Of a stretch of DNA of 64,000 nucleotides, positions 1 through 64,000 are shown one piece after another (positions within the stretch are counted from its first letter, which is position 1; the number at the start of each line of letters is the position of its first letter). The position numbers were made by a program, and so were the translations under genes. Source of the stretch: Bacteroidota bacterium (lineage in GTDB: Bacteria > Bacteroidota > Bacteroidia > UBA8524); NCBI GenBank assembly GCA_016124735.1, contig WGMZ01000009.1, positions 1-64,000 of the forward strand. Direction: 5' to 3'. The notes beneath the pieces are model-generated. The model saw only the letters and a list, made by a program, of their open reading frames with translations, had not been told where the DNA came from and ran no database searches.

Positions 1-136
1 CTAAAGTCTCTAAAGTCTCTAAAGTCTCTAAAGTCTCTAAAGTCTCTAAAGTCTCTAAAGTCTCTAAAGTCTCTAAAGTCTCTAAAGTCTCTAAAGTCTC
101 TAAAGTCTCTAAAGTCTCTAAAGTCTCTAAAGTCTC
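1..136. repeat. Perfect 9-bp tandem repeat array
   Basis: Fifteen uninterrupted copies of the 9-mer CTAAAGTCT run from base 1 to 135, plus one further base of a sixteenth. No substitution is seen between copies. The array begins at the window edge, so its real length is unknown. There are no spacers, so it is not a CRISPR. The unit is a multiple of three; one forward frame reads Leu-Lys-Ser without stops and another contains TAA in every unit. It could be the 3' end of a repetitive coding region upstream or a non-coding variable-number repeat. Perfect identity suggests recent slippage expansion or an assembly edge. Confidence 0.95.
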
Positions 137-241
137 AATTTAAAATTTTAATTACTGATTATCTGTTGTTTACAAAATATCTTTCCATATAACTGTATCT
201 TTTTATTCTTCCCGGCATTATAGAGATAGAAAGCCTGAAAA

Positions 242-829
242 ATGAATCGCCTTCTCCTCATATCAACAACGCTCATCAGCACTTTATCATACAGCCAGCC
301 AGAAGTTGGAACGATTAAAGTAAAAAAGGCGAAAGAGAAAACTGCGTTCGAAAGCTTTATGAGAGAAACTCCCGACACAACACGATTCAGCCTTTTTAGC
401 TGTTTATTGTTTTGCGGTTGTCCTCCCCTGCCTAGTCCGGTTCGCCACACCTGGATTATGACCGGAGCAGGAAATTCAAATGGCTGGTATGGTGAGTTGG
501 GTATAGAGCAAATCATTTTATGGCATTATGTCCATGTCGGAATTTTAGGGAAATACCATCAATACCAAGGGGCCAAACTCCGCACTTATATTCAGGGAGA
601 CATAGACCCCTTAGGTGAAAGACTTGGTTTTAGTGCAGGATTTAGTCACAACTTCAGTCTGAATAATTCCGTAAAAAACACCATGGAACCTTATATTGGA
701 TTCAGATTAGACCGGAGATTTTTAAGTCATTTCCAAATGAATCTGGGCTACGCCTTTTCCTACGGGAAAAAAAATGAAATAAATACGTCGAGCAACGCAT
801 TAAGTATTGGATTGTGGTGCAGACTTTAA
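242..829 (+). CDS. Secreted/outer-membrane protein of unknown function, Cys-rich near the N-terminus
   Basis: A 195-aa protein that I do not recognise. Residues 1-19 form a typical signal peptide ending in Tyr-Ser-Gln, so export is likely. Around residues 53-60 there is an unusual cluster of four cysteines (CLLFCGC) followed by a Pro-rich stretch. The second half alternates aromatic and polar residues (GYAFSYG, SIGLWCRL at the C-terminus), which resembles small Bacteroidota outer-membrane beta-barrels. The gene is followed after 14 bp by the ECF sigma factor gene, so it may belong to the same transcript. The tandem repeat lies about 100 bp upstream. Export is fairly sure; the function is unknown. 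Confidence 0.6.
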   Translation: MNRLLLISTTLISTLSYSQPEVGTIKVKKAKEKTAFESFMRETPDTTRFSLFSCLLFCGCPPLPSPVRHTWIMTGAGNSNGWYGELGIEQIILWHYVHVGILGKYHQYQGAKLRTYIQGDIDPLGERLGFSAGFSHNFSLNNSVKNTMEPYIGFRLDRRFLSHFQMNLGYAFSYGKKNEINTSSNALSIGLWCRL

Positions 830-843
830 AGACAACAAAACCA

Positions 844-1416
844 ATGAATACCGACTCAAAATATCATGTAGATACAGCGCGGGTTAGCGAAGAGTCCGAA
901 ATAATCCTTCGGGCCAAATCCAATCCGGCGGCTTTCGAGCCACTCTACAACAGATATTTTGAAGGGATTTATCGCTTTGTATACCAGCGGATGGATGATA
1001 TTGATACTGCAAAAGATATCACCCAAATGGCATTTATCAAAGCCTTGGAAAAGTTGAATACCTATGAAGACCGCGGGCTTCCCTTCAGTTCCTGGCTGTA
1101 CCGAATTGCCTATAACGAACTGACCCAGCACTTCAGAAACAACAGTAAAAATCGTTGTTTGAATATCGATGATGCCGGATTGGATGAGTTGATGGAAGAA
1201 ATGCAGGAAGACCGATATGAACCCTACCTGGATAAACTGGTGGATGTGTTGAGCCAATTGGAACCGGAAAACGAAGCATTGATTGAAATGCGCTTTTTTG
1301 AGAAACGCAGCTTCAAAGAGATCGCCGAGATTCTGGACCTGACCGAGACCAATGCAAAGGTGCGCTTGTACCGCTTGCTCGACAAAATTAAACTGGTTAT
1401 CACTCGGGTTGCTTAA
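844..1416 (+). CDS. ECF-type RNA polymerase sigma-70 factor
   Basis: A 190-aa extracytoplasmic-function sigma factor that directs core RNA polymerase to a specific promoter set. Region 2 is visible at about residues 30-95 (PLYNRYFEGIYRFVYQRM, then the DITQMAFIKAL helix). Region 4 is at about 135-185, with the helix-turn-helix around FKEIAEILDLTETNAKVRLYR split by normal loop residues. The ATG at 844 is chosen; a GTG at 814 would add ten residues that overlap the upstream gene. The next gene starts 12 bp downstream and encodes a single-pass membrane protein, the usual place for a membrane-bound regulator of the sigma factor. The family is certain; the signal and regulon are unknown. Confidence 0.93.
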   Translation: MNTDSKYHVDTARVSEESEIILRAKSNPAAFEPLYNRYFEGIYRFVYQRMDDIDTAKDITQMAFIKALEKLNTYEDRGLPFSSWLYRIAYNELTQHFRNNSKNRCLNIDDAGLDELMEEMQEDRYEPYLDKLVDVLSQLEPENEALIEMRFFEKRSFKEIAEILDLTETNAKVRLYRLLDKIKLVITRVA

Positions 1417-1428
1417 GAAAGAATTAAA

Positions 1429-3141
1429 ATGAAAACGAACGGGAAATATAGGATGAACAGAAAGCCATTGAGCTCAGAGGAAATCAACCGCATGCAGGAT
1501 TTTAATGCGGTCCTCAAGGGTGCTTCAATGAGCGGGCCTAAAGGAGGCAATGGAGGAGGCGGATTCAGCAATTGGCTGTATATGACAGGGGCTTCCTTAC
1601 TGGTAGTAGTTGGCGTGGCGGCCTGGTTCTTCTATCCTGACACTAAAGAAAAAGCGATATCACGACAGGTAGAGCAAAATATTCCGGAGACGATGCCCAG
1701 AACACAAGAGGACTCCGAAGATCTAGTACGAGCGCCTCTTGTACGTCTTCCGGTAAAAGAATGGGATATTGCCTTTGCATCCTATACTCTGGATGCTCAA
1801 AAAGGTGGATTGATTCTACATCCCGGCGGAACAGAAATCCGAGTACCTGCCTCCTGTCTGATCGATGATAAAGGAAACACCATTCAGGGTCCGGTAGAAT
1901 TCCGCTACCGCGAATTTTTCGACCCTGTGGAAATTGCACTGAGTGGCATCACCATGGAATACGATTCTGCCGGTGTATCGTACTACTTCGAAACCGGCGG
2001 CATGTGTGAGTTGCGGGCCTTCCAGCATGGAACCGAATTGAAGATGAAACCTGAAAAGCCAGTCGAGGTATCGATGCCCGCTAAAATTGATGGCAACTAC
2101 AATCTTTATTATTTAGATGATGAAAGAGGCTGGCAGCCGAAAGGAAACAGCAAGCAGGTTTCTAATGCGACTCGAGATAATATCACCAGCGTGCCGCCTG
2201 TCACGGAAAGTATTAGTGAAGGAGAAGAAAGCATAATTGAACCGCTTACTCCCGAGCTCAAACGTATTCAAACCCAAATTAACCAACTCGAAAGCCAAAA
2301 GCCGAAAGCACCCAGAAAAGCCAATGTAAACCGTCCACGATTCAACCTGGATGTCAAGTTGAATGAATTCCCTGAACTGAGTGATTTCGACAAGATGCAG
2401 TTTGAAATTGCCCCGGAAGACAAGGTATTCACTACCGATTTGTACAAAATAGAATGGAACGACGTGCAATTGAAACGTTATTCCAGCACCCGTTATAAAA
2501 TGGTATTATCTCAGGCCGGAATTGGAGATAGTCCGAGGCGCGTAGTTGAACTCATTGTGGTTCCGGTGATTGACGAAAAAGATTTTGCCGAAGCACAAAA
2601 GAAATACAAGCAGCTTTTAGAAGATTATAATGCCAAACTGGAAGCTAAAAAAGCAGAAGAAGCCCGACTGAAAAAAGAAGCGGAAGTAGCCCGCAATAAA
2701 CAGATGGAGGCCTACCAGCAGCAGTTAAAAAACCAACAAGCCACCGTGTTTACGGAACAGGAGGTAAGGCATGTCTTTTCAATGGATGGATTCGGTATCT
2801 GGAACAATGACAATCCCCGAATCAAACCCAAAAGAATTATTCAGGCGCAGTTTGTCACTCCAAACAAAGAGCCGATTCAGTGCTATAATGCCAAGGTCAT
2901 TTTACCTTCAAAAAGAGCGTTGATTGATATCCATCATGGTGGAAATGGAATTTATGGAATTCACGATGTGGGAGATTCAAAAAGCATTGTGTTGTTCGTG
3001 CTTCCCGATAAACAAATTGCATTCAAACGGGTAAGTGATTTGAACCCTTCGGATGGAGTCATCATCATGCAACCGGATCCACATCGATTCGAATCTGCGA
3101 AAGAAATAAAAGAATATATCTACCGGACCCTCGGTCAGTAG
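1429..3141 (+). CDS. Single-pass membrane protein, putative regulator/partner of the ECF sigma factor
   Basis: A 570-aa protein. A short cytoplasmic N-terminus (about residues 1-45, with a Gly-rich GGNGGGG stretch) is followed by one hydrophobic segment at about 48-68, and a large outside domain follows. Residues 120-230 resemble a beta-rich domain seen in Bacteroidota membrane proteins (FRYREFFDPVEIALSGI; FETGGMCELRAF). A Lys/Glu/Ala-rich coiled coil lies at about 385-440. The topology and the position 12 bp behind an ECF sigma gene suggest an anti-sigma role. However, I see no zinc-binding HxxxCxxC anti-sigma motif, so the role is inferred from context only. A strong terminator follows at 3167. 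Confidence 0.7.
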   Translation: MKTNGKYRMNRKPLSSEEINRMQDFNAVLKGASMSGPKGGNGGGGFSNWLYMTGASLLVVVGVAAWFFYPDTKEKAISRQVEQNIPETMPRTQEDSEDLVRAPLVRLPVKEWDIAFASYTLDAQKGGLILHPGGTEIRVPASCLIDDKGNTIQGPVEFRYREFFDPVEIALSGITMEYDSAGVSYYFETGGMCELRAFQHGTELKMKPEKPVEVSMPAKIDGNYNLYYLDDERGWQPKGNSKQVSNATRDNITSVPPVTESISEGEESIIEPLTPELKRIQTQINQLESQKPKAPRKANVNRPRFNLDVKLNEFPELSDFDKMQFEIAPEDKVFTTDLYKIEWNDVQLKRYSSTRYKMVLSQAGIGDSPRRVVELIVVPVIDEKDFAEAQKKYKQLLEDYNAKLEAKKAEEARLKKEAEVARNKQMEAYQQQLKNQQATVFTEQEVRHVFSMDGFGIWNNDNPRIKPKRIIQAQFVTPNKEPIQCYNAKVILPSKRALIDIHHGGNGIYGIHDVGDSKSIVLFVLPDKQIAFKRVSDLNPSDGVIIMQPDPHRFESAKEIKEYIYRTLGQ

Positions 3142-3166
3142 ATTGGTTTGGTTCATACACGGTAAG

Positions 3167-3196
3167 CCCCTGTCTTGCAAGGACAGGGGTTTTTTT
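3167..3196 (+). terminator. Rho-independent terminator after the ECF sigma locus
   Basis: A perfect 8-bp GC-rich stem (CCCCTGTC at 3167-3174 pairing with GACAGGGG at 3182-3189) closes a 7-nt loop and is followed directly by seven T. It ends the 242-3141 transcription unit. Confidence 0.9.
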
Positions 3197-3239
3197 GATA
3201 AGAATTTTGTAACTTAATAGGACTAAAAAATGCATCAAT

Positions 3240-3953
3240 ATGTTATCACCCGATTGGCTTACAGAACCGATAATCGACTACGAATACAAAAAGTATATTT
3301 TGTTGGCTTACCTTCAAAATGTTCATAAAGATTTTCAAAATACCCGTCTGTATCCGCATTTGTCAGACTTGGTACAACACTACCGCAGCCTGCTCGATTT
3401 TGAAAAAACTATCCGACTGATGCAGGCCGAAGAAAAAGGAGAACTAAAACATATCGACTTTCAAAATCTGAAGCTGGTATATGAAAAAACTCTGCTCAAT
3501 GATGGATTGATGCAGGAATTGGATGATATCGTTCGGTTTTCCATCCCTCATTTTAAATACCACCTCAAGGAAGGCAAAGAAATATACGAAGGTGTTGAAC
3601 ACCAGCTGAGTTTGTCTCCTATTGGCATCGTTCCCTTGTATACCGATGAGGGATACATGCTATTAAAAAGCAATACCAATTACGAAACGCATATCTATCA
3701 GTATAAGATGACTATGTTTCAAATGGCGGGCGAACCTTACCGGGGTATCCATACCCATTTCATCAGTACACAGAAAAACAGCCTCATCCATACGTTTGAA
3801 GCCATCAAGAGACAATTGGTGAAGGAAAATAAGGATTTGCCCAATCCGGCTACCTACCTCATTGAATCAGAAAAGCAGTATCCCGTAAACGAAACACTGC
3901 TTCCCATCGCCAGGCGAATGCTGGTCAGATATCTTTATAAATCAGAATCCTGA
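3240..3953 (+). CDS. Conserved Bacteroidota protein of unknown function
   Basis: A 237-aa soluble, largely helical protein without signal peptide or membrane segment. It resembles a conserved Bacteroidota hypothetical whose N-terminus reads close to SPDWLTEPIIDYEYKKYILL. The middle (about 115-190) contains a beta-rich stretch around LSPIGIVPLYTDEGYML, and the end is a helical YLIESEKQYPVNETLLPIARR. It stands alone between the terminator at 3167 and the convergent secG operon, whose last gene ends 7 bp after its stop. No catalytic motif is obvious to me and I give no function. Confidence 0.75.
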   Translation: MLSPDWLTEPIIDYEYKKYILLAYLQNVHKDFQNTRLYPHLSDLVQHYRSLLDFEKTIRLMQAEEKGELKHIDFQNLKLVYEKTLLNDGLMQELDDIVRFSIPHFKYHLKEGKEIYEGVEHQLSLSPIGIVPLYTDEGYMLLKSNTNYETHIYQYKMTMFQMAGEPYRGIHTHFISTQKNSLIHTFEAIKRQLVKENKDLPNPATYLIESEKQYPVNETLLPIARRMLVRYLYKSES

Positions 3954-3960
3954 AAATTGT

Positions 3961-4287
3961 TTACTGAACCGGAGGCATTTCCGGAGCAGGAGTTGGATTT
4001 GACGGAGCCGGAGTATCGTCAATCATATCCTGCATATCAGATTCTGGCGCCTGCTCAGTACTGGCGTTGCTGATAAATGCATTCGACATCAGAGTCAAAG
4101 CAATGATGCCAATAGCCAATCCCCATGTCAGTTTCTCAATAAAGTCTGTGGTGCGTTTTACACCCATGATATTGTTTCCAGCTGAAAAATTAGAAGCAAT
4201 GCCTCCACCTTTTGGATTCTGAATCAAAACCACCAGGATCAATAATATGGCGGCAATTACAATCAATACACTAATTACGGTGAACAT
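3961..4287 (-). CDS. secG: Preprotein translocase subunit SecG
   Basis: A 108-aa inner-membrane protein, the SecG subunit that assists SecYEG-SecA protein export. It has two transmembrane helices at about residues 3-22 and 52-72. The loop between them carries the family signature QNPKGGG...SAGNN. The C-terminal tail is rich in Pro and acidic residues (PAPEMPPVQ), as is common in Bacteroidota. Its ATG shares a base with the TGA of the upstream gene (TGATG), so translation is probably coupled. It is the last gene of a four-gene minus-strand operon that also makes LptE. Confidence 0.93.
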   Translation of the reverse strand: MFTVISVLIVIAAILLILVVLIQNPKGGGIASNFSAGNNIMGVKRTTDFIEKLTWGLAIGIIALTLMSNAFISNASTEQAPESDMQDMIDDTPAPSNPTPAPEMPPVQ

Positions 4288-5450
4288 CAGTCAATTTTAC
4301 TTTTAAGTTCCTCAATAAGGGCTGCAAAGTAATTGCTTTTCTGTGGATATTTCAACTGCAATTTCTCGTACGCATCGATTGCCCGTTCAAATTTCTCCTG
4401 TTTAACAAAAATTTTGGCCATGGTCTCGGTAATTAACGCATCATCAAGCCTTTCGCTCTCCCTGGCTTTTTCCACCGGGTTATAAAAATTGCCCTGTACC
4501 CGGGTGATACTCGGGTTGGTTTCAATAAACTTGTCGATAAGTTGAATGGTTTCCGGAGACTCTGCTCCTGGTTCATGGCTATCAGCATTTGACTTCGCCT
4601 CATGCTCACCGATTTTCGAATATTCCTCTTCTCGTCCCTGGTTTTCAGCTTCGTTCTGATTAACGGGCTCATGCATAGTGATTCGGTCTAACCAGTGCAG
4701 GAAGTCTGTTTTAGTTTCCGAGGGTATCGTTGCTGTATGCTCTGCTTCTGGCCTCTGATCTTCGGCTATTGGCTCCTCACTGATACCTGTTGGCTCATCT
4801 TCTATCTCAGTTTCCAACTTAGCCTCAACTTCATCTTCAATCTCTTCTTCAACCTCCTCAACTGTCGGAGTTTCCTCCTCTCGCCCCTGGTCTTCGGTTT
4901 CGTTCAAACTAACGGGCTCGTTTACTATTGTATCAACCTCTTCCTTCAACTCTTCCGCATTCTGCTCATCCTTAACATCAGGCCCAATCTCATCACCCTT
5001 CTTTAGCAAAAACGGAATCTCCTTCAATTCACCTTCCTGCGTGGGAACTTCTTCTTCCTCCGTTTTTTCAATCTCAGAAAAATCAACCATGAAACGGGTA
5101 TCCGAATTTCTTTCGGCTATTGTCTCTATTGGCTCCTGGACTTCTGATTCACTAAGAATTTCAGGCTCCTTGGTTAAGGGTTCTTCGATATTAACTATTG
5201 GCTTAACCTCAACCTCCCCATCCTCATTCACCAACTTAAACAACTTTTTACGGTCGTACGCCTGGAGAGAGATAAATGGAAGGATTTCTTCAAATGCGGG
5301 GTGCTGTTGCACCTTAAGACTTCGGGCCAATAACAGATATGGGGCAGAAAAATAAGGATAGGTGGCAATCAATTCACGCAAGTGCTGCTCGTCCCCTTTA
5401 TTCAAAAGGGCCGGATTTTTCAATCTATCCAGCAGCCATTGTGTATCCAT
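4287..5450 (-). CDS. TPR-like protein with a long acidic linker
   Basis: A 387-aa protein with three parts. Residues 1-75 form a helical domain conserved in Bacteroidota (LLDRLKNPALLNKGDEQHL). Residues 80-290 are a low-complexity Glu-rich linker. The last 80 residues look like one or two TPR-type helix pairs (ALITETMAKIFVKQEKFERAIDAYEKL, shown in part). ATG at 5450 overlaps the lptE stop as TAATG and is preferred to a TTG two codons upstream. The linker contains an internal near-duplication (QNEAENQGREEE and LNETEDQGREEE). The function is unknown; the position between lptE and secG suggests an envelope-related scaffold. Confidence 0.8.
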   Translation of the reverse strand: MDTQWLLDRLKNPALLNKGDEQHLRELIATYPYFSAPYLLLARSLKVQQHPAFEEILPFISLQAYDRKKLFKLVNEDGEVEVKPIVNIEEPLTKEPEILSESEVQEPIETIAERNSDTRFMVDFSEIEKTEEEEVPTQEGELKEIPFLLKKGDEIGPDVKDEQNAEELKEEVDTIVNEPVSLNETEDQGREEETPTVEEVEEEIEDEVEAKLETEIEDEPTGISEEPIAEDQRPEAEHTATIPSETKTDFLHWLDRITMHEPVNQNEAENQGREEEYSKIGEHEAKSNADSHEPGAESPETIQLIDKFIETNPSITRVQGNFYNPVEKARESERLDDALITETMAKIFVKQEKFERAIDAYEKLQLKYPQKSNYFAALIEELKSKID

Positions 5451-5953
5451 TACCAATTGATTACCGCGTCGTTGAAGACATTCTGCACGATTTTATCGCA
5501 GATGGAATTCACCAGATCTGCCTCCACCGAACTCAGACTCTTCGTCGCGTCGAAGTCCTCAAAGTTGCTGAAACTTTTTTCGAAATCATACTTCGCATCG
5601 GTTTTGTTCACAAACTTCACCTGTATCGTGACCGTTAGCCGGTTCTGTGCGGCGGAAACATTTTGTTGAATGGCCACCGGTGCCACATTGTAATCGATGA
5701 TTTTCCCGCTCAGTTGCATATCGCCATTGGCATCCAACAACTTCAATGGAGTTTCCCGAATGAATTTATCTTTCAATTTCTCAGTAAAAACCTGACTGAT
5801 CGTCGGATTATTCAGGGGTGCCACATTGGTAAAGTAGGTTATACTCACAGTCTTAGCTGTTCCCACCTGTGCACCACTAAAGCCATAATTGACAGTGCAG
5901 GAAACTGGTACAAAAAACGCCAGGCTTAAGAAAAGTATCCAGATATTTCTCAT
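5450..5953 (-). CDS. lptE: LptE-family LPS-assembly lipoprotein
   Basis: A 167-aa outer-membrane lipoprotein. The signal peptide ends in a lipobox (VPVSC) with lipidated Cys19. The rest matches the Bacteroidota LptE-like family, including an early YGFSGA segment, a region that sets strand order around SITYFTNVAPL, and a late DLVNSICDKIVQNVFNDAV helix. LptE plugs and supports the LptD barrel that inserts LPS into the outer leaflet. The gene is stop/start-coupled on both sides (TGATG with the upstream regulator, TAATG with the downstream gene). The distant homology to proteobacterial LptE makes the name a family call rather than proof of function. Confidence 0.87.
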   Translation of the reverse strand: MRNIWILFLSLAFFVPVSCTVNYGFSGAQVGTAKTVSITYFTNVAPLNNPTISQVFTEKLKDKFIRETPLKLLDANGDMQLSGKIIDYNVAPVAIQQNVSAAQNRLTVTIQVKFVNKTDAKYDFEKSFSNFEDFDATKSLSSVEADLVNSICDKIVQNVFNDAVINW

Positions 5954-7209
5954 CAGATTTCTTCCAATTCGTATTGTTTGATCTTACGATACAAGGTCCG
6001 TTCCGAAATCCCTAACTCGTTGGCGGCCTTCTTTCTACGTCCTCTGTGCTTTTCCAGGGCTTTTCGAATCATCTCTTTTTCTTTGTCCTCCAAAGACAGG
6101 TTTTCTTCTTCCTGTGCATCCTGCGCCTCTACGTATACTTCATGTACATTCGAATCAACCGGCATATTGGGTCTCACAAAGACCGGACTGGACTGAGTTG
6201 GAGAGCTATGGCGTATATCCGACTCATTGATATCCAATACTTTAGAGAGCAGCTCTTCATTATTTTCAATGAAATTTTGCTGGTCCCCTCCGTTCTCTAT
6301 CAACTTGATAACCACCTTTTTCAGGTCAGCCACATCGTTTCGTAAATCGAAAAGAACCTTGTAAAAAATATCCCTTTCGGAAAAACCTGCATCTTCCTTC
6401 TTCGACAATGCCGGCAAACTTGATCCTTCGTTCGGAATATATTTGGAAAGGTCGCCTGCGTGAAGTCTTTTGTTTTCTCCTTCCAGCACCGAGATCTGTT
6501 CAACCATGTTTTTCAGCTGACGCACATTTCCCGGCCAGCGGTAATTTTCCAGTATTTGCTGCGCTTCCACATCCAGTTCAACCGGAAGGGTATGGTATTT
6601 TTCTGCATAGACCGTCGCAAATTTCCGGAACAGCAGGTAGATGTCTTCCTTTCTTTCTTTCAGAGATGGAACACGAATCGGAACGGTAGAAAGCCGGTAA
6701 TACAAATCCTCTCTGAATTTACCCTGGGCAGCACGATCCAATAAATCGCGGTTGGTGGCTGCCACCACGCGAACATCGGTCTTCTGAACTTTAGAAGAAC
6801 CTACTTTGATGAATTCCCCTGTCTCTAAAACACGCAGCAGGCGTGCCTGGGTATCAAGAGGCAACTCCCCCACCTCATCCAAAAAGATGGTTCCGCCGTT
6901 TACCGTTTCAAAATATCCTTTGCGCGTATCGTGAGCACCGGTAAATGAGCCTTTTTCGTGACCAAACAATTCGGAATCAATGGTCCCTTCCGGTATTGCG
7001 CCACAATTGACAGCAATAAAAGGCCCGTGCTTCCTTGAACTGTAGTTATGGATGATTTTGGAAATGGCTTCTTTTCCCACTCCGCTTTCTCCATTTATCA
7101 ATACTGATATATCTGTTGGTGCAACTTTTAAAGCCGTTTCCAACGCCAGGTTCAGTTTGGTGGAATTCCCCACAATCTCGAACCGTTGTTTGATCGCCTG
7201 TAAATCCAT
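5953..7209 (-). CDS. Sigma-54-dependent transcriptional activator (AAA+, Fis-type HTH, no receiver domain)
   Basis: A 418-aa bacterial enhancer-binding protein. The AAA+ domain has Walker A GESGVGKE at residues 40-47, the sigma-54 contact loop GSFTGA at 87-92, and Walker B with GGTIFLDEVGEL at 105-116. A Fis-type helix-turn-helix occupies about 376-418 (ANELGISERTLYRKI). There is no N-terminal receiver or PAS domain, so activity must be set by other means. ATG at 7209 is chosen because a TTG at 7224 would lie inside the -7 promoter box. It is the first gene of the coupled operon with lptE, a TPR gene and secG, so it probably regulates envelope functions. Confidence 0.95.
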   Translation of the reverse strand: MDLQAIKQRFEIVGNSTKLNLALETALKVAPTDISVLINGESGVGKEAISKIIHNYSSRKHGPFIAVNCGAIPEGTIDSELFGHEKGSFTGAHDTRKGYFETVNGGTIFLDEVGELPLDTQARLLRVLETGEFIKVGSSKVQKTDVRVVAATNRDLLDRAAQGKFREDLYYRLSTVPIRVPSLKERKEDIYLLFRKFATVYAEKYHTLPVELDVEAQQILENYRWPGNVRQLKNMVEQISVLEGENKRLHAGDLSKYIPNEGSSLPALSKKEDAGFSERDIFYKVLFDLRNDVADLKKVVIKLIENGGDQQNFIENNEELLSKVLDINESDIRHSSPTQSSPVFVRPNMPVDSNVHEVYVEAQDAQEEENLSLEDKEKEMIRKALEKHRGRRKKAANELGISERTLYRKIKQYELEEI

Positions 7210-7221
7210 ATGCTTCGGCTG

Positions 7222-7252
7222 CAAAAATACAATGCCGTTCAGGTAATGGAAA
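7222..7252 (-). promoter_or_regulatory. Bacteroidota-type promoter of the sigma-54 activator operon
   Basis: On the minus strand a -7 box TATTTTTG (7222-7229) fits TAnnTTTG. A TTTC (7249-7252) lies 19 nt upstream as a -33 element. The activator's ATG starts 12 nt downstream. Confidence 0.6.
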
Positions 7253-7294
7253 GAAAAAACTGACAGAGTGTCAGAAAATGGAGGTGGGAGTACG

Positions 7295-8704
7295 TTAAAT
7301 AATCATGAACTCTTCCAGCTTCTCCGGAAGATGGACATTTTCGTAGCCATTCAAGGCTAAATCGCTTTCCAGACTCATCATAGAGGATTCTTCTGCATGA
7401 ACCAGAAATATTCCTTTCAAAGACTTGCCTCCGCTTTCTTCAATATAACGTTTCAGCCCATAATGATCGGGGTGTGCACTAAAGGCATCGGTTTTATGTA
7501 CCTGAGCAAAAACCGGATAATCATGGCCATTCATATAGATATTGCCCTGCCCGTTTAAAAGGCGATGACCCAGGGTTCCTTCTGCGCAAAAACCAGCAAT
7601 CAGGATGGTGCAATATCCATTTCCGATATTGTTCCGTACATGTTCCTGAATTCTTCCTCCTTCCACCATTCCTGCAGCAGAGATGATGACACAAGGCTCA
7701 TAATGATCCTGAAGCCTTTCCGAATCGCGCTTATCGGTGATGTAATCCATATATTCAAACTCGAACAACGAGCCATTCTGCTTTAAAAAGCGCTGCGATT
7801 CTTCGTTCATGTATTCTCCATACTTCGCGTACACATCGGTGGTACGAATGGCCAGCGGACTATCCACGAAATACCGTATTTCCGGCAATCGACCTTGTAC
7901 GTATAACTCATGCAATGCATAGATGATGGCTTGTGTTCTTCCTACAGAAAAGGCAGGAATCACCAATCGGCCCGGTTGGCGCACACAGGTCCGTTCTATA
8001 TAATACAACAGTTCCTCTTCCGGACTTCTTTTCGCCTGATGTACACGGCCGCCATAGGTGCTTTCGCTAATCAGGTAATTGATGCCTTCGAAAGGTGTCG
8101 GGTCCTTCATCAATTTAGAGCCGTAATTCCCAAGATCGCCGGTAAAGCCAAAGACTGTTTTCTTTCCTTTTTCATCGACAGTAATTTTAACGGAAGCGGC
8201 TCCCAAAATATGTCCAGCCTCCTGAAAACGAACAGACAGGGAAGAATTCAGGTCAAAGTCCTTGTTAAAATGCAATGTAATCAGACGATCCATCGCTTCT
8301 TCGAAGTCTTTGTATCCATAAATAGAGCTCAGTTTATTGGGCTTCTTGCCTTTTCTTCTGTTTCCTTCTTTCCGCTTCATCTCCATCTCCATGATTTTCA
8401 GCGAATCGAGCAAAAGAAATCGTGTTAACTCGGCGGTAGGTGGGGTACAAACTATTTTCCCTCCAAAACCCTGGCGCACCAGGGTTGGAATATTTCCTGA
8501 ATGGTCTACATGCGCGTGAGTAAGGATTACCACATCGATGGATGAAGGATCAAATGGAAACTGGACCTTCGCCCCGCGGTGGAATTCCTTTTGTTGATTG
8601 TAATCGAGTCCGCAATCAATCAATACCCGGTAACCACTTTCCAATTCAAGCAAATGCATGCTCCCGGTTACCTGTCGTGCCGCTCCACAAAATGTAATTT
8701 TCAT
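7295..8704 (-). CDS. MBL-fold beta-CASP nuclease with RNA-specificity domain
   Basis: A 469-aa metallo-beta-lactamase-fold hydrolase of the beta-CASP group, probably an RNA nuclease. The zinc motif HAHVDH is at residues 63-68. Further ligands sit in the GHILGAA segment and in the FTGDLG motif. The beta-CASP insert follows, with the PAFSVGRTQ helix and ISAAGMVEGG, and the protein ends with the RNA-metabolising MBL region around VHKTDAFSAHPD. The ATG at 8704 is chosen; a start 14 codons upstream would add a hydrophobic Leu/Pro stretch not typical of the family. The next gene upstream (8747) ends just before the promoter box. The family is sure; the RNA target is unknown. Confidence 0.92.
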   Translation of the reverse strand: MKITFCGAARQVTGSMHLLELESGYRVLIDCGLDYNQQKEFHRGAKVQFPFDPSSIDVVILTHAHVDHSGNIPTLVRQGFGGKIVCTPPTAELTRFLLLDSLKIMEMEMKRKEGNRRKGKKPNKLSSIYGYKDFEEAMDRLITLHFNKDFDLNSSLSVRFQEAGHILGAASVKITVDEKGKKTVFGFTGDLGNYGSKLMKDPTPFEGINYLISESTYGGRVHQAKRSPEEELLYYIERTCVRQPGRLVIPAFSVGRTQAIIYALHELYVQGRLPEIRYFVDSPLAIRTTDVYAKYGEYMNEESQRFLKQNGSLFEFEYMDYITDKRDSERLQDHYEPCVIISAAGMVEGGRIQEHVRNNIGNGYCTILIAGFCAEGTLGHRLLNGQGNIYMNGHDYPVFAQVHKTDAFSAHPDHYGLKRYIEESGGKSLKGIFLVHAEESSMMSLESDLALNGYENVHLPEKLEEFMII

Positions 8705-8716
8705 CCTTACCGGCGG

Positions 8717-8724
8717 CAAAAGTA
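8717..8724 (-). promoter_or_regulatory. -7 promoter box before the beta-CASP nuclease gene
   Basis: TACTTTTG on the minus strand fits TAnnTTTG and lies 12 nt before the ATG at 8704. No strong -33 match is visible. Confidence 0.45.
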
Positions 8725-8746
8725 GTAAGAATGCAGGGAGTTTCAA

Positions 8747-10579
8747 TTAGCTGGGACGTATAAGTATACGGCTACTCACTGCTTTGCCCTGATGTTCATA
8801 GCGAACTATATAAATTCCTGTCGCAAACTGACTCATATCGGTATGCAAAAGATTCCGTTCGGTCATTTCAAATCGTAAGACCAATTTACCGTTGCTGTCA
8901 AAAATATGCAGAATACCTCCTGGATGACTTACCAGGAAATTCACCGGACCAACACTGGGGACCGGATAACAAGTCAATTGCAAAGAGTCGGAGGCATGGG
9001 CATGTGGATTATTTTGATCGCTTGAATCGTTTATACTCTGGATGGATTCACAGCCATTCACTTGTGCATAGCGATTGATTAAATTCACCAGCAGATCATT
9101 GAGTTTTTGCACCGTGTAATCATCTGTGCTTGGGGCCAAATGAGAATTGCCCACACCACTATGATTGGTTAGGAAGGTGTACGTTCCATTGGTGGCCAAT
9201 GCCATAGAACGCATCAGGAACTCCACATCTTGGTTGATTCCTGAACCCGTAACTGGAATGATTCGCACACCCATGGCCGCTGCTTTCACCATAAGCTGTT
9301 GCACCCTGCTCACTATAGTATCGGCCTGATGGGGAGGAGCATCCAGGACGAGGAAAAGAAGCCGCCCCCGCGCTTCGGGACTCCATGATAGGCGGTTCAG
9401 TGCAGCATCAAGTGCCTCATCAACAGCCTCCGGAAAATCTCCTCCCCCGGCCGCATTTTGTTGTTGAATAAATTGCAACGTAGTATCCAAAACAGGGGTA
9501 AAATCACTCAGACGAGTCAGGTACTGGTCTCCTCTATCCCGGTAGAAAACACTGCCCGTGCGAATTTGAGCGTGTGGATTCGACTCTCCCACCCGCTGAA
9601 TGACATCTTCCAATTCCGCCTTGAGATAGTCAATTTCATCTCCCATGGACCCGGTTCCATCCACCACAAAAGCGATATCCATTATCGGAGAAACTTCGCA
9701 TGGCATCTCTATCTCCAGACTATTGATACCATTAGGAAAATCATTGAGTACCGGAAAGCGGTAGTCTTTTCCTTTGTACTTCACCACTGCTTTATAATGC
9801 CTTAACATACGATCGCGGGTCTGTGGAATCATATCAGCCCATAATTCCGCCTTGCCGGTGTTATCGGTCCGGGCCAGAAATACCCGTTCATTTCGATCGC
9901 CCAAAAGTTGAACTTCTGCATCCACCACCGGATTCCCCTGCTTAAATTTCACCTGCACAGTATAGCGGTTCTTAAGAAAGAGCCCCCACTTTTTCTGGAA
10001 TTCTTCAAATCGGGTTTCCGTTAAGTCTTCCCATAGCACCCACTTACTAAAATCATTAATTTCTCCTGCTGTTAAAGTTCCTGCTCCAACTGGAATGTCT
10101 GAAGTTCCACCCCGACTCACCGGAGCTGAATGATACTTTCTCGAAACGCCTGGAGCGGCTTTGGAAGCAAAGCCAATGGATTCTTCCGGTATTAGCGACG
10201 ACCTTCCCGGCGCTTCTTTTTTTACATTGTTTTCATGCTCTTTCACCACAGGCTTAGGCTGCAATTGAATCTCCAAATGAGGATCTATGGATTGAAAACT
10301 GAATTCGGTTTCGCACGTTGAATAAGATGGGTGTGTAACGCGCAACAAATAGTTTGCGGATGAAGGAATAGAATCGAAAGAAAATTTACCTGAGTGATCA
10401 CTTAGTGTGCTTAATTGGGTGATTCCATTGCTGTCGATCAAGTCGATTCGGGCCACCCAAACGGGAGTGGTCTGATGAAGTATCAAACCGGATAGTTTAC
10501 CGGATGGCAGGGGTTGAAGCAGAACACTGGTGGCGATAACAGCCGATGTGCCCAGAAAAAATAGCAAAATGTTTTTCAT
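8747..10579 (-). CDS. Secreted von Willebrand factor A domain protein with T9SS sorting signal
   Basis: A 610-aa exported protein. A signal peptide covers about residues 1-22. A carboxypeptidase-regulatory-like beta sandwich spans about 27-110. A linker carries the motif AGTLTAGEINDF (167-178) and a second small beta domain lies at about 205-290. A VWA domain (about 298-490) has the metal-ion site DGTGS at 307-311. The last 75 residues form a T9SS type A sorting domain (PVPSVGPVNFLV to SSRILIR), so the protein is probably sent through the outer membrane and anchored or released there. VWA domains usually bind proteins or matrix; the ligand is unknown. It stands upstream of the nuclease gene on the same strand. 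Confidence 0.92.
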   Translation of the reverse strand: MKNILLFFLGTSAVIATSVLLQPLPSGKLSGLILHQTTPVWVARIDLIDSNGITQLSTLSDHSGKFSFDSIPSSANYLLRVTHPSYSTCETEFSFQSIDPHLEIQLQPKPVVKEHENNVKKEAPGRSSLIPEESIGFASKAAPGVSRKYHSAPVSRGGTSDIPVGAGTLTAGEINDFSKWVLWEDLTETRFEEFQKKWGLFLKNRYTVQVKFKQGNPVVDAEVQLLGDRNERVFLARTDNTGKAELWADMIPQTRDRMLRHYKAVVKYKGKDYRFPVLNDFPNGINSLEIEMPCEVSPIMDIAFVVDGTGSMGDEIDYLKAELEDVIQRVGESNPHAQIRTGSVFYRDRGDQYLTRLSDFTPVLDTTLQFIQQQNAAGGGDFPEAVDEALDAALNRLSWSPEARGRLLFLVLDAPPHQADTIVSRVQQLMVKAAAMGVRIIPVTGSGINQDVEFLMRSMALATNGTYTFLTNHSGVGNSHLAPSTDDYTVQKLNDLLVNLINRYAQVNGCESIQSINDSSDQNNPHAHASDSLQLTCYPVPSVGPVNFLVSHPGGILHIFDSNGKLVLRFEMTERNLLHTDMSQFATGIYIVRYEHQGKAVSSRILIRPS

Positions 10580-10708
10580 ATGAAGAGATTTTTACCTGGA
10601 ACAGTACCAGCATAAATACCTTGGGCAGTTGAATAGTAAACAAGAAAAAAAAATTAATTTTATACAATAATAGAGTGACCCTTTGCGTTGCCTCCTTAAC
10701 CGGACGCT

Positions 10709-11242
10709 ATGAACACACCAAAAAAACTAATTCGCGAATCCGGGTTCATTCCTGCTTACGAAGAATGGAAACTCGGAAAAGGACGTAATTCCAGCATACG
10801 CCGTGTCAGAGAATTCTTTGACAAATTTATGCTGGGTGAATCTTCCTGGGACTGTGATATAATCCAGACCCCTACTTATGCCATGCTAATCCTGCATCAT
10901 ATGGATGATTGGGATGAAGATGACTACCGCTACCTGATGGATTTCTGGCGCGAACGTATTTTAGGCGAAGGCTATATCGCCTATATGTCGGATTCGCGCG
11001 TTGAAGTACTTGACGGAGGCATTCGCCAACGCATTGAAAGGCATTATCTTAAACCGAACGTTTTTGACGCCATTCGCCTGGGCCTGCCTGTCGATAGGAA
11101 ATATGGAAATCTTACCCTGGAACTCGTTTTCCTCGGAGAAGAAGTGGACTACATGAAGATGACCATGGGATTTTACCATGAAAGAGCGAAAAGAGGACAA
11201 ATGGGACTCGAACGCCTGATGGAGGTTCTTTTAAAAGGCTAA
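10709..11242 (+). CDS. Conserved protein of unknown function
   Basis: A 177-aa cytoplasmic protein without signal peptide or membrane segment. It is helical and rich in charged and aromatic residues (HHMDDWDEDDYRYLMDFWRERI). I recall similar proteins as Bacteroidota hypotheticals but no named domain. It is a single gene, divergent from the VWA gene and convergent with the glycosyltransferase operon. No active-site motif can be claimed. Confidence 0.7.
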   Translation: MNTPKKLIRESGFIPAYEEWKLGKGRNSSIRRVREFFDKFMLGESSWDCDIIQTPTYAMLILHHMDDWDEDDYRYLMDFWRERILGEGYIAYMSDSRVEVLDGGIRQRIERHYLKPNVFDAIRLGLPVDRKYGNLTLELVFLGEEVDYMKMTMGFYHERAKRGQMGLERLMEVLLKG

Positions 11243-11273
11243 GCCCTCAAGACTCCTCTTAAATCAAATCGCT

Positions 11274-12221
11274 TTAAATTCTTTCCCGCACCAGATAGGT
11301 ATTACGGTCTGCGGAGCTGCGTCCTATCAACTCTCCCAGGAAACCCGCCAGGAACAATTGTGTTCCCAATATCATGGTTGCAAGGGCAATGAAGAACCAG
11401 GGATTATCTGTGACTTTCATTGCGACCTCCCCAATCGAGATTTTATACAGCTTATCAATGCCCAAATATGCCGAAGAAACAAATCCGATGGCAAACATCA
11501 AGGTGCCAATCAATCCGAAAAAGTGCATTGGCTTTTTGCCAAAGCGACCTACAAAAAAGATGGACATCAAATCGAGAAAACCGTTGATAAAACGGGTCCA
11601 TCCAAATTTTGTATGCCCGTATTTTCTCGCCTGATGCTGAACCACCTGTTCGCCTATTTTGCGGAAACCGGCCCATTTGGCAATCACCGGGATGTAACGG
11701 TGCATCTCCCCATAAACTTCGATGCTTCGGGTCACTTCTGAACGGTAGGCCTTCAATCCACAATTGAAATCATGGAGGTAGATCCCACTCATTTTTCGGG
11801 TTGCCCAATTGAATAGTTTGGTGGGTATTGTCTTTGTAATAGGATCATATCGTTTTTGCTTCCAACCGGAAATCAAATCCAGATCTTCTTCCAGGATGCG
11901 GCGGCGCAGTTCCGGGATCTCATCCGGGCTGTCTTGCAAATCTGCATCCATTGTAATCACGATATCACCCTGCGTGGCGCCAAAACCTTCGTTCAATGCT
12001 GCCGACTTTCCATAGTTCCGGCGAAAGCGGATCCCATGAACATTGGGGTTGTTCTTTCTCAAATCCTGGATAACTGCCCAGGAATTATCCGTACTTCCAT
12101 CATCTACAAAAATGACTTCGTAGCTGAAGCCATTTTCATTCATTACACGTGCAATCCAGTCCGTAAGTTCGGGAAGCGACTCATCTTCATTAAATAGTGG
12201 AATGACTAGAGAAAGATCCAT
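11274..12221 (-). CDS. Family 2 glycosyltransferase (polyprenyl-phosphate sugar transferase type)
   Basis: A 315-aa membrane-anchored GT-A glycosyltransferase. The N-terminal half has the GT2 nucleotide-sugar fold, starting SLVIPLFNEDESL, with VDDGSTDNS and the metal-binding DADLQD motif near residue 93. The C-terminal part has two transmembrane helices (about 231-253 and 271-293). This architecture is that of DPM1/GtrB-like enzymes, which transfer a sugar from a nucleotide donor to polyprenyl phosphate for later use outside the membrane. It lies 21 bp downstream of the DUF4199 gene in a tamB-DUF4199-GT2 order. Donor and acceptor are not predictable from sequence. Confidence 0.92.
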   Translation of the reverse strand: MDLSLVIPLFNEDESLPELTDWIARVMNENGFSYEVIFVDDGSTDNSWAVIQDLRKNNPNVHGIRFRRNYGKSAALNEGFGATQGDIVITMDADLQDSPDEIPELRRRILEEDLDLISGWKQKRYDPITKTIPTKLFNWATRKMSGIYLHDFNCGLKAYRSEVTRSIEVYGEMHRYIPVIAKWAGFRKIGEQVVQHQARKYGHTKFGWTRFINGFLDLMSIFFVGRFGKKPMHFFGLIGTLMFAIGFVSSAYLGIDKLYKISIGEVAMKVTDNPWFFIALATMILGTQLFLAGFLGELIGRSSADRNTYLVRERI

Positions 12222-12242
12222 AGATGGCGCAAGTATACGAGA

Positions 12243-12788
12243 TTAAGCTTCAACTTTATGTGTGAAAATACCAGTAATAAGTCCTGCAACAAGTCCAACA
12301 AATACATTTCCGATAAAAGTAAATAAAGCCATTGCAGCGGGTGACGTTGTCATTTTCATCATGCTGATTACCTGGTCCTCCTGTCCGGATGGCAAATCAT
12401 TCATCTTACTCAATGCATTCTCAATAATTAATTGCTGAAATTCCGGATGAAGTATTCCAAAAAATACGAACATGTAGATGGCCATGCATATTCCCGCTCC
12501 AAGTGCAGTAATTGTAGCAATTCCAACGGCCCTGCCATAACCCATGAAACCACCTAGTTCTTTATTCCTGTGTTCAATTTGCGCCACAACAATTATCAGG
12601 GCGAGTATCAGATATCCCAAATATTGTGACCATCTTTTGCCGGATTTTTCCAATAATTCCGGGTCCGACCAATCAACGCCCATAGAGGCTATATAACTGA
12701 TCAAAACAATAACTATTCCTCCAATAATACCCCATTTGAGGCCTACACCCCAAGGTCCGGGTTTTTTAAGTTCTTCGATTGTTTCCAT
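12243..12788 (-). CDS. DUF4199 family membrane protein
   Basis: A 181-aa polytopic membrane protein with four predicted helices (about 15-37, 52-70, 83-108 and 150-175). It matches the Bacteroidota DUF4199 family, which often sits beside a family 2 glycosyltransferase, as here. The gene is 20 bp downstream of tamB and 21 bp upstream of the glycosyltransferase on the same strand, so co-transcription is likely. The biochemical role of the family is unknown; a small membrane partner of the glycosyltransferase is only a guess from position. Confidence 0.85.
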   Translation of the reverse strand: METIEELKKPGPWGVGLKWGIIGGIVIVLISYIASMGVDWSDPELLEKSGKRWSQYLGYLILALIIVVAQIEHRNKELGGFMGYGRAVGIATITALGAGICMAIYMFVFFGILHPEFQQLIIENALSKMNDLPSGQEDQVISMMKMTTSPAAMALFTFIGNVFVGLVAGLITGIFTHKVEA

Positions 12789-12808
12789 AGGTTCTATTCT
12801 TTACAAGT

Positions 12809-15800
12809 TTACGGATTCTGATCCGGTTCCGTTTGTTCCTTCAATTTTCTTTTCAGCTCTTTTCTTTGTTTGTCTAAACGGTCAAATTCCAATGCATAAT
12901 ATAAACCGATGCCCTGGGTATTGACGTTCCGGTTTATGGCCGAAGTTGACTGACTATTTGGATCGGAAGACTGAAGGGTACCCGTACGGTTAAACGCCCT
13001 CACGCGCAATCGTCCATCGGGGGTTATCCGGTACATCGCACTGACATTGTTATAAAAGTTATTGGTGTTCGTGTTGAAGGTACCCTGAATTTCCAGTCGG
13101 TCGTTCATAAACTTATGACTGGCATTGATTAAAAGATTGGATTGCGCATTTCCCATCACATAATTCACCCCCAATTTCCAGTTTGAATTGATTTGATTCA
13201 ACCAATTACTCACCTGGTTCGACAAAAGGTCGCCTACACTGGACGAAAGCACTCCTCCCTGTACATCCGCAGCCACAAATTGCTGATTAACAGCCGGTGG
13301 AATGAACGTATTGGCTACCAATAAGCTAAACACCTGGCGGGTCATTTCTTCCTGATCCTGTTCGATTTTTCGAAGTACCGTATTCACTGTTGAGGTATTG
13401 ATGCCGGATGAACTCAAAGAAGTGATATTCGGTATCCTCAATCCAAAACGTATTTCCGGGGCAGTTAATTCTCCCCGCAGCTTCATGATGGCTTCCACAT
13501 CGGTTCTTTGTTTGTATGCGCTCAATTGCTCGGAAGTCACAATACCGCGGACCAAACTTTCCAGAGAGGATTTGGCAGTATAAGTCGCCTCTAAATTCAT
13601 ATTGGCCTTCATCGGATCGCCATTCCAGATGATTTTTCCACCTCTTTGAATCACAAATTTTTTATTGATGAGATTCGCTGCAGTGAAGAGGTAATCTCCC
13701 TGATCTACAACGTAATCTCCGTACATTTTGAAATCTCCGTTGCTGTTAATTTCCATTAATAACTTGGCATTTCCGCGGGAACGAATAATGTCTCCCAATC
13801 GGGAGTCAAAAATCAACTGTATCTCGGTAGATGGCGTAAGCTCGAGGTCAAAATTCATCTGTATGCCCGATAAATCCTGATAGGGCTGTGAAGAACCAAA
13901 ATCTTCCATACTCACAAAGCGAATAAACTCCAATTCACTTGAACCCACATAATTTTCGAGCGGGATAAAAAAGGCGGAGTTCTTTTCTGCTTTTCCTTTC
14001 ACGTCTATCCTCAGATCGTCGAAGCTGCCTCTAAAGGTGGCGGAGCCAGTCATAAATGCCGTGCCATAGTAATACTCATTATTCTCCAGACGGGTATTCA
14101 GGCACAAGAAATTATTCAGGTTGTTCAGTTCAATATTTAACCCAAAATCCGACAAATTTTTATGACTGATATAGCCGCTGCAGAAACCGGTATTCCCCAA
14201 TTCATCCGTTATCTTAAAACGTCTCAGCTCGAATCGGTTGCTGCTCACTGTAATCACTGAATTGAAGGTGTAATAGGTGTTCAGGTAATCTACCTTTATC
14301 CCGGCATCATCCAGGTATATTTTACCATTCAAGGTGGGCTTGTTCAAGGGGCCGCCGATGTCAATTTTACCACTACCTCTTCCTTTGAACTCAGAAGCTA
14401 AATCGACAAAGAATGGTTCAAAAAGGTGCAGCGGTGTGGTATCCATCTGCAGCTGAAGATTATAGCCATTGTCTTCCTTGGAAGTCTTAAGAAAGCCGGA
14501 AAGTGAAACCCTTTTGAAATCTCCGTCCTTGAGAAGGCCACTCATTGTAATTATTTCATAGCCTTCGGGCACTCTGCTGCTCAGTTCAAACCGGCCCAGG
14601 TAATCGCCATTCATTCCCAAACTGTCGATACTTAAATCGGAGGTAAAAAGCGGAATGCTGCCTTTGAATGATTTGATGGATAAGTCGCCATTGACTTCCC
14701 CTTGTATACTTTCATCCCCCGACGGATATAAAAAGACATTCAATCCCTCGAGACGAAAACGTTCGAAAGAAAGATCCAGACGATCCTGATCATTTCCCAT
14801 CAAAGAGCCATTAAGCGTTACACTTTGGTTCAGAGTGCCTATGTGAAACCGGTCTAAAATAAAGATGGAATCTGAAACCAGTCCCAGTCGCGAATTCCCG
14901 GCAATGGCCCAATCCAGGGTATCTACCCGAATATAGGATGGATCGAATTCAGTAAACATGCTGGTGTCGTTGTAATGTAATTTCCCAACCAGATTCAGTT
15001 CGGTAGAATAAGGGGCACTATAACCGGCTATATGAAAATCTACGTTATTACGCATAACCCCCAAATCGACCAGAGCTCCGTGAACGAGTTGCGAGTCATT
15101 CCGGGTAATCTCGCTGCAATTGAGAGAGAGACTGAAACGCTCATCTCCCACCGAAGAATCTGCGCTCAGGGTAACCTGGCTAAAACCAAATTCACTGTAA
15201 TGTGCCTCGTCTACATAAACATCCAGGGACAAACTTTCCTTTTGCGAATCAAAACGTCCTTTAACCACTCCCTGGTTGACCCAGGTTCCTGCCTGAACCA
15301 ATTCTGTGATTTCTTTGGCTTTTTTAAGTTCCAGTCCAAATTCAAATTCCTGGGCCGGCATTTCCACCCGTTCCAATTTGAGTGAATTAGGCAGTAACTG
15401 GGCAAAGAAGTTATTGAATGACTTATCCAAAAGTGAAGGCGAAAAATGCCCGTTCAAATGCGCATTGAGAATGTCGCCATTAACGCTCATCCTGCGGTAG
15501 CCATTGCTCAGGTCAGAGAGCAAAATCAAGCTGTCGATTGGATAAACACGCTTGTCTTTTTCAATCTCAATATTGCGAAGGGCGAGGCTGCCAACAAAAT
15601 CATCAAGCTCCGTTCCGCTGAAATCGGCTACCAGTTTCCCACTCAAAACAGCAGGAAAATCCGGAGCCCAGTTGAGCTTTGCTATTTCCGCTTTGTAGAA
15701 TTGACTGGTACAATCAAAAACCGGCATCTCTCCGGAAAGACCTACTTTTCCTGCGAAAACCATCTCCAGATTCGGATCTTTAATTTCTACATTTCCAGTA

Positions 15801-17245
15801 TAAATCTGCTTTTTGAGCAAGCCTTTCACCTGAATGTTCCGGTAGTCGTAGCCATTCATTTCAAGATGATTTACAGTGGCCTCCAGACGATTTATCATAT
15901 TAGAAAGCTCAAATCCCTTTCCATCCATCTTGCTGTTGAAGCTTATTCGCCCGGTTCCGGGAAGCTGAAAAAAGTTTCCAATATCAAAATTTTCGGCAAT
16001 AAGCTCCCCCGAATATTCATCAATGCCGTTCAGCTTCATGTTCAGATCAGACCGGATATTTCCCAATGCCGTTTGAAAATTACCATAGGCCACAAAATCG
16101 TAGATGAAGCCGGTAAACCTGCCCGTATAGGTTACTTGTCCCAGCCTCTCCAGTTCATCCGGCCAGATATCCATTGGGATTAATTTGGCCAACTCCTCCC
16201 GTGTTGTCCGGGCAGTTTGAATGCGCGCGTCGATATAGGTCTGTTCAATATCGGGCAACCCTCTCATCTGAATAGTACCCTGAAGTCCGGAGTTTTGCCC
16301 GAATCGAAGGTTCATATTCCGGGCCCGCATAGAACGCAGTGGCCCCGCTCCCTCGCCTTCTACAAAAACCAATTCATCCCAGCCCAACAAATTATCAGAG
16401 AAGTATTGCAGGTCCTTGAAACTCACTTCACTTTTTTTCAAATCGGCTTTCATTACCACGTCGTCATAGAAATTATTGAACGCACGCCAATGATCGTATT
16501 CCATCGCGAAGTAATCGCCTAAACGGCTGTTGGGGGTTTGCAGGTCGAGTTGGGTAAACTGCATGCCCTGCGCGTAAATGATGGCATGGGCGTCTAAATT
16601 GACAATTTCAAAACTGTTTTGTTCTTTCAGCCTCAGGTTCTTAGCCGTAAAATTAAGGGAGTCATCCACTACATAAAAATCCGTCAGGTCTGCGTTGATC
16701 TGGTTGAAGCGCATATCGTTTTCCCGAAAGGTGCGATCGCTTACCGTATCATCATCAAAACGCAAATGGAAACAGGCATTTCTCAATTTGATTTTTTCAA
16801 AAAGAAGTGTCCAGATCACGGGTGCCCTTGTGCTATCGGAAGGTCCAGAATCAATGGCTTCCAGGAAATAATCAAAATTCAGGGCACCGGATTGGTGGTA
16901 TTGTCTGAAATTGACCAGAACACTGTCCAGCGAAACCTTAGTAAAATGGATGTAGCGATTGTTCTCATCGTATAATTTAAAATGGGCTTTGATATCCCTT
17001 ACATAGAACAAAGTGTCTTGTTTATAATCCTCAACAAAAGCATCTTTTACAGATATACCGTGAATGGGATCCCAGCCAACATAGCCAAAGCTTACACGAG
17101 TTTTCAGCTCCTTTGAGATATAGTTACTTAGCCTGTTTCTGATTTCCCTCTGCCCGGCCTCCGATTGAATCACAGACAGGACGAGCAATAACAAAAACAA
17201 GATAGAAAGCAGCAGCCCTGCAGTTATTTTAAGGATTCTTCTCAC
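12809..17245 (-). CDS. tamB: TamB-like translocation/assembly module (DUF490)
   Basis: A very large (1478 aa) AsmA/TamB-type protein. One N-terminal transmembrane helix (about residues 6-28) anchors it in the inner membrane. A long periplasmic part of repeating beta strands follows, and a conserved C-terminal DUF490 domain covers about 1050-1440 (GNAKLLMEINSNGDFKMYGDY; NLEATYTAKSSL). Such proteins span the periplasm as hydrophobic grooves and are implicated in lipid transport or outer-membrane protein assembly. The start is a GTG: an in-frame stop lies just upstream and no ATG is near. It is divergent from tsaD with only 31 bp between, a neighbourhood common in Bacteroidota. Confidence 0.93.
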   Translation of the reverse strand: MRRILKITAGLLLSILFLLLLVLSVIQSEAGQREIRNRLSNYISKELKTRVSFGYVGWDPIHGISVKDAFVEDYKQDTLFYVRDIKAHFKLYDENNRYIHFTKVSLDSVLVNFRQYHQSGALNFDYFLEAIDSGPSDSTRAPVIWTLLFEKIKLRNACFHLRFDDDTVSDRTFRENDMRFNQINADLTDFYVVDDSLNFTAKNLRLKEQNSFEIVNLDAHAIIYAQGMQFTQLDLQTPNSRLGDYFAMEYDHWRAFNNFYDDVVMKADLKKSEVSFKDLQYFSDNLLGWDELVFVEGEGAGPLRSMRARNMNLRFGQNSGLQGTIQMRGLPDIEQTYIDARIQTARTTREELAKLIPMDIWPDELERLGQVTYTGRFTGFIYDFVAYGNFQTALGNIRSDLNMKLNGIDEYSGELIAENFDIGNFFQLPGTGRISFNSKMDGKGFELSNMINRLEATVNHLEMNGYDYRNIQVKGLLKKQIYTGNVEIKDPNLEMVFAGKVGLSGEMPVFDCTSQFYKAEIAKLNWAPDFPAVLSGKLVADFSGTELDDFVGSLALRNIEIEKDKRVYPIDSLILLSDLSNGYRRMSVNGDILNAHLNGHFSPSLLDKSFNNFFAQLLPNSLKLERVEMPAQEFEFGLELKKAKEITELVQAGTWVNQGVVKGRFDSQKESLSLDVYVDEAHYSEFGFSQVTLSADSSVGDERFSLSLNCSEITRNDSQLVHGALVDLGVMRNNVDFHIAGYSAPYSTELNLVGKLHYNDTSMFTEFDPSYIRVDTLDWAIAGNSRLGLVSDSIFILDRFHIGTLNQSVTLNGSLMGNDQDRLDLSFERFRLEGLNVFLYPSGDESIQGEVNGDLSIKSFKGSIPLFTSDLSIDSLGMNGDYLGRFELSSRVPEGYEIITMSGLLKDGDFKRVSLSGFLKTSKEDNGYNLQLQMDTTPLHLFEPFFVDLASEFKGRGSGKIDIGGPLNKPTLNGKIYLDDAGIKVDYLNTYYTFNSVITVSSNRFELRRFKITDELGNTGFCSGYISHKNLSDFGLNIELNNLNNFLCLNTRLENNEYYYGTAFMTGSATFRGSFDDLRIDVKGKAEKNSAFFIPLENYVGSSELEFIRFVSMEDFGSSQPYQDLSGIQMNFDLELTPSTEIQLIFDSRLGDIIRSRGNAKLLMEINSNGDFKMYGDYVVDQGDYLFTAANLINKKFVIQRGGKIIWNGDPMKANMNLEATYTAKSSLESLVRGIVTSEQLSAYKQRTDVEAIMKLRGELTAPEIRFGLRIPNITSLSSSGINTSTVNTVLRKIEQDQEEMTRQVFSLLVANTFIPPAVNQQFVAADVQGGVLSSSVGDLLSNQVSNWLNQINSNWKLGVNYVMGNAQSNLLINASHKFMNDRLEIQGTFNTNTNNFYNNVSAMYRITPDGRLRVRAFNRTGTLQSSDPNSQSTSAINRNVNTQGIGLYYALEFDRLDKQRKELKRKLKEQTEPDQNP

Positions 17246-17255
17246 CGATTACCGC

Positions 17256-17263
17256 CAAAAATA
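17256..17263 (-). promoter_or_regulatory. -7 promoter box of tamB
   Basis: TATTTTTG on the minus strand fits TAnnTTTG and ends 10 nt before the tamB GTG, inside the 31-bp tamB-tsaD divergent gap. The transcript leader would be very short. Confidence 0.45.
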
Positions 17264-17276
17264 GGAAATTTGCAGC

Positions 17277-18278
17277 ATGAACAGTCAGGTCAAAATCCTT
17301 GCCATCGAGTCCAGCTGCGACGATACCTCTGCGGCAATATTGGTTGATGGAAAGATTCTATCGAATGAAGTGGCCGGACAAGAGGTTCATGAAAGGTATG
17401 GAGGGGTGGTTCCGGAATTGGCTTCCCGGGCGCATCAACAGCATATTGTTCCCGTGGTTCAGGCAGCCTTGAACCAGGCCGGAATTGGCGTGGAAGACCT
17501 CTCTGCCATTGCCTATACTCAGGGCCCTGGCTTAATGGGCTCATTGCTGGTGGGCGGCTCTTTTGCAAAAGGACTTTCTATCGCTCAAAAAATTCCATTG
17601 ATTGGTGTGCATCACATGGATGCACACGTAATGGCACATTTTATTGATGACCCCAAGCCTGAGTTTCCATTTTTATGCCTGGTGGTTTCCGGAGGACATA
17701 CTCAATTGGTTCGGATGGATTCACCGGCCAGCATGGAAATAATCGGAGCAACCCGCGACGATGCGGCGGGTGAGGCATTCGACAAAAGTGCAAAACTCTT
17801 GGGACTGCCTTATCCGGGAGGTCCTCTGATTGATCGTTATGCAAAAGATGGAAACCCTGAAAAATTTCAATTCAGTACTTCGCGAATGCCTGGCTTCGAT
17901 TTTAGCTTCAGCGGCTTAAAAACAAGTATTCTCTATTTTGTCCAGGAACAGCAAAGCAAAAACCCGCAATTTGTTGAAGAAAACCGGAATGATCTCTGCG
18001 CTTCTATTCAGGAAACAATTGTAAGCTATTTGTTAAAAAATTTGGAAGCTGCCGCCCTCACCTTAGGAATTCAACATATTGGAATTGCAGGTGGAGTGTC
18101 GGCAAATAGCCAGCTCCGTGAGAGGTTGCAAAGTCTGGCAGATACTAAGCGTTGGAAGGCTTATATACCCAGGTTTGAGTACTGTACAGATAATGCCGCA
18201 ATGATAGCCATATCAGCCTATTACAAATTTAAAAACGGCGAATTCGGAAAATTAGATGAGAAGCCGTTTGCCCGGTAG
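17277..18278 (+). CDS. tsaD: tRNA N6-adenosine threonylcarbamoyltransferase TsaD
   Basis: A 333-aa universal tRNA-modification enzyme that transfers threonylcarbamoyl from threonylcarbamoyl-AMP to A37 of ANN-decoding tRNAs, working with TsaB and TsaE. Hallmarks are the start ILAIESSCDDTS, the metal-ligand pair H113 and H117 in HHMDAH, the nucleotide-binding VVSGGHTQLV, and the late DNAAMIA motif with the third metal ligand. The length is normal for the family. It starts 31 bp from the divergent tamB start. No clear terminator follows. Confidence 0.97.
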   Translation: MNSQVKILAIESSCDDTSAAILVDGKILSNEVAGQEVHERYGGVVPELASRAHQQHIVPVVQAALNQAGIGVEDLSAIAYTQGPGLMGSLLVGGSFAKGLSIAQKIPLIGVHHMDAHVMAHFIDDPKPEFPFLCLVVSGGHTQLVRMDSPASMEIIGATRDDAAGEAFDKSAKLLGLPYPGGPLIDRYAKDGNPEKFQFSTSRMPGFDFSFSGLKTSILYFVQEQQSKNPQFVEENRNDLCASIQETIVSYLLKNLEAAALTLGIQHIGIAGGVSANSQLRERLQSLADTKRWKAYIPRFEYCTDNAAMIAISAYYKFKNGEFGKLDEKPFAR

Positions 18279-18375
18279 TCAATATCTGACGTCCTAGTCT
18301 TGCAAGGGTTTTTATAGCTAAATACCGATATTTAGTTATATCGTCATGTACGTTAAAATGTATCTTGCAGACCTG

Positions 18376-19239
18376 ATGAATCGTATTAAACATATACTAC
18401 CAGCCCTTTTTGCCTTAATTATAACGTTCCAGGTTGCAAATGCCCAGGAAGAATGGAGACCCGGAAAATATATGCAACAGGCCGTCGATCATGTTAGGGA
18501 AAAAGCCGAACTCGCCACCTCATTCGGCGATTACGGATACTCTGAAGGCTTCTGTTTCTTAGGTGCTTATATTCGAAACGGGAAATCCGTGACCTGGAGA
18601 ACAACCCTGCCAACCGGAAAGCAACTCCTTTTTATTGGTGGAGGAGACAATGACGCCACGGATGTAGACATCAAAATTTACGACGATAATGGAAAGTTGC
18701 TTGCGGAAGACAATGATGCGGATAATAGTCCGGTTTTGAAGTTTAGAAGCAATACGAGTCAAACCTACAAGATTGAGTTGCGTCTTTACAAGTCAGAGTC
18801 TAACGGCAGCTTTTGTTGCCTCTCATTTTTAGAGGAAGATGCCCCGAGTCTGCCTATGAAGAACATGCATGAGGCGATGAAAAATGTGATCGATTTTGGC
18901 ATCAAAGTGAATGATGAATTCGATGTTCGTTTTCATGACTTGGACAACCAATGGTGTTTATTTGGTTTGAATCAGGAAAGCGGAGCGTATAATTCATGTT
19001 ATAACCTGAGTCTGGGAACAGAATCCCATATTTTTATGGCTGCCGGCGACGACAGACTGAAAGACAGTGACCTATACCTTCTTGATGCCGATGATAATGT
19101 TCTGGAAAAAGATGTTTCAGATGATGCCATACCTGCATTCAAGTATAAAACAGATGCCGATTTGCGTTACAAGCTGAAACTGAAGAATGTCAAATCAGAA
19201 GGAAATTCCATGACCATCATGCTCATCCTTACACAGTAG
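18376..19239 (+). CDS. Exported protein of unknown function with two similar beta domains
   Basis: About 287 aa after the chosen start. The ATG at 18376 gives a clean signal peptide (MNRIKHILPALFALIITF, cleavage after NAQ); an ATG at 18346 would add ten residues. The mature part seems to be two related halves. The first has GGGDNDATDVDIKIYDDNG and LKFRSNTSQTYKIELR. The second has AAGDDRLKDSDLYLLDADD and FKYKTDADLRYKLKLK. Both resemble the pre-peptidase C-terminal (PPC-like) beta sandwich that reads VDLYLYD-type cores. This duplication is my reading and has not been tested by alignment. It is a single gene, probably periplasmic or surface-exposed, with no catalytic motif. Confidence 0.72.
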   Translation: MNRIKHILPALFALIITFQVANAQEEWRPGKYMQQAVDHVREKAELATSFGDYGYSEGFCFLGAYIRNGKSVTWRTTLPTGKQLLFIGGGDNDATDVDIKIYDDNGKLLAEDNDADNSPVLKFRSNTSQTYKIELRLYKSESNGSFCCLSFLEEDAPSLPMKNMHEAMKNVIDFGIKVNDEFDVRFHDLDNQWCLFGLNQESGAYNSCYNLSLGTESHIFMAAGDDRLKDSDLYLLDADDNVLEKDVSDDAIPAFKYKTDADLRYKLKLKNVKSEGNSMTIMLILTQ

Positions 19240-19421
19240 CAATGTAGTATTCCCCGTTCGCCAGTGGGTCGATTGATAGCAACCATGCCGAAGGAAAATT
19301 CCTGACTTCGTTTTTGATCTCCTGATCTTCCCGACTGGAATTAGCGTGCCTTCCATTTTATTTTCTCAACTAAATACCAGAATAAATTACCTTAGGGAAT
19401 CAATTCATCCCTGATTGGTCA

Positions 19422-20525
19422 ATGGCAAAAAAAATTTCCCTTAAAAGTATCCAAACGGAAGTGGATGCAAGCTTTCTTTATCATCTCCTCTCTGAAAATG
19501 AAGAAGACCCCGGAGTGGCTGATGTTTTCCGACAGATGAGTGAGATAGAAAAAGGACATGCTCTGGCCTTCCTGCATGGCAAAGGTTTGAATGAAAGTTT
19601 CTTGCCTCAGCCATCTTCGCGGGCAAAAACCTTAAAAAGACTGGCCAAAGTCTTCGGCTATAACCTGATTTTGGGAATATTGCTTGATACGGAAAAAGGG
19701 CTTTCCAGAAATATTCTCAGCGCCAGAAAAAAGACCGGCACTGAAAAATCGATTTCGGATACTGCGCATGTTGCCATTCTTAAGAATGTTCTGACACAGC
19801 ACCCCGATGCTGCGGGAAACCTGGCACGTTTCGAAAAACATCACCGCAATATCGGCGGCAACGCGCTCCGCGCGGCGGTGCTGGGTGGAAACGACGGTCT
19901 TGTTTCGAACTTCAGCCTGGTTATGGGAGTGGCCGGAGCGAGCAGCGGACAGCAAGAAGTCCTGTTAGCGGGTATTGCCGGACTACTCGCCGGTGCATTG
20001 TCGATGGCATTGGGCGAGTGGGTTTCCGTCAAAAGCTCTCAGGAGCTCTACGAAAACCAGATGGAAATTGAAAAGGAAGAGCTGGAACATAATCCTGAAG
20101 GGGAAGAAAAGGAAATTGCCCTGATTTATCAGGCGAAAGGAATTCCCAAAGAGCAGGCCAAAGAAATGGCTTCGGAAATCATGAAAGACAAGGCCTCAGC
20201 CCATGAAGTTTTAGTAAAAGAAGAGCTTGGAATAGATGCCGAAGAGCTAAAAGGATCTGCCATGGAAGCAGCTTTGAGTTCTTTTATGATGTTTGCCATA
20301 GGTGCCATACTCCCTGTCCTTCCCTTTTTCTTTTCCAAAGGTTGGCATGCTATTTTATTTAGTGCTTTATTGAGCACCCTGGGATTATTTCTGATTGGCT
20401 CCGCTATTACCTTGTTTACCGGAAGAAGCGTGTTAAAATCCGGTTTTCGTCAGGTTATTTTTGGATTGGCAGCCGCAGCTGTTACCTATGGAATTGGTTC
20501 ACTTATTGGCGCCAGCATTTCTTAA
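19422..20525 (+). CDS. Rubrerythrin-VIT1/CCC1 fusion iron (or manganese) transporter
   Basis: A 367-aa fusion. Residues 1-140 form a ferritin/rubrerythrin-like four-helix domain with likely metal ligands in QTEVDASFL and EIEKGHAL. Residues 150-367 form a VIT1/CCC1 membrane domain, with the family start LRAAVLGGNDGLVSNFSLV (19 residues), SMALGEWVSVKSSQE and several hydrophobic helices in the last 90 residues. Similar EVIT/MbfA proteins of other bacteria export iron and protect against peroxide. The soluble domain probably senses or oxidises the metal. It is a single gene with about 180 bp of non-coding sequence upstream; that gap contains no feature I recognise. Confidence 0.9.
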   Translation: MAKKISLKSIQTEVDASFLYHLLSENEEDPGVADVFRQMSEIEKGHALAFLHGKGLNESFLPQPSSRAKTLKRLAKVFGYNLILGILLDTEKGLSRNILSARKKTGTEKSISDTAHVAILKNVLTQHPDAAGNLARFEKHHRNIGGNALRAAVLGGNDGLVSNFSLVMGVAGASSGQQEVLLAGIAGLLAGALSMALGEWVSVKSSQELYENQMEIEKEELEHNPEGEEKEIALIYQAKGIPKEQAKEMASEIMKDKASAHEVLVKEELGIDAEELKGSAMEAALSSFMMFAIGAILPVLPFFFSKGWHAILFSALLSTLGLFLIGSAITLFTGRSVLKSGFRQVIFGLAAAAVTYGIGSLIGASIS

Positions 20526-20571
20526 TAAATGGAAATATGTACCTTATAGGTCCATTTAATAAGCAGCGTTC

Positions 20572-21519
20572 ATGAAAACGAATCTTCTGATATTTTTGAC
20601 CCTTTTCCTATTTTCCTGCCAGCAGAATAAAATTGCCTACCAGGATCATTCTGTGAGTTCGGTAATTGGGGATGAGAGCTTCATCAAAACTTTCGGGTTT
20701 CAACCCAACGATGCAGTCAATTGTAAACTTCGTGTTCAAACTCATCTGGAGTATGTCGAAAAACTACTGAGAGCAAAAGACATTTCTCATTTGTCTCCTG
20801 AATTGAAAAAAAGACGTTTGGTCTCATTGGATGCATTGAAAGAATATGCCCGTGCCGGGGTTTTTCCGCATAACAATGATTATCCAAACGTATATCGGCC
20901 CTGTTTCATAGATGACGAAGGACGTATTTGTGCAGTAGGTTACCTGGTTGAACAAAGTGCCGGAAGAGAAATGGCAGAAACAATAAATGAACAGGCACAA
21001 TATGAGTTGATTGAAAATATCCATCTGGTCGAATTGGATCATTGGATTGATCAATCAGGATTCCGGAAAGAGGAGTTGGCAATGATTCAACCCCAATACT
21101 ATACAGGACCTCCGGTGGGCCCAGCCAAAGAAGTGGTCAATCTTGGTTACGGCATGTCGTCCATACTGTTTACCTTGTCGAACAGCACCCTGATTGGTGT
21201 CAATATGTATCAATTGAAACATCAGAATCAATTCCATTCCAAACGAATGATTTGGATTGGTTTGGGACTGGGACTTGGTCAATCAGCAATGGGAATTTTA
21301 TGTATGCCTTCTACGCATCAGGACCGGGTTACTTTTCCAAAAAGCACATCGATATCCTGGGCTAATATTGGCATTGGTGCTGCCAGCATGCTTACTTCCG
21401 GTGCAAACATGCTCTCCAATAAGAGCTTCTCTAAAAACCAAATGACATTATTTCTCTCTACTCCCCGGGTAAATTCTAAATGCACCGCCTTTGGCATTGG
21501 TTTGATTAAAACATTATAG
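20572..21519 (+). CDS. Lipoprotein with the CFID...CAVGYL domain, function unknown
   Basis: A 315-aa predicted lipoprotein with a lipobox at FLFSC (Cys16). Residues 45-175 contain a Bacteroidota domain that I know only as uncharacterised. It shows the pattern RPCFIDDEGRICAVGYLVEQ divided by a conserved Asp/Gly turn, then a helical segment ending in a Trp-Ile motif (LDHWIDQSGF). The two invariant-looking cysteines could pair in the periplasm. The C-terminal 130 residues have two or three hydrophobic stretches with small residues, possibly a separate membrane domain. A META-domain lipoprotein gene follows 55 bp downstream. Confidence 0.7.
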   Translation: MKTNLLIFLTLFLFSCQQNKIAYQDHSVSSVIGDESFIKTFGFQPNDAVNCKLRVQTHLEYVEKLLRAKDISHLSPELKKRRLVSLDALKEYARAGVFPHNNDYPNVYRPCFIDDEGRICAVGYLVEQSAGREMAETINEQAQYELIENIHLVELDHWIDQSGFRKEELAMIQPQYYTGPPVGPAKEVVNLGYGMSSILFTLSNSTLIGVNMYQLKHQNQFHSKRMIWIGLGLGLGQSAMGILCMPSTHQDRVTFPKSTSISWANIGIGAASMLTSGANMLSNKSFSKNQMTLFLSTPRVNSKCTAFGIGLIKTL

Positions 21520-21574
21520 TTTCAATATTCCTTTTTGAATGGTTTTCTTTGAAGCGAAACAAAGCCTGAAAGCA

Positions 21575-22033
21575 ATGATCAAGCACTTCGCCTATTCTAT
21601 TTTCTGTTTATTGATATTCCAATCCATTGCATGCAAAAGCAAGAAAGAAACGGTACAAATGCAATTTGGAGTGGTGCAGGAAAAGCTAATGGAAACGCAT
21701 TGGGAACTGATTGAATTGGAAGGAAAACCCTTTGCTAAAAAGGAATCACCCAATGCAATTCCTTTCCTCGAGATTGATTCTTTGGGCCAGGTGGTGGCTA
21801 ACGACGGTTGCAACCGGCTCACAGGTAGCGCGCAAATAGGAAAAGATGGCAGCATACAGTTTGGACCAATGACCAGCAGCTTCAAGGCTTGTTTTGGCCA
21901 AACCTTCGAAACGCCATTTCGGAATGCCCTAAAAAACTGCGACCACTACATCATTACAGGTGGTATTCTGAATCTGATGCAAGGAAAGAAAAATTCCCTT
22001 GCCCGATTTGATGCAGTGGGGTCCGCAAATTAA
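21575..22033 (+). CDS. META-domain (HslJ-like) lipoprotein
   Basis: A 152-aa small envelope protein. A signal peptide ends at a lipobox-like SIAC (Cys20). The rest is one META/HslJ domain, with the typical opening THWELIELEGKPF, the middle VANDGCNRLTGS and IQFGPMTSSFKAC. HslJ-like proteins are linked to heat and antibiotic stress, but their molecular action is poorly known. ATG at 21575 is chosen because an upstream ATG at 21539 would place 12 non-signal residues in front. The stop codon interlocks with the stop of the convergent WG-repeat gene through a shared TTAA. Confidence 0.85.
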   Translation: MIKHFAYSIFCLLIFQSIACKSKKETVQMQFGVVQEKLMETHWELIELEGKPFAKKESPNAIPFLEIDSLGQVVANDGCNRLTGSAQIGKDGSIQFGPMTSSFKACFGQTFETPFRNALKNCDHYIITGGILNLMQGKKNSLARFDAVGSAN

Positions 22034-23124
22034 TCGTCTTCTTCTTTCGGCTCAGTAGTTGGTCGATTCAGGTTTGGATCGTTTTGATCCCACTCGTCCC
22101 ATGGGGTAATCACATGCGTGTTGGGATCAATAAAATACCATTCATCTCTCTTAATCAGGACGAAGCCCCCCGGTGGTTTCGGGAAGTAAAAACGGGATAT
22201 TTTATCGTAAACGAACTCAACAAGGATTTCATTTTTGGAATTGATCATCCCCATTTTTCCCTGTTTCAAAACAATTGCCGTATCGTTCACAAAAGGCTCT
22301 CCTCCATCATATATAAAAGGAATCACAGTATTGCCATTGGTATCAATATAGCCGTAATGTTCATTTTGCCTGATTACGCATAGCCCTTCACGAAAAATTG
22401 CAAACTGGCCGTATTTGTAATCTATTACCATATCGCCATTGAAATTGCAATACCCGAATAAACCGTCTTTGTATAGTGATATACGGCTATTTCCGGCAAA
22501 ACGAGCCATGTTATCCCCCATTGGCACCACCATCACCAAATCCTTATTAATCACACCAAGTAAACTATCCTGACGAAGAATAGCGACTTCGCGACTTCCA
22601 TGCACATTGATCATATCGTATTCAAAGGGTAGGATGATTTTCCCTTTGGTCGACACCATGCCCCATTTGTATTTCTGACGCCCGACCATGGTTCCCGGAA
22701 ACGACTTATCATTGAGATCACGGAAAATAAAAGGTAAGATGAGTTTACCGGTTTTGTCGATGGCCGCATATTTATCATTGCTTGGGTCATGGCCGTCCTG
22801 ATTGTCCGATCGACCTGCTTTTCTCACTATCGCGATTCCATCTGAATTAAAATTCTGTGCATCATCGAATTGGGGTTTGATAATCCAATTGCCTTTTTCA
22901 TCAATAAATCCCGCCTTGCCACTTTCAAAAACAACGGCAGTTCCGTCGGGACCAAAAGGACGGCAAAAATCGAACATGGCTGGAATAATAAATTTCCCAC
23001 TTGATGGATCCACATAGCCCATTTTCTGAGTAATGTCATTGTTGCGGTGCGCAGGAATCGGTGTTTTCTGTGCTCCGGCCTGCAAAACGCATAATAAGAA
23101 TAAGATGCTGATAAATTTTTTCAT
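22030..23124 (-). CDS. Secreted WG-repeat protein
   Basis: A 364-aa exported protein. The signal peptide is at residues 1-19 (ending in AGAQ). It is then made almost wholly of about nine WG (KWG) repeats of roughly 35-40 residues, each with the pattern G-x-I/V-D-x-x-G-K-x-I-I-P-x-x-F-D, for example KAGFIDEKGNWIIKPQFD. The C-terminus is acidic (EPKEEDD). WG repeats form beta propeller-like or solenoid binding surfaces; the partner is unknown. ATG at 23124 is chosen because it starts the signal peptide; a TTG further upstream would add 18 residues. The downstream end overlaps the META gene by 4 bp. Confidence 0.9.
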   Translation of the reverse strand: MKKFISILFLLCVLQAGAQKTPIPAHRNNDITQKMGYVDPSSGKFIIPAMFDFCRPFGPDGTAVVFESGKAGFIDEKGNWIIKPQFDDAQNFNSDGIAIVRKAGRSDNQDGHDPSNDKYAAIDKTGKLILPFIFRDLNDKSFPGTMVGRQKYKWGMVSTKGKIILPFEYDMINVHGSREVAILRQDSLLGVINKDLVMVVPMGDNMARFAGNSRISLYKDGLFGYCNFNGDMVIDYKYGQFAIFREGLCVIRQNEHYGYIDTNGNTVIPFIYDGGEPFVNDTAIVLKQGKMGMINSKNEILVEFVYDKISRFYFPKPPGGFVLIKRDEWYFIDPNTHVITPWDEWDQNDPNLNRPTTEPKEEDD

Positions 23125-23167
23125 CTGCTGCAAATGTAATCCGTCCATCCCGTTTGTGCCATTCCGG

Positions 23168-23175
23168 TATATTTG
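23168..23175 (+). promoter_or_regulatory. -7 promoter box of the 2OG oxygenase gene
   Basis: TATATTTG fits TAnnTTTG and lies 21 nt before the ATG at 23197. A minus-strand TACATTTG at 23131-23138 could serve the divergent WG-repeat gene. Confidence 0.5.
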
Positions 23176-23196
23176 CAACGAAATTTTTTTCCTTTT

Positions 23197-24147
23197 ATGA
23201 CTTCCAATTCCATTCCCTCAATTGATCTCTCCGACTTTACCTCAGGCGATCCTTTGCGGAAAGCAGCCTTCGTTAATTCCCTGGGACAAGCGTATGAACG
23301 CATTGGTTTTGTAGCGCTAAAAAACCATGGACTTAGCCAGGAATTGGAAAATAAATTGTACGCCCAGGTGAAGGCATTTTTTAATGCCCCTCTTGAGATC
23401 AAGAAGAAGTATGAAATCGAAGGACTGGGTGGGCAAAGAGGATATACCTCCTTTGGAAAAGAGCATGCCAAAGGGAGTTTGGTCGGGGATTTAAAAGAGT
23501 TTTGGCATTTCGGACAAGAAGTTACCGACGGTGATCCCATCAAAGAAGAGTACCCGGAAAATGTAATCGTTGAGGAGCTCCCAGAATTCAATAAAATCGG
23601 AATGACTGCCTACAAAACCCTGGAAAATACCGGGCGCTCGGTGTTGCAGGCGATTGCCCTTTTCCTGGGCTTGGATGAGCACTGGTTCGATGCCAAAATT
23701 CACAATGGGAACAGCATACTCCGCCCAATTCATTATGGCCCGATCACTCATGAGCCGAAAACAGCTGTGCGGGCCGGAGCTCATGAAGATATCAATCTCA
23801 TCACCCTCTTAATGGGTGCCAGTGCAGATGGACTCCAAATTCTTACGAAACAAAATGAATGGGTTGGAGTAACTGCTTTGCCTAATCAGATTGTGGTGAA
23901 TGTTGGCGACATGTTACAACGACTCGCCAATAACCGATTGCGCTCAACAACGCATCGGGTGGTCAATCCACCGCATGAAAAATGGAATGAGTCCAGATAC
24001 AGTATTCCCTTCTTTCTTCATCCAAGAAGTGATATGCGATTGGATTGTCTGAAATCATGTATTGATGAAAACCATCCCTTAAGTTATGCCCCGATCAGTG
24101 CCGGTGAATATTTAGATGAACGCCTGAAAGAGATTGGCTTGAAGTGA
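23197..24147 (+). CDS. 2-oxoglutarate/Fe(II)-dependent oxygenase, isopenicillin N synthase-like
   Basis: A 316-aa non-haem iron oxygenase. The N-terminal DIOX_N region starts with IPSIDLSDF and carries the GFVALKNHGL motif. The C-terminal double-stranded beta helix holds the iron ligands H196 and D198 (AHEDINLITLL) and H253 (TTHRVVNPP), and the 2-oxoglutarate-binding R267-x-S269 (RYSIPFF). Bacterial relatives hydroxylate or desaturate small molecules, but the substrate cannot be read from sequence. ATG at 23197 is preferred to a TTG at 23173, which lies inside the -7 promoter box. It is a single gene divergent from the WG-repeat gene. Confidence 0.94.
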   Translation: MTSNSIPSIDLSDFTSGDPLRKAAFVNSLGQAYERIGFVALKNHGLSQELENKLYAQVKAFFNAPLEIKKKYEIEGLGGQRGYTSFGKEHAKGSLVGDLKEFWHFGQEVTDGDPIKEEYPENVIVEELPEFNKIGMTAYKTLENTGRSVLQAIALFLGLDEHWFDAKIHNGNSILRPIHYGPITHEPKTAVRAGAHEDINLITLLMGASADGLQILTKQNEWVGVTALPNQIVVNVGDMLQRLANNRLRSTTHRVVNPPHEKWNESRYSIPFFLHPRSDMRLDCLKSCIDENHPLSYAPISAGEYLDERLKEIGLK

Positions 24148-24212
24148 TGCATTGTCGAATTTGGGGGCATTTTGTGGAGATTCAATCTGAATAAACTTAC
24201 CTTCACACTTGT

Positions 24213-25478
24213 ATGAAAAGATGTACTGCATTTGCTTTCCTGATTTTTTCCATGTTTCAGCTAAGCGCTCAATTTATCCCTCAAATTACTCGTACTTCCC
24301 CGAACAAACTCTCCCTGATGGGTAAAAGATGGGGAACACAGGCGGATTCTTCCACCCTCTTTCAATGGAATGGTACTTCCTTCAATGGACTCCAAACCAA
24401 AGTTTACACGTACAACGCGGATAACAGTATTGCTGAAATCAAGGAATACAATGCTCAAACCCACGAATACCTTCACCGGTATACTTATAAGTACGATCAG
24501 CAAGGCAGATTGGTGGAAATATTGATGGAGGCCAATTACAATGGTACCCTGAAACCTTACATGCGCTATACGTACATCTTTGATGCCCACGGCAACCAGG
24601 AGGTCTACAAAACTGAAAGCTTCTCAAATAACACCTGGAATATCTCGGATGGAGATTCGGCCGCTTTTACCTACGATGCCATGGATCGAATCACGGAAAT
24701 GAGTCTTTTCAAATACAATGGTTCGAATATCAATCCAATTCAAAAACTAGACTACTCTGACTTCAACGCGAATAACTTACCTGAAACGGTCACCATTCAA
24801 ACTTATCAGGGTTCATCCTATATAAACTATGTACAGCTTCAAAACACGGGTTGGCAAGCCGGTTACGATCCCATCAATATCAACCCGAGTTCTTATATAG
24901 GTTACCTGTGGCAACAAACTTCCTGGCAAAGAGCTACCTATGATACAGCCTATGTGCACAATGGAAGAATGGACAGCAGCTTTTTGTTTCAATACACCAC
25001 AAATACCCTGGATTCCTTGAATAAAACCACGTTTGCCTACGATTCACAAGACAAACTCTGGGAAACTTTAAATTACTACTATTCGACCAACATCTGGGAA
25101 CTCTCGAGCGGGCATCGCGACAGCAATGCATATGGTAGCTACGATGAGCTTCAGTATCAAATATCTTCTACCTATTCGGCAATGGATTTTCGCTGGAATA
25201 TCGATGGAAAAGAAGTGTTTTATTACAACAGTCTGTCCGTTCAACCGGTGAAGAGAAATACCCTTAATCTCTATCCAAACCCTGCCAAAAACACGGTCTA
25301 TATTCAATTAGATCAATCCGTCGACGAAATCGTTTTCATCAATAGCCAAGGTATGGAAATTCATCCGAAATGGAGCTCTAATCAAATCCATCTGGAACAA
25401 ATCCCTCCGGGAATTTATCTCGTCAGAATGAAGTCAGACGAAGCCTATTATTTTTCTAAGATTGAAGTAATACCCTAG
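24213..25478 (+). CDS. Secreted YD-repeat-like protein with T9SS type A sorting domain
   Basis: A 421-aa exported protein. Its signal peptide spans about residues 1-19. The body (50-340) contains degenerate YD/RHS-like beta repeats such as YTYKYDQQGRLVEI, FTYDAMDRITEM and FAYDSQDKLWETL. The last 70 residues are a T9SS type A sorting domain (LNLYPNPAKNTVYIQL to the end), which directs the protein to the surface. It is a probable surface adhesin or matrix component; no enzyme motif is seen. Its stop codon interlocks by CTAG with that of the convergent plug gene, itself a part of the secretion system that would export this cargo. Confidence 0.88.
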   Translation: MKRCTAFAFLIFSMFQLSAQFIPQITRTSPNKLSLMGKRWGTQADSSTLFQWNGTSFNGLQTKVYTYNADNSIAEIKEYNAQTHEYLHRYTYKYDQQGRLVEILMEANYNGTLKPYMRYTYIFDAHGNQEVYKTESFSNNTWNISDGDSAAFTYDAMDRITEMSLFKYNGSNINPIQKLDYSDFNANNLPETVTIQTYQGSSYINYVQLQNTGWQAGYDPININPSSYIGYLWQQTSWQRATYDTAYVHNGRMDSSFLFQYTTNTLDSLNKTTFAYDSQDKLWETLNYYYSTNIWELSSGHRDSNAYGSYDELQYQISSTYSAMDFRWNIDGKEVFYYNSLSVQPVKRNTLNLYPNPAKNTVYIQLDQSVDEIVFINSQGMEIHPKWSSNQIHLEQIPPGIYLVRMKSDEAYYFSKIEVIP

Positions 25479-26752
25479 CGGTTATTGTTCGTGTTACTTG
25501 CCTCAGAAACATATCCGATTAGCTCATCGTAGCCGAAATTTTGATTTTTACAGTACATGTAGATATAGTACTGATTTTCGGTATTCATATAATTCCCCTC
25601 CGTTTCATAGGTTTCCATCACGCCGTTTTCTGTATTCAGTGTAACAAAAAGGTAGCTGTAATATCCTTGCTTCAGCAAAGCCCGTCCTTCATACGATTTG
25701 GAGGTCGGATTATATTCCAACCTGAATAGTGGATTGGCCCTCCAGCCACTGAGCTCTCCCATCACATAAACATCTCCGCTCAATAAAGGCTGCCCGGAAC
25801 GGAATGTAAAATAAACCCAGGTATAGTCGCCGTCGAAAGATCCATCATTTTGACCATCTTTATTGGCGATTACCCGCTTGCCGTCAAAATCTTTGTACTG
25901 AACATATGCTCCGCTACCCCTCCTGTCCGCCGGATAGAGATAAAGATTCGTCAGCGTATCATGCGTTTTCTTCATGACGTTTTGGGAGAGAAAACGGAGA
26001 CTTCTGGAATCAAAAAAGCGGTATTCATTGGTGCCATCAAACAGATTTTGCTCCTCGTAATTATAGGTATATTCATTTCCCACGATGAACAAGGGATGCA
26101 GTCCGTACACGGCATTATCCCATCTATTATTCTGACTGATTACCACTTTTAGATCCGTGTAAGGGTTAACGACTCTGTATTCGTTAATGGTGGCTTTAAA
26201 ATCCACTTCCTGTTTCGAAAAACGATATTGTGAAAGGGTTGCCGGGTGAATATCGAAATTAAAGCTCGTGCGGTTATCTACCACAAAGAAGCGTCTGGTA
26301 ATCACAATATCCTGTTCATCGTAGTTCCGATAAACCTTCAGAATATAATTGCCCGATAATTTCGGACGCATATCCCTGGATGGAAAATTCACCGAGTAAT
26401 GCACATATTTCTGATAGGTATTGCTTGAATACTTGAAATCGTTGATGTAATCCAGCAGATTCCCTTCGATGTATTGCATGGGTCTCAGGTTAGATGGATT
26501 CCAATTGGCATCACAATGAATAAAAGTAAATTGGTAGTAATCGTTGTCTGTAACCAACTCATCAAAACTTAGTTGGAGCTGATCCTGAGAATTCAGATTC
26601 ATGACCGGAGTTGGAACATTCGATCCGGGTTTATAGAGCAGAACCGTATGAAATTGTGGCTCGTAGATGAAGTTTGTGTATTGCAGGACCTTTTGTGCCT
26701 TTGCAGAAATTGTGAGTATAGCCAGAAGGCCAAATAAGATACTTTTTTTCAT
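25475..26752 (-). CDS. Type IX secretion system plug protein (DUF5103)
   Basis: A 425-aa periplasmic/outer-membrane-associated protein. The signal peptide is at residues 1-20 (ISAKAQ). It matches the DUF5103 family with the N-terminal domain around YQFTFIHCDANWNPSNLRPMQYIEGN (in parts) and the C-terminal beta sandwich around PLLSGDVYVMGELSGWRANPLFRLEYN (in parts). In Flavobacterium a protein of this family was found as the plug that closes the periplasmic side of the SprA translocon. The gene is coupled to the ABC-F gene by TAATG. Its presence supports a working T9SS, in line with three cargo proteins in this window. Confidence 0.9.
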   Translation of the reverse strand: MKKSILFGLLAILTISAKAQKVLQYTNFIYEPQFHTVLLYKPGSNVPTPVMNLNSQDQLQLSFDELVTDNDYYQFTFIHCDANWNPSNLRPMQYIEGNLLDYINDFKYSSNTYQKYVHYSVNFPSRDMRPKLSGNYILKVYRNYDEQDIVITRRFFVVDNRTSFNFDIHPATLSQYRFSKQEVDFKATINEYRVVNPYTDLKVVISQNNRWDNAVYGLHPLFIVGNEYTYNYEEQNLFDGTNEYRFFDSRSLRFLSQNVMKKTHDTLTNLYLYPADRRGSGAYVQYKDFDGKRVIANKDGQNDGSFDGDYTWVYFTFRSGQPLLSGDVYVMGELSGWRANPLFRLEYNPTSKSYEGRALLKQGYYSYLFVTLNTENGVMETYETEGNYMNTENQYYIYMYCKNQNFGYDELIGYVSEASNTNNNR

Positions 26753-28659
26753 TATCCGTTTTCCAAACTTAGCAGTTTTTCAAAAAGAACTTCGAATTCT
26801 TCGTCTAATTCAGAACACCGTAATCGTGCCAATTCGTATGCCTGACTCAAATTTCCCAATTCTTCGGCATTCGACGCAATCTCCGGATTCGCCATTTTTT
26901 TCTCAATTTCTGCCAATTCACTCTTCACTTTCTCCAACTCCTTCTCCACTTTCCCCGATTGTTTTTGAAGCTCAAGTTTTTCATCTGCTCCATCTACTTT
27001 GACTACAGGTTTCGCCTTTACTGCTTTTGCGGGAGGTGGGTTCTTTTGCTGTTCCCTTTCCTTTTCTGCTTTCCAGGTCATGTACTCTGCGTAGCTTCCA
27101 GGATATTCCCGAATTTCCTGATCTTCGATCCACCAAATTTTATTGGCAATATTCGACACGAAATAACGGTCGTGAGAAACTACAATGAAAGTGCCTTCGT
27201 ATTGCTGCAAAGCCTGAATCAGGATATTGATACTTTGCATATCCAGGTGGTTCGTTGGCTCATCCAATAAGAGAAAATTGGATTGCGTTAGCAAAGTTTT
27301 GGCCAATGCCACCCGCGCCTTCTCGCCTCCGGACAGCACCTTAATTTTTTTGAACACATCCTCTCCAGTAAAGAGGAAACAACCCAATACTGTGCGTAAT
27401 TCCTGATCGGTCTTGGAAGGAGCATGTTGCCTCAACTCATCCAGAATGGGTATTTCCACATTCAGGGATTCCAGCTGATGCTGGGCATAAAAAGATGGAT
27501 TTACATTATGTCCGTTACTAATTCTGCCCGACTTAATTTCTTCGCTTCCTGCAATCATCCGCAATACAGTTGATTTTCCCTTGCCATTCGCACCTATCAG
27601 AGCAATTTTATCTCCTCTGACAATTTCTGCAGAAGAATGAGTGAGTATGGGTAAGTCTTCCCCATAATTCTTGGTTATATTTTCCAGGCGCGAAACTACC
27701 TTTCCGGAGGTCTGCTTCACTTCAAAACGCAGGTTGATTTCAACGGTATCATCCTGTACGGCCTCCACCCGTTCCAGTTTCTCCAATTGTTTCAACTTAC
27801 TCCGCGCCTGAGTCGCTTTGCTGGCTTTGGCTTTAAAACGCTCAATAAAACGCTCTTGCTGACGGATATAGGCCTGCTGGTTTTCATAGGCTTTTCCCTG
27901 AATTTCTTCGCGTTCGGATTTGGCCTCCAAAAACTCATCGTAATTGCCCGGATAATGAACCAGTTTCTGACCGGTAACATGAACAATTTTAGTCACCATA
28001 TTATTCAGGAAATACCGGTCGTGAGAAACCACGATAACCGTCCCAGGATAGCTGGTGATATACTCTTCCAACCATTGAATGGATGGTAAATCCAGGTGGT
28101 TCGTCGGCTCATCGAGAAGCAGGACACTCGGATTTTGCAAAAGCAATTTGGCAAGCATCACCCGCATCCTCCATCCTCCCGAAAACTCTTTCAATGGACG
28201 TTGAAGTTCGGCGGTATTGAAACCAAGTCCTTCAAGCACCTTCTCTGTTTTATGGTGAATATTGTAGCCATCGAGCGAATCAAATTCCGTTTGAACAAGC
28301 GTAAGGCGATCCATCAGAGCATCAGAATGATCGGTAGCCATTTTCTCGTAGATGAGATTGAGTTCGTCTTCCAATTCCATGACCCTTTGAAAGGCGCTCA
28401 AGGCCACATGAAAAATACTTTCATCGCTTTCGTAGGAAAGTAGATCCTGATTCAGGAATCCAATGGTCACATCTTTGGCTTTGGTAATGCTACCTCCTGT
28501 CAGAGAATATTCGCCACTGATTACCCGGAGCAAAGTGGATTTCCCCGTTCCATTTTGGCCAATCAGACCAATTCTTTCTCCGGGTTTAATCTGCCATCCG
28601 GCATCTTTGAAAAGATACCTGCCTCCAAAATCAAAACTAAAATTAACCAAGTCGATCAT
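26752..28659 (-). CDS. ABC-F family ATP-binding protein
   Basis: A 635-aa soluble twin-ATPase of the ABC-F group; these act on ribosomes rather than in transport. ABC domain 1 has Walker A GQNGTGKST (34-42), signature FSGGWRMR and Walker B LLLDEPTNHLDLPS. An interdomain linker rich in charged helices follows. ABC domain 2 has GANGKGKST, LSGGEKAR and LLLDEPTNHLDMQS. The C-terminal 80 residues form a Lys/Glu coiled coil (KVEKELEKVKSELAEIEKKM, at 20 residues) typical of Uup/YdiF-like members. It is probably a translation factor; a resistance role cannot be told from sequence. Confidence 0.95.
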   Translation of the reverse strand: MIDLVNFSFDFGGRYLFKDAGWQIKPGERIGLIGQNGTGKSTLLRVISGEYSLTGGSITKAKDVTIGFLNQDLLSYESDESIFHVALSAFQRVMELEDELNLIYEKMATDHSDALMDRLTLVQTEFDSLDGYNIHHKTEKVLEGLGFNTAELQRPLKEFSGGWRMRVMLAKLLLQNPSVLLLDEPTNHLDLPSIQWLEEYITSYPGTVIVVSHDRYFLNNMVTKIVHVTGQKLVHYPGNYDEFLEAKSEREEIQGKAYENQQAYIRQQERFIERFKAKASKATQARSKLKQLEKLERVEAVQDDTVEINLRFEVKQTSGKVVSRLENITKNYGEDLPILTHSSAEIVRGDKIALIGANGKGKSTVLRMIAGSEEIKSGRISNGHNVNPSFYAQHQLESLNVEIPILDELRQHAPSKTDQELRTVLGCFLFTGEDVFKKIKVLSGGEKARVALAKTLLTQSNFLLLDEPTNHLDMQSINILIQALQQYEGTFIVVSHDRYFVSNIANKIWWIEDQEIREYPGSYAEYMTWKAEKEREQQKNPPPAKAVKAKPVVKVDGADEKLELQKQSGKVEKELEKVKSELAEIEKKMANPEIASNAEELGNLSQAYELARLRCSELDEEFEVLFEKLLSLENG

Positions 28660-28666
28660 TGCGGCG

Positions 28667-28674
28667 CAAAGGTA
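28667..28674 (-). promoter_or_regulatory. -7 promoter box of the ABC-F/plug operon
   Basis: TACCTTTG on the minus strand fits TAnnTTTG exactly and lies 7 nt before the ABC-F ATG at 28659. Confidence 0.5.
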
Positions 28675-28724
28675 GGATATTGCTAATGATCTAAACGGAT
28701 TATTGCTGGCATGATTTCTGATTT

Positions 28725-29219
28725 TTGAAGAATGCCATGCTAATACTCGCCGGACTTCTTTTTTGGATCAATTTTGCTCTGATGCCTGCAGAACCAGAGG
28801 TGCCGGTTTACGCTTCCTTCGAAGATTTTCAACCTTATCTCCATCAAACGTCGGATACCCTGTATGTAGTGAATTTCTGGGCTACCTGGTGCAAACCTTG
28901 TGTGAAGGAACTGCCCTATTTCGATCAGCTCGCCTCTAAATACCCAGACCAAAAGATCAAAGTAATTTTGGTCAGTCTTGATTTTAGTGAGAATCTCAAA
29001 GAGCAGGTTCTTCCCTTTCTTGAGAAAATACAGATTCAGAGTCAGGTTTTAATCCTAGACGACCCTAATACAACTGCGTGGATTGAAAAAGTGGATTCCT
29101 CCTGGTCGGGTGCAATTCCCTCCACCGTCTTTTATTCAAAAGATTTCAGGGAGTTTCACGAAGGCGACTTCACCGAGGAAACCTTGCATCAAACCGTAAA
29201 TAAACTTCTTAAACCTTAA
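28725..29219 (+). CDS. TlpA-like thiol-disulfide oxidoreductase
   Basis: A 164-aa exported thioredoxin-fold protein. The active site WCKPC has C56 and C59 in NFWATWCKPC. The fold continues with VSLDFSENL and the cis-Pro loop GAIPSTVFY. It probably reduces or oxidises cysteine pairs in the periplasm. The start is uncertain: TTG at 28725 gives an N-terminal Lys before the hydrophobic signal peptide, as signal peptides need, while ATG at 28737 gives none. A second thioredoxin-fold gene follows after 2 bp, so the two are co-transcribed and may act together. Confidence 0.9.
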   Translation: MKNAMLILAGLLFWINFALMPAEPEVPVYASFEDFQPYLHQTSDTLYVVNFWATWCKPCVKELPYFDQLASKYPDQKIKVILVSLDFSENLKEQVLPFLEKIQIQSQVLILDDPNTTAWIEKVDSSWSGAIPSTVFYSKDFREFHEGDFTEETLHQTVNKLLKP

Positions 29220-29221
29220 CT

Positions 29222-29839
29222 ATGAAAAACTTAAAATTCATTCTCTTCTTCAGTGTCATCATCTTTGGCGCAATCAGTTTGGCCTTTACTTCAGATGAAG
29301 GATATCAGGTTGGTGATCCGGTTGAAGATTTCTCTCTTAAGAATACCGATGGGAACTTTGTATCTCTGGCCGGTCTCAAAAATACCAAGGGCGCCATTGT
29401 CATCTTCACCTGCAATCACTGTCCCTATTCAAAACTTTACGAACAGAGAATTCAGGACCTTGATAAAATGTATGCATCTAAAGGCTTTCCGGTGGTAGCT
29501 ATTAATCCAACAGACCCGGAAATGAATCCTGATGACAGTTTTGAAGAAATGGTGAAACGAGCAAAAGAGAAGAAATATAGCTTTCCTTATCTGGTAGATG
29601 AAGGCCAAATGGTCTTTCCAAAATTCGGAGCGAACCGCACACCACATGCCTTTGTTCTTTCCAAGAAGGAGGGGAAATTTTACGTGGAATATATTGGTGC
29701 CATCGACGATAACACCAAGGATGGCAGCAAGGCGACCCATCACTATGTTGAAGAAGCTGTTAACTCCTTGTTGAAAGGAAAAAAGCCAGAAACAACCTTT
29801 ACAAAAGCCATAGGTTGTTCGATAAAGTCGAAGAAATAA
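29222..29839 (+). CDS. Exported thioredoxin/peroxiredoxin-like protein
   Basis: A 205-aa thioredoxin-fold protein of the AhpC/TSA-redoxin type. A signal peptide or anchor covers about residues 1-22. The redox motif CNHC (C64, C67) follows IVIFTCNHCPYS, and RTPHAFVLS holds the cis-Pro. The C-terminus has a late single Cys (IGCSIKSKK). Proteins of this kind are common in Bacteroidota and Planctomycetes and are usually annotated as redoxin-domain proteins. It starts 2 bp after the TlpA-like gene. A bidirectional terminator at 29857 separates it from the convergent DUF2147 gene. Confidence 0.9.
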   Translation: MKNLKFILFFSVIIFGAISLAFTSDEGYQVGDPVEDFSLKNTDGNFVSLAGLKNTKGAIVIFTCNHCPYSKLYEQRIQDLDKMYASKGFPVVAINPTDPEMNPDDSFEEMVKRAKEKKYSFPYLVDEGQMVFPKFGANRTPHAFVLSKKEGKFYVEYIGAIDDNTKDGSKATHHYVEEAVNSLLKGKKPETTFTKAIGCSIKSKK

Positions 29840-29856
29840 GTCAAGCCAAAAGCATT

Positions 29857-29891
29857 AAAAAAGCCGCATTCGAGATGGATGCGGCTTTTCT
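29857..29891. terminator. Bidirectional Rho-independent terminator
   Basis: AAGCCGCAT (29861-29869) pairs with ATGCGGCTT (29879-29887). The stem is flanked by an A run before and a T run after, so it can stop both the redoxin gene (plus) and the DUF2147 gene (minus). Confidence 0.88.
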
Positions 29892-29900
29892 TTTTATATC

Positions 29901-30347
29901 TTATTTAACCCGTTTCCAGGTTTCTGTTCGTCCCATAAGACTCACTCCTACGAAGCCTCTCATCTGCAGGTTGTCGGTATTTTCATCTTCGAACCACATT
30001 TTACAAGAATAGGTTTTCCCTTCTTTCGGGTCATAGATAGTTCCTTCGCTCCACTTGTGATTTCCCTCGTATTCGAAACCCTTAAGGATAAGCAAATTGA
30101 TCAAGGGTTTCAGACGCATATTCGCATCCGGATTATTCAAATCCTTTTTGGGTTCTCCTTGATCATTGGTGGGATTTTTTAGCCAGATAATCTTACCATA
30201 GAAATATTTTCCGGTTTTAAATATTTCAATGTGAGCCGTTTCATGACCGTTGAGCCAAACACCGGTTACATCATCCTCTCCTCCATCGCTGCTTATAAAA
30301 GCCGACAGACTGAAAAACAAAAGGGTAAGAATTAAGGGCTGTTTCAT
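29901..30347 (-). CDS. DUF2147 family exported protein
   Basis: A 148-aa small exported protein. A signal peptide covers about residues 1-19. The mature part is a single DUF2147 domain: VTGVWLNGHETAHIEIFK, then YGKIIWLKNP, ILKGFEYEGNHKWSEGTIYDP and a final RGFVGVSLMGRTETWKRV segment (18 residues). The family is a small beta barrel-like fold of unknown function, common in Bacteroidota and Proteobacteria. It follows the DUF4197 gene after 2 bp, so the two share a transcript. Confidence 0.9.
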   Translation of the reverse strand: MKQPLILTLLFFSLSAFISSDGGEDDVTGVWLNGHETAHIEIFKTGKYFYGKIIWLKNPTNDQGEPKKDLNNPDANMRLKPLINLLILKGFEYEGNHKWSEGTIYDPKEGKTYSCKMWFEDENTDNLQMRGFVGVSLMGRTETWKRVK

Positions 30348-30349
30348 TT

Positions 30350-31075
30350 TTATCCTCCAAATACTTTTTTAAGAATATCAGACACCTGATGCGAGATATT
30401 GTTTCGAATCTTGCCTTCTTCGATGGTCACTTTTTTAAACAAACCATCTAGTGCTTTTTGCGTGGTATACTCGCCCAGGGTATTCTGGGTTATGGGTTTA
30501 ATTAATCCGAAGCTGGCATTTGCAATCACATTATATTTGTCTACCAATCCCTGGTACAATGATTCTGCCGAGGTCGAGCCAATCAATGGCTTGCTCAGGC
30601 TGGCAGTGATTTTTGGCGCGAAGGCCGCTTTCAAATCATCGTAGGTATTGGTTCTGAGATAATCTGTAGCAGAGGAGTCATTTCCTTTTAAAATAGCCGT
30701 GGCATCACTGAACGTCATGTTGGTGATGGCATTCAGGAAAATCGGCTTCGCCTCAATGGCGGCGTCTTCTGCCGAGCGATTGATTGCTTTGATTGTCTCA
30801 TCCACCAATTGGGTGCCTCCGGGAATCTTGGAAAGATTATCGAAGATGACGGATGCTTCCGGCGGAAGTAAAATCTTGACGGTCTCATCCAAATAATATC
30901 CATCCAGCGCATGTAAGGTAGAAACAGAAGTATCTGTACTCACATTCAGCGCTTCTTTCAGGCCTTTGATAATATCGTCTGTACTAAGTCCCTGCGGGAC
31001 AAGGTCAGGCACCTGATCACAAGAAGTGAAGCTGAAGAGCCCAACAAAACTGAAGATTAGTGTAATTTTTTTCAT
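30350..31075 (-). CDS. DUF4197 family lipoprotein
   Basis: A 241-aa lipoprotein. The lipobox FTSC gives Cys19. The mature protein is all-helical and matches DUF4197: LSTDDIIKGLKEALNVSTD, LDGYYLDETVKILLPPEA, and a late DGLFKKVTIEEGKIRNN segment. The function is unknown. The gene is tightly linked to the DUF2147 gene downstream (2-bp gap), and the methyltransferase gene ends 11 bp upstream on the same strand, so all three could be one operon. Confidence 0.9.
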   Translation of the reverse strand: MKKITLIFSFVGLFSFTSCDQVPDLVPQGLSTDDIIKGLKEALNVSTDTSVSTLHALDGYYLDETVKILLPPEASVIFDNLSKIPGGTQLVDETIKAINRSAEDAAIEAKPIFLNAITNMTFSDATAILKGNDSSATDYLRTNTYDDLKAAFAPKITASLSKPLIGSTSAESLYQGLVDKYNVIANASFGLIKPITQNTLGEYTTQKALDGLFKKVTIEEGKIRNNISHQVSDILKKVFGG

Positions 31076-31086
31076 GTGACTCGAAT

Positions 31087-32304
31087 TTAACCAATGTCAT
31101 CCAATTTCCTGCCATGAATAAAGTACGGCTTTCGCTCGCTGTTTTCAAAAAAGAAGAAATAGTCCCTTCCTCCATCTTTTAACCGATGTAATTTCTTAAG
31201 CTCCTGCGGGCTCCATTTAAAGAAGCGGGAAGCCAGATTGGCTTGCTGGATTGACTGGTCTTTCAGGTATTGATCAAATTTCTTTCGGCTGTAGGCAGAG
31301 CGGTGAATTTGGATGAATTCACGTCCAAAAAATGAGGGAATCAATTGATCAGATTGTTGGTAAATTCCGTTAGAAATCAATACTTCTGTTCCAATCGATT
31401 CCGCATAGGATGAGGCCAAGCCACTTTTTGATAAACTTGGATGGACTTCATAGAAATAGGTTTTGTCTGGCATTGCCCAAGACTTATTCGCGGCAGGTTT
31501 ACCTTTAAAAGATTGATATGGATCCAACTCAATAGCCTTTCGGGAAACCTCTCCCGAATAACCGGTTTCGCAATATGCCAAAACTTCCTTCACCTCTCCT
31601 TTCCATGCCACCACTTCTATTCGATAAATTCCTGGCAGTTCCTGCTCCAATTGTTCAAGCGGATACAGGGGCGATAGCTTGATAAGTTGCCGTTTTGATT
31701 TGTTTTGGATGAGGCTCCAAAGAGGAATTATTTCCGGAGAGCAATCACACATCTGAACAAATCGCTTTCCACTCTCCCTGCGATCGGGATCTGCAAATAT
31801 CCAATCGTAGGTTTCCGATTCATCTTCTAAAAATTGTCCTGCCTCATTCAGCACTCGACGGATATTTTGAATACCCAGTTTTTTCATGTTCACCAGGGCA
31901 AGTTCATGCACTTCCTCATCCATCTCTACAGAAACAACTTCCTTAAAGCACCGAGCAAAAGCAGCATCATCCACCCCGATTCCTCCGCATAAATTCAAAA
32001 TTCTATCCCCATTTAGTTCACGAATTTTTTGTTGGGCTGTCATTTCAGAACTCGCCTGTTCCATTGATCTTCGCGTGAATACACAGCGCCTGTCCACCCA
32101 GTTCGGAAGCTTGTCTTTTCCTCTTTGCAAGGCATCCAGCCACTCTAAAACTGCCGGTAGCTGGAATGCAACCTTGCCGGAATACCGCAAGCCCAGCGAT
32201 GCAACGTCACCTGTTATATTCTCGTTAACAAAGGCAAGGACCGTCGGATCACGTGACAATTCGGCTATTTTTATTTTACTTTGCACAATATTTGCGACCC
32301 ACAC
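31087..32304 (-). CDS. SAM-dependent methyltransferase with THUMP-like domain
   Basis: A 405-aa class I methyltransferase. The SAM-binding loop is ILNLCGGIGVD (about residue 102), the acidic ribose ligand lies in VVSVEMDEE, and FADPDRR follows. The C-terminus matches the THUMP-like RNA-binding domain found in a bacterial family related to tRNA/rRNA methyltransferases (HRSAYSRKKFDQYLK; GRDYFFFF). The substrate is probably RNA, but which base is not known. The start is unsure: GTG at 32304 is the first candidate and another GTG lies six codons in. A short lipoprotein gene starts 5 bp away in the opposite direction. Confidence 0.82.
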   Translation of the reverse strand: MWVANIVQSKIKIAELSRDPTVLAFVNENITGDVASLGLRYSGKVAFQLPAVLEWLDALQRGKDKLPNWVDRRCVFTRRSMEQASSEMTAQQKIRELNGDRILNLCGGIGVDDAAFARCFKEVVSVEMDEEVHELALVNMKKLGIQNIRRVLNEAGQFLEDESETYDWIFADPDRRESGKRFVQMCDCSPEIIPLWSLIQNKSKRQLIKLSPLYPLEQLEQELPGIYRIEVVAWKGEVKEVLAYCETGYSGEVSRKAIELDPYQSFKGKPAANKSWAMPDKTYFYEVHPSLSKSGLASSYAESIGTEVLISNGIYQQSDQLIPSFFGREFIQIHRSAYSRKKFDQYLKDQSIQQANLASRFFKWSPQELKKLHRLKDGGRDYFFFFENSERKPYFIHGRKLDDIG

Positions 32305-32309
32305 TTAGT

Positions 32310-32420
32310 ATGAAGAAGTTTCTTTTTGTAATGGTAATTTTATTTGCAGGATCAGTGCTTATGAGCTCGTGCCACAAGGACCGTTGTCCCGCTTATAAGA
32401 TTACAATCTTAGCAAAATAA
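32310..32420 (+). CDS. 36-residue predicted lipoprotein
   Basis: A very small gene of 36 codons plus stop. The product has a Lys-Lys start, a hydrophobic core (FLFVMVILFAGSVL) and a lipobox-like MSSC, so lipidation at Cys21 is expected and leaves a tail of only 16 residues (CHKDRCPAYKITILAK). The CPAY motif occurs in other tiny Bacteroidota lipoproteins, as far as I recall. It is followed after 8 bp by ytxJ, so the two are probably one transcript. Small size makes the call less sure, but the signal peptide is convincing and the position is tidy. Confidence 0.68.
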   Translation: MKKFLFVMVILFAGSVLMSSCHKDRCPAYKITILAK

Positions 32421-32428
32421 GCGCGGAC

Positions 32429-32770
32429 ATGCATTGGAATCAACTTGAATCGGCAGAGCAGCTAGAACTAATCCATCAGGCTTCTTTTACCAATCCTCAG
32501 GCAATATTCAAGCATAGCACTCGCTGCAACATTAGCAGCATGGCAAAGATGCGCCTTGACCAAATGGATGGCCCGGATGAAATTCCTTTCTATTATTTGG
32601 ACCTAATTCAATTCCGCAACATCTCCAATGAAATAGCCGACAAGTGGCAGGTTCATCATGAATCCCCTCAGTTGTTAATCATTCGCAATGGCGAATGTGT
32701 TTACGAAGCTTCCCATATGGAAATACGTGCCGACGAAATTCGGGACGCCCTGCCGGAGCTCAATCCGTAA
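32429..32770 (+). CDS. ytxJ: Bacillithiol-linked monothiol protein YtxJ
   Basis: A 113-aa single-Cys thioredoxin-fold protein. The active site is FKHSTRCNISSM with C33; the second Cys of a usual CxxC is absent, which is the YtxJ/BrxC type. The fold continues through FYYLDLIQFRNISNEIA and a cis-Pro loop ESPQLLIIRNG. YtxJ-like proteins remove bacillithiol from proteins, so the organism probably makes bacillithiol. It lies behind the tiny lipoprotein gene. Its 3' end overlaps the convergent OsmC gene by 11 bp. Confidence 0.92.
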   Translation: MHWNQLESAEQLELIHQASFTNPQAIFKHSTRCNISSMAKMRLDQMDGPDEIPFYYLDLIQFRNISNEIADKWQVHHESPQLLIIRNGECVYEASHMEIRADEIRDALPELNP

Positions 32771-33173
32771 AATGATAAATCAGGTTTTGTTTGATGTCTG
32801 GGTGAAGACTTAATGCTACCGGACAGGTATCGGCAATCTCCTTAATCTTCTCTTTTTCCGCTTCGCTGTACTGAATATCAGGAGAAAAGTACATGTGGAT
32901 ATCAATGGCCCCGATACGTCGAGGGTTATTAACCATGTGCTTTTGGACGTCTGCCTTCCATCCATCCAGTCGAATGTTTTCATTTGCCACCTTGATTCCA
33001 ATGGTTGTGATGATGCAGGTAGCCAGAGCCGTTGCTACCAAATCAGTAGGCGAAAAATAGGCTCCCTGTCCGTGATTATCTGTCGGTGCATCGGTTACTA
33101 TGGAATTACCCGATTGAAGATGCGTAGCCTCAGTACGTAAATTGCCTTTGTATTCTATGCGAGAAGTAAACAT
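32760..33173 (-). CDS. OsmC-family protein
   Basis: A 137-aa OsmC/Ohr-fold protein. The two redox-relevant cysteines are C53 in ALATCIITTIG and C117 in ADTCPVALSLHP. Other family marks are the SPTDLVATAL segment and the end in DIKQNLIYHF. OsmC-like proteins reduce organic or fatty-acid hydroperoxides with thiols. The protein is of the shorter, YhfA-like form. It runs convergent to ytxJ and shares 11 bp at the 3' end; both genes deal with thiol stress, so their closeness is functionally sensible. Confidence 0.93.
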   Translation of the reverse strand: MFTSRIEYKGNLRTEATHLQSGNSIVTDAPTDNHGQGAYFSPTDLVATALATCIITTIGIKVANENIRLDGWKADVQKHMVNNPRRIGAIDIHMYFSPDIQYSEAEKEKIKEIADTCPVALSLHPDIKQNLIYHFTD

Positions 33174-33203
33174 AATCCTGATTGCTTTTGTTAAATTTGT
33201 TAG

Positions 33204-33956
33204 ATGCTTAAAAAGTTTTCACTGTGGCTGATTCTGATGTTTTTTGCCTTACCAAATATGGCACAAAGCATTGATAAGAGCAATCCGGGTCGCTACATGA
33301 ATACCAGCAACGATTTCACAGGAGGCTTTTTCTGGCATCCCCGTGGATTGGGGATGAGTTTCAAATCATCTAAAAAAATTCACGATCAAACATGGCGGGT
33401 CATCAATTTTGACCTGATCAGCATGCGCCATGAAAAAGAGCGGAGAATTCGAAGTTCCAGCTTTAGCGCTCCCGGAAGTTTTTTCTTCGGCAAACTGAAT
33501 TATGTCTATTTCCTTCGGATGAATTATGGACGCCGTTGGGATCTTGGCCAGCATCTTTACAAAAATACGCTTGCAACCCGGGTAGGCTTTTCCGTCGGAC
33601 CAACCCTTGCCTTTCTAAAACCGGTTTACCTGGAAATTTATCATCCGGGCCCTGATCAGGCATCAGGCTACCTGGTAAGTGAACGGTATAATCCAGCCGT
33701 GCATAATGACCCCAGCATCATTTTCGGGACTTCGCCAATAACCAAAGGACTTCTTCAAACGAAATTAAGAGCCGGACTCAGCGCCAAGGCCTATATCGAG
33801 TTCGACTGGAGCGATTATTATGATCAGATTCAATCGCTTGAATTCGGCATAGCCATTGATGCCTTTGGACGAAACATTCCCATTCTCGCATTTGCCCAAA
33901 ACAAGAATGTCTTTACCTCGTTGTATATTTGCCTCAATATTGGGAATCGTTGGTGA
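33204..33956 (+). CDS. Predicted outer-membrane beta-barrel protein
   Basis: A 250-aa exported protein with a signal peptide of about 20 residues (ending in NMAQ). The mature part consists of alternating amphipathic strands with many aromatic residues (YVYFLRMNYGRRWDLG, VGFSVGPTLAFLKPVYLEIYH) and ends in an aromatic residue (IGNRW), typical for outer-membrane barrels of eight to ten strands. The function is unknown. It is followed after 18 bp by lipA, an arrangement I believe recurs in Bacteroidota, so the two may be co-transcribed. A -7 box TAAATTTG lies only 4 nt before its ATG. Confidence 0.72.
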   Translation: MLKKFSLWLILMFFALPNMAQSIDKSNPGRYMNTSNDFTGGFFWHPRGLGMSFKSSKKIHDQTWRVINFDLISMRHEKERRIRSSSFSAPGSFFFGKLNYVYFLRMNYGRRWDLGQHLYKNTLATRVGFSVGPTLAFLKPVYLEIYHPGPDQASGYLVSERYNPAVHNDPSIIFGTSPITKGLLQTKLRAGLSAKAYIEFDWSDYYDQIQSLEFGIAIDAFGRNIPILAFAQNKNVFTSLYICLNIGNRW

Positions 33957-33974
33957 ACCCAGAAAGGAATTATT

Positions 33975-34865
33975 GTGATAGAACTTCCCGTCATTCAACC
34001 TGAATCCGAAGTACAAAAAGCTCCGGAACGTGTGAAAAAGCCATCCTGGCTAAAAGTAAAACTCCCTACAGGAGAGAATTACCGCAGTGTCAGAAAATTG
34101 GTAGATGAGCATAAGCTGCACACCATTTGCGAAAGCGGAAACTGTCCGAACATGGGCGAATGTTGGGGCGCAGGCACGGCTACCTTTATGATTCTTGGCA
34201 ATATCTGCACACGCTCCTGCTCATTTTGTGCCGTGGCTACGGGCCGACCCACAGAATATGATTTAGATGAACCCCGACGCGTTGCGGAAGCCATTCAGTT
34301 GATGAAGGTGAAGCATGCGGTAATCACCTCAGTGAATCGGGACGAATTAAAAGACAAAGGAGCCGGTGTATGGGCAGACACCATTCGGGAAACGAAAAAA
34401 CTGAATCCGGATACCACACTCGAAACACTCATTCCCGACTTCAAAGCGAAATGGGATTTGTTGTATCAGGTGATTGATGAAAAGCCGGAAGTGGTTTCTC
34501 ACAACATGGAAACGGTGGAACGTCTCTACAGAAAAGTCAGACCGCAGGCCAAATACGAACGTTCTCTCGAACAAATCAAGCTGACCAAGGAACATGGTTC
34601 ACGGACCAAATCAGGTATTATGCTCGGTTTAGGAGAGACCGATGAAGAAGTCTTTAAAATCATGGATGATCTGGTTGCCAATGGCTGCGACGTACTTACT
34701 TTAGGACAATACCTTCAACCAACTAAAATGCACCTGGACGTGATGGAATTTGTTCATCCGGACAAGTTCGACATGTACCGGGAGGAAGGCTACAAAAGAG
34801 GGTTCGACTTCGTTGAGTCCGGCCCAATGGTTAGAAGTTCGTATCATTCGGAGCGTCATCTTTAA
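33975..34865 (+). CDS. lipA: Lipoyl synthase LipA
   Basis: A 296-aa radical-SAM enzyme that inserts two sulfurs into the octanoyl group on E2 and GcvH subunits. It has two 4Fe-4S sites. The auxiliary cluster is C52, C57 and C63 ([12 protein letters not shown]), and the radical-SAM cluster is C78, C82 and C85 (CTRSCSFC). The conserved RSSYH near the C-terminus supplies the serine ligand of the auxiliary cluster. The start is GTG at 33975. The product lipoate is needed by the glycine cleavage system, whose P protein is encoded 1.5 kb further on. Confidence 0.97.
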
Positions 34866-34944
34866 GAAATTATCAGCATGTGGAAGAGAGGTTAATGTCA
34901 TTCACATGCGTAAGCCGAATGCGCCTAGCCTCCGCAGATGGGAT

Positions 34945-35038
34945 ACCCGCAGCCTGACGGAGCGTTTATTTTCTTCCCTGTTTGAGCGAACGGAGTGAAG
35001 CGAGTTTGAAGAAAATAGCGGAGGAAGGCTTAGCGGGT
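34945..35038. repeat. Long imperfect inverted repeat (possible structured RNA or repeat element)
   Basis: ACCCGCAGCCT at 34945-34955 pairs with AGGCTtaGCGGGT at 35026-35038 (two-base bulge). ATTTTCTTC at 34968-34976 pairs perfectly with GAAGAAAAT at 35008-35016. The central 31-nt part contains CGAACGGAGTGAAGCGAG, a phrase that looks like dispersed intergenic repeats of this kind. It could be a folded RNA 3' of lipA or a miniature mobile element. Confidence 0.5.
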
Positions 35039-35059
35039 CATTGAGGAAGCAAGCGCGCT

Positions 35060-35098
35060 TTTTAAAATTCTTTTTTTCTAAAAAAAAGAATTTTAAAA
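35060..35098. repeat. Perfect 18-bp AT-rich hairpin
   Basis: An 18-base arm (35060-35077) is perfectly complementary to 35081-35098 with a loop of only three bases (CTA). All pairs but one are A-T. No separate T run follows, so it is not a textbook terminator, but its A and T tracts could stop transcription in either direction. Confidence 0.9.
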
Positions 35099-35157
35099 CC
35101 AATCAATTATTAACCAAAAAGTAACAAAGCAGATACAATTTATGTGTCTGAACGTTC

Positions 35158-35165
35158 TACTTTTG
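35158..35165 (+). promoter_or_regulatory. -7 promoter box upstream of the Cys-Asp-Ser repeat T9SS gene
   Basis: TACTTTTG fits TAnnTTTG. The implied leader to the ATG at 35264 is about 95 nt, longer than for most genes here. Confidence 0.4.
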
Positions 35166-35263
35166 TGCCGTCGATTTCAGTAAAACGGAACAGACGTATC
35201 ACTCTCTATGAAGCCTCCGGATTTTCGGTTCCGGAATTCGCTGTTCAACTATTTAAATAAATC

Positions 35264-36292
35264 ATGAATAAACTGATCCAACAGGCATGGATGCTTGTCT
35301 TGGGATACCTGTGCCTTGCGTCGGGTGTCCATGCATCCACACTTCTTTCTGCTGCAAAATGTGTCACGGAAACGTACACCGAACAACACATTTGTCCGGG
35401 CGACAGTTTCCTCTTCAACCAAAAATGGATTAAAGACCAGGGAACCTACGACGCGGTGTTTACCTCATCCGAAGGTTGCGATTCTTTTGTGCATTTCACC
35501 CTATGGATCATGCCGACCAGCCTAACTGAAATTGAGATGGACCTTTGTCAAGGAGAGAAGATCACCATTGAAGGTTACAAGATTGACCACGGGGGCGATT
35601 TTACCTTCCATCTTCGGGCATCCTGGGGCTGCGATTCCACCGTGCTTGTGCATGTAATAGAAAAACAAGCACCTGTTGTCACAGTGAATAAAACGCTCTG
35701 TGAAGGCGACAGCCTCCAGTTCGGCAGGATATGGATCAAAGAAAGCGGTTCCTATCAGTTAAAGTTTGCTCGTTCAGGAAGCTGTGATTCCATAGTCAAT
35801 CTTCAGGTATCCAAAATTCAGACCCGGGCACCAATAGAACGCGAATACGACGGCCTGCTGGCGACCATTGTGGTGGAAGACTACCAATGGCTGGCTTGTC
35901 CGAGTTATATCGCTATTCCCAATGCCAATAAACAAAAGCTGACCGTTGCCGGAGCCGGAAACTATTCCCTGCGCGTAGAAAACAAAGGATGCATCGACAC
36001 GATGAAGTGCATCCACTTCGATAGAAACACTTCCGGACTGGAAGATGAAAATAAAGTCGAAATCAAGATTTACCCAAATCCAGCTACCGATGTGCTCAAG
36101 ATTGATGGAGAGTTTACTTCTTCTGTTGAGGTGGAACTTTACTCCATGCTGGGCCAAATAGTGCAGAAGAAAAACTTCGAACCAAATGCTTCCATCCGTC
36201 TGGATTTGGCAGATCTACCAAAAGGAAGATACATCCTGCGTATCCTTTCTTCCGGAATAGCTTTCAAGCAGGAACTGATCGAAATTCGTTAA
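35264..36292 (+). CDS. Secreted Cys-Asp-Ser repeat protein with T9SS type A sorting domain
   Basis: A 342-aa exported protein. A signal peptide covers about residues 1-24. Three repeats of about 55-70 residues span 38-190, each with the pattern C-x-G-D/E-x ... G ... S/G-x-C-D-S, as in CPGDSFLF...EGCDSFV, CQGEKITI...WGCDSTV and CEGDSLQF...GSCDSIV. Each repeat has two cysteines that could form a disulfide. The last 75 residues are a T9SS type A sorting domain (IKIYPNPATDVLKI onward). It is a surface protein, probably structural or adhesive. A terminator follows at 36319. Confidence 0.88.
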   Translation: MNKLIQQAWMLVLGYLCLASGVHASTLLSAAKCVTETYTEQHICPGDSFLFNQKWIKDQGTYDAVFTSSEGCDSFVHFTLWIMPTSLTEIEMDLCQGEKITIEGYKIDHGGDFTFHLRASWGCDSTVLVHVIEKQAPVVTVNKTLCEGDSLQFGRIWIKESGSYQLKFARSGSCDSIVNLQVSKIQTRAPIEREYDGLLATIVVEDYQWLACPSYIAIPNANKQKLTVAGAGNYSLRVENKGCIDTMKCIHFDRNTSGLEDENKVEIKIYPNPATDVLKIDGEFTSSVEVELYSMLGQIVQKKNFEPNASIRLDLADLPKGRYILRILSSGIAFKQELIEIR

Positions 36293-36318
36293 AAGAACCG
36301 AATTACTTATCTCAATGA

Positions 36319-36345
36319 AAGCCTCCCTAATTGGAGGCTTTTTAT
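36319..36345 (+). terminator. Rho-independent terminator after the T9SS repeat protein gene
   Basis: AAGCCTCC pairs with GGAGGCTT around a 6-nt loop and is followed by a T run (TTTTTATTTT). Confidence 0.88.
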
Positions 36346-36365
36346 TTTATATTGTCTGGGTTGCA

Positions 36366-36407
36366 GAATCAATAGAAAAAGCCCCTTTCGGGGCTTTCTC
36401 TGATTCA
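36366..36407 (-). terminator. Rho-independent terminator of gcvP
   Basis: GCCCC and GGGGC close a TTTC loop within a longer near-palindrome bounded by GAATCA and TGATTC. On the minus strand the stem is followed by a T run, which fits the gcvP stop 10 bp upstream of it. Confidence 0.85.
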
Positions 36408-36417
36408 ATTACATGTA

Positions 36418-39309
36418 TTAAAGCGCCTCCATTGGCTCTTCGTATGCTTCCATCGGAGGACAAGCACAAATCAGGTTTCTGTCTCCGTAGGTGCTATTGA
36501 TTCGACTCACCGCTGGCCAGAACTTGTTGGTACGGGTCCAGGATGCAGGGAATGCAGCCTTTTCGCGTGTATAAGGACGATCCCAAGCGTCGTTGATTAC
36601 CACTTCTGCTGTATGCGGAGCGTGTTTCAACACATTGTTCTCGCGGTCTGCTCTATCTTCTTCTATCTCAGCGATTTCTCCTCGAATACCGATAAGCGCT
36701 TCGCAGAAACGATCGAGCTCAGCTTTGCTTTCGCTTTCTGTTGGCTCAATCATCAGGGTTCCCGCTACCGGGAAGGAAACTGTTGGTGCATGGTATCCAT
36801 AGTCCATCAATCTTTTTGCGATGTCTTCTACTTCCACCCCGGCAGTATGTTTGAATCCACGGGTATCCAAAATCATCTCGTGCGCAACACGTCCATTGGA
36901 ACCTTTATACAAGGTTTGGAAGTGCTCTGACAACACAGTCTGCATATAGTTCGCATTCAGGATGGCATATTTCGTTGCCTCTGTCAGGCCTTTTCCTCCC
37001 ATCAAACGGATATACGCATAGCTAATCAACAAGATGCTGGCACTTCCCCATGGAGCTGCAGAAATGGCAGAAATTGCCTGAACGCCGCCGGTTTTGATTA
37101 CCGGATGTCCTGGCAAGAATGGAATCAGGTGTTTCGCCACACAGATAGGTCCCATTCCAGGGCCTCCTCCACCATGCGGAATACAGAATGTTTTGTGAAG
37201 ATTGAGGTGACAAACGTCGGCGCCAATCATGCCAGGACTGGTTAGTCCCACCTGCGCATTCATATTGGCTCCGTCCATGTAAACTTGTCCGCCATTTTCG
37301 TGGATGATGGAAGTAATCTCCCGGATACTTTCTTCAAACACTCCATGGGTAGATGGATACGTAACCATCAAACAAGCCAGGCTGTCTTTGTATTGGATTG
37401 CCTTCTGACGCAGGTCTTCCACATCGATATTTCCTTTTTCGTCTGTTTTGGTCACCACCACTTTCATGCCCGCCATTACGGCTGAGGCTGGGTTGGTCCC
37501 ATGAGCGGAGGCTGGAATCAGAGCCACGTCACGGTGGTTTTCATTCCGGCTGCGGAAGTATTCGCGAATCACCATCAATCCGGCATATTCGCCTTGTGCT
37601 CCCGCATTCGGTTGTAAGCTTACCCCGGCAAAACCGGTAATCTCAGCCAAGGCTCCGGAAAGTTCATCAAAGATTTCCCGGTAACCAGCAGCCTGATCTG
37701 TCGGAACAAAGGGGTGAATAGCATTGAACTCAGGCCAGGTAATCGGCATCATTTCAGTTGTCGCATTCAATTTCATGGTACAAGAGCCCAGGGAAATCAT
37801 GCTGTGAACCAAAGACAAATCCTTTTGTTCCAGGCTATGAATATAACGGAGCATTTCATGCTCTGTATGGTATTGGTTGAATACCGGATGACCCAAATAA
37901 GCAGACGAGCGACGAAGGTTATGTGGCCAGGTAATCTCATTATTCCCTGAAAGTAGCTCCAGTTGTTCTGAAGAAATAGTGGACCCTTCTTCTGAGAACA
38001 ATTCAAGAATATCCTGCACATCCTGAAGCGTAGTCGTTTCGTCCAAAGAAATTCCAATGCTGTGATCTCCGAAGTACCGGAAGTTTATCTTCTTGGTAAC
38101 AGAAGCCTGGCGAATATTTTCTGCGATGCCATTTACATCAACCCGAATGGTATCAAAATAGTCTTTGTGACGCACCGAGTGACCCAATTCTATCAAGCCT
38201 TTTTCAAGTGTTTTGGTTAGACCATGTACCCTTTCAGCGATGCTTTTAAGCCCCTTGGGACCATGATAAACGGCAAACATACCGGCCATGACTGAGAGAA
38301 GCACCTGTGCTGTACAGATATTGGAAGTTGCTTTTTCACGACGAATATGTTGCTCACGGGTTTGCAGCGCCATTCTATAAGCCGTCTTTCCTTGTGCATC
38401 GATGGAAACACCAATGATTCTGCCCGGGATGCTGCGCTTGTATTCATCTTTGGTTGCCAGGTAAGCGGCGTGCGGACCACCATAACCCAAGGGAACACCA
38501 AAGCGCTGAGTAGAGCCCACCACGATATCTGCGCCCCATTCTCCCGGAGGTGTTAAAAGTGTCATGGACAGAATGTCAACTGCCACACACACCATTGTAT
38601 TAACCGCTTTGGCATTGTCCGCAAATTCTTTGTAGTCGTATATAACACCATCGTTGGCAGGATACTGAACAAGTGCTCCGAAGAAATCTTCATTCAATTG
38701 AATTTGACGGTGGTCTCCGATAATCAGTTCTACTCCAATTGGTGTCGATCTTGTTTTTAGCAGATCGATCGTTTGAGGGAAGCATTCGTGAGAAACGAAA
38801 AACTTATTTCCCTGATTTTTTCCTTTCAACGCATAAGCCATGTGCATGGCTTCCGCCGCCGCCGTTGCCTCATCCAGAAGAGATGCATTTGCAATCTCCA
38901 TCCCTGTCATATCCATAACCAGTGTTTGGAAATTAATCAAAGCTTCCAAACGACCCTGGGCGATCTCAGCCTGATATGGAGTGTAAGCTGTATACCAAGC
39001 TGGGTTTTCAGTAATATTTCTAAGGATTACACCTGGTGTATAACAGTTGTAATAGCCCGTACCGATATAACTTTTGAAGATTTGATTCTTCCCGGCAATT
39101 CCCTTGAGAATACTCAAAAACTCCTGCTCGCCCAAACCCTCAGGCAAGTTAAGTGGTTCAGGAAGACGGATAGATGCCGGAACGGTCTCATCAATTAGTT
39201 GATCAAGAGTTTCAACTCCGATCCGGTCTAACATTGCTTGGGTTTCTTCTGCATCAGGCCCATTGTGCCTGTTTACGAAGTGGTCATTATTTTTAATGGA
39301 AAGAGGCAT
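36418..39309 (-). CDS. gcvP: Glycine dehydrogenase (decarboxylating), P protein of the glycine cleavage system
   Basis: A 963-aa single-chain P protein that decarboxylates glycine and passes the aminomethyl group to lipoyl-GcvH. It starts with the typical [17 protein letters not shown]. The PLP-binding lysine is K706 in [20 protein letters not shown], with the Gly-rich loop behind it. The length shows a fused (alpha plus beta) form rather than the split GcvPA/GcvPB. GcvH and GcvT are not in this window. A -7 box lies 25 nt before the ATG and a terminator follows the stop. The leader is too short for a glycine riboswitch. Confidence 0.98.
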
Positions 39310-39334
39310 GTAGATGCGTTTTGAAAAAATTTTC

Positions 39335-39368
39335 CAAATATACGCAAACTATCTACAGCAAGATGAAA
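39335..39368 (-). promoter_or_regulatory. Promoter of gcvP
   Basis: On the minus strand a -7 box TATATTTG (39335-39342) fits TAnnTTTG; TTTC at 39365-39368 lies 22 nt upstream. The -33 element falls inside the 3' end of the response regulator gene. Confidence 0.5.
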
Positions 39369-39757
39369 TCTGGGCCAGTATATTCCAAGGCTTTGGTCAA
39401 CTTTTCCATGCCCATGGGTTTCAGGATATAACCCCGCAATCCGGCATTGTGATTCCGGGCTTTTTCGATATCAGTTGACAAAGGAGATGAGCTCACAATA
39501 TAGATGACGGAATTCTTCTTTAAACGGCTTTGAGCCAGATGAATTTCATCCAAAACATCCCATCCGTCGAGGGCATTCATATTGATATCGATGAAGAAGA
39601 AATCAGGGAAAGTTTCATCTGAATAAGCCTTGATGGCATCGATAGCAGATTCCCCGTCCTCAAAAAACTGGGAGGCGGTAACCTGCGGAAGCCTTTTTAA
39701 TAAAGTAGTTCCAACAAATCGATAGACGGAATCATCGTCTACTAACACCACTTTCAT
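39353..39757 (-). CDS. Stand-alone response regulator receiver (CheY-like)
   Basis: A 134-aa single-domain receiver. The acidic pocket is at D7-D9 (LVDDDS), the phosphorylation site at D57 in FFIDINM, the switch Ser at about 89-90 (IVSSSP), and the conserved Lys at 113 in ILKPMG. There is no output domain, so the signal must go through protein contact or phosphotransfer. No histidine kinase is encoded nearby, which makes it an orphan. It lies 43 bp upstream of gcvP on the same strand, with the gcvP promoter partly inside its coding end. Confidence 0.93.
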   Translation of the reverse strand: MKVVLVDDDSVYRFVGTTLLKRLPQVTASQFFEDGESAIDAIKAYSDETFPDFFFIDINMNALDGWDVLDEIHLAQSRLKKNSVIYIVSSSPLSTDIEKARNHNAGLRGYILKPMGMEKLTKALEYTGPDFILL

Positions 39758-39798
39758 GATAATCGAATTTACGTCAAATAAATGGAAAATTGTTTTCC

Positions 39799-39823
39799 AA
39801 AAAAAAAGCCGCCAAAGGCGGCT
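39799..39823 (-). terminator. Rho-independent terminator of the M49 peptidase gene
   Basis: AGCCGCC (39807-39813) pairs with GGCGGCT (39817-39823) around AAA. Eight A precede it on the plus strand, which is a T run after the stem on the minus strand. The gene ends at 39845. Confidence 0.88.
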
Positions 39824-39844
39824 ATCTTATCAGATATATTTTAA

Positions 39845-41908
39845 TCAGTTATTAATGGGAAGCAAGCTGTAATTCTTGCTGTATTCCATCATTTGTTCTG
39901 TAAAATCTTTTGGATATTCGATTTTTACATCGACAATTTTATCTCCTTCCATTACCGGAACGAGTTTAGGCTGAATAAACCCTGAGTAAGGAGCCAGATT
40001 TAATTTGGCATATCGTTCCAATACTTCTTTATGAAGTTCTGGATCTACTTTTACTCCGTAATTTTCAACCAACTCCTGACCTGCTTTGAAATCTCCTTCG
40101 GATTTAATTCGCTGAATCTCACGAAGCAAGTCTCCAAACAAGACTCTCAGTTTATCATAATCGTTGATTTTCACAAAGGTTTTACCATCCCGTTTTACAA
40201 ACTCAATGACATTATCGGCTTTCCCTTTTTCGAAACACCATTTCGCCACCAGTTGTCTGTTTCTCATGTGTGCTTCTTCAATCTCATCTCCCAGCTTGAT
40301 GCGTGTCAGTTGTGTCATCAAACCGTTCATGATATATCCATCGTATTCTGCCTTGCCCACTTCCAGACTTGGCATTACTCCGATTTCAACCAGTTTCGGA
40401 TCAAGAATAAAGTAAAGAGCCACCAAATCGGCACGGGCCTCTTCCAAGCAAGAAGCGTACTGCTTCAAGGTTTGATCGGGAGTACCAATTCCCTGGTTGA
40501 TTTTTCCGGAGGCGTGCCCAATTACCTCGTGCATATCCGTATGCAAATCAGATGAAAGCGCTCCGTATTCTTTGATTCGATTGATTACGGTATCGTTTAA
40601 TCCAAATTCGTCGAGGGTGCTTCCTTTGGCTTTGGCCTCATTGTATGAATGAACAATGTTTCCAAGCGAAACAGATTTTGAACCTTTCTCCTGACGAACC
40701 CAGTTATTATTTGGAAGATTGATACCAATAGGAGTCGAAGGAGCTGCGTCGCCACTTTCAACCACTACTGTGATTACTTTGGCTTCAATACCTTTCACCT
40801 CTGCCTTCTTGTGATCCTGCATAATTGGCGAGTTATCCTCAAACCATTGTGCCTGGTGGCTGATTGCCTGGATCACTTCCGTGGCTTTTTTATCTTTAAA
40901 CGATACAACCGATTCGAAGCTTCCCTTTTTGCCGATGGCATCGAGGTAAACTTCAATAAATCCGTTGACCACATCCACCTGGCTATTGATGTCTTTCACC
41001 CAGGCCATATTGTAATTGTCCCAGTCGTGCACATCGCCACTGCGGTAGTAAGTAACCAATTTTTCCAATGCTTCTTTCTGCTCTGGCGTCTCTGACAATG
41101 GAATGGCTTTTTCCAACCAGTACACAATCTTCTCGATGGCTCCGGTATACATGCCACCCACTTTCCAGGTTTTCTCTACAATCTTCCCGTCTTCCTTGAT
41201 CACTTTGGTGTTCAATCCGAATTCAGGAATTTCCGCTCCTTTGCCTTCGGTGAATTGCGCATAGTAGTCTTCGACCTCTTTTTGGGTAACGCCTTCATAG
41301 AAGTTATTCGCGCTACCTACCACATTATCGATGCCTGCTGCCTGATTCACAATTTTTGGATCGATGCTGGGGTCAAATATGATTTCCACCAGGCTGGCAA
41401 ATTCAGGAGAATCGACTGCCATTGGGAACCCGCTGGCGTCGGAGCCAGCCACATATTCTGCGAAGATTGGTTTTTCAATCTCCGGAGTGAATTTCATGTT
41501 GCTGTAATGGTGGTGAATTCCGTTACTGAACCATACTCTTTTTACATAGGTCATAAAGTTTTTCCAGTCTTCGGTGTCTTTGTTCCCTTTGTAGCTGGAT
41601 ACGATGTTCTCCAAAGTTTTTCGAATGGCGAGGTTGTGCTTGTACTTCTGATCGTATATGATATCGCGGCCACATAATGCCGCTTCATAGAGGTAATACA
41701 ATAACTCTTTTTGCTGAGGACTCAACTCTTCAAATCCGGGAGCCTGGTAACGCAGCACTTGCAAGTCTGCGAATTGTTCAGCGATGTAGTCAAACTCATC
41801 TGTTTTCACTTCAACTTCTTCTTTTTGTTCTTTTTCTGCATTGTTGCATGCGGTGCCAAGTCCCAGTGTTGCCACTACCCCGGCGAGCATCAAGTATCTA
41901 TGTTTCAT
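39845..41908 (-). CDS. Dipeptidyl-peptidase III-like (M49) lipoprotein
   Basis: A 687-aa zinc metallopeptidase. The zinc site HEVIGH is at residues 460-465, followed by EEARAD at 489-494 with the third ligand Glu; this HExxGH spacing is that of the M49 family. An N-terminal signal ends in GLGTAC, so it is probably a lipoprotein in the periplasm or outer membrane, unlike the cytosolic eukaryotic DPP III. It would cut dipeptides from peptide N-termini. ATG at 41908 is chosen; another ATG three codons upstream is possible. It is divergent from the DUF4293 gene, and a terminator follows at 39799. Confidence 0.92.
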   Translation of the reverse strand: MKHRYLMLAGVVATLGLGTACNNAEKEQKEEVEVKTDEFDYIAEQFADLQVLRYQAPGFEELSPQQKELLYYLYEAALCGRDIIYDQKYKHNLAIRKTLENIVSSYKGNKDTEDWKNFMTYVKRVWFSNGIHHHYSNMKFTPEIEKPIFAEYVAGSDASGFPMAVDSPEFASLVEIIFDPSIDPKIVNQAAGIDNVVGSANNFYEGVTQKEVEDYYAQFTEGKGAEIPEFGLNTKVIKEDGKIVEKTWKVGGMYTGAIEKIVYWLEKAIPLSETPEQKEALEKLVTYYRSGDVHDWDNYNMAWVKDINSQVDVVNGFIEVYLDAIGKKGSFESVVSFKDKKATEVIQAISHQAQWFEDNSPIMQDHKKAEVKGIEAKVITVVVESGDAAPSTPIGINLPNNNWVRQEKGSKSVSLGNIVHSYNEAKAKGSTLDEFGLNDTVINRIKEYGALSSDLHTDMHEVIGHASGKINQGIGTPDQTLKQYASCLEEARADLVALYFILDPKLVEIGVMPSLEVGKAEYDGYIMNGLMTQLTRIKLGDEIEEAHMRNRQLVAKWCFEKGKADNVIEFVKRDGKTFVKINDYDKLRVLFGDLLREIQRIKSEGDFKAGQELVENYGVKVDPELHKEVLERYAKLNLAPYSGFIQPKLVPVMEGDKIVDVKIEYPKDFTEQMMEYSKNYSLLPINN

Positions 41909-41932
41909 GATTGTCATTTTCTGATAACTTTG
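41903..41932 (+). promoter_or_regulatory. Promoter of the DUF4293 gene
   Basis: TTTC (41903-41906) and TAACTTTG (41925-41932) are spaced 18 nt apart and fit the Bacteroidota -33/-7 pattern; the ATG follows at 41968. Confidence 0.55.
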
Positions 41933-41967
41933 TCCGCAATTTAAAGAAAGCGTTTATTCCACCTATC

Positions 41968-42462
41968 ATGATCCAGAGAAAACAATCCATCTATCTGCTC
42001 ATTATCCTATTTACCTGCCTTGCTCTTTTTGCTGGCAATCCGCTGATTTACGAGGTTTCAGGTATCGATCAATGGACTCTTGGGACCAAGGGAACAATCG
42101 AGGTAAGTGTCTTGAAAATCGATGGAATAGTAGGAGACCAAGTGCAATTCTCCGTATGGAATTCCTATTTAATCTACTCATTGGCGGTGATTGGATTACT
42201 TGCCGGCATTGCGCTATTCAATTTTAAAAACAGGAAAATGCAGCTTTTGATGTGTGGCTTCAATTACCTGGCCATGCTTATTTTCGCGGTGCTGGTATAT
42301 GTATATGTGCAGGATGGAATCCAACGGGTGTATGAAATCCATTCCACTTCCAGGCATTATTTAATTGGTGCTGCTGCTTTTTTACCGCTTTGGAATTACC
42401 TGGCCATGCGCGGTATTATGCGGGATGAAAAGCTGATTCGGTCGATGGACCGCTTGCGTTAG
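41968..42462 (+). CDS. DUF4293 family membrane protein
   Basis: A 164-aa polytopic protein with four predicted helices (about residues 7-24, 60-80, 89-110 and 128-146). The start MIQRKQSIYLL is the typical DUF4293 opening, and this decides the start at 41968 over a longer frame. The family is restricted to Bacteroidota and has no known function. Its stop interlocks with that of the convergent outer-membrane protein gene (shared TTAG). Confidence 0.88.
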   Translation: MIQRKQSIYLLIILFTCLALFAGNPLIYEVSGIDQWTLGTKGTIEVSVLKIDGIVGDQVQFSVWNSYLIYSLAVIGLLAGIALFNFKNRKMQLLMCGFNYLAMLIFAVLVYVYVQDGIQRVYEIHSTSRHYLIGAAAFLPLWNYLAMRGIMRDEKLIRSMDRLR

Positions 42463-43175
42463 AAAACATAACCGATTCCCAGACTCAACTGGTAGATTCG
42501 AAAAGCCTGTTGAAACTGAATATAGGTCGTTTGATCAGGCTTCCCCGTTTGTTTGGTTACTTTTTCAACCTGGTTAAAAACCGGATTGGCCTGGTAATAA
42601 TCTGCATTGATTAAAGCCACCCAGCTCCATTTGAATTCATATTTAAAAGTCATCCCGGCTCCTATCGCAAAGGCAGAGGCCTTTTTCTCTTTGGTAACGA
42701 TGTTCAATACATCAGATCCATTCAGGCTGGTTCCTGAATAAGTAAGCTGCGGAGAAATAAAATTCAGAGCTCCCAAAGCAACACGAAAATCGAAGGCTGT
42801 TTTTTTAAAGTTTTGACTGAATTGGGGACCAAACATAAATCCAACCAGCGACCATGAATTGGCTTTTACAGCCCAGCTATAGGAATTAGGGCCGGAATTT
42901 AAAGCCTTTGAAAGTGCCGCTTCATTGACCGGGTTCACCGAAAAATTCATGGATACAAAGGCTCCAAACTGCTTATGGATTTTATGTCCCAACAAGGCAT
43001 GAAGCATCAAGCCATTGTTGGCAAAACCAGCCGCCGGATTGTTTGCATTAGTCGCCCCAAAATCGCCAGAACTGATACTGGTTCCGATACCCACATGTAA
43101 AAACCCTCCCACATCCTGCTGTGCATTGGCAGTAATCCCGACAAGAAGCAGTAACAGCAGGAGAACTTTTTTCAC
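42459..43175 (-). CDS. Outer-membrane beta-barrel protein
   Basis: A 238-aa exported protein. The signal peptide is at residues 1-18 (Leu-rich, ending in ANAQ). The mature part has alternating strands with Gly and aromatic residues (GGFLHVGIGTSISSGDFG; VALGALNFISPQL) and ends in GIGYVF, the C-terminal aromatic signal of outer-membrane barrels. The start is GTG, which overlaps the purA TGA (GTGA), so it is coupled to purA and co-transcribed with the spoT-fur-purA operon. A structural reason for this link is not known to me. Confidence 0.82.
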   Translation of the reverse strand: MKKVLLLLLLLVGITANAQQDVGGFLHVGIGTSISSGDFGATNANNPAAGFANNGLMLHALLGHKIHKQFGAFVSMNFSVNPVNEAALSKALNSGPNSYSWAVKANSWSLVGFMFGPQFSQNFKKTAFDFRVALGALNFISPQLTYSGTSLNGSDVLNIVTKEKKASAFAIGAGMTFKYEFKWSWVALINADYYQANPVFNQVEKVTKQTGKPDQTTYIQFQQAFRIYQLSLGIGYVF

Positions 43176-44440
43176 TTTTTCATTATGGTCTGTTCGCGGT
43201 CCGGACCCACGGAGATGACCCCAATAGGCACTTCACATTCCGCTTCCATAAAATCAATATACTGACGGAACGTTTCTGGCAATGCCTGATACTCGCGGAT
43301 CACAGAGATATCTTCCTGCCAGCCCGGAAAACTTTTGTATTCCGGAGTAAGGGTCGTTCCCTGCATATTGAAAGGACATTGTTCTTCATCTGAACATCCT
43401 TCATAAGCCAACGCTGCCTGAATCGTATCAATACCACTCAGCACATCTGCTTTCATCATAATTAATTCATCTACCCCACTCAACATAATGGCATATTTCA
43501 AAGCCGGCAGATCTAGCCAACCGGTTCTTCTGGGACGCCCTGTTGTTGCACCATATTCATGTCCCTTATCCCGCAGGAATTGACCCATATCATCGTTTAA
43601 CTCGGTTGGAAACGGACCACTTCCCACCCGGGTGCAATAGGCCTTGAATATTCCGGTCACCTTGTTGATGTATTTCGGGGCAAGCCCCAGTCCAACACAG
43701 GCACCGCCAGAAATGGTATTGGAGGATGTTACAAAAGGGTAAGAACCAAAATCAAGGTCGAGAAGAGAACCTTGCGCACCTTCTGCCAACACTTTTTTAC
43801 CCGCTTTTATTTGGCGATGAAGGAAAAATTCTGAATTCACCTGTTTGAAACCGCGCAGGTATTCCACCGCTTCAAACCATTCGGATTCCAAATTTTTCAG
43901 CGTCTCTTCATAATCAAATTGATAATACCGAAAGACGGAGATATGTTTTTCTAATGCTTTTTGATACAGTGCTTTGAATTCAGGCGAATCGGCATCACCG
44001 ACCCGCAGACCACTTCTTCCGGTTTTGTCCTGATAGGTAGGAGAAATACCCCGCAGAGTAGAACCAATTTTTTGTTCCCCTTTGGCATTTTCGCTTGCAG
44101 CATCTAATAAACGATGGCTTGGTAAAATCAAGTGGGCTTTTTTGGAGATATACAAACCTCCTCTCACATCCGCTCCTGCCGCAATGGTTTTTTCAATCTC
44201 GGCCCGGAGAAGTATTGGATCAATCACCACACCATTGCCGATCAGATTGATGCAGTTCTCATGAAAAATACCAGATGGAATAGTATTCAGCACGTGTTTC
44301 ATCCCATTAATTTCCAGCGAGTGCCCGGCATTCGGTCCTCCTTGAAATCTGGCTACCACATCGTAATTCGGTGTGAGAAAATCTGCGATTTTTCCTTTGC
44401 CTTCATCGCCCCATTGCAGGCCCAACAAAACGTCAACCAT
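43172..44440 (-). CDS. purA: Adenylosuccinate synthetase
   Basis: A 422-aa enzyme that makes adenylosuccinate from IMP, aspartate and GTP, the first committed step to AMP. The GTP-binding loop is GDEGKGK at residues 11-17, with the catalytic Asp12 and His40 in GPNAGHS. The IMP/Asp-binding segments include GRPRRTGW and YCTRVGSGPFPTEL. The gene lies 26 bp behind fur and overlaps the next gene by 4 bp. The order spoT-fur-purA is a conserved Bacteroidota neighbourhood, which joins purine supply with (p)ppGpp signalling. Confidence 0.97.
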   Translation of the reverse strand: MVDVLLGLQWGDEGKGKIADFLTPNYDVVARFQGGPNAGHSLEINGMKHVLNTIPSGIFHENCINLIGNGVVIDPILLRAEIEKTIAAGADVRGGLYISKKAHLILPSHRLLDAASENAKGEQKIGSTLRGISPTYQDKTGRSGLRVGDADSPEFKALYQKALEKHISVFRYYQFDYEETLKNLESEWFEAVEYLRGFKQVNSEFFLHRQIKAGKKVLAEGAQGSLLDLDFGSYPFVTSSNTISGGACVGLGLAPKYINKVTGIFKAYCTRVGSGPFPTELNDDMGQFLRDKGHEYGATTGRPRRTGWLDLPALKYAIMLSGVDELIMMKADVLSGIDTIQAALAYEGCSDEEQCPFNMQGTTLTPEYKSFPGWQEDISVIREYQALPETFRQYIDFMEAECEVPIGVISVGPDREQTIMKK

Positions 44441-44466
44441 TTCTTCTGTTATTATCCTTTGCGTTA

Positions 44467-44979
44467 TTACTCTTCTGTCTCTGTGATTTTCACCTCTTTT
44501 TTACAGGAAATACAGTGATTGGTTTCATCCAATATCGGGCTTCCGTAAAGGTTCAGGGAATGAGAGGTGACCTTAAATTTCAGGAGGTCCCCCATCATAT
44601 TTTGAATTTGCTGTATTCTGGGATCACAGAATTCCATCACCTTATTGCACATGTTGCAAATAAGATGATCGTGTTGTTTGTAGCCATACGACTTTTCAAA
44701 CAAGGCCATATTCTGTCCGAACTGGTGTTTGGTAACCAGATTACATTCCAATAATAAATCGAGCGTATTGTATACAGTAGCCCTGGAAACATGGTAGTTT
44801 CTGTTTTTCATCTGCAGGTACAGGGTATCCACATCGAAATGGCCTTCCTGGGTGTAGATTTCTTCCAGAATTGCATACCGTTCCGGTGTCTTTCTCTGCT
44901 TCTTCGTTTCCAGGTAATCGGTAAAAATTTTCCGAACCTGTTCGAGCATCTGCTTCTTGTTATTTGCCGTGTTGGGCAT
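44467..44979 (-). CDS. Fur-family transcriptional regulator
   Basis: A 170-aa metal-sensing repressor. The N-terminal winged helix reads [15 protein letters not shown] and [12 protein letters not shown]. The C-terminal dimer domain has the metal-binding HDH (103-105) and two CxxC pairs for structural zinc (C108/C111 and C156/C159). The family could be Fur or PerR; the residues do not settle it without comparison. It sits between spoT and purA in a conserved operon and may respond to iron or peroxide together with the EVIT and OsmC proteins encoded elsewhere in this window. Confidence 0.93.
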
Positions 44980-45026
44980 TCCTGTAATTAAAATGCGAAA
45001 CTAAGGAAAAGATGTGAAAATCCGGC

Positions 45027-47243
45027 TTATTGACTCACATTCACACGGATGACCTGAGAGTGAGGAACGGCTTGTTTTATCTTCTGAATCAGGGTGTCAA
45101 GATGGGAGGTATCATGAATAAACAAACTGATTTTTCCCTCAAATGTCCCTGAGTTGGATTCTACCGTAATGGATTTCATATTCACCTGCAACTCCCTGGA
45201 AATGGTATCGGTAATCTTAGAAATGATTCCGACATCGTCAATTCCGGTGACCTTGATTCCTGCAAGAAAGGCCTTGTCGCTTTTCAATGGAGTATTTGCC
45301 CAGGTAGCCTTAATAATCCGGTAGCCATAGTTGGAAGACAATTTGATCGCATTCGGGCAATTGGTGCGGTGCACTTTGATGCCCTCACCCACCGTAATAA
45401 AGCCAATAATTTCATCTCCCGGTATCGCATTGCAGCAGCGGGCAAAGCCATAGTCCATCTCTTCCATCTTTTCACCAAACAAGACGGTTTCCGAGCTAAG
45501 TACTTTGGTTTTAACCGGACCTTTACCCGAAACATGCTTTTGAACTTCTCTGCGGTGAGGGGCCTGGTGAAAAACTTCATCGAGATCCAGTTTCGACTTA
45601 TCAAACTGCTCGGTACTTATGGCATAAAACAAATCCAGAGAGGTATGAAAGCGGAAATAATTCGTGAGGATATTGAGATTTTCCGTTGTGAATGAAATGT
45701 TGTGCTGCTTGAATTTTCGCTCCATCCATTCTTTGCCAATCTGAGCTGCCTCTCTTTTATCCTCTTTCAACAATTGCTTGATCTTTGATTTCGCCTTGGC
45801 CGTCACGACAAATGAAAGCCATTCGTCGTTGACCTTTTGTTTTTTCGAGGTAATGATTTCAACCTGATCCCCATTAGAAAGGTTATGACTCAATGGGACC
45901 AGTTTGTTATTGACTTTAGCTCCAATACATTTTGAACCCAAATCGGAGTGAATATCAAATGCGAAATCGAGCGCCGTGGCATTGGCCGGCATTTTTCTCA
46001 GTTCTCCTTTTGGGGTAAACACAAAAACCTCATCCGAAAACAGGTTGAGTTTGAAATCATCCAGAAAATCTACGGCGTTCGCATCCGGATTTTCGAGGAT
46101 TTCACGCACACGGGCAAGCCAATCTTCCAAGCCATGCTCAGAAGCACTTCCCGCGGCATCCTTGTATTTCCAATGCGCCGCATACCCTTTCTCTGCAATT
46201 TCATTCATCCGCTCGCTTCGAATCTGCACCTCCACCCATTTTCCTTTGGGCCCCATTACGGTAGTATGCAATGACTCATAGCCATTCGATTTGGGAGAAG
46301 ATATCCAATCGCGGAGCCTGTCGGGGTTGGGGTAATAAAAATCCGTTACAATGCTGTAAATGCTCCAGCAGGCGGCCTTTTCTTCTTCATAAGGCACTTC
46401 GATGATGATACGAATAGCAAAGAGATCGTATACTTCTTCGAAGGTGATTCCCTGCTTTTTCATCTTATTCAGGATGGAATAGATGGATTTCGGGCGGCCT
46501 TTGATTTCGTAGTGAAACCCTAAAGATTTCAGCTCTGTTTCAATGGGTTCAATAAAACTTCGGATATACTTGTTCCGCTGAATCTTGGTATCCTGCAGTT
46601 TTTGAGCAATTTCAAAATACCTTTCCTGCTCGGTGTATTTGATGGATAAATCCTCGAGCTCAGTTTTAATGGTATATAAGCCCAGACGATGGGCCAGCGG
46701 CGCATATAGGTACAATGTCTCCGAGGCAATCTTCATCTGATTCTTCTTCGACAGGCTATCCAGAGTCCGCATATTATGCAGACGATCGGCTAGCTTAATT
46801 AAAATAACACGAACATCCTCGGAAAGGGTCAGGAGCATTTTCCGGAAATTCTCTGCCTGAATCGAATTGGTGCTTTGATCGAAGACTCCGGATATCTTGG
46901 TCAGTCCATCAATTATCTGGGCCACTTTTGGCCCAAATCCATGGCGAATATCTTCGAGAGTTACCGAGGTATCTTCTACCGTATCATGCAGTAAAGCACA
47001 TACAATGGATGTTGTTCCCAGACCAATTTCTTCAGCACATATCTGTGCAACGGCAAGAGGATGATAGATATAGGGCTCTCCCGATTTTCGACGCATATCT
47101 TTATGAGCGTCAAGAGCCAGGTCAAATGCCTTCCTTATTTTTTGTTTATCCCCTTTTTCAAGGGTTCTGCGACAGGCACGCAATAAGCCTCTGTAGCGTT
47201 TTAATATTTCTTTTTTCTCCAGTTCTAAAGCAGCCTCATTCAT
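45027..47243 (-). CDS. Bifunctional (p)ppGpp synthetase/hydrolase, SpoT/RelA type
   Basis: A 738-aa alarmone enzyme. Residues 50-200 form the HD hydrolase domain, with H86-D87 in ALLHDTVEDT and intact HD ligands. The synthetase domain covers about 240-370 (RPKSIYSILNKM; VQIRSERMNEIAEKGYAAH). The TGS domain is at about 400-460 (VFVFTPKGEL), and the ACT domain forms the end (ITDTISRELQVNMKSI). Both activities appear preserved, as in Rel/SpoT enzymes of Bacteroidota. It is first in the operon with fur, purA and an outer-membrane protein gene. Confidence 0.95.
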   Translation of the reverse strand: MNEAALELEKKEILKRYRGLLRACRRTLEKGDKQKIRKAFDLALDAHKDMRRKSGEPYIYHPLAVAQICAEEIGLGTTSIVCALLHDTVEDTSVTLEDIRHGFGPKVAQIIDGLTKISGVFDQSTNSIQAENFRKMLLTLSEDVRVILIKLADRLHNMRTLDSLSKKNQMKIASETLYLYAPLAHRLGLYTIKTELEDLSIKYTEQERYFEIAQKLQDTKIQRNKYIRSFIEPIETELKSLGFHYEIKGRPKSIYSILNKMKKQGITFEEVYDLFAIRIIIEVPYEEEKAACWSIYSIVTDFYYPNPDRLRDWISSPKSNGYESLHTTVMGPKGKWVEVQIRSERMNEIAEKGYAAHWKYKDAAGSASEHGLEDWLARVREILENPDANAVDFLDDFKLNLFSDEVFVFTPKGELRKMPANATALDFAFDIHSDLGSKCIGAKVNNKLVPLSHNLSNGDQVEIITSKKQKVNDEWLSFVVTAKAKSKIKQLLKEDKREAAQIGKEWMERKFKQHNISFTTENLNILTNYFRFHTSLDLFYAISTEQFDKSKLDLDEVFHQAPHRREVQKHVSGKGPVKTKVLSSETVLFGEKMEEMDYGFARCCNAIPGDEIIGFITVGEGIKVHRTNCPNAIKLSSNYGYRIIKATWANTPLKSDKAFLAGIKVTGIDDVGIISKITDTISRELQVNMKSITVESNSGTFEGKISLFIHDTSHLDTLIQKIKQAVPHSQVIRVNVSQ

Positions 47244-47325
47244 CGGGTGGGAATTTGCAATAATTTACGTGTTGATTGGCAAAATTCATAGCAAAGGAAG
47301 AAAATGACAAGCCGCTTGAATGGAA

Positions 47326-48036
47326 TTATTTCCGAAACAATTCCAAACCCCATTTAATATTAAAGTAAACCGCGGGTTTGATGTAATTAAAAGAATCCCA
47401 AATAAAATAATCCGTTACGCCATTGGAAGTATACCGTTGGATCTGCATGCTATGCTGATTCATTCCAAGACCAATATTAAATTCCCTGAATGGGCCAAAA
47501 ATATCCTGTGAGAAATACATGAGCGCCAATTCACTGACAAAAACATTGGCCATGTCTTTTCCATCCACCACCTGATCTTGTTTATAACGGTGTAAACGTT
47601 GATTCAAAAACAGGCTGATACCTCTTCCGTTAAGTAACCCATCGTATTCAAAAAACCATTTGAAGGAGGCGGTAAATCCGGCTCCTAACCGCGCATTCTT
47701 CCAACTCATAGGGTTTATCGTTGACTGGGGAACCACTTTTTGGTCATGCAATAATCCGTTTTGAAACCAATAGTCCCAACCAAAATCATAATAGGTGAGG
47801 CTTGGTCCAAATTCTATGGACCACTTTTTATTGTTCTGATATTCAGCTAAAAAAGTCAATTCTCCCCTCCCCAGTCGGAATATACTGGATTTCAATACCA
47901 TTCCCGTTCCCTCTTCTTTTTTAATAATTGACTTCCCGATAGGTTTTAGCCTGGAAACCGTGTCAACCTGCGCATTAAGCGAAAATGACAGGAGTACTGA
48001 ACTTAAAAACAAGTTATATATAAGTATGTGTTTCAC
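47326..48036 (-). CDS. Exported outer-membrane-like protein of unknown function
   Basis: A 236-aa protein with a signal peptide (about residues 1-22, ending in LNAQ). It has alternating aromatic strands (FLAEYQNNKKWSIEFGPSL; FTASFKWFFEY) and ends in FNIKWGLELFRK, which suggests a small beta barrel. The start is GTG at 48036, as no ATG precedes the signal peptide. It is divergent from the secreted protein/protease pair that starts at 48100, with 63 bp between, so a shared regulation is possible. No function is recognised. Confidence 0.68.
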   Translation of the reverse strand: MKHILIYNLFLSSVLLSFSLNAQVDTVSRLKPIGKSIIKKEEGTGMVLKSSIFRLGRGELTFLAEYQNNKKWSIEFGPSLTYYDFGWDYWFQNGLLHDQKVVPQSTINPMSWKNARLGAGFTASFKWFFEYDGLLNGRGISLFLNQRLHRYKQDQVVDGKDMANVFVSELALMYFSQDIFGPFREFNIGLGMNQHSMQIQRYTSNGVTDYFIWDSFNYIKPAVYFNIKWGLELFRK

Positions 48037-48099
48037 GTTAAAACTGGTCCTTTATGGTTCCATCACGAAATATTCGTATAATGCAGGGATTTTTTACTT

Positions 48100-49656
48100 A
48101 TGAAACAATTATTTATTATTCTCTTGAGCTTTGCTCTTTTTACCGGAAATGTGAAAGGGCAGGCGACCGACATGCTTTGGGGACCAGACCTCAAACTCAA
48201 AGGAACCATGAACATTATCGGTGAGCAAAACGGTGGTGTGTTTGCTTTGCGATACTACAAATCCAATGTATTCCTTGAAAAATATGATGGAGAAGAAATG
48301 ACAAAAGACTTCTCATATCCACTGGAATTAAAAATCGAGGGTTCCCGAAAAAAGAACATGAGCATCGAAGGCACCTATTTCTTAAATGGAAATATCGTGC
48401 TCTTAGCCAGCTATTATGACAAACATGATGACAAAAATATTCTTAAAGCCACCATTTTTACTGAAGGTGGTGATTTGGTAAAAGACTGGGAAGTTATAGC
48501 CGCCTTTCATGCGGATAGTAAGAAAAACACAGGGGATTATATCGTCAGTTTTTCACCCGATAAAAAATCCGTTATGGTAGCGGCCAACCTGCCCTATGAA
48601 AAAAAGAAAAATGAACGCTACCAGATTTATATGTTCAACCAGAATCTGGAGAAACAATGGCAAAAGGAATTTGTGTTGCCTTATGCAGATAATCAGGTGA
48701 GTATATATAGCTATGTGGTTGATAATAACAGAGTGGCTCATATGTTGGCCTCGGTTGCTCCAGCAACCAGAAAAGAAAGGAAACAAGCTCGTAAAGCCAA
48801 AGAAGATGCGGACAAACAGTTGCTTGTAACCTACGATGGCGCAAACGACAAAACCTCAGAATACGAACTAAAACTTAAAAACAAAACCATCATGGCTGCT
48901 CGTCTGCGTTTAGACTCAGCAAACAATGTAATCATCGCTGGGTTTTATCACGACAATCTCAACAAAAAAGCTGCGCTTAGCGGAGTGTTTTATGCCCGTA
49001 TGCAACCCGGCGCCGATGAGCTAGATGTATTGAATACGAATGAATTCGATAAAAAATTTGTTGCTAAACTAATTGGTGATAAACGTGCGAAAAAAGGAAA
49101 AGAAATCAGCTCCGCATTTGTTCTGCGAAACCTTATTCCTACCAAAGACGGAGGACTTATTGCCATAGCTGAGGAGTATTATATTGTTGAGCACTGCAGC
49201 ACCAACCCTAAAACAGGAGTACAAACCTGTACCTACACCTATCATTTCAACGATATTATAGTGACTGGAATTAATAATCAGGGAGAAATTATCTGGTCCA
49301 ATGTAATCAAGAAAACATCTTATGACGGGGCAAATGGTTACTACTTATCTTATGGCGTACAGGTAACTGATTCAAAAGTGAATCTCATATTTCTAGACAA
49401 CAAAAAGAACTACAACGAATACGGAGAACGTATCGACGACAGCAAACTGAAAGGTGTGAATGTTAGAAAATCAGTAGCAACCTGTGCATCTGTTGGGTTG
49501 GATGGAGCTGTGGAATATTCAGTTCTGTACGATGTTCGCGCCACAAAAATTACAATGCGGCCAAGAATTTCTGTTCAGTTGAATAAAAATACCATGATCG
49601 CCTATGGCAGAGGCAAGAAACGAAGCGCGGTTCATTTAGGGAGAATAAGTTTCTAA
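48100..49656 (+). CDS. Large secreted protein of unknown function paired with a protease
   Basis: A 518-aa exported protein with a signal peptide at about residues 1-21 (ending in VKGQ). The rest looks like a repeated-blade beta structure, with segments such as YFLNGNIVLLASYYD, RLDSANNVIIAGFYHD and LIPTKDGGLIAIAEEYY spaced roughly as propeller blades. A basic stretch KERKQARKAKEDADKQ occurs near residue 226. A GVQTCTYTYHF segment has paired cysteines. I do not recognise the family. The gene is 13 bp upstream of a lipoprotein protease gene, so it may be that protease's partner or substrate. The A/T-rich codon use here looks different from the housekeeping genes to the right. Confidence 0.72.
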   Translation: MKQLFIILLSFALFTGNVKGQATDMLWGPDLKLKGTMNIIGEQNGGVFALRYYKSNVFLEKYDGEEMTKDFSYPLELKIEGSRKKNMSIEGTYFLNGNIVLLASYYDKHDDKNILKATIFTEGGDLVKDWEVIAAFHADSKKNTGDYIVSFSPDKKSVMVAANLPYEKKKNERYQIYMFNQNLEKQWQKEFVLPYADNQVSIYSYVVDNNRVAHMLASVAPATRKERKQARKAKEDADKQLLVTYDGANDKTSEYELKLKNKTIMAARLRLDSANNVIIAGFYHDNLNKKAALSGVFYARMQPGADELDVLNTNEFDKKFVAKLIGDKRAKKGKEISSAFVLRNLIPTKDGGLIAIAEEYYIVEHCSTNPKTGVQTCTYTYHFNDIIVTGINNQGEIIWSNVIKKTSYDGANGYYLSYGVQVTDSKVNLIFLDNKKNYNEYGERIDDSKLKGVNVRKSVATCASVGLDGAVEYSVLYDVRATKITMRPRISVQLNKNTMIAYGRGKKRSAVHLGRISF

Positions 49657-49669
49657 TCTTCTGTGAACC

Positions 49670-51280
49670 ATGAACAAAACACAGATAAAATTTAAATCCT
49701 ATTTGGTAACAGCACGTCTTTTCGGCTTGCTGTTATTCATTTCAGGTTGTGCCAGTATTTATATTCCCAAAAAGCAGAGCGTACACATTCATCACCCTTC
49801 TGATGATGCTGTTGTGGTACTGGATGGAGATACCATTGGATATGGAAACCATGTAAAAAAAAGGATTAAAAAGGAAGGTAGCCGTCAAATTACGGTAAAG
49901 GTGCCCGGCGAGAAGGAATCACAGCATGTGCTATTACCTACTCACCGCCCCGTTTTCTTTTGGCTTATGCAGCCGCTCAATATATCCTGTTTTTTTATTT
50001 ATGGTTACATGGTTGATTTCAGTTTAGAAAAAAATGTATCCTATAATCGGCATTACTATTTCCCATACAATTCCGAGGGGAAACAGCGCGATTCATTATT
50101 GCACAACTATGTTCGCTTAGAGAATGTTCAATTACTGAAATCCAAGGGCCCAAGTTCATTCCTTTCTGTTTTTGTAAAATATTCCAAGAACAAGGATATG
50201 CTTGAAAAGCGTAAAAATAAAGCAGAACAAAAGGCAATTCTGGCCGAAAAAGACCGCGATAAATACAGCCCGAATATGATTTACACAGGGCCATTTAATA
50301 TCCCGCACTTTGAAGAAAAAGTAGTGGGAAAAATGAATGAATTGCTTGATCAGTTTGGGTACTATAACCGCGAGGATTCAATCTTTTTTGATTCAAGAAA
50401 GTACACCTATTTATCATGCCGTATTGATGGGGGTGTCGTTTACCAAATATCTGGAAAGGCAAACAACCAATACGAAGAACTCAAATTGAACTGCACTTGG
50501 TTTGTAACAAATAAGTACGGGGAAAAAGTTGATAGCATTTCGATCACCTCGAAATCAGGACAGTTTATTTTTGGAAATCTTTCGCTGATGTACGATGCCT
50601 TAGGAGAAAATTTCATGCAATTGGTTCAAAATCCATTTTTCACCAAGTATATCCAGCATAAACCTCAAGCTTTACCCGAAGGCGAAAAAGTTCAACTGGG
50701 TAAAATCACAAAACCAATAACAAAGCAGGAGGATGTACCAAAGGCCTGCGTGGCTGTGCGAACGAGTCTGGGACACGGCAGTGGCTTCGCCATTTCTCAT
50801 GAAGGGCATATCATTACCAACTACCATGTTATTTCGGGAGATGTAATCGGGAATTATCCCAAGATTAAAATTGTGGATTATGAGGGATTGCAGTACGATG
50901 CGGAAATTATTTGCATTGATCGTGAAAATGATTTGGCATTATTAAAAACCGGGAAAAAATTTGAGTATTGTTTCGCTATCCCAGACAGTGTTGAAATAAA
51001 GCCATTGGAAAAAATTTACACCATTGGTTCGCCAATGAGTACCGAGTTAGCAAATTCTGTTTCCAAAGGACTTGTCTCCGGAACCAATTTGGCATCAAGT
51101 CAGGGATTGATTCAATTAAATATGGGAGTAAGCCCTGGAAACAGCGGAGGCCCTGTATTTAATGACAATTTGCAATTGAGAGGAATTGTGGTTTCCAGAA
51201 TGACCAATCAAGAGGTGGAGGAAATCTGCTTTGCCGTTCCGGCGAATAAAATCAAGCGGCTGTTGAGTAGTGCGGAATAA
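49670..51280 (+). CDS. Trypsin-like serine protease lipoprotein with PEGA-like domain
   Basis: A 536-aa predicted lipoprotein (lipobox ISGC, Cys27). A PEGA-like beta domain lies at about residues 36-90 (SDDAVVVLDGDTIGYG). An uncharacterised middle of about 250 residues, with a hydrophobic stretch at about 95-118, comes next. The C-terminal trypsin-like domain spans about 355-536. It has a complete triad: H386 (ITNYHVIS), D421 (RENDLALLK) and S492 (VSPGNSGGPVF). There is no PDZ domain, unlike DegP/HtrA. It is probably active in the periplasm or at the outer membrane. It is linked to the upstream secreted protein gene by 13 bp; a decayed insertion element begins 18 bp after its stop. Confidence 0.88.
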   Translation: MNKTQIKFKSYLVTARLFGLLLFISGCASIYIPKKQSVHIHHPSDDAVVVLDGDTIGYGNHVKKRIKKEGSRQITVKVPGEKESQHVLLPTHRPVFFWLMQPLNISCFFIYGYMVDFSLEKNVSYNRHYYFPYNSEGKQRDSLLHNYVRLENVQLLKSKGPSSFLSVFVKYSKNKDMLEKRKNKAEQKAILAEKDRDKYSPNMIYTGPFNIPHFEEKVVGKMNELLDQFGYYNREDSIFFDSRKYTYLSCRIDGGVVYQISGKANNQYEELKLNCTWFVTNKYGEKVDSISITSKSGQFIFGNLSLMYDALGENFMQLVQNPFFTKYIQHKPQALPEGEKVQLGKITKPITKQEDVPKACVAVRTSLGHGSGFAISHEGHIITNYHVISGDVIGNYPKIKIVDYEGLQYDAEIICIDRENDLALLKTGKKFEYCFAIPDSVEIKPLEKIYTIGSPMSTELANSVSKGLVSGTNLASSQGLIQLNMGVSPGNSGGPVFNDNLQLRGIVVSRMTNQEVEEICFAVPANKIKRLLSSAE

Positions 51281-51298
51281 CACACTATTAATTACATA

Positions 51299-52292
51299 AC
51301 TGTCCATTTAATTCCTACCACACGGTATTCTGGCGGAGCCAGAAGCTAACTTGCCTGTAAAATTACTGGAAATAACTCATTTAGAATTCTTTAAATGTTA
51401 CAGAACTGACGCTCAATGTAAGTCCCATTGGATTGAAATGCGCAAGAAACAAGGTGTTGTTTGCCAAAATTGCCAATGTCAGAAACATAATTAGATGCCA
51501 AAGAAGGAGCAGTTCCAATGTGCCGATTGTCGATTTCGTACCACATGAAGAATTAGCACAATACCAGATTCCAGTAAACTTTCATATCGGGATTGGTACA
51601 TGGCAATGGTTTTAATGACTTCAAGTAAGAACGGCATTTCTGCGCTTAATATGAAGCGACATTCAGGCGGAAATCGCTATGAGCCAGCTTGATTGATGAT
51701 GCATAAGATCAGAGACCTGATGCTTTTACGTGAGGAGCAATAACAATTGAAAGGTGAGATAGAAGTGGATGAAATATTTATTCGGCATGCCAGCTCATTG
51801 GAAGCAGAAGCAGTGCTTAAACGCGGTAAAGGAAACCAACGACGCGCTGTGGCCATCATCGCTGTTGAATTAAAAAAACGACAAGGACGGACCTAAGTGC
51901 GGAAAGCGTATAGGTTATGTTAAAGTTGAGCCGTTTTGAAAGTCACAGAGCGAAAGTGGCCAGGCGAGCAATTGAGAAAATGACGAATGTACTAAAGAAA
52001 ATCACCTCAGCTAAAGGACGGGAGTTTAGAGAGGTCCATAAAATAGCTAAACACAAACAAGTTCTATCTACTAATGAGAATGACGACTTGTATTTACCCT
52101 GAATAGACGTGGTAACCGCAAATGTTAAACGCATGTTATCAGGTACTTACCATTCATAAAAAAGAGAAAATCTTGCAGGGATCTGGCGAAAAACTGCTAT
52201 AGATTTAACAGGAAATGTTTTAGCCTTAATAACTTCGAAAGGCCAGTAAATATATGTGTTTTTCCTAGTTTAGTGGCAAACTAAAGGACAAT
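51299..52292. mobile_element. Relic of an IS1595-family insertion sequence
   Basis: About 990 bp holding a broken IS1595-like transposase. Candidate terminal inverted repeats, both proposals by eye, are ACTGTCCATTTAATT (51299-51313) and, in reverse complement, ATTGTCCTTTAGTT (52279-52292), alike with one gap. No clear 8-bp target duplication is left. The size fits the family. The element is inserted between the protease gene and tRNA-Leu. Confidence 0.7.
51351..52284 (+). pseudogene. Decayed IS1595-family transposase
   Basis: Read through stops, one frame gives the N-terminal zinc-ribbon pattern (CQNCQCQKHN, stop, then FQCADCRFRTT), the SYRDWYMAMVLMTSSKNGIS helix region and the first catalytic Asp in GEIEVDEIFI. 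A frameshift at the A run near 51870 leads to KDGPKCGKRIGYVKVEPF. A later piece reads CYRFNRKCFSLNNFERPV, close to the FNRR...FDRLL ending of IS1595 transposases. At least five in-frame stops and several shifts show it cannot work. It is old, as decay is spread over its whole length. Confidence 0.85.
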
Positions 52293-52300
52293 CATGATCT

Positions 52301-52333
52301 TTTATTTTTTATTCCCAAAAATCACTACCTTTG
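52301..52333 (+). promoter_or_regulatory. Promoter of tRNA-Leu
   Basis: A perfect -7 box TACCTTTG (52326-52333) has TTTA (52301-52304) 21 nt upstream as a weak -33 element. The tRNA starts 20 nt downstream. The promoter begins 9 bp after the insertion-element relic. Confidence 0.65.
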
Positions 52334-52352
52334 CGCTCCTTTTGAGGAGTCC

Positions 52353-52434
<82 letters not shown>

Positions 52435-52450
52435 CAAATTTTTGGATTAT

Positions 52451-52482
52451 AAAAGGCAAATCCACGGGTTTGCCTTTTCTTT
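52451..52482 (+). terminator. Hairpin terminator between tRNA-Leu and tig
   Basis: AAAAGGCAAA (52451-52460) pairs perfectly with TTTGCCTTTT (52469-52478) around an 8-nt loop; C and a T run follow. It lies only 15 bp before the tig start, so tig may depend on read-through. Confidence 0.85.
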
Positions 52483-52496
52483 TAAAACAAAACAAA

Positions 52497-53879
52497 GTGG
52501 AAGTAGCACTGCAGAAAAAAGACGGCCTAGAAGCCGTTCTAACCATTAACATCAGCAAGGACGATTACTCGCCTCGCGTGGAAGCCGAACTTAAAAAAAC
52601 CCAGAAAAAAGTAAATGTTCCGGGATTCCGTCCTGGTCATGCACCGATGGGAATGGTAAAAAAGATGTATGGGAAAGGCATTTATGTGGACGAAGTAAAT
52701 CGCCTGGCTTCCGAAGCGATGTATAATTACCTCGACGAAAATAAAATTGAATACCTGGCTCAGCCAATCATGGCCGACAATGCTGATCAGAAAATCAATT
52801 TCGATGCAGAGGAAGATTTTACCTTCATGTTCGAGATAGGACTTGCGCCTAAGGTGGATCTTGAGCTGAGCGAAAAAGACAAAGTGACCCGGTATAAAAT
52901 TACCGTTAGCGATGCAGAACTGGATAAGGAAATCGACACCATTCAACGTCGCTACTCTAAAGAAGAGACTGCTGAAACGGCTGAAGAAAAAGATATTGTT
53001 TACCTGAATGCAACCGAACTCGACGACGCCGGAAAAGCTCCGCTTGATGGTGGTGTGGCAGATAAAAACATTTCTACTACTCCTGAATTGGTAAAAGACA
53101 AAACCATCCAGAAAAAACTGGTTGGTGCCAAAGTAGGAGATGAATTCATTGCCGACATTTTCAAAATGTTCGATAACAATGAAACGGTAATCTCCAGCTC
53201 ATTGGGAATTCAGAAAGAAGGAGTTGCCGATCTGAATAAGAAATTCTCTTTCAAGGTAACAGAGATCAAACGCTTCATTCCGGCTGAATTGAATCAGGAA
53301 CTGTTTGACACTGTTTTCGGACAAGACCGCGTAAGTGATTTGGACGGATTCAAGGCTTTATTAAAAGAAGATCTTGAAAAATACTATGCTCAGGAAGCAG
53401 AAAATATGTTCGAGCATAATGTAGATCATCTTATCTACGACAAACATATTTTCGATCTGCCTGAACAATTCCTGAAACGTTGGTTGGTAGAAAACAACAA
53501 GGAAGACTTTTCGCCTGAGAATATTGAGCAGAAATACCAGGACGAGGCACGTCAGCTTCGTTATGTTTTAGTGCGCAATAAGGTACTGGCCGATAACGAC
53601 ATTAAAATTAGTCAGGAAGATGTTGAGAACATGAGTATGGCATACAGTGCACAGATGTTGCGCCAGTATGGCATGCCAAATGCCGATGAAGCATTGATCC
53701 GTCAGATTTCTGAAAACAATAAAAAAGAAGCTGGCTACATGAACCGTGTAACCGATATGGTTGCTCAGCGTAAATTCATGGAAGTAGCGAAATCAAAGGT
53801 GAAAGCCGTAGAAAAAGAAGTAGGTGTAGAAGAATTCTACGACATCATCAAAAAACACAACGAGGAACACAATCACTAA
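52497..53879 (+). CDS. tig: Trigger factor, ribosome-associated chaperone
   Basis: A 460-aa chaperone and peptidyl-prolyl isomerase that binds nascent chains at the ribosome exit. The ribosome-binding N-domain (about 1-120) includes the motif VPGFRPGHAPMGMVKKMYGK. A degenerate PPIase-like part follows, and the long helical C-domain forms the cradle. The start is GTG at 52497; the longer frame runs back through the tRNA gene and must be false. Only 13 bp separate it from the tRNA terminator, so its expression probably depends on read-through from the tRNA-Leu promoter. It is followed by clpP and clpX, the classic tig-clpP-clpX order. Confidence 0.95.
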   Translation: MEVALQKKDGLEAVLTINISKDDYSPRVEAELKKTQKKVNVPGFRPGHAPMGMVKKMYGKGIYVDEVNRLASEAMYNYLDENKIEYLAQPIMADNADQKINFDAEEDFTFMFEIGLAPKVDLELSEKDKVTRYKITVSDAELDKEIDTIQRRYSKEETAETAEEKDIVYLNATELDDAGKAPLDGGVADKNISTTPELVKDKTIQKKLVGAKVGDEFIADIFKMFDNNETVISSSLGIQKEGVADLNKKFSFKVTEIKRFIPAELNQELFDTVFGQDRVSDLDGFKALLKEDLEKYYAQEAENMFEHNVDHLIYDKHIFDLPEQFLKRWLVENNKEDFSPENIEQKYQDEARQLRYVLVRNKVLADNDIKISQEDVENMSMAYSAQMLRQYGMPNADEALIRQISENNKKEAGYMNRVTDMVAQRKFMEVAKSKVKAVEKEVGVEEFYDIIKKHNEEHNH

Positions 53880-53900
53880 TTGGTGCTCTGTTTACCGATT

Positions 53901-53930
53901 AAATCCCGGCCATGGTAGGGATTTTTTTAT
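53901..53930 (+). terminator. Rho-independent terminator after tig
   Basis: AAATCCC and GGGATTT form a stem with a short central loop, followed by seven T. Confidence 0.85.
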
Positions 53931-54016
53931 GCCAAGCAGTCAAGTGAACCCCTGTGGCACCAATTTAGTGCTGGCCTTTGTAAACTTTTTTATAGTATTG
54001 TTCAATCGATAAAACT

Positions 54017-54688
54017 ATGGATTACGGTAAAGAATTTAGAAAATACGCAACAAAACATGCAGGCATTAGCAGCCTGACTACGGATAAATTCATCTCTTCA
54101 GTAGAAGGGATGACCCGCACCGTTATTGAAGAACGTCCGGTTAACTTCCGTGAGATTGATGTGTTCTCACGCCTGATGGCCGACCGCATCATCTTCCTTG
54201 GAACAGCCATTGACGACTATATCGCCAATATTGTTCAGGCCCAAATGCTCTTTTTGGAATCCATGGACAATCGCCGCGATATTCAAATGTATATCAACAG
54301 TCCGGGGGGGTCTGTTTATGCCGGATTAGGCATCTACGATACCATGCAATACATTGGCCCGGATGTAGCTACCATTTGCACCGGAATGGCAGCCTCCATG
54401 GGAGCCGTTTTGCTTTGTGCCGGTGCCGATGGAAAAAGAACCGGACTCAAACACAGTCGCGTTATGATTCATCAACCAATGGGAGGAGCGCAAGGTCAGG
54501 AATCTGATATTGAAATTACTGCTCGCGAAATCAAGAAATTGAAAGGTGAACTCTATGATATCATTGCTACCCATTCCAAAAATGATGTCAAGAAGATTGA
54601 AAAAGATGCCGATCGTGATTACTGGATGATTGCCGAAGAAGCCAAAAAATACGGTATGATAGATGAAGTGCTTATTAAAAGCAAATAA
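54017..54688 (+). CDS. clpP: ATP-dependent Clp protease proteolytic subunit
   Basis: A 223-aa serine peptidase that forms the tetradecamer chamber of ClpXP. The triad is Ser127 (GMAASMGA), His152 (MIHQPMGG) and Asp201 (DADRDY). The strand and helix core [12 protein letters not shown] is typical. The N-terminus is longer than in E. coli by some residues, as usual in Bacteroidota. It lies between tig and clpX, each with its own terminator or promoter signal, so the three genes can be expressed separately. Confidence 0.97.
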
Positions 54689-54739
54689 TTCAGGCAGTTC
54701 GCTTAAGTAACAAATAACTGTTGCCTGTAACTGAAATTT

Positions 54740-54770
54740 GAAAGGGTCGGTTTACCGGCCCTTTCTGTTT
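54740..54770 (+). terminator. Rho-independent terminator after clpP
   Basis: An 11-bp stem (GAAAGGGTCGG with CCGGCCCTTTC, one G-T pair) around TTTA is followed by a T-rich tract. Confidence 0.88.
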
Positions 54771-54803
54771 TCTTAAAAGCAGTTACCCAAAACACAACGC
54801 TAA

Positions 54804-54836
54804 TTTCATGTAACCCATAAATTGGTTTTATCTTTG
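54804..54836 (+). promoter_or_regulatory. Promoter of clpX
   Basis: A perfect -7 box TATCTTTG (54829-54836) has TTTC (54804-54807) 21 nt upstream; the ATG follows at 54853. With the terminator at 54740 it gives clpX its own transcript. Confidence 0.7.
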
Positions 54837-54852
54837 TACTTTAAAGATTCTA

Positions 54853-56091
54853 ATGGTAAAAGGAAAAGAACAGCATTGCTCATTCTGCGGGCGTCCGAAA
54901 TCTCAGACCCTGATGCTGATCAGCGGAAGCGAAGGTCATATTTGCAATTTTTGCATTGACGAGGCGAATAAAATAATCGAGATTGAATTAGGAAGCTCCT
55001 CTATTAAGTCAGGGAAGGAAAAATCAAAATCGGATTTCAAGCTTCCAAAGCCTTCCGAAATAAAATCCTATCTGGACCAATATGTAATCGGACAGGATGA
55101 AGCCAAAAAAGTCCTTTCTGTTGCTGTATACAATCATTACAAACGTATCAAACAAAAGAAATCCAAAGATGAGGTGGAACTGGAAAAGTCCAATATCCTC
55201 ATGATTGGTGAAACAGGCACCGGAAAAACATTGCTGGCCAAAACACTGGCTCGGGTATTGGATGTACCATTTTGTATTGCCGACGCCACTGTATTCACCG
55301 AAGCAGGATATGTGGGCGAAGATGTAGAAAGTACAATTTCCCGTCTTCTGCAAGCTGCAGATTACGATGTGGAATCTGCCGAAAGGGGTATCATCTATAT
55401 TGATGAAATTGACAAAATTGCCCGAAAAGGAGACAACCCTTCCATCACCCGCGATGTAAGCGGCGAAGGAGTACAACAAGGATTGCTTAAAATATTGGAG
55501 GGAACCGTATCCAATGTTCCACCACAAGGAGGCAGAAAGCATCCGGACCAAAAATATATTCAGGTAAATACCTCCAATATTCTTTTCATAGTTGGCGGCG
55601 CCTTCGAAGGAATCGACAAAATGATTGAAAGACGCATTGCCACGCAGGCAATAGGGTTCAAGTCAAACGACGAAATCCAGTACGATTCAGAAAATCTGTA
55701 TCAATATGTCAGCGCATCCGATTTGAAAACTTACGGTTTGATTCCGGAAATTATTGGCCGATTGCCTGTTTTGACGCACCTCAATCCTTTGAGTAAAGAC
55801 TCATTGCGTAGAATCCTGACCGAGCCAAAAAATGCATTGATTCGTCAATACACGAAGTTGTTTGAATTGGAAGGTCACGAATTAAAATTTACGGAAGATG
55901 CCATCGACAGCATTGTGGAGCATGCTTTTGAAAGTAAATTGGGTGCCAGAGGACTTCGAGGTATTTGCGAAGCGGTAATGCTTGATTTGATGTACGATTC
56001 TCCGGAAGATGATAAACAAACCATCGTAGTTGATGCCAAGTTCGTGGCCAGCTATCTGAAAAAGGAGAAGAATAAACTGAAAGTCGCTTAA
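54853..56091 (+). CDS. clpX: ATP-dependent Clp protease ATP-binding subunit ClpX
   Basis: A 412-aa AAA+ unfoldase that recognises tagged substrates and feeds them to ClpP. The N-terminal zinc domain has C9, C12, C31 and C34. Walker A GETGTGKT is at residues 119-126, the GYVGED pore loop at 151-156 and Walker B IIYIDEID at 179-186. The C-terminal small domain ends in [20 protein letters not shown] (20 residues). It has its own promoter at 54804 and lies 165 bp after clpP, which is its functional partner. Confidence 0.97.
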
Positions 56092-56163
56092 TACTGTTTT
56101 AGGAAATCATCCGAAAAAATTTTCGGAGTAAAATCGCGCATATTCAATATCTTGGCCTCCTGA

Positions 56164-57507
56164 ATGCAGGAAATCGTCAAGAATAACAAACGAATTATGA
56201 ATTCGTGGGCCATTTACGACATGGCCAACTCGGTGTATTCGCTTTGTATTGCAACAGCAATATTTCCTCCTTATTACGATAATCTGACCAGTGTCAGAAA
56301 TGCTTTCAACGAAGAAATTTCAAGGGATATGGTATCCATATTCGGAATACAGCTGAAGAATTCTGTGGTGTACGAATATGGATTGTCATTCGCCTTCTTG
56401 ACCATCGCTTTCCTTTCGCCAATTCTTTCAGGCATTGCCGATTATACCGGTAATAAAAAAGGGTTCATGAAGTTTTTCGTTTACCTGGGGTCTCTGAGCT
56501 GTGCGGGTTTATTCTTCTTCGAAAGTACCTATTATCGGTACGAACTCCTTCAGAATCCCAATTTTGCTCCCGATGTCACCTGGCCCATCCTCTGTTTTGT
56601 ATTGGCCACCATAGGTTTCTCGGGGAGCTTTGTTTTCTATAACTCATATCTGCCGGAAATATGCACGCCCGATCGCTTTGAAAAACTAAGTGCCAAAGGT
56701 TTCGCTATGGGCTATGGGGGGTCTGTTATTTTACTCATCATCAATCTGATGATGATTCAGATGCCAGACCTTTTTCATATCGCCAGCAAAGGTGAAGCCG
56801 CCCGCATTGCCTTTCTTACTGTTGGCATTTGGTGGGCCGGTATTTCACAGATTACTTTTTATAACCTTCCATCTACTTCTCACAGACAGAAGGTTACTTC
56901 CCATATTTTGTTGAATGGCTTCCGTGAGTTAAAACGTGTTTTTCACGATTTAAAAGTACAATCGAAGCTCCGTGGATTTCTGTTAGCCTTTTTCTTTCTC
57001 AGCATGGGATTGCAAACCGTGATGTTTGTAGCCAGCCTCTTCGGAAAAAAGGTTCTTAATATGCCCACACCCAAACTGATTATTACTGTGCTTTTGATTC
57101 AGTTAATTGCCATACCGGGATCCTATTTCTTTGCATGGAGCTCCAATAAAAGGGGAAATATTCCAACTCTGGGTATGTCGACGATAGTGTGGATTGGCGT
57201 CTGTATTGCCGCCTATTTTACTACTGAACACTACCAGTTTTACATCATTGCTGCGGTAGTTGGTTTTGTCATGGGAGGCGTACAATCCTTATGCCGTGCC
57301 ACCTTTACCCGTTTGCTAAACCGGGAACATGATACTGCTTCCTACTACAGCTTTTACGATGCTACCGAAAAGATTGCCATTGTTCTGGGTACTTTGAGCT
57401 ACGGCATTATCGACCACTACTACAACATGCGCCAATCTGTACTCGCATTGATGGTGTTTTTCCTTATTGCAGCGCTTATGCTGTGGCGAATTCGCAGAGT
57501 GCGTTAA
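56164..57507 (+). CDS. UMF1/Atg22-like MFS transporter
   Basis: A 447-aa membrane protein with about twelve transmembrane helices. The opening SWAIYDMANSVYSLCIATAIFP (in parts) and the next loop with ILSGIADYTGNKKG mark the UMF1 (Atg22-like) branch of the major facilitator superfamily, whose eukaryotic members export amino acids from vacuoles. Other marks are SFVFYNSYLPEI and GFVMGGVQSLCRATFTRLL. The substrate in bacteria is not known. ATG at 56164 is the likely start; an internal ATG eleven codons later is possible. It follows clpX by about 70 bp and precedes the thiolase gene. Confidence 0.92.
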   Translation: MQEIVKNNKRIMNSWAIYDMANSVYSLCIATAIFPPYYDNLTSVRNAFNEEISRDMVSIFGIQLKNSVVYEYGLSFAFLTIAFLSPILSGIADYTGNKKGFMKFFVYLGSLSCAGLFFFESTYYRYELLQNPNFAPDVTWPILCFVLATIGFSGSFVFYNSYLPEICTPDRFEKLSAKGFAMGYGGSVILLIINLMMIQMPDLFHIASKGEAARIAFLTVGIWWAGISQITFYNLPSTSHRQKVTSHILLNGFRELKRVFHDLKVQSKLRGFLLAFFFLSMGLQTVMFVASLFGKKVLNMPTPKLIITVLLIQLIAIPGSYFFAWSSNKRGNIPTLGMSTIVWIGVCIAAYFTTEHYQFYIIAAVVGFVMGGVQSLCRATFTRLLNREHDTASYYSFYDATEKIAIVLGTLSYGIIDHYYNMRQSVLALMVFFLIAALMLWRIRRVR

Positions 57508-57560
57508 GCATTTCACGATTATCCTCCGCCTGACGAGCGGAATCCTTAAATTTGCCTCCA

Positions 57561-58760
57561 ATGAAAACTGTTTATGTCATTGACGCCGTTCGCACGGCGA
57601 TAGGGAAATATGCCGGAACACTGGCTACCGAAAGACCAGATGATCTTGCCGCATTTGTCATTAAGGCCATTATGGAAAGAAATCAGGGAGTTGATTATGC
57701 GGAGATTGAGGATGTCATCTTTGGTGCAGCCAACCAGGCGGGAGAGGATAACCGGAATGTAGCCCGCATGGCCGTCCTCCTTGCAGGGTTACCCGTCAAT
57801 GTTCCGGGGCTCACGGTAAATCGTCTTTGCGCGAGTGGTTTGCAGGCGATCATTCAAGCCGCACAGGGTATTCAGCTGGGTGCTGGCGAGTTGTATATAG
57901 CCGGTGGGGTAGAAAGCATGAGCCGGGCACCATTTGTAATGGCGAAAGCAGACAAAGCTTTCGACCGCGTCCCTGAAATTTACGATACCACAATAGGCTG
58001 GCGCTTTACCAATAAACGATTATCCGACATGTACTATCCTTTTTCCATGGGAGAAACAGCAGAAAATGTGGCGGAACGCTGGAAACTAACTCGTGAGGAA
58101 CAGGATGTCTTTGCGCATGAATCCCAACGACGCTATAAAGAAGCCCATATAGCGGGGAAATTTAAAAATGAGATTGTACCCTACTCTATTTCTCAGAGAA
58201 AGGGAGACCCCATTGTTTTTGATAAAGATGAACATCCTCGATTGACATCGGTAGATGTCCTCGCAGGATTAAAACCTGCATTTAAAAAGGACGGAAGTGT
58301 AACAGCAGGAAACTCTTCCGGAGTGAACGACGGTGCTTCTGCCCTATTGCTTGCTTCAGAAGATGCCGTGAAAAAATACAACCTGAAACCAATGGCCCGT
58401 TTTGTTTCATTCGGAGCCGCCGGCGTGGATCCGGCAATTATGGGTGTAGGACCTATTCCTGCCTCACAGAAAGCCCTGCAACGCGCGGGACTCACTTCAA
58501 AGGATTTGGATTTGGTGGAACTGAACGAGGCATTTGCTTCACAAAGCATTGTTTGCCGCAGAGAACTCAATCTGGACCCGGAGAAAGTCAATGTCAATGG
58601 AGGAGCTATAGCGATTGGTCATCCACTTGGGGCAAGTGGAGCCCGTATTACAACGACTCTACTGCATGAAATGCACAAACGGGAGGGCTCCCGCTTTGGT
58701 CTGGCTACCATGTGCATTGGTGTAGGTCAAGGCCTTGCCGGGATATTTGAGAAAGTTTGA
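57561..58760 (+). CDS. Acetyl-CoA acyltransferase, 3-oxoadipyl-CoA thiolase-like
   Basis: A 399-aa thiolase that splits a 3-oxoacyl-CoA with free CoA. The nucleophile is Cys90 ([10 protein letters not shown]); the general base pair is His354 ([12 protein letters not shown]) and Cys385 (TMCIGVGQG). The segment [11 protein letters not shown] followed by a DTTIGWRF stretch resembles PaaJ/PcaF, which act in phenylacetate or aromatic degradation, rather than FadA. No other pathway genes are near, so the precise substrate is left open. ATG at 57561 is chosen; a TTG three codons upstream falls inside a -7 box. A bidirectional terminator follows. Confidence 0.95.
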
Positions 58761-58776
58761 TACTCTCCGGAATAAA

Positions 58777-58811
58777 CAAAAAACCCCGAAGTTTCCTTCG
58801 GGGTTTTTTAG
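58777..58811. terminator. Bidirectional Rho-independent terminator
   Basis: AAAAAACCCCGAAG and CTTCGGGGTTTTTT pair around TTTC with flanking A and T runs. It can stop both the thiolase gene and the DUF4920 gene. Confidence 0.9.
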
Positions 58812-58827
58812 TTTGAAATGACTGCAT

Positions 58828-59280
58828 TTATTGGATGATAATTCCAGTTGCTTCAAAACGCAATTCGCGTTTCGGCTCTGTAATGGCATCAATCTCTTCC
58901 TGAGATTTCTTCGCATCGACAGCATAATGTTTCAGCTCATCTACAGAAGTTTCCTTCCAGTACATTCGGCCTTCAGCTATTGCTGTTTTGCCAGAGCAAT
59001 CTTTTGGCAATTGAAAAGCATGATCCTTGGTAATGACCATCATTGTTTTGCCATCGCCTAAATCGTATTTATACCAGCAACCTTCTGCCTGACATACCTG
59101 CTGAACTGTTCCGACAATTTTCCCCTGCATCTCAGGCTGATCTCCCATGGATGCAATAAAATCGTTGACTGCAACGGCACCATCTCCTGTGATGGTCTCT
59201 CCGAAATTTCCGGTCTTAGGTGTTTGTTTACATGCTGCAAAAAGCACAACGCCCAGCAGCAAAAATCCAAGTTTCTTCAT
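58828..59280 (-). CDS. DUF4920 family lipoprotein
   Basis: A 150-aa lipoprotein with a lipobox at LFAAC (Cys17). The mature part matches DUF4920, an OB-fold-like small domain: NFGETITGDGAVAVNDF, GTVQQVCQAEGCWYKYDL (paired cysteines) and a late YWKETSVDELKHYA. The two cysteines could bind metal or pair. The ATG shares bases with the stop of the S46 peptidase gene (TAATG), so it is coupled to it, perhaps as an accessory protein. The function is unknown. Confidence 0.9.
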   Translation of the reverse strand: MKKLGFLLLGVVLFAACKQTPKTGNFGETITGDGAVAVNDFIASMGDQPEMQGKIVGTVQQVCQAEGCWYKYDLGDGKTMMVITKDHAFQLPKDCSGKTAIAEGRMYWKETSVDELKHYAVDAKKSQEEIDAITEPKRELRFEATGIIIQ

Positions 59281-61436
59281 TATTTCATCAAGTTTAATTC
59301 GTTGATAATATTGGTCGCATCAAAATATTTATCAATTATAAACAATACATATCGGATGTCTACATTGATGCAACGTTTGTATTTCGGATCATAAACGATA
59401 TCACCGCTCATAGCTTCCCAGTTTCCATCAAAAGCCAATCCAATTAATTCACCATTTCCGTTGATTACCGGCGAGCCGGAATTACCTCCTGTAATATCAT
59501 TGTTGGTAATAAATCCGACATGAAGCTGACCGTTCTCATCTGCATATTGGCCATAATTCTTGGCGTTGTACAAATCAATCAACTTGCCTGGTAGGTCAAA
59601 TTCATAATTACCCGGGATGTATTTTTCCATCACCCCCTCGATGGTGGTATAGAAGCTATAAAAGACTCCATCTTTTGGTTTGTATGGTTGCACTGAACCA
59701 TAGGTAAGTCTCAGTGTAGAGTTTGCATCCGGGTACTGAACCATTTTAGGATCCATCTCCATCAATCCTTTGAGATAGGTGCGCATCATCAGCGCTTTGG
59801 TTTCGTAGTAAGCCCTAACCTGGGTTTGGAAATTCGCCACATAATGCTGGTAGAATGAAGTAGCATATTCGTATACCGGGTCTTTCTGAAGTTTTTTAAG
59901 GGACGGATTATCTAAAAATGCCATCAACTTCTCTGAAGAGTTGAACATGGTCTTTTTAAAACAATCCGCAGCATAGGCCTTGAATGCATTCTCGGGGTTT
60001 AATTTTTTGTATTTTTTGAGAATGGTAGCGATGATGGCCGGGTGCTGTTCTTTAGGAATATTGGTATAATACAAATACAAAGTAGCCGCCATGATATTCT
60101 CATCTACAACAAGGTTGTATGATTCAAATAAGCTCGGCACCGCTCCTTTATATTTTTCAATAGCCTTATTCAGCTCTTCTTTCTTTGATTTATCTGCCAT
60201 TAAAGCTTCCAATCCGGAAAACTGGATGGCATTTTTAACCGTACCGCTGGCAAATATTCCCTCATTCAAGTAAATCGGTTGCAAGGCCACATTCGCGTAT
60301 GTATTGTTCGCCTGACGCAGATTATTTAATACGGTAGAATATTCAGGCTTATTTTGCGCCCAAGCTTCAAATTTCGTTTCGATTTCGCGTTTTTCATCTA
60401 CTACATGTAAACGCTTTAACTGCTCCGTTTGTCCAATAAAATATTTCCAGTAATTGGCAATCTGAGCATAGTCAGCAGAGAGCAATAAACGCAGGCTATC
60501 GCTCTTTTTCATTTCTTCCATCATCAACTTCAGGCGTGCATCACGCAGAGTTACAATGGCTGGGTTGGTTTTGTTGATAGCAACTTCCAACTCATAGGAG
60601 GTGGCATATCTGTTGGTGCGGCCCGGGTATCCAAAAACCATGGAGAAGTCGCCTTCTTTTACCCCTTTCAAAGATACAGGCAAAGAATATTTTGGAGTAT
60701 AGGGAACATTCGCCTCGTTGAATGGAGCAGGCATGTTATCCGGTCCTGCATAAATACGGAACATGGAAAAATCGCCCGTATGACGTGGCCACATCCAGTT
60801 GTCTGTATCTCCGCCGTATTTTCCTATGCTTTGTGGAGGAACGCCAACCAAACGGATATCCTGAAAGCGTTCCATCACAAATAAAATGAATTGGTTATTA
60901 TCAAAAATTCCTTTAACAGTAGCTGTATAGTGCGAATTCGACGTTACTTCCTGTTCAATCTGCTCACTTATTTCTTTGATTTTCGCTTTCCGTTCGTCCT
61001 CACCGAGTCCTTTCACTTCGGGTAGAATGCGGTCACTTACATCCTCCATACGAACAAGGACAGCTGCCCAAAGTCCTTTGGCCGGACGTTCCTGATCCAG
61101 GCTTTTTGCAAAAAATCCATTGTCAAGAATATTGTCCTGTGTAGTTGACAAAGAAGCAACAGATTCGTAACCGCAGTGGTGATTGGTTAAGACCAGCCCC
61201 TTATCTGAGATGATTTCGCCAGTACAAAACCCACCAAACCAAACAATTGCGTCTTTCATTGCAGCCTGGTTGGCGCTGTAAATTTGTTCCGGACTAAGCT
61301 TGAGTCCAAGTCGCTGCATTTCAGCGTAGTTGTAATCTTTTAATAAGATTGGCAGCCACATCCCTTCGTCGAAGGATCCGGCCCATGAACTAACTATGGT
61401 CAGAAAAGCGACCAAAGAGGTAAAAATTCGTTTCAT
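59280..61436 (-). CDS. S46 family dipeptidyl-peptidase (DPP7/DPP11-like)
   Basis: A 718-aa exported serine peptidase that removes dipeptides from peptide N-termini in the periplasm, feeding amino-acid catabolism. The signal peptide is at residues 1-19. Catalytic His86 lies in TNHHCGY, and Ser653 in GGNSGSP close to the C-terminus; the Asp lies between, probably in the GDTDNWMWPRHTGDF region. The residues after the Ser (LAFDGNWEAMSGDI) have Gly where DPP11 is said to differ, so DPP7 type is more likely, but this needs an alignment. A -7 box lies 23 nt before the ATG. Confidence 0.95.
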   Translation of the reverse strand: MKRIFTSLVAFLTIVSSWAGSFDEGMWLPILLKDYNYAEMQRLGLKLSPEQIYSANQAAMKDAIVWFGGFCTGEIISDKGLVLTNHHCGYESVASLSTTQDNILDNGFFAKSLDQERPAKGLWAAVLVRMEDVSDRILPEVKGLGEDERKAKIKEISEQIEQEVTSNSHYTATVKGIFDNNQFILFVMERFQDIRLVGVPPQSIGKYGGDTDNWMWPRHTGDFSMFRIYAGPDNMPAPFNEANVPYTPKYSLPVSLKGVKEGDFSMVFGYPGRTNRYATSYELEVAINKTNPAIVTLRDARLKLMMEEMKKSDSLRLLLSADYAQIANYWKYFIGQTEQLKRLHVVDEKREIETKFEAWAQNKPEYSTVLNNLRQANNTYANVALQPIYLNEGIFASGTVKNAIQFSGLEALMADKSKKEELNKAIEKYKGAVPSLFESYNLVVDENIMAATLYLYYTNIPKEQHPAIIATILKKYKKLNPENAFKAYAADCFKKTMFNSSEKLMAFLDNPSLKKLQKDPVYEYATSFYQHYVANFQTQVRAYYETKALMMRTYLKGLMEMDPKMVQYPDANSTLRLTYGSVQPYKPKDGVFYSFYTTIEGVMEKYIPGNYEFDLPGKLIDLYNAKNYGQYADENGQLHVGFITNNDITGGNSGSPVINGNGELIGLAFDGNWEAMSGDIVYDPKYKRCINVDIRYVLFIIDKYFDATNIINELNLMK

Positions 61437-61459
61437 GTATCGATTAAATTTAGTCGCGA

Positions 61460-61467
61460 CAAAGGTA
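61460..61467 (-). promoter_or_regulatory. -7 promoter box of the S46 peptidase/DUF4920 operon
   Basis: TACCTTTG on the minus strand fits TAnnTTTG exactly and lies 23 nt before the ATG at 61436. No clear -33 element is visible. Confidence 0.55.
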
Positions 61468-61616
61468 TGTTTTTGTGCCGCAACCTCACGGCATTGCCAT
61501 CAATCTGTAAAAAAAATCCGGACAAAATCAATCTGCAGGAAACTTTCCCGTAACACATATTTAACACTGGCTTAATAAAGGCTCAGTAATCCAATTGCAC
61601 CTTTGCAAGCAAATTC

Positions 61617-62762
61617 ATGGAAACATCCGGTACCAGCTCACTTTTAAGCAATTCCCCTTCAAGCAAGACAGGCAAAGGCATGAACTTCATACAAAGAGAA
61701 AAATATTTTCTGCTACTCGTATTAGTAGGCTTTGCTGTTTCCATCATATTTTATCAGAACCCTGCTATTGCCATGTGGATCGGTTTTGGCTTTGCGGCAT
61801 ATTCTGCTATTGCCAACGACAGCATTCAGACCATCGGAACATTTATCGGTTCCAATAGCGAAAAAAAATGGTGGGTGCTTTGGTTGTTTATTGGCCTGAT
61901 ATTTTTAGTGACCGTTACATACAGCTGGGTTGTTTTTGACGGCGATGTGTCTTATGAAAGGTTGATGTCGAAAGATAAAGCCAGCGGTCAGCTTTTATAC
62001 CCTCACCCGACCAGCTTTAGCTATTTGCAAATTGCCGCTCCGCTGATCCTCCTGATAATTACCCGGATGAAAATGCCGGTTTCAACAACATTTCTTTTGT
62101 TGAGCGCATTTACAATCAATGCCGGTGGTATCACTAAAATGCTCACAAAAAGCTTGAGCGGCTATGCTATTGCTTTTGTGCTTTCCATTATCGTTTATGC
62201 CGTTTTCAATGGTCTTATCCGAAAGTATTTCAGCAGTCGTAAACCAGCCAAAGGCTGGGTGGTAGCTCAATGGATTACCTCCGGAACACTGTGGAGCATC
62301 TGGGTGATGCAAGACGCAGCGAACATCTCTGTTTATCTGCCCAGGCATTTGGACCTACCCCAGTTTCTTGGGTTTTCCTTATGCATTTTCTTTGGATTGG
62401 GACTCCTCTTCTATTTGCGCGGAGACAAGATTCAGGGTATAGTAACGGAGAAAACACAAATTACAGATTTACGTGCGGCTACTCTCGTGAATTTGGTCTA
62501 TTCCTCCATCATGTTTTATCATTTGGTAGACAGCACGATTCCCATGAGTACCACCTGGGTATTTTTAGGGCTGTTGGGAGGCAGAGAAATTACCATCAAT
62601 TTTATGCGACGTAAATCCGGCCAACTTCATGCCTTGAAGGCTGTTCGGCTTGCTGGCAAAGATATGTTGTATGCTACATTCGGGCTGCTTGTTTCGATCC
62701 TGATAGCCATGGGCGTAAACGACGGTGTCCGCCAGGACATTCTCAATCTATTCAGCTTTTAA
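61617..62762 (+). CDS. Polytopic membrane protein, possibly PiT-like transporter
   Basis: A 381-aa protein with about nine or ten membrane helices. The early motif ANDSIQTIGTFIGSN and the later MQDAANISVYLPR resemble the paired ND...GT and D-x-A-N signatures of inorganic phosphate transporters (PiT/PHO4), but the match is weak and the usual GANDVANAFG is absent. It is known to me only as a conserved hypothetical. The start at 61617 is uncertain; an ATG at 61680 would remove a Ser-rich 21-residue N-terminus. Its 3' end overlaps the convergent MATE gene by 15 bp. Confidence 0.7.
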   Translation: METSGTSSLLSNSPSSKTGKGMNFIQREKYFLLLVLVGFAVSIIFYQNPAIAMWIGFGFAAYSAIANDSIQTIGTFIGSNSEKKWWVLWLFIGLIFLVTVTYSWVVFDGDVSYERLMSKDKASGQLLYPHPTSFSYLQIAAPLILLIITRMKMPVSTTFLLLSAFTINAGGITKMLTKSLSGYAIAFVLSIIVYAVFNGLIRKYFSSRKPAKGWVVAQWITSGTLWSIWVMQDAANISVYLPRHLDLPQFLGFSLCIFFGLGLLFYLRGDKIQGIVTEKTQITDLRAATLVNLVYSSIMFYHLVDSTIPMSTTWVFLGLLGGREITINFMRRKSGQLHALKAVRLAGKDMLYATFGLLVSILIAMGVNDGVRQDILNLFSF

Positions 62763-64000
62763 TCGCGACAAGCGGTTAAAGCGCCAATAGAGCAATCCGG
62801 CAGAAACGCTCAAGGCAAAAGACAATCCAATCCAGATTCCTTCGATGGATAATGAGCTATGGAAACCCAAGATCCAGGCCATTGGAATCCCGATGATCCA
62901 ATAAGCAAACAGAGTGATCAAAGTGGGAATCCGCACATCCGAAATGCCGCGTAGAATTCCGAGTCCGATAGCCTGAATGCCATCCGAAAGTTGAAACATC
63001 GCCGCAATCAGAAGAAGTTTCTCCGCCCAGAATAGTACGTCTGCTTCACCTATGAATAAGCCCGCAATTTGAGTTCTAAACAATGCCAGACCTATTCCAC
63101 AAAGCAGCATCCATACTGCTCCCAGTATTACTGCCGACTTTCCGGCAATCCTCACTTCCCGAACCGCATATCCACCAAACGCTGCCCCAACGCGAATGCT
63201 CCCGGCGGCAGAGAGTCCGGTCACTGCCATATAGGTCAAAGCCGCCGTATTGATGGCAATTTGATGCGCGGCCTGTTGAGCTACGCCAATCCATCCCGCC
63301 ATAATCATAGCTGTACCAAAAGCTGCCACTTCAAAAAAATATTGAAAGCCCGAAGGAACTCCAATGCGAAACACCTTTCGGGTGAATGAGCCCACCAATT
63401 TCGGCTTGTTTATCACAAATGAGTGCAGACCTTTGGAGCGATGGACGAAAAGGATCATGGCGAGCATCATGAAAACACGAGTGATCAGTGTCGCATATCC
63501 TGCGCCATCCAAACCCAATTCAGGCATACCCCAATTTCCATAAATCAGCAACCAGTTCAGGAAAGCATTGGTCGGTATGGCAAGCAAGGTAATCAACATG
63601 GATGAACGCGTGAATGACAGGCCATCTGCAAATTGCTTGACAGAAAGAAATACGATCATAGGCAAGACCGACCAGATGATAATTCTCAAATACGATACAG
63701 CCATTTCACTCACTTCAGCATTCTGTTTCAGAAAATTGAAAAAGAAGGAAACTAAAAACAGTAAAATCATGATGATGAGAGAAATCAGCACTGCAGCCCA
63801 ATACGAACCACGTAATATACCGGCAGTTTCCGCTTTGTCGTTTTTTGCCGCCGCCATGGATACCAGTGGAGATACCGCAGATGACAACCCAAATCCAAAT
63901 ACAGTGAACAGAAAAAAGACAGAGCTTGCTGCACCGGCGGCCGCTACGGGAAATTCCCCAAGAGAGCCTACCATAGCTGTATCAATAACACCCATGCTTA
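62748..64000 (-). CDS. MATE family efflux transporter (cut by the window end)
   Basis: The visible part is about 417 residues of a MATE antiporter that exports drugs or metabolites using Na+ or H+. The visible N-terminal end GVIDTAMVGSLG is the usual first-helix region of MATE proteins, so some 30-40 residues and the true start lie beyond base 64000. Two repeats of six helices are seen, with the second-half counterpart in PSGFQYFFEVAAFGTAMIMAG (in parts). The C-terminus is complete. The substrate is unknown. It overlaps the convergent membrane protein gene at its 3' end. Confidence 0.92.
   Translation of the reverse strand, partial: SMGVIDTAMVGSLGEFPVAAAGAASSVFFLFTVFGFGLSSAVSPLVSMAAAKNDKAETAGILRGSYWAAVLISLIIMILLFLVSFFFNFLKQNAEVSEMAVSYLRIIIWSVLPMIVFLSVKQFADGLSFTRSSMLITLLAIPTNAFLNWLLIYGNWGMPELGLDGAGYATLITRVFMMLAMILFVHRSKGLHSFVINKPKLVGSFTRKVFRIGVPSGFQYFFEVAAFGTAMIMAGWIGVAQQAAHQIAINTAALTYMAVTGLSAAGSIRVGAAFGGYAVREVRIAGKSAVILGAVWMLLCGIGLALFRTQIAGLFIGEADVLFWAEKLLLIAAMFQLSDGIQAIGLGILRGISDVRIPTLITLFAYWIIGIPMAWILGFHSSLSIEGIWIGLSFALSVSAGLLYWRFNRLSRLKAE

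Follow-up and report, generated by a model that had tools for sequence, protein, structure and literature searches.

A single-pass membrane protein with a conserved cytoplasmic segment as the probable anti-sigma factor of a distinct ECF sigma clade in Bacteroidota

The membrane protein encoded directly downstream of an ECF sigma factor in the window (the whole stretch of 64,000 nucleotides analysed here) is very probably the cognate anti-sigma factor of that sigma factor, acting through a cytoplasmic segment of about 30 residues. The sigma factor is a member of a distinct ECF clade, and the association between the segment and the sigma factors of this clade is not due to chance. The features of the locus are collected in Table 1. 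The window is the first part of a contig of 110,794 bases, and the genome comprises 3.1 Mb.

Table 1. Features of the sigma factor locus, with positions in the window
Feature	Position	Strand	Basis or remark
Gene 1, exported protein of 195 aa, lineage-restricted	242..829	+	Without known domain
GTIKVKK in gene 1, just past its presumed signal peptide	308..328	+	Similar motif in other upstream exported proteins
ECF sigma factor, member of the distinct clade	844..1416	+	Pfam, NCBIfam, clade profile, tree
Linker between sigma2 and sigma4, sigma residues 104-108, predicted beta strand	1153..1167	+	Model and clade alignment
Membrane partner of 570 aa, proposed as anti-sigma factor	1429..3141	+	
Cytoplasmic segment, proposed sigma-binding, partner residues 6-35; strand (6-9) and two helices (16-20, 25-34) predicted	1444..1533	+	
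Codon of Phe25	1501..1503	+	Same residue in all 47 aligned segments
Single membrane helix, about residues 49-69	1573..1635	+	By eye and hydropathy of relatives
Outer domain 1, residues ~116-245; ZU5 and GAIN among its best structural matches	1774..2163	+	
Second beta domain, residues 323-381	2395..2571	+	Model
Long helix (coiled coil), residues 383-443	2575..2757	+	Model
C-terminal beta domain, residues 446-546	2764..3066	+	Model
Intrinsic terminator-like hairpin, then T-run	3164..3192	+	

The three co-directional genes lie 14 and 12 bp apart and are followed by one terminator-like hairpin with a T-run, as an earlier note on this DNA had described. The sigma factor has 190 aa counted from the ATG; a start at the alternative GTG (814) would make it run into gene 1. 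It scored above cut-off with PF04542, PF08281 and PF07638 of Pfam, Sigma70_r2 and Sigma70_r4_2 being among these families, and with TIGR02937 of NCBIfam, which confirms its earlier assignment to the ECF sigma factors. Its best NCBIfam match, the BldN family, reached 102 bits and stayed below the equivalog cut-off of 206. In 14 genomes, all with partner matches, clade members scored at least 124.9 bits with the sigma factor of the window and other ECF sigma factors at most 77.3 bits. When clade sigma factors were defined by a score over 150 bits with the clade profile, 72 sigma factors were recovered from 119 genomes of the class, none of them below 184.7 bits; the score that followed was 125.9. 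In a FastTree phylogeny, one branch (support 78) split 118 clade rows, including the L128 row on a very long branch, from 13 other ECF sigma factors of the same genome. The record titles of the related named loci were all from Bacteroidota, and the linker motif R-x-V-N-I was conserved in the clade sigma factors. The main ECF classification may already include this group. The accessible parts of the literature on SigP of P. gingivalis mention no anti-sigma factor.

Within the 47 aligned segments Ile19 was nearly invariant, and Phe25 occupied one of only three invariant columns across 51 long partners. Searched against whole genomes irrespective of any sigma factor, profile A3 of the segment gave 66 matches in 38 of the 119 genomes of the class. 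All 66, at least six of them profile rows or duplicates of these, lay directly downstream of a clade sigma factor. Seen from the other side, 66 of the 72 clade sigma factors were accompanied by the segment according to the profile and four more by eye, and none of the four lower-scoring sigma factors in these genomes had it alongside. The six clade sigma factors without a match comprised L049, L149, L150 and L153, where a deviant or ambiguous segment was visible (Phe25 replaced in three, ambiguous bases in L049), L152, which lies at a contig edge, and L151, which had no visible partner.

When a 34-residue profile built from 12 long partners was applied to 85 held-out loci, it recovered 72 at E≤0.001 and 81 at E≤1; L041 was excluded from this count and from the covariation set described below. 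Over 100 loci, including three copies (L036=L055, L042=L129, L043=L134), the same profile gave 95 matches at E≤1. Each lay immediately downstream of a clade sigma gene, and no further match came from the 18,471 six-frame segments searched; L049 (ambiguous bases), L103 and L109 (contig ends) and L128 were without a match. Of another 19 loci, 14 fetched because the related profile A3 matched them and five because it did not, it matched 13 at E≤1. Beside the 13 other ECF sigma factors examined in the same genome, no match was found at E≤1. The segment was present in 2 of 198 genomes when the phylum was sampled, compared with 38 of the 119 genomes of the class, and its distribution is thus patchy. 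On plasmids, the sigma factor had one match (Bernardetia), whose adjoining 'hypothetical protein' bears the segment; the partner had no plasmid match. Among cultured Bacteroidota, Aureispira (L124) and Bernardetia (L168) each possess a clade pair.

Profile libraries give the segment no name. No Pfam or NCBIfam family scored above cut-off in the partner, in agreement with the earlier view that it has no recognisable anti-sigma domain, and for the 47 segments these libraries yielded no anti-sigma family. Profile searches for known anti-sigma families found none, one of the surveys being limited to 25 of 44 families listed. Against PDB sequences, the segment and partner profiles gave chance-level matches only, and neither RsbN nor CnrY was among the 10 matches of the segment at E≤10. 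According to the accessible part of one survey, class I anti-sigma domains average about 100 aa, often carry Hx3Cx2C and lie near only about 6% of Bacteroidetes ECF sigma factors (PMC7406223). Unlike these zinc-type domains, the cytoplasmic part of the partner has fewer than 50 aa, residues 1-50 contain neither His nor Cys, no HxxxCxxC occurs and the only cysteines are at 143, 193 and 485; the reported lack of a zinc anti-sigma motif was thereby borne out. The same part had been called Gly-rich, which holds only after residues 6-35 and in this genome; those residues themselves are strongly conserved across relatives. Neither a known anti-sigma family nor a lack of neighbourhood conservation around the sigma–partner pair, the two findings that the earlier note had named as speaking against its reading, was thus encountered.

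The predicted complex suggests how the segment may act. Using AlphaFold, the sigma factor and the segment were modelled as one chain, with the natural stop read as Gly and a five-residue bridge, an arrangement that favours contact, from an alignment of 22 rows with the segment and 31 with the sigma factor only. The model reached a pTM of 0.83 and a mean pLDDT of 86.9, with partner residues 6-35 at 90, 97 and 94 in blocks of ten; in the partner modelled alone, residues 1-10, 11-20, 21-30 and 31-40 had a pLDDT of 48, 78, 74 and 51, despite more rows for this part. Apart from a single bridge residue, 49, the only strands in the one-chain model were sigma residues 104-108 and chain residues 201-204 (partner 6-9), and the two are therefore expected to pair, as judged from strand assignment rather than from contacts. 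Covariation between sigma factor and segment over 93 pairs was weak, and the top pairs look lineage-driven; N107-R8, which lies inside the predicted strand pair, ranked only 15th and was thus not used as support.

In this one-chain model the sigma factor is predicted to be closed as in SigW–RsiW and CnrH–CnrY. Over both domains it matched anti-sigma-bound SigW (5wuq_A; Z 13.7, 152 aligned, 4.5 Å) and anti-sigma-bound CnrH (4cxf_A; Z 12.3, 144 aligned, 3.9 Å), whereas RNA polymerase-bound sigmaE (6jbq_F) superposed at 26 Å. The entry 7qh5, titled as a sigma factor alone, also matched (Z 12.2, 137 aligned, 3.2 Å); free ECF sigma factors can be compact, which counts against the anti-sigma reading. 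A segment that tethers the sigma factor at the membrane or assists it as a co-activator would be compatible with the strict pairing, as would any cognate binding, and has a precedent in the N-terminus of FecR, of which 59 residues are described as essential for ECF activity in the accessible part of PMC7406223. We nevertheless regard this alternative as unlikely, since the predicted closure is that of inhibitory complexes and partners of 55-60 residues resemble minimal membrane sequestration devices.

Outside the membrane, the partners vary far more than in the segment. Partner length ranged from 55 to 714 aa (the latter in L123) with the segment retained, and the open frames at the 66 segment matches comprised 20 of up to 140 aa, 6 of 140-400 aa and 40 of over 400 aa; the size class changed at least 12 times on the sigma tree. 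The partners of 55-60 aa (L083, L097, L101, L105, L127 and L145) consist of the segment and one membrane helix, and for them the release of the sigma factor must be explained without an outer domain. In the L126 partner the outer domain is TonB_C (E 8e-13), and the partners of L121, L086 and L078 approached the GldM C-terminal domain below cut-off.

In the window, the partner modelled alone (51 rows) had a pLDDT mostly above 90 in the ectodomain and below 50 in the membrane region, and it contained the coiled coil that the earlier note had expected, as one long helix. The most conserved ectodomain motif lies in outer domain 1 (YREF, SGIPM, SAGM), and R161, E162, G173-M176 and S189-M192 were near-invariant in long partners. 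With VIA-align, the top row for this domain was a flagellar doublet chain (Z 9.8), and matches to ankyrin-spectrin entries (ZU5; Z 9.6, 9.4, 9.1 and 9.1 over 122-126 residues at 2.9-3.4 Å), to GAIN-containing chains (Z 8.5-9.3) and to UNC5b (Z 7.0) were also obtained, the naming of the matched parts as ZU5 or GAIN resting partly on entry titles. Outer domain 1 thus resembles ZU5 of ankyrin and UNC5 and GAIN in its predicted structure; Foldseek gave no match of the partner model at E≤0.001, and Pfam ZU5 found nothing above cut-off in 10 genomes, so that ZU5/GAIN-like denotes a structural resemblance only. An ectodomain relative at L167:2607-4427, with neither segment nor nearby sigma factor, would fit the idea that the partner is a co-transcribed target whose adjacency reflects operon history only. 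That idea is scarcely credible, given that the cytoplasmic segment and not the ectodomain is the most constant part and that the segment never occurred away from a sigma factor in the 119 genomes.

Among known systems, CnrY and Dma/Reo appear nearest in principle, the likeness to CnrY coming from the one-chain model. CnrY–CnrH of Cupriavidus metallidurans (class II; PDB 4CXF) has, as predicted for the present pair, a very short cytoplasmic segment whose two helices close sigma2 and sigma4. CnrY is described as two helices in the accessible part of PMC4598750, whereas the present model has an additional beta strand against the linker, and the outer domains differ. The clade sigma factors are also closest among PDB sequences to that of RsbN–BldN (PDB 6DXO), with 6dxo_A as their best match (E 1e-25) over the sigma2 part, but RsbN was not matched by the segment.

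The likeness to Dma/Reo raises the question of whether the pair is itself of that type. Both occur in Bacteroidota, and in the accessible parts of PMC13088901 and PMC13114119 the sigma factor adjoins a membrane protein with a short N-terminal binding region, a membrane helix and a long outer part, the order found in the window; moreover, pairs of such appearance exist in the same genome. However, hhalign gave a probability of only 2.1% over 7 columns between the present segment and six Dma-like N-termini of this genome, which had been recognised by layout and not by known Dma sequences. In the partner model there are distinct beta domains and a coiled coil but no C-terminal outer-membrane barrel, and Pfam found no barrel family in the partner of the window, whereas OMP_b-brl_2 matched two of four Dma-like partners scanned, one match staying below the curated cut-off. 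Seven other sigma factors of the genome, six with Dma-like partners, stood apart from the clade with a FastTree support of 99, and partners in the clade go down to 55-60 aa. There is accordingly only a very slight chance that the pair is a Dma/Reo-type system.

Gene 1 was considered as a third component. The earlier note had described an exported protein with four clustered cysteines and proposed it as the sensor or target of a cell-surface system; a signal-peptide-like N-terminus was recognised by eye, but three cysteines are clustered (54, 58 and 60) and the fourth, 193, is far off. A three-part system would agree with the position of gene 1, co-directional and 14 bp upstream of the sigma gene, and with its homologue at the same place in G004 (28% identity). 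Gene 1 was, however, present in only two of 40 kin genomes, its own and G004, no counterpart was found at this place in the same-genus genome G001, and the cysteine cluster was not kept in the one homologue. The sigma–partner pair is thus the conserved part of the neighbourhood and gene 1 is not, and the proposed role of the cysteine protein as sensor or target was not upheld.

Other exported proteins are nevertheless encoded upstream in some relatives. A mature start like GTIKVKK was found in nine signal-peptide-like ORFs among 337 scanned, six of the nine directly upstream of a clade sigma factor, with a pattern that was built after examples were known and that did not pick up gene 1 of the window. 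Upstream genes contained TonB_C in four loci (L056, L072, L115 and L079) and CHU_C in L038; no domain was found in those of L092 and L055. Since TonB_C also occurs fused to the L126 partner, exported operon mates may perhaps work together with the partner. Most of the 98 listed sigma ORFs had no motif-bearing exported gene upstream, and a three-part system with the cysteine protein as sensor or target is, on balance, distinctly improbable.

Considering these results, we propose the following scenario, which as a whole we hold to be likely. The partner would span the inner membrane once and represent an undescribed family of anti-sigma factors, and its residues ~6-35 would bind the cognate ECF sigma factor. 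Its short strand may add to the strand in the sigma2–sigma4 linker, and the two short helices around Phe25 may clamp sigma2 and sigma4 together, so that the sigma factor could not join RNA polymerase. The outer part, with its ZU5/GAIN-like domain, second beta domain, coiled coil and C-terminal beta domain, would sense the state of the envelope and release the sigma factor, most likely by proteolysis or conformational change. The envelope signal may be received by the outer part, by the membrane helix itself or by a companion protein; partners of 55-60 aa have no outer sensor, which leaves the membrane helix or another protein as its route. The clade, the adjacency, the conserved segment and the predicted complex were computed, and from them we infer inhibition, the direction of regulation, the signal, the release step and the targets. 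It is an even question whether one Bacteroidota clade joins such a tail to interchangeable sensors (ZU5/GAIN-like, TonB_C and perhaps GldM-C-like), down to sensorless proteins of 55 residues.

The results suggest that anti-sigma factors of this segment type are a so far unnamed type, their novelty being provisional. The segment provides a sequence signature for finding such sigma–partner pairs, and the very small membrane proteins among the partners offer test objects for the release of a sigma factor without an outer domain. The outer domains, the ZU5/GAIN-like one among them, point to envelope sensing by parts that have not been linked to anti-sigma factors in the open-licence papers searched. 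If the proposed role is true, a short segment unseen by profile libraries would account for the control of one whole clade of ECF sigma factors.

The genome containing the window encodes six other ECF sigma factors paired with Dma-like partners (loci L159, L160, L162, L163, L164, and L166), and in each of these partners a short N-terminal region containing a conserved Trp is followed by a membrane helix and a long outer part. An outer-membrane barrel was matched in two of the four Dma-like partners scanned. The same genome also encodes a 606-aa protein, at locus L167, which carries, in the form SGVPMKYDSAG, the ectodomain motif shared with the window's partner, the single-pass protein encoded directly after the sigma gene. 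This protein lacks the cytoplasmic segment predicted to bind the sigma factor, and no sigma gene was seen nearby. By eye, the genes flanking it resemble recJ and an lptB-type ATPase gene.

Among relatives in the Bacteroidota, the smallest partners (55–60 aa; L083, L097, L145, L101, L105, and L127) consist only of the segment and the membrane helix. A dihydroorotate dehydrogenase-like gene, judged by eye, lies immediately 3′ of the partner gene in L083, L097, and L145. The C-terminus of the plasmid-borne partner of Bernardetia sp. Wsw4-3y2 appeared TonB_C-like by eye, though a Pfam search of this C-terminus returned no match.

The window, like the contig, opens with a perfect tandem array of a 9-base unit, which possibly caused the assembly break there. 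Scanning the 237-aa ORF against Pfam and NCBIfam assigned it to no family.

Coordinates of the flanking, orphan, and plasmid-borne features
Feature	Location	Strand	Remarks
Tandem array	window 1-136		unit CTAAAGTCT, 15.1 copies
237-aa ORF	window 3240-3953	+	same strand as the three genes, 3′ of the terminator
606-aa protein	L167:2607-4427		
Partner WP_338790767.1	L168:4661-5341		annotated only as 'hypothetical protein'

At eight loci (L060, L061, L064, L069, L075, L081, L117, and L119), a gene resembling, by eye, a di-haem cytochrome c peroxidase gene lies immediately 5′ of the clade sigma gene, and Pfam confirmed CCP_MauG in both of the upstream genes scanned (L060 and L117). Clade sigmas with short partners adjoin a gene that resembles, by eye and from its N-terminus, gldM of the type IX secretion and gliding motor in L045, L137, L136, L046, and L052. 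By analogy with SigP in P. gingivalis, these gldM-adjacent sigmas may be linked to control of type IX secretion, a possibility worth testing.

Follow-up and report, generated by a model that had tools for sequence, protein, structure and literature searches.

Organization of the Locus

The genes described here lie in a 64,000-nucleotide stretch of contig WGMZ01000009.1 (the window). This contig is one of 53 that make up a 3.11 Mb Bacteroidota genome, whose closest named relative among the records seen is the MAG UBA8524 (L133, DQHT01000081; referred to as G003). Two open reading frames on the forward strand, PROP (48100-49656, 518 aa) and LIPTRYP (49670-51280, 536 aa), are separated by 13 bp, with boundaries and spacing exactly as given in the original prediction. 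The first encodes an exported eight-bladed β-propeller and the second a lipoprotein with a C-terminal trypsin-like protease domain. A third gene, BAR (47326-48036, reverse strand, 236 aa), which the first reading of the sequence had overlooked, belongs to the same cluster; it diverges from PROP across 63 bp and encodes an exported, predicted outer-membrane β-barrel of a DUF3575-like family. Genes resembling fur and purA are also found near this block in the window (43172-44979), and in a genome of another family (L126, 4536-8083) PROP adjoins fur-like and purA-like genes.

PROP, an Unnamed β-Propeller Family

The AlphaFold2 model of PROP, computed from a 55-sequence alignment (mean pLDDT 92.4, pTM 0.88), contains approximately 32 strands that form eight four-stranded blades by our reading of its strand list, the final blade being closed by the N-terminal strand 24-27. 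This closed ring of four-stranded blades, together with Foldseek matches in the PDB that are overwhelmingly β-propellers (hundreds at E < 0.001, none of them close), accounts for the blade-like repeats noticed earlier in the sequence. Among the PDB matches listed, Dos1 had the top TM-score (0.46/0.57). A profile search of PDB sequences returned no significant match, PROP itself matched no Pfam or NCBIfam model, and 55 diverse family members gave no convincing match to Pfam. The fold is common, but the family is unnamed in the protein-family libraries used, even though a single-sequence search at E <= 1e-10 found relatives in 189 of 395 Bacteroidia genomes, about half.

Preceding the propeller is a signal peptide (residues ~1-21), and the protein is probably periplasmic, as suggested by this signal and by the lack of a sorting domain. 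Assignment as Type IX secretion system (T9SS) cargo was rejected, as neither Por_Secre_tail nor CHU_C was matched and the C-terminus is the last blade. The basic patch pointed out earlier could be traced to helix 224-232 of the model, inside RKERKQARKAKED; this helix is part of an insertion in blade 4 (residues ~219-241, the RKERKQARKAKEDADKQ region, 48754-48822, forward strand). The insertion is present in G003 and in G001, a genome of the same family and another genus, and is shorter or missing in others, including the paired relative L116.

More distant members of the family occupy a second conserved setting at five loci (L109, L111, L112, L113, and L131, one of them in the same genome as the window, on contig C47), where the PROP-family gene is followed by a gene of a single family, recognized by Pfam as DUF6427 in L109, and at three of the loci by an opposite-strand polA-like gene after that. 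Bacteroidia-like PROP genes are also carried by two records labelled Competibacteraceae (L198) and Thalassovita (L167), names that are probably wrong.

LIPTRYP, a Lipoprotein Protease without a PDZ Domain

LIPTRYP represents a family conserved in Bacteroidota. Its N-terminus carries a lipobox (ISGC) with the cysteine C27 (49748-49750, forward strand, as for all features of this gene), which is invariant in an alignment of 16 relatives (family alignment A2). It is followed by a putative PEGA-like β domain at residues 35-88 (49772-49933), and then by a hydrophobic stretch (~89-117) and an uncharacterized middle region reaching residue 355 (together 49934-50734), for which Pfam offered no family match. 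An HtrA-like trypsin domain spans residues 360-533 (50747-51268). Its catalytic codons, His386 (50825-50827), Asp421 (50930-50932), and Ser492 within GNSGGP (51143-51145), are likewise invariant in the 16 relatives, in agreement with the intact triad first read from the sequence. As to the N-terminal PEGA-like fold of the original prediction, PEGA (PF08308) was found in 8 of the 16 relatives, in one of them above the Pfam cut-off, and β strands appear here in a low-confidence model, but PEGA was below detection in the LIPTRYP of the window. That AlphaFold2 model, built from four usable sequences, is poor (pLDDT 48.3) and is unreliable in the middle region.

Within the trypsin domain, PF13365 covers residues 370-506 (E 1.4e-22). 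The Pfam scan revealed no PDZ domain, as anticipated, and nothing follows the trypsin domain before the chain stops at residue 536. All NCBIfam models of the HtrA type score far below their cut-offs and match the protease domain only, so that no HtrA profile extends over the full protein; TIGR02037, for example, reaches 96 bits against a cut-off of 416, with E 1.8e-27 over residues 363-533. These results support the proposal that the architecture is not that of DegP. Two further genes in the same genome match LIPTRYP over the trypsin domain only, and LIPTRYP is therefore not the sole HtrA-like protease of the cell. Two other assignments were rejected: a defence system (PADLOC RT-Protease_XI), as the match is restricted to the protease part and a reverse transcriptase (RT) domain is lacking, and a phage origin, as the PHROG matches are essentially confined to the protease domain.

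Acidic residues behind the lipobox cysteine act as a surface-export signal. No such signal follows Cys27, and together with the lipobox this would put LIPTRYP on the periplasmic side of the outer membrane. Elsewhere, two LIPTRYP genes that stand without PROP (L093, 6372-8510; L099, 1894-4998) adjoin large T9SS-sorted SprB/SBBP repeat proteins, and in one run (L097, 1815-8178) LIPTRYP genes stand in tandem, together with a small gene resembling BAR and another gene with a C-terminal trypsin domain.

BAR, the Steadier Partner of PROP

Clustering of the genes beside PROP revealed that its commonest neighbour is an exported protein of roughly 190-260 aa, and the window gene at 47326-48036 is a member of this family by profile-profile comparison (hhalign E 1.4e-17). 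In a profile search, the BAR family lay directly beside PROP in 24 of 124 unique loci, in 23 of them upstream and in 15 both upstream and divergent. BAR is thereby a steadier partner of PROP than LIPTRYP is, and it also stands alongside the nearest unpaired relatives of the PROP of the window (L134, L136, and L143). BAR is named for the barrel predicted from the matches of some members to DUF3575 (PF12099; 5 of 18, best E 3e-5, with no match to the BAR of the window) and, weakly, to OMP_b-brl. It would lie in the outer membrane.

Small exported genes recur around LIPTRYP as well. In the second lineage of PROP-LIPTRYP pairs they lie downstream of LIPTRYP, with that of L128 being BAR-like at E 1.4e-7 and the others weakly so. 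Next to some of the LIPTRYP genes that stand alone there are likewise small genes whose products look exported and end in a barrel-like C-terminus, judged by eye from N-termini and C-terminal signatures; Pfam recognizes none of these.

Composition and History of the Block

PROP and LIPTRYP had been described as A/T-rich, bounded on the right by a dead insertion element, and possibly gained by transfer. The compositional bias is real but mild: genes of the window average a GC content of 0.436 (sd 0.022), and the pair, at 0.397 and 0.394, falls 1.7-1.9 sd short of this; BAR is equally low (0.388), and the same mild A/T-richness marks PROP in G003 and G001. The locus is intact in G001, reading spoT, PROP, lipoprotein, and tRNA-Leu-tig-clpP. 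Because the block occupies the same place in another genus, its recent transfer is unlikely; the trees of PROP and of the lipoprotein follow the same order. In G004, of the same genus as the window, spoT lies directly beside tRNA-Leu-tig and the block is absent, an empty site that is best read as a loss. Taken together, the synteny, the tree order, and the empty site led to the rejection of recent horizontal transfer, leaving that part of the original prediction unsupported for the recent past.

The insertion element itself is genuine. It lies to the right of the block and outside the module (51300-52260, forward strand), and is a decayed IS1595-type element with a transposase interrupted by stops and frameshifts, whose broken frames match PF12760 (E 8e-5) and PF12762 (E 3e-3). 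Further copies occur elsewhere in the genome, and the relic need not have carried the block. Its first ~132 bases (51300-51432) recur alone at 87-88% identity on contigs C14, C42, and C32, and may represent either a MITE or an IS terminus of a common type. In G003, also of the same genus, the only trigger-factor match is 30% identical (C57:96196-97524); contig C4 of that assembly ends just behind LIPTRYP, and the true tig may be absent from the assembly.

Recurrence of the PROP-LIPTRYP Pair

Full-length LIPTRYP, defined in the profile search of 395 genomes as a match that starts at about position 1-20, extends past 515, and scores at least 340 bits, was found in 21 genomes, and in five of these (G000, G003, G014, G349, and G315) it lies directly downstream of PROP. 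Viewed from the side of PROP, LIPTRYP adjoins 3 of the 80 nearest named loci (L133, which is G003, L163, and L184). The two genes are mostly apart in other genomes, which speaks against the dedicated pair originally envisaged. The same order and strand nevertheless recur in three family-level groups and in two MAGs from named records, with genes that overlap or are separated by short gaps and, at several loci, a third small exported gene. Paired LIPTRYPs occupy two separate places in the LIPTRYP tree, where the AU test rejects a single clade for them (p = 4.95e-5). A weaker separation of the paired members is seen in the PROP tree, which by itself does not reject one origin (AU p = 0.07). For four paired genomes, the branching orders of the PROP and lipoprotein trees are compatible, as expected under co-inheritance.

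The arrangement has either arisen twice or is old and often broken up, and in our estimate both histories go beyond chance neighbours. The main rival holds that PROP and LIPTRYP are functionally independent envelope genes, brought together by chance or shared regulation and kept adjacent by vertical descent, and it draws its strength from the fact that each family mostly occurs without the other alongside and from vertical inheritance of the pair at one place in this lineage, which makes it a single observation there. Against this, the arrangement originated at least twice according to the LIPTRYP tree, the second pair clade has been retained over long branches, and chance would be expected to give ~0.01 same-order adjacencies among 21 genomes (our own rough estimate, assuming ~2 PROP genes per ~3000 genes). 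Independence is for these reasons considered unlikely, though it is the most serious competitor, and the non-random link between the two genes that the original prediction implied is upheld. Such a recurrent neighbourhood points tentatively to a common function at the cell surface.

A Relative That Lacks the Protease Half

The lipoprotein next to PROP in G001 is 316 aa long and breaks off at the expected start of the trypsin domain. No trypsin remnant was detected behind it in any forward frame, and the DNA leads directly into tRNA-Leu. Its N-terminal half groups with the LIPTRYPs of the window and of G003 (support 95/94), and since it is nested in a protease-bearing family, the protease half was most likely lost. 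G001 keeps PROP together with the N-terminal half without trypsin, so proteolysis need not be what ties the lipoprotein to PROP. This argues that the partner of PROP may be the anchored N-terminal half of the lipoprotein, rather than PROP being kept solely as a substrate. Of the two alternatives first put forward, a protease-substrate and a protease-regulator pair, the association as such is retained, but its substrate version is weakened by the protease-less lipoprotein beside PROP.

A Putative Envelope Module

The reading tentatively preferred here, possible though somewhat short of probable, is an envelope module in which BAR, PROP as a docking platform, and LIPTRYP form a three-part complex, and for which we infer the physical interaction, sub-cellular sites, proteolytic activity, targets, and mechanism. 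BAR and PROP would most likely be the older core, in which PROP, on the periplasmic side, provides a platform for docking next to the barrel. The non-protease half of LIPTRYP (PEGA and the middle region) would attach it to this core, and from its position on the inner side of the outer membrane the trypsin domain would cleave envelope or secreted proteins that the complex brings near. The propeller would thus fill the adaptor place held by PDZ domains in HtrA proteases. A bolder version is unlikely to hold in full. It posits a system of three parts for proteolysis at the outer membrane, assembled at least twice independently in Bacteroidota, where a separate eight-bladed propeller docked at the small barrel takes over from PDZ domains as adaptor to an HtrA-like protease with a lipid anchor.

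Gene adjacency is unable to tell an adaptor from a substrate, and other roles for the protease have been weighed. In a signalling or stress unit, by analogy with the clipping of RseA by DegS, the PEGA/middle part would sense an envelope ligand, PROP would transmit the signal, and the trypsin domain would clip a regulator. A membrane-anchored HtrA-like domain whose sequence resembles DegS and AlgW would suit this role, but DegS is anchored in the inner membrane and gated by its PDZ domain, LIPTRYP is a lipoprotein without PDZ, and no anti-sigma gene was recognized among the neighbouring ORFs, making this scenario improbable. Least probable of all is a dedicated pair in which LIPTRYP matures or degrades PROP, for although the protease is adjacent, downstream, and intact in its triad, and the basic helix of PROP looks exposed in the model, G001 retains PROP with this helix in the absence of the protease domain, most PROP loci have no LIPTRYP alongside, and L116 is among the paired relatives in which the helix is reduced or lacking.

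Searches of the literature on PEGA and serine protease lipoproteins, on DUF3575, and on propellers with proteases found nothing on the PROP-LIPTRYP pair. The parts themselves belong to known kinds. Neither the propeller family nor the architecture is described in the libraries and papers that were searched. What is gained for this widespread and unnamed propeller family, present in about half of the sampled Bacteroidia, is a set of genomic partners that now suggest a testable role in the envelope, and LIPTRYP illustrates the use of an HtrA-like protease domain that has no PDZ and is tethered by a lipid anchor. Should the propeller prove to be the adaptor of LIPTRYP, it would represent a new way to steer envelope proteolysis.

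Comparison with Known Systems

PorZ, like PROP, is an exported Bacteroidota protein with β-propellers at the outer membrane, but it is a T9SS component, and the PDB sequence search showed no resemblance to PROP. Solved β-propellers such as WD40 proteins, PLL lectins, and the propeller of prolyl oligopeptidase share the fold, whereas PROP has eight blades and, among the listed matches, query-normalized TM-scores of at most 0.46 at ~10% identity. The small outer-membrane proteins of the DUF3575/OMP_b-brl type are matched by members of the BAR family, weakly in the case of OMP_b-brl, but the papers found tie them neither to a propeller nor to a protease, and the BAR of the window is too divergent to match. 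With the PEGA lipoproteins (PF08308), the LIPTRYP family has in common the lipobox and, in 8 of 16 relatives, a PEGA match behind it; in LIPTRYP itself the PEGA-like part lies below detection and is fused to the middle region and the protease.

The closest parallel to the protease is the HtrA family (HtrA, DegP, DegQ, and DegS; MEROPS S1C, TIGR02037), with which LIPTRYP shares the trypsin-fold domain, the same motifs, and the triad, and which includes its PDB relatives MucD, HTRA1, and DegS. Measured against S1C, LIPTRYP has the trypsin fold and the triad and lacks the C-terminal PDZ domain(s) and full-length scores above the cut-offs. It also differs from that family in that the protease domain comes last in the chain, after a lipid anchor and PEGA-like and unknown domains.
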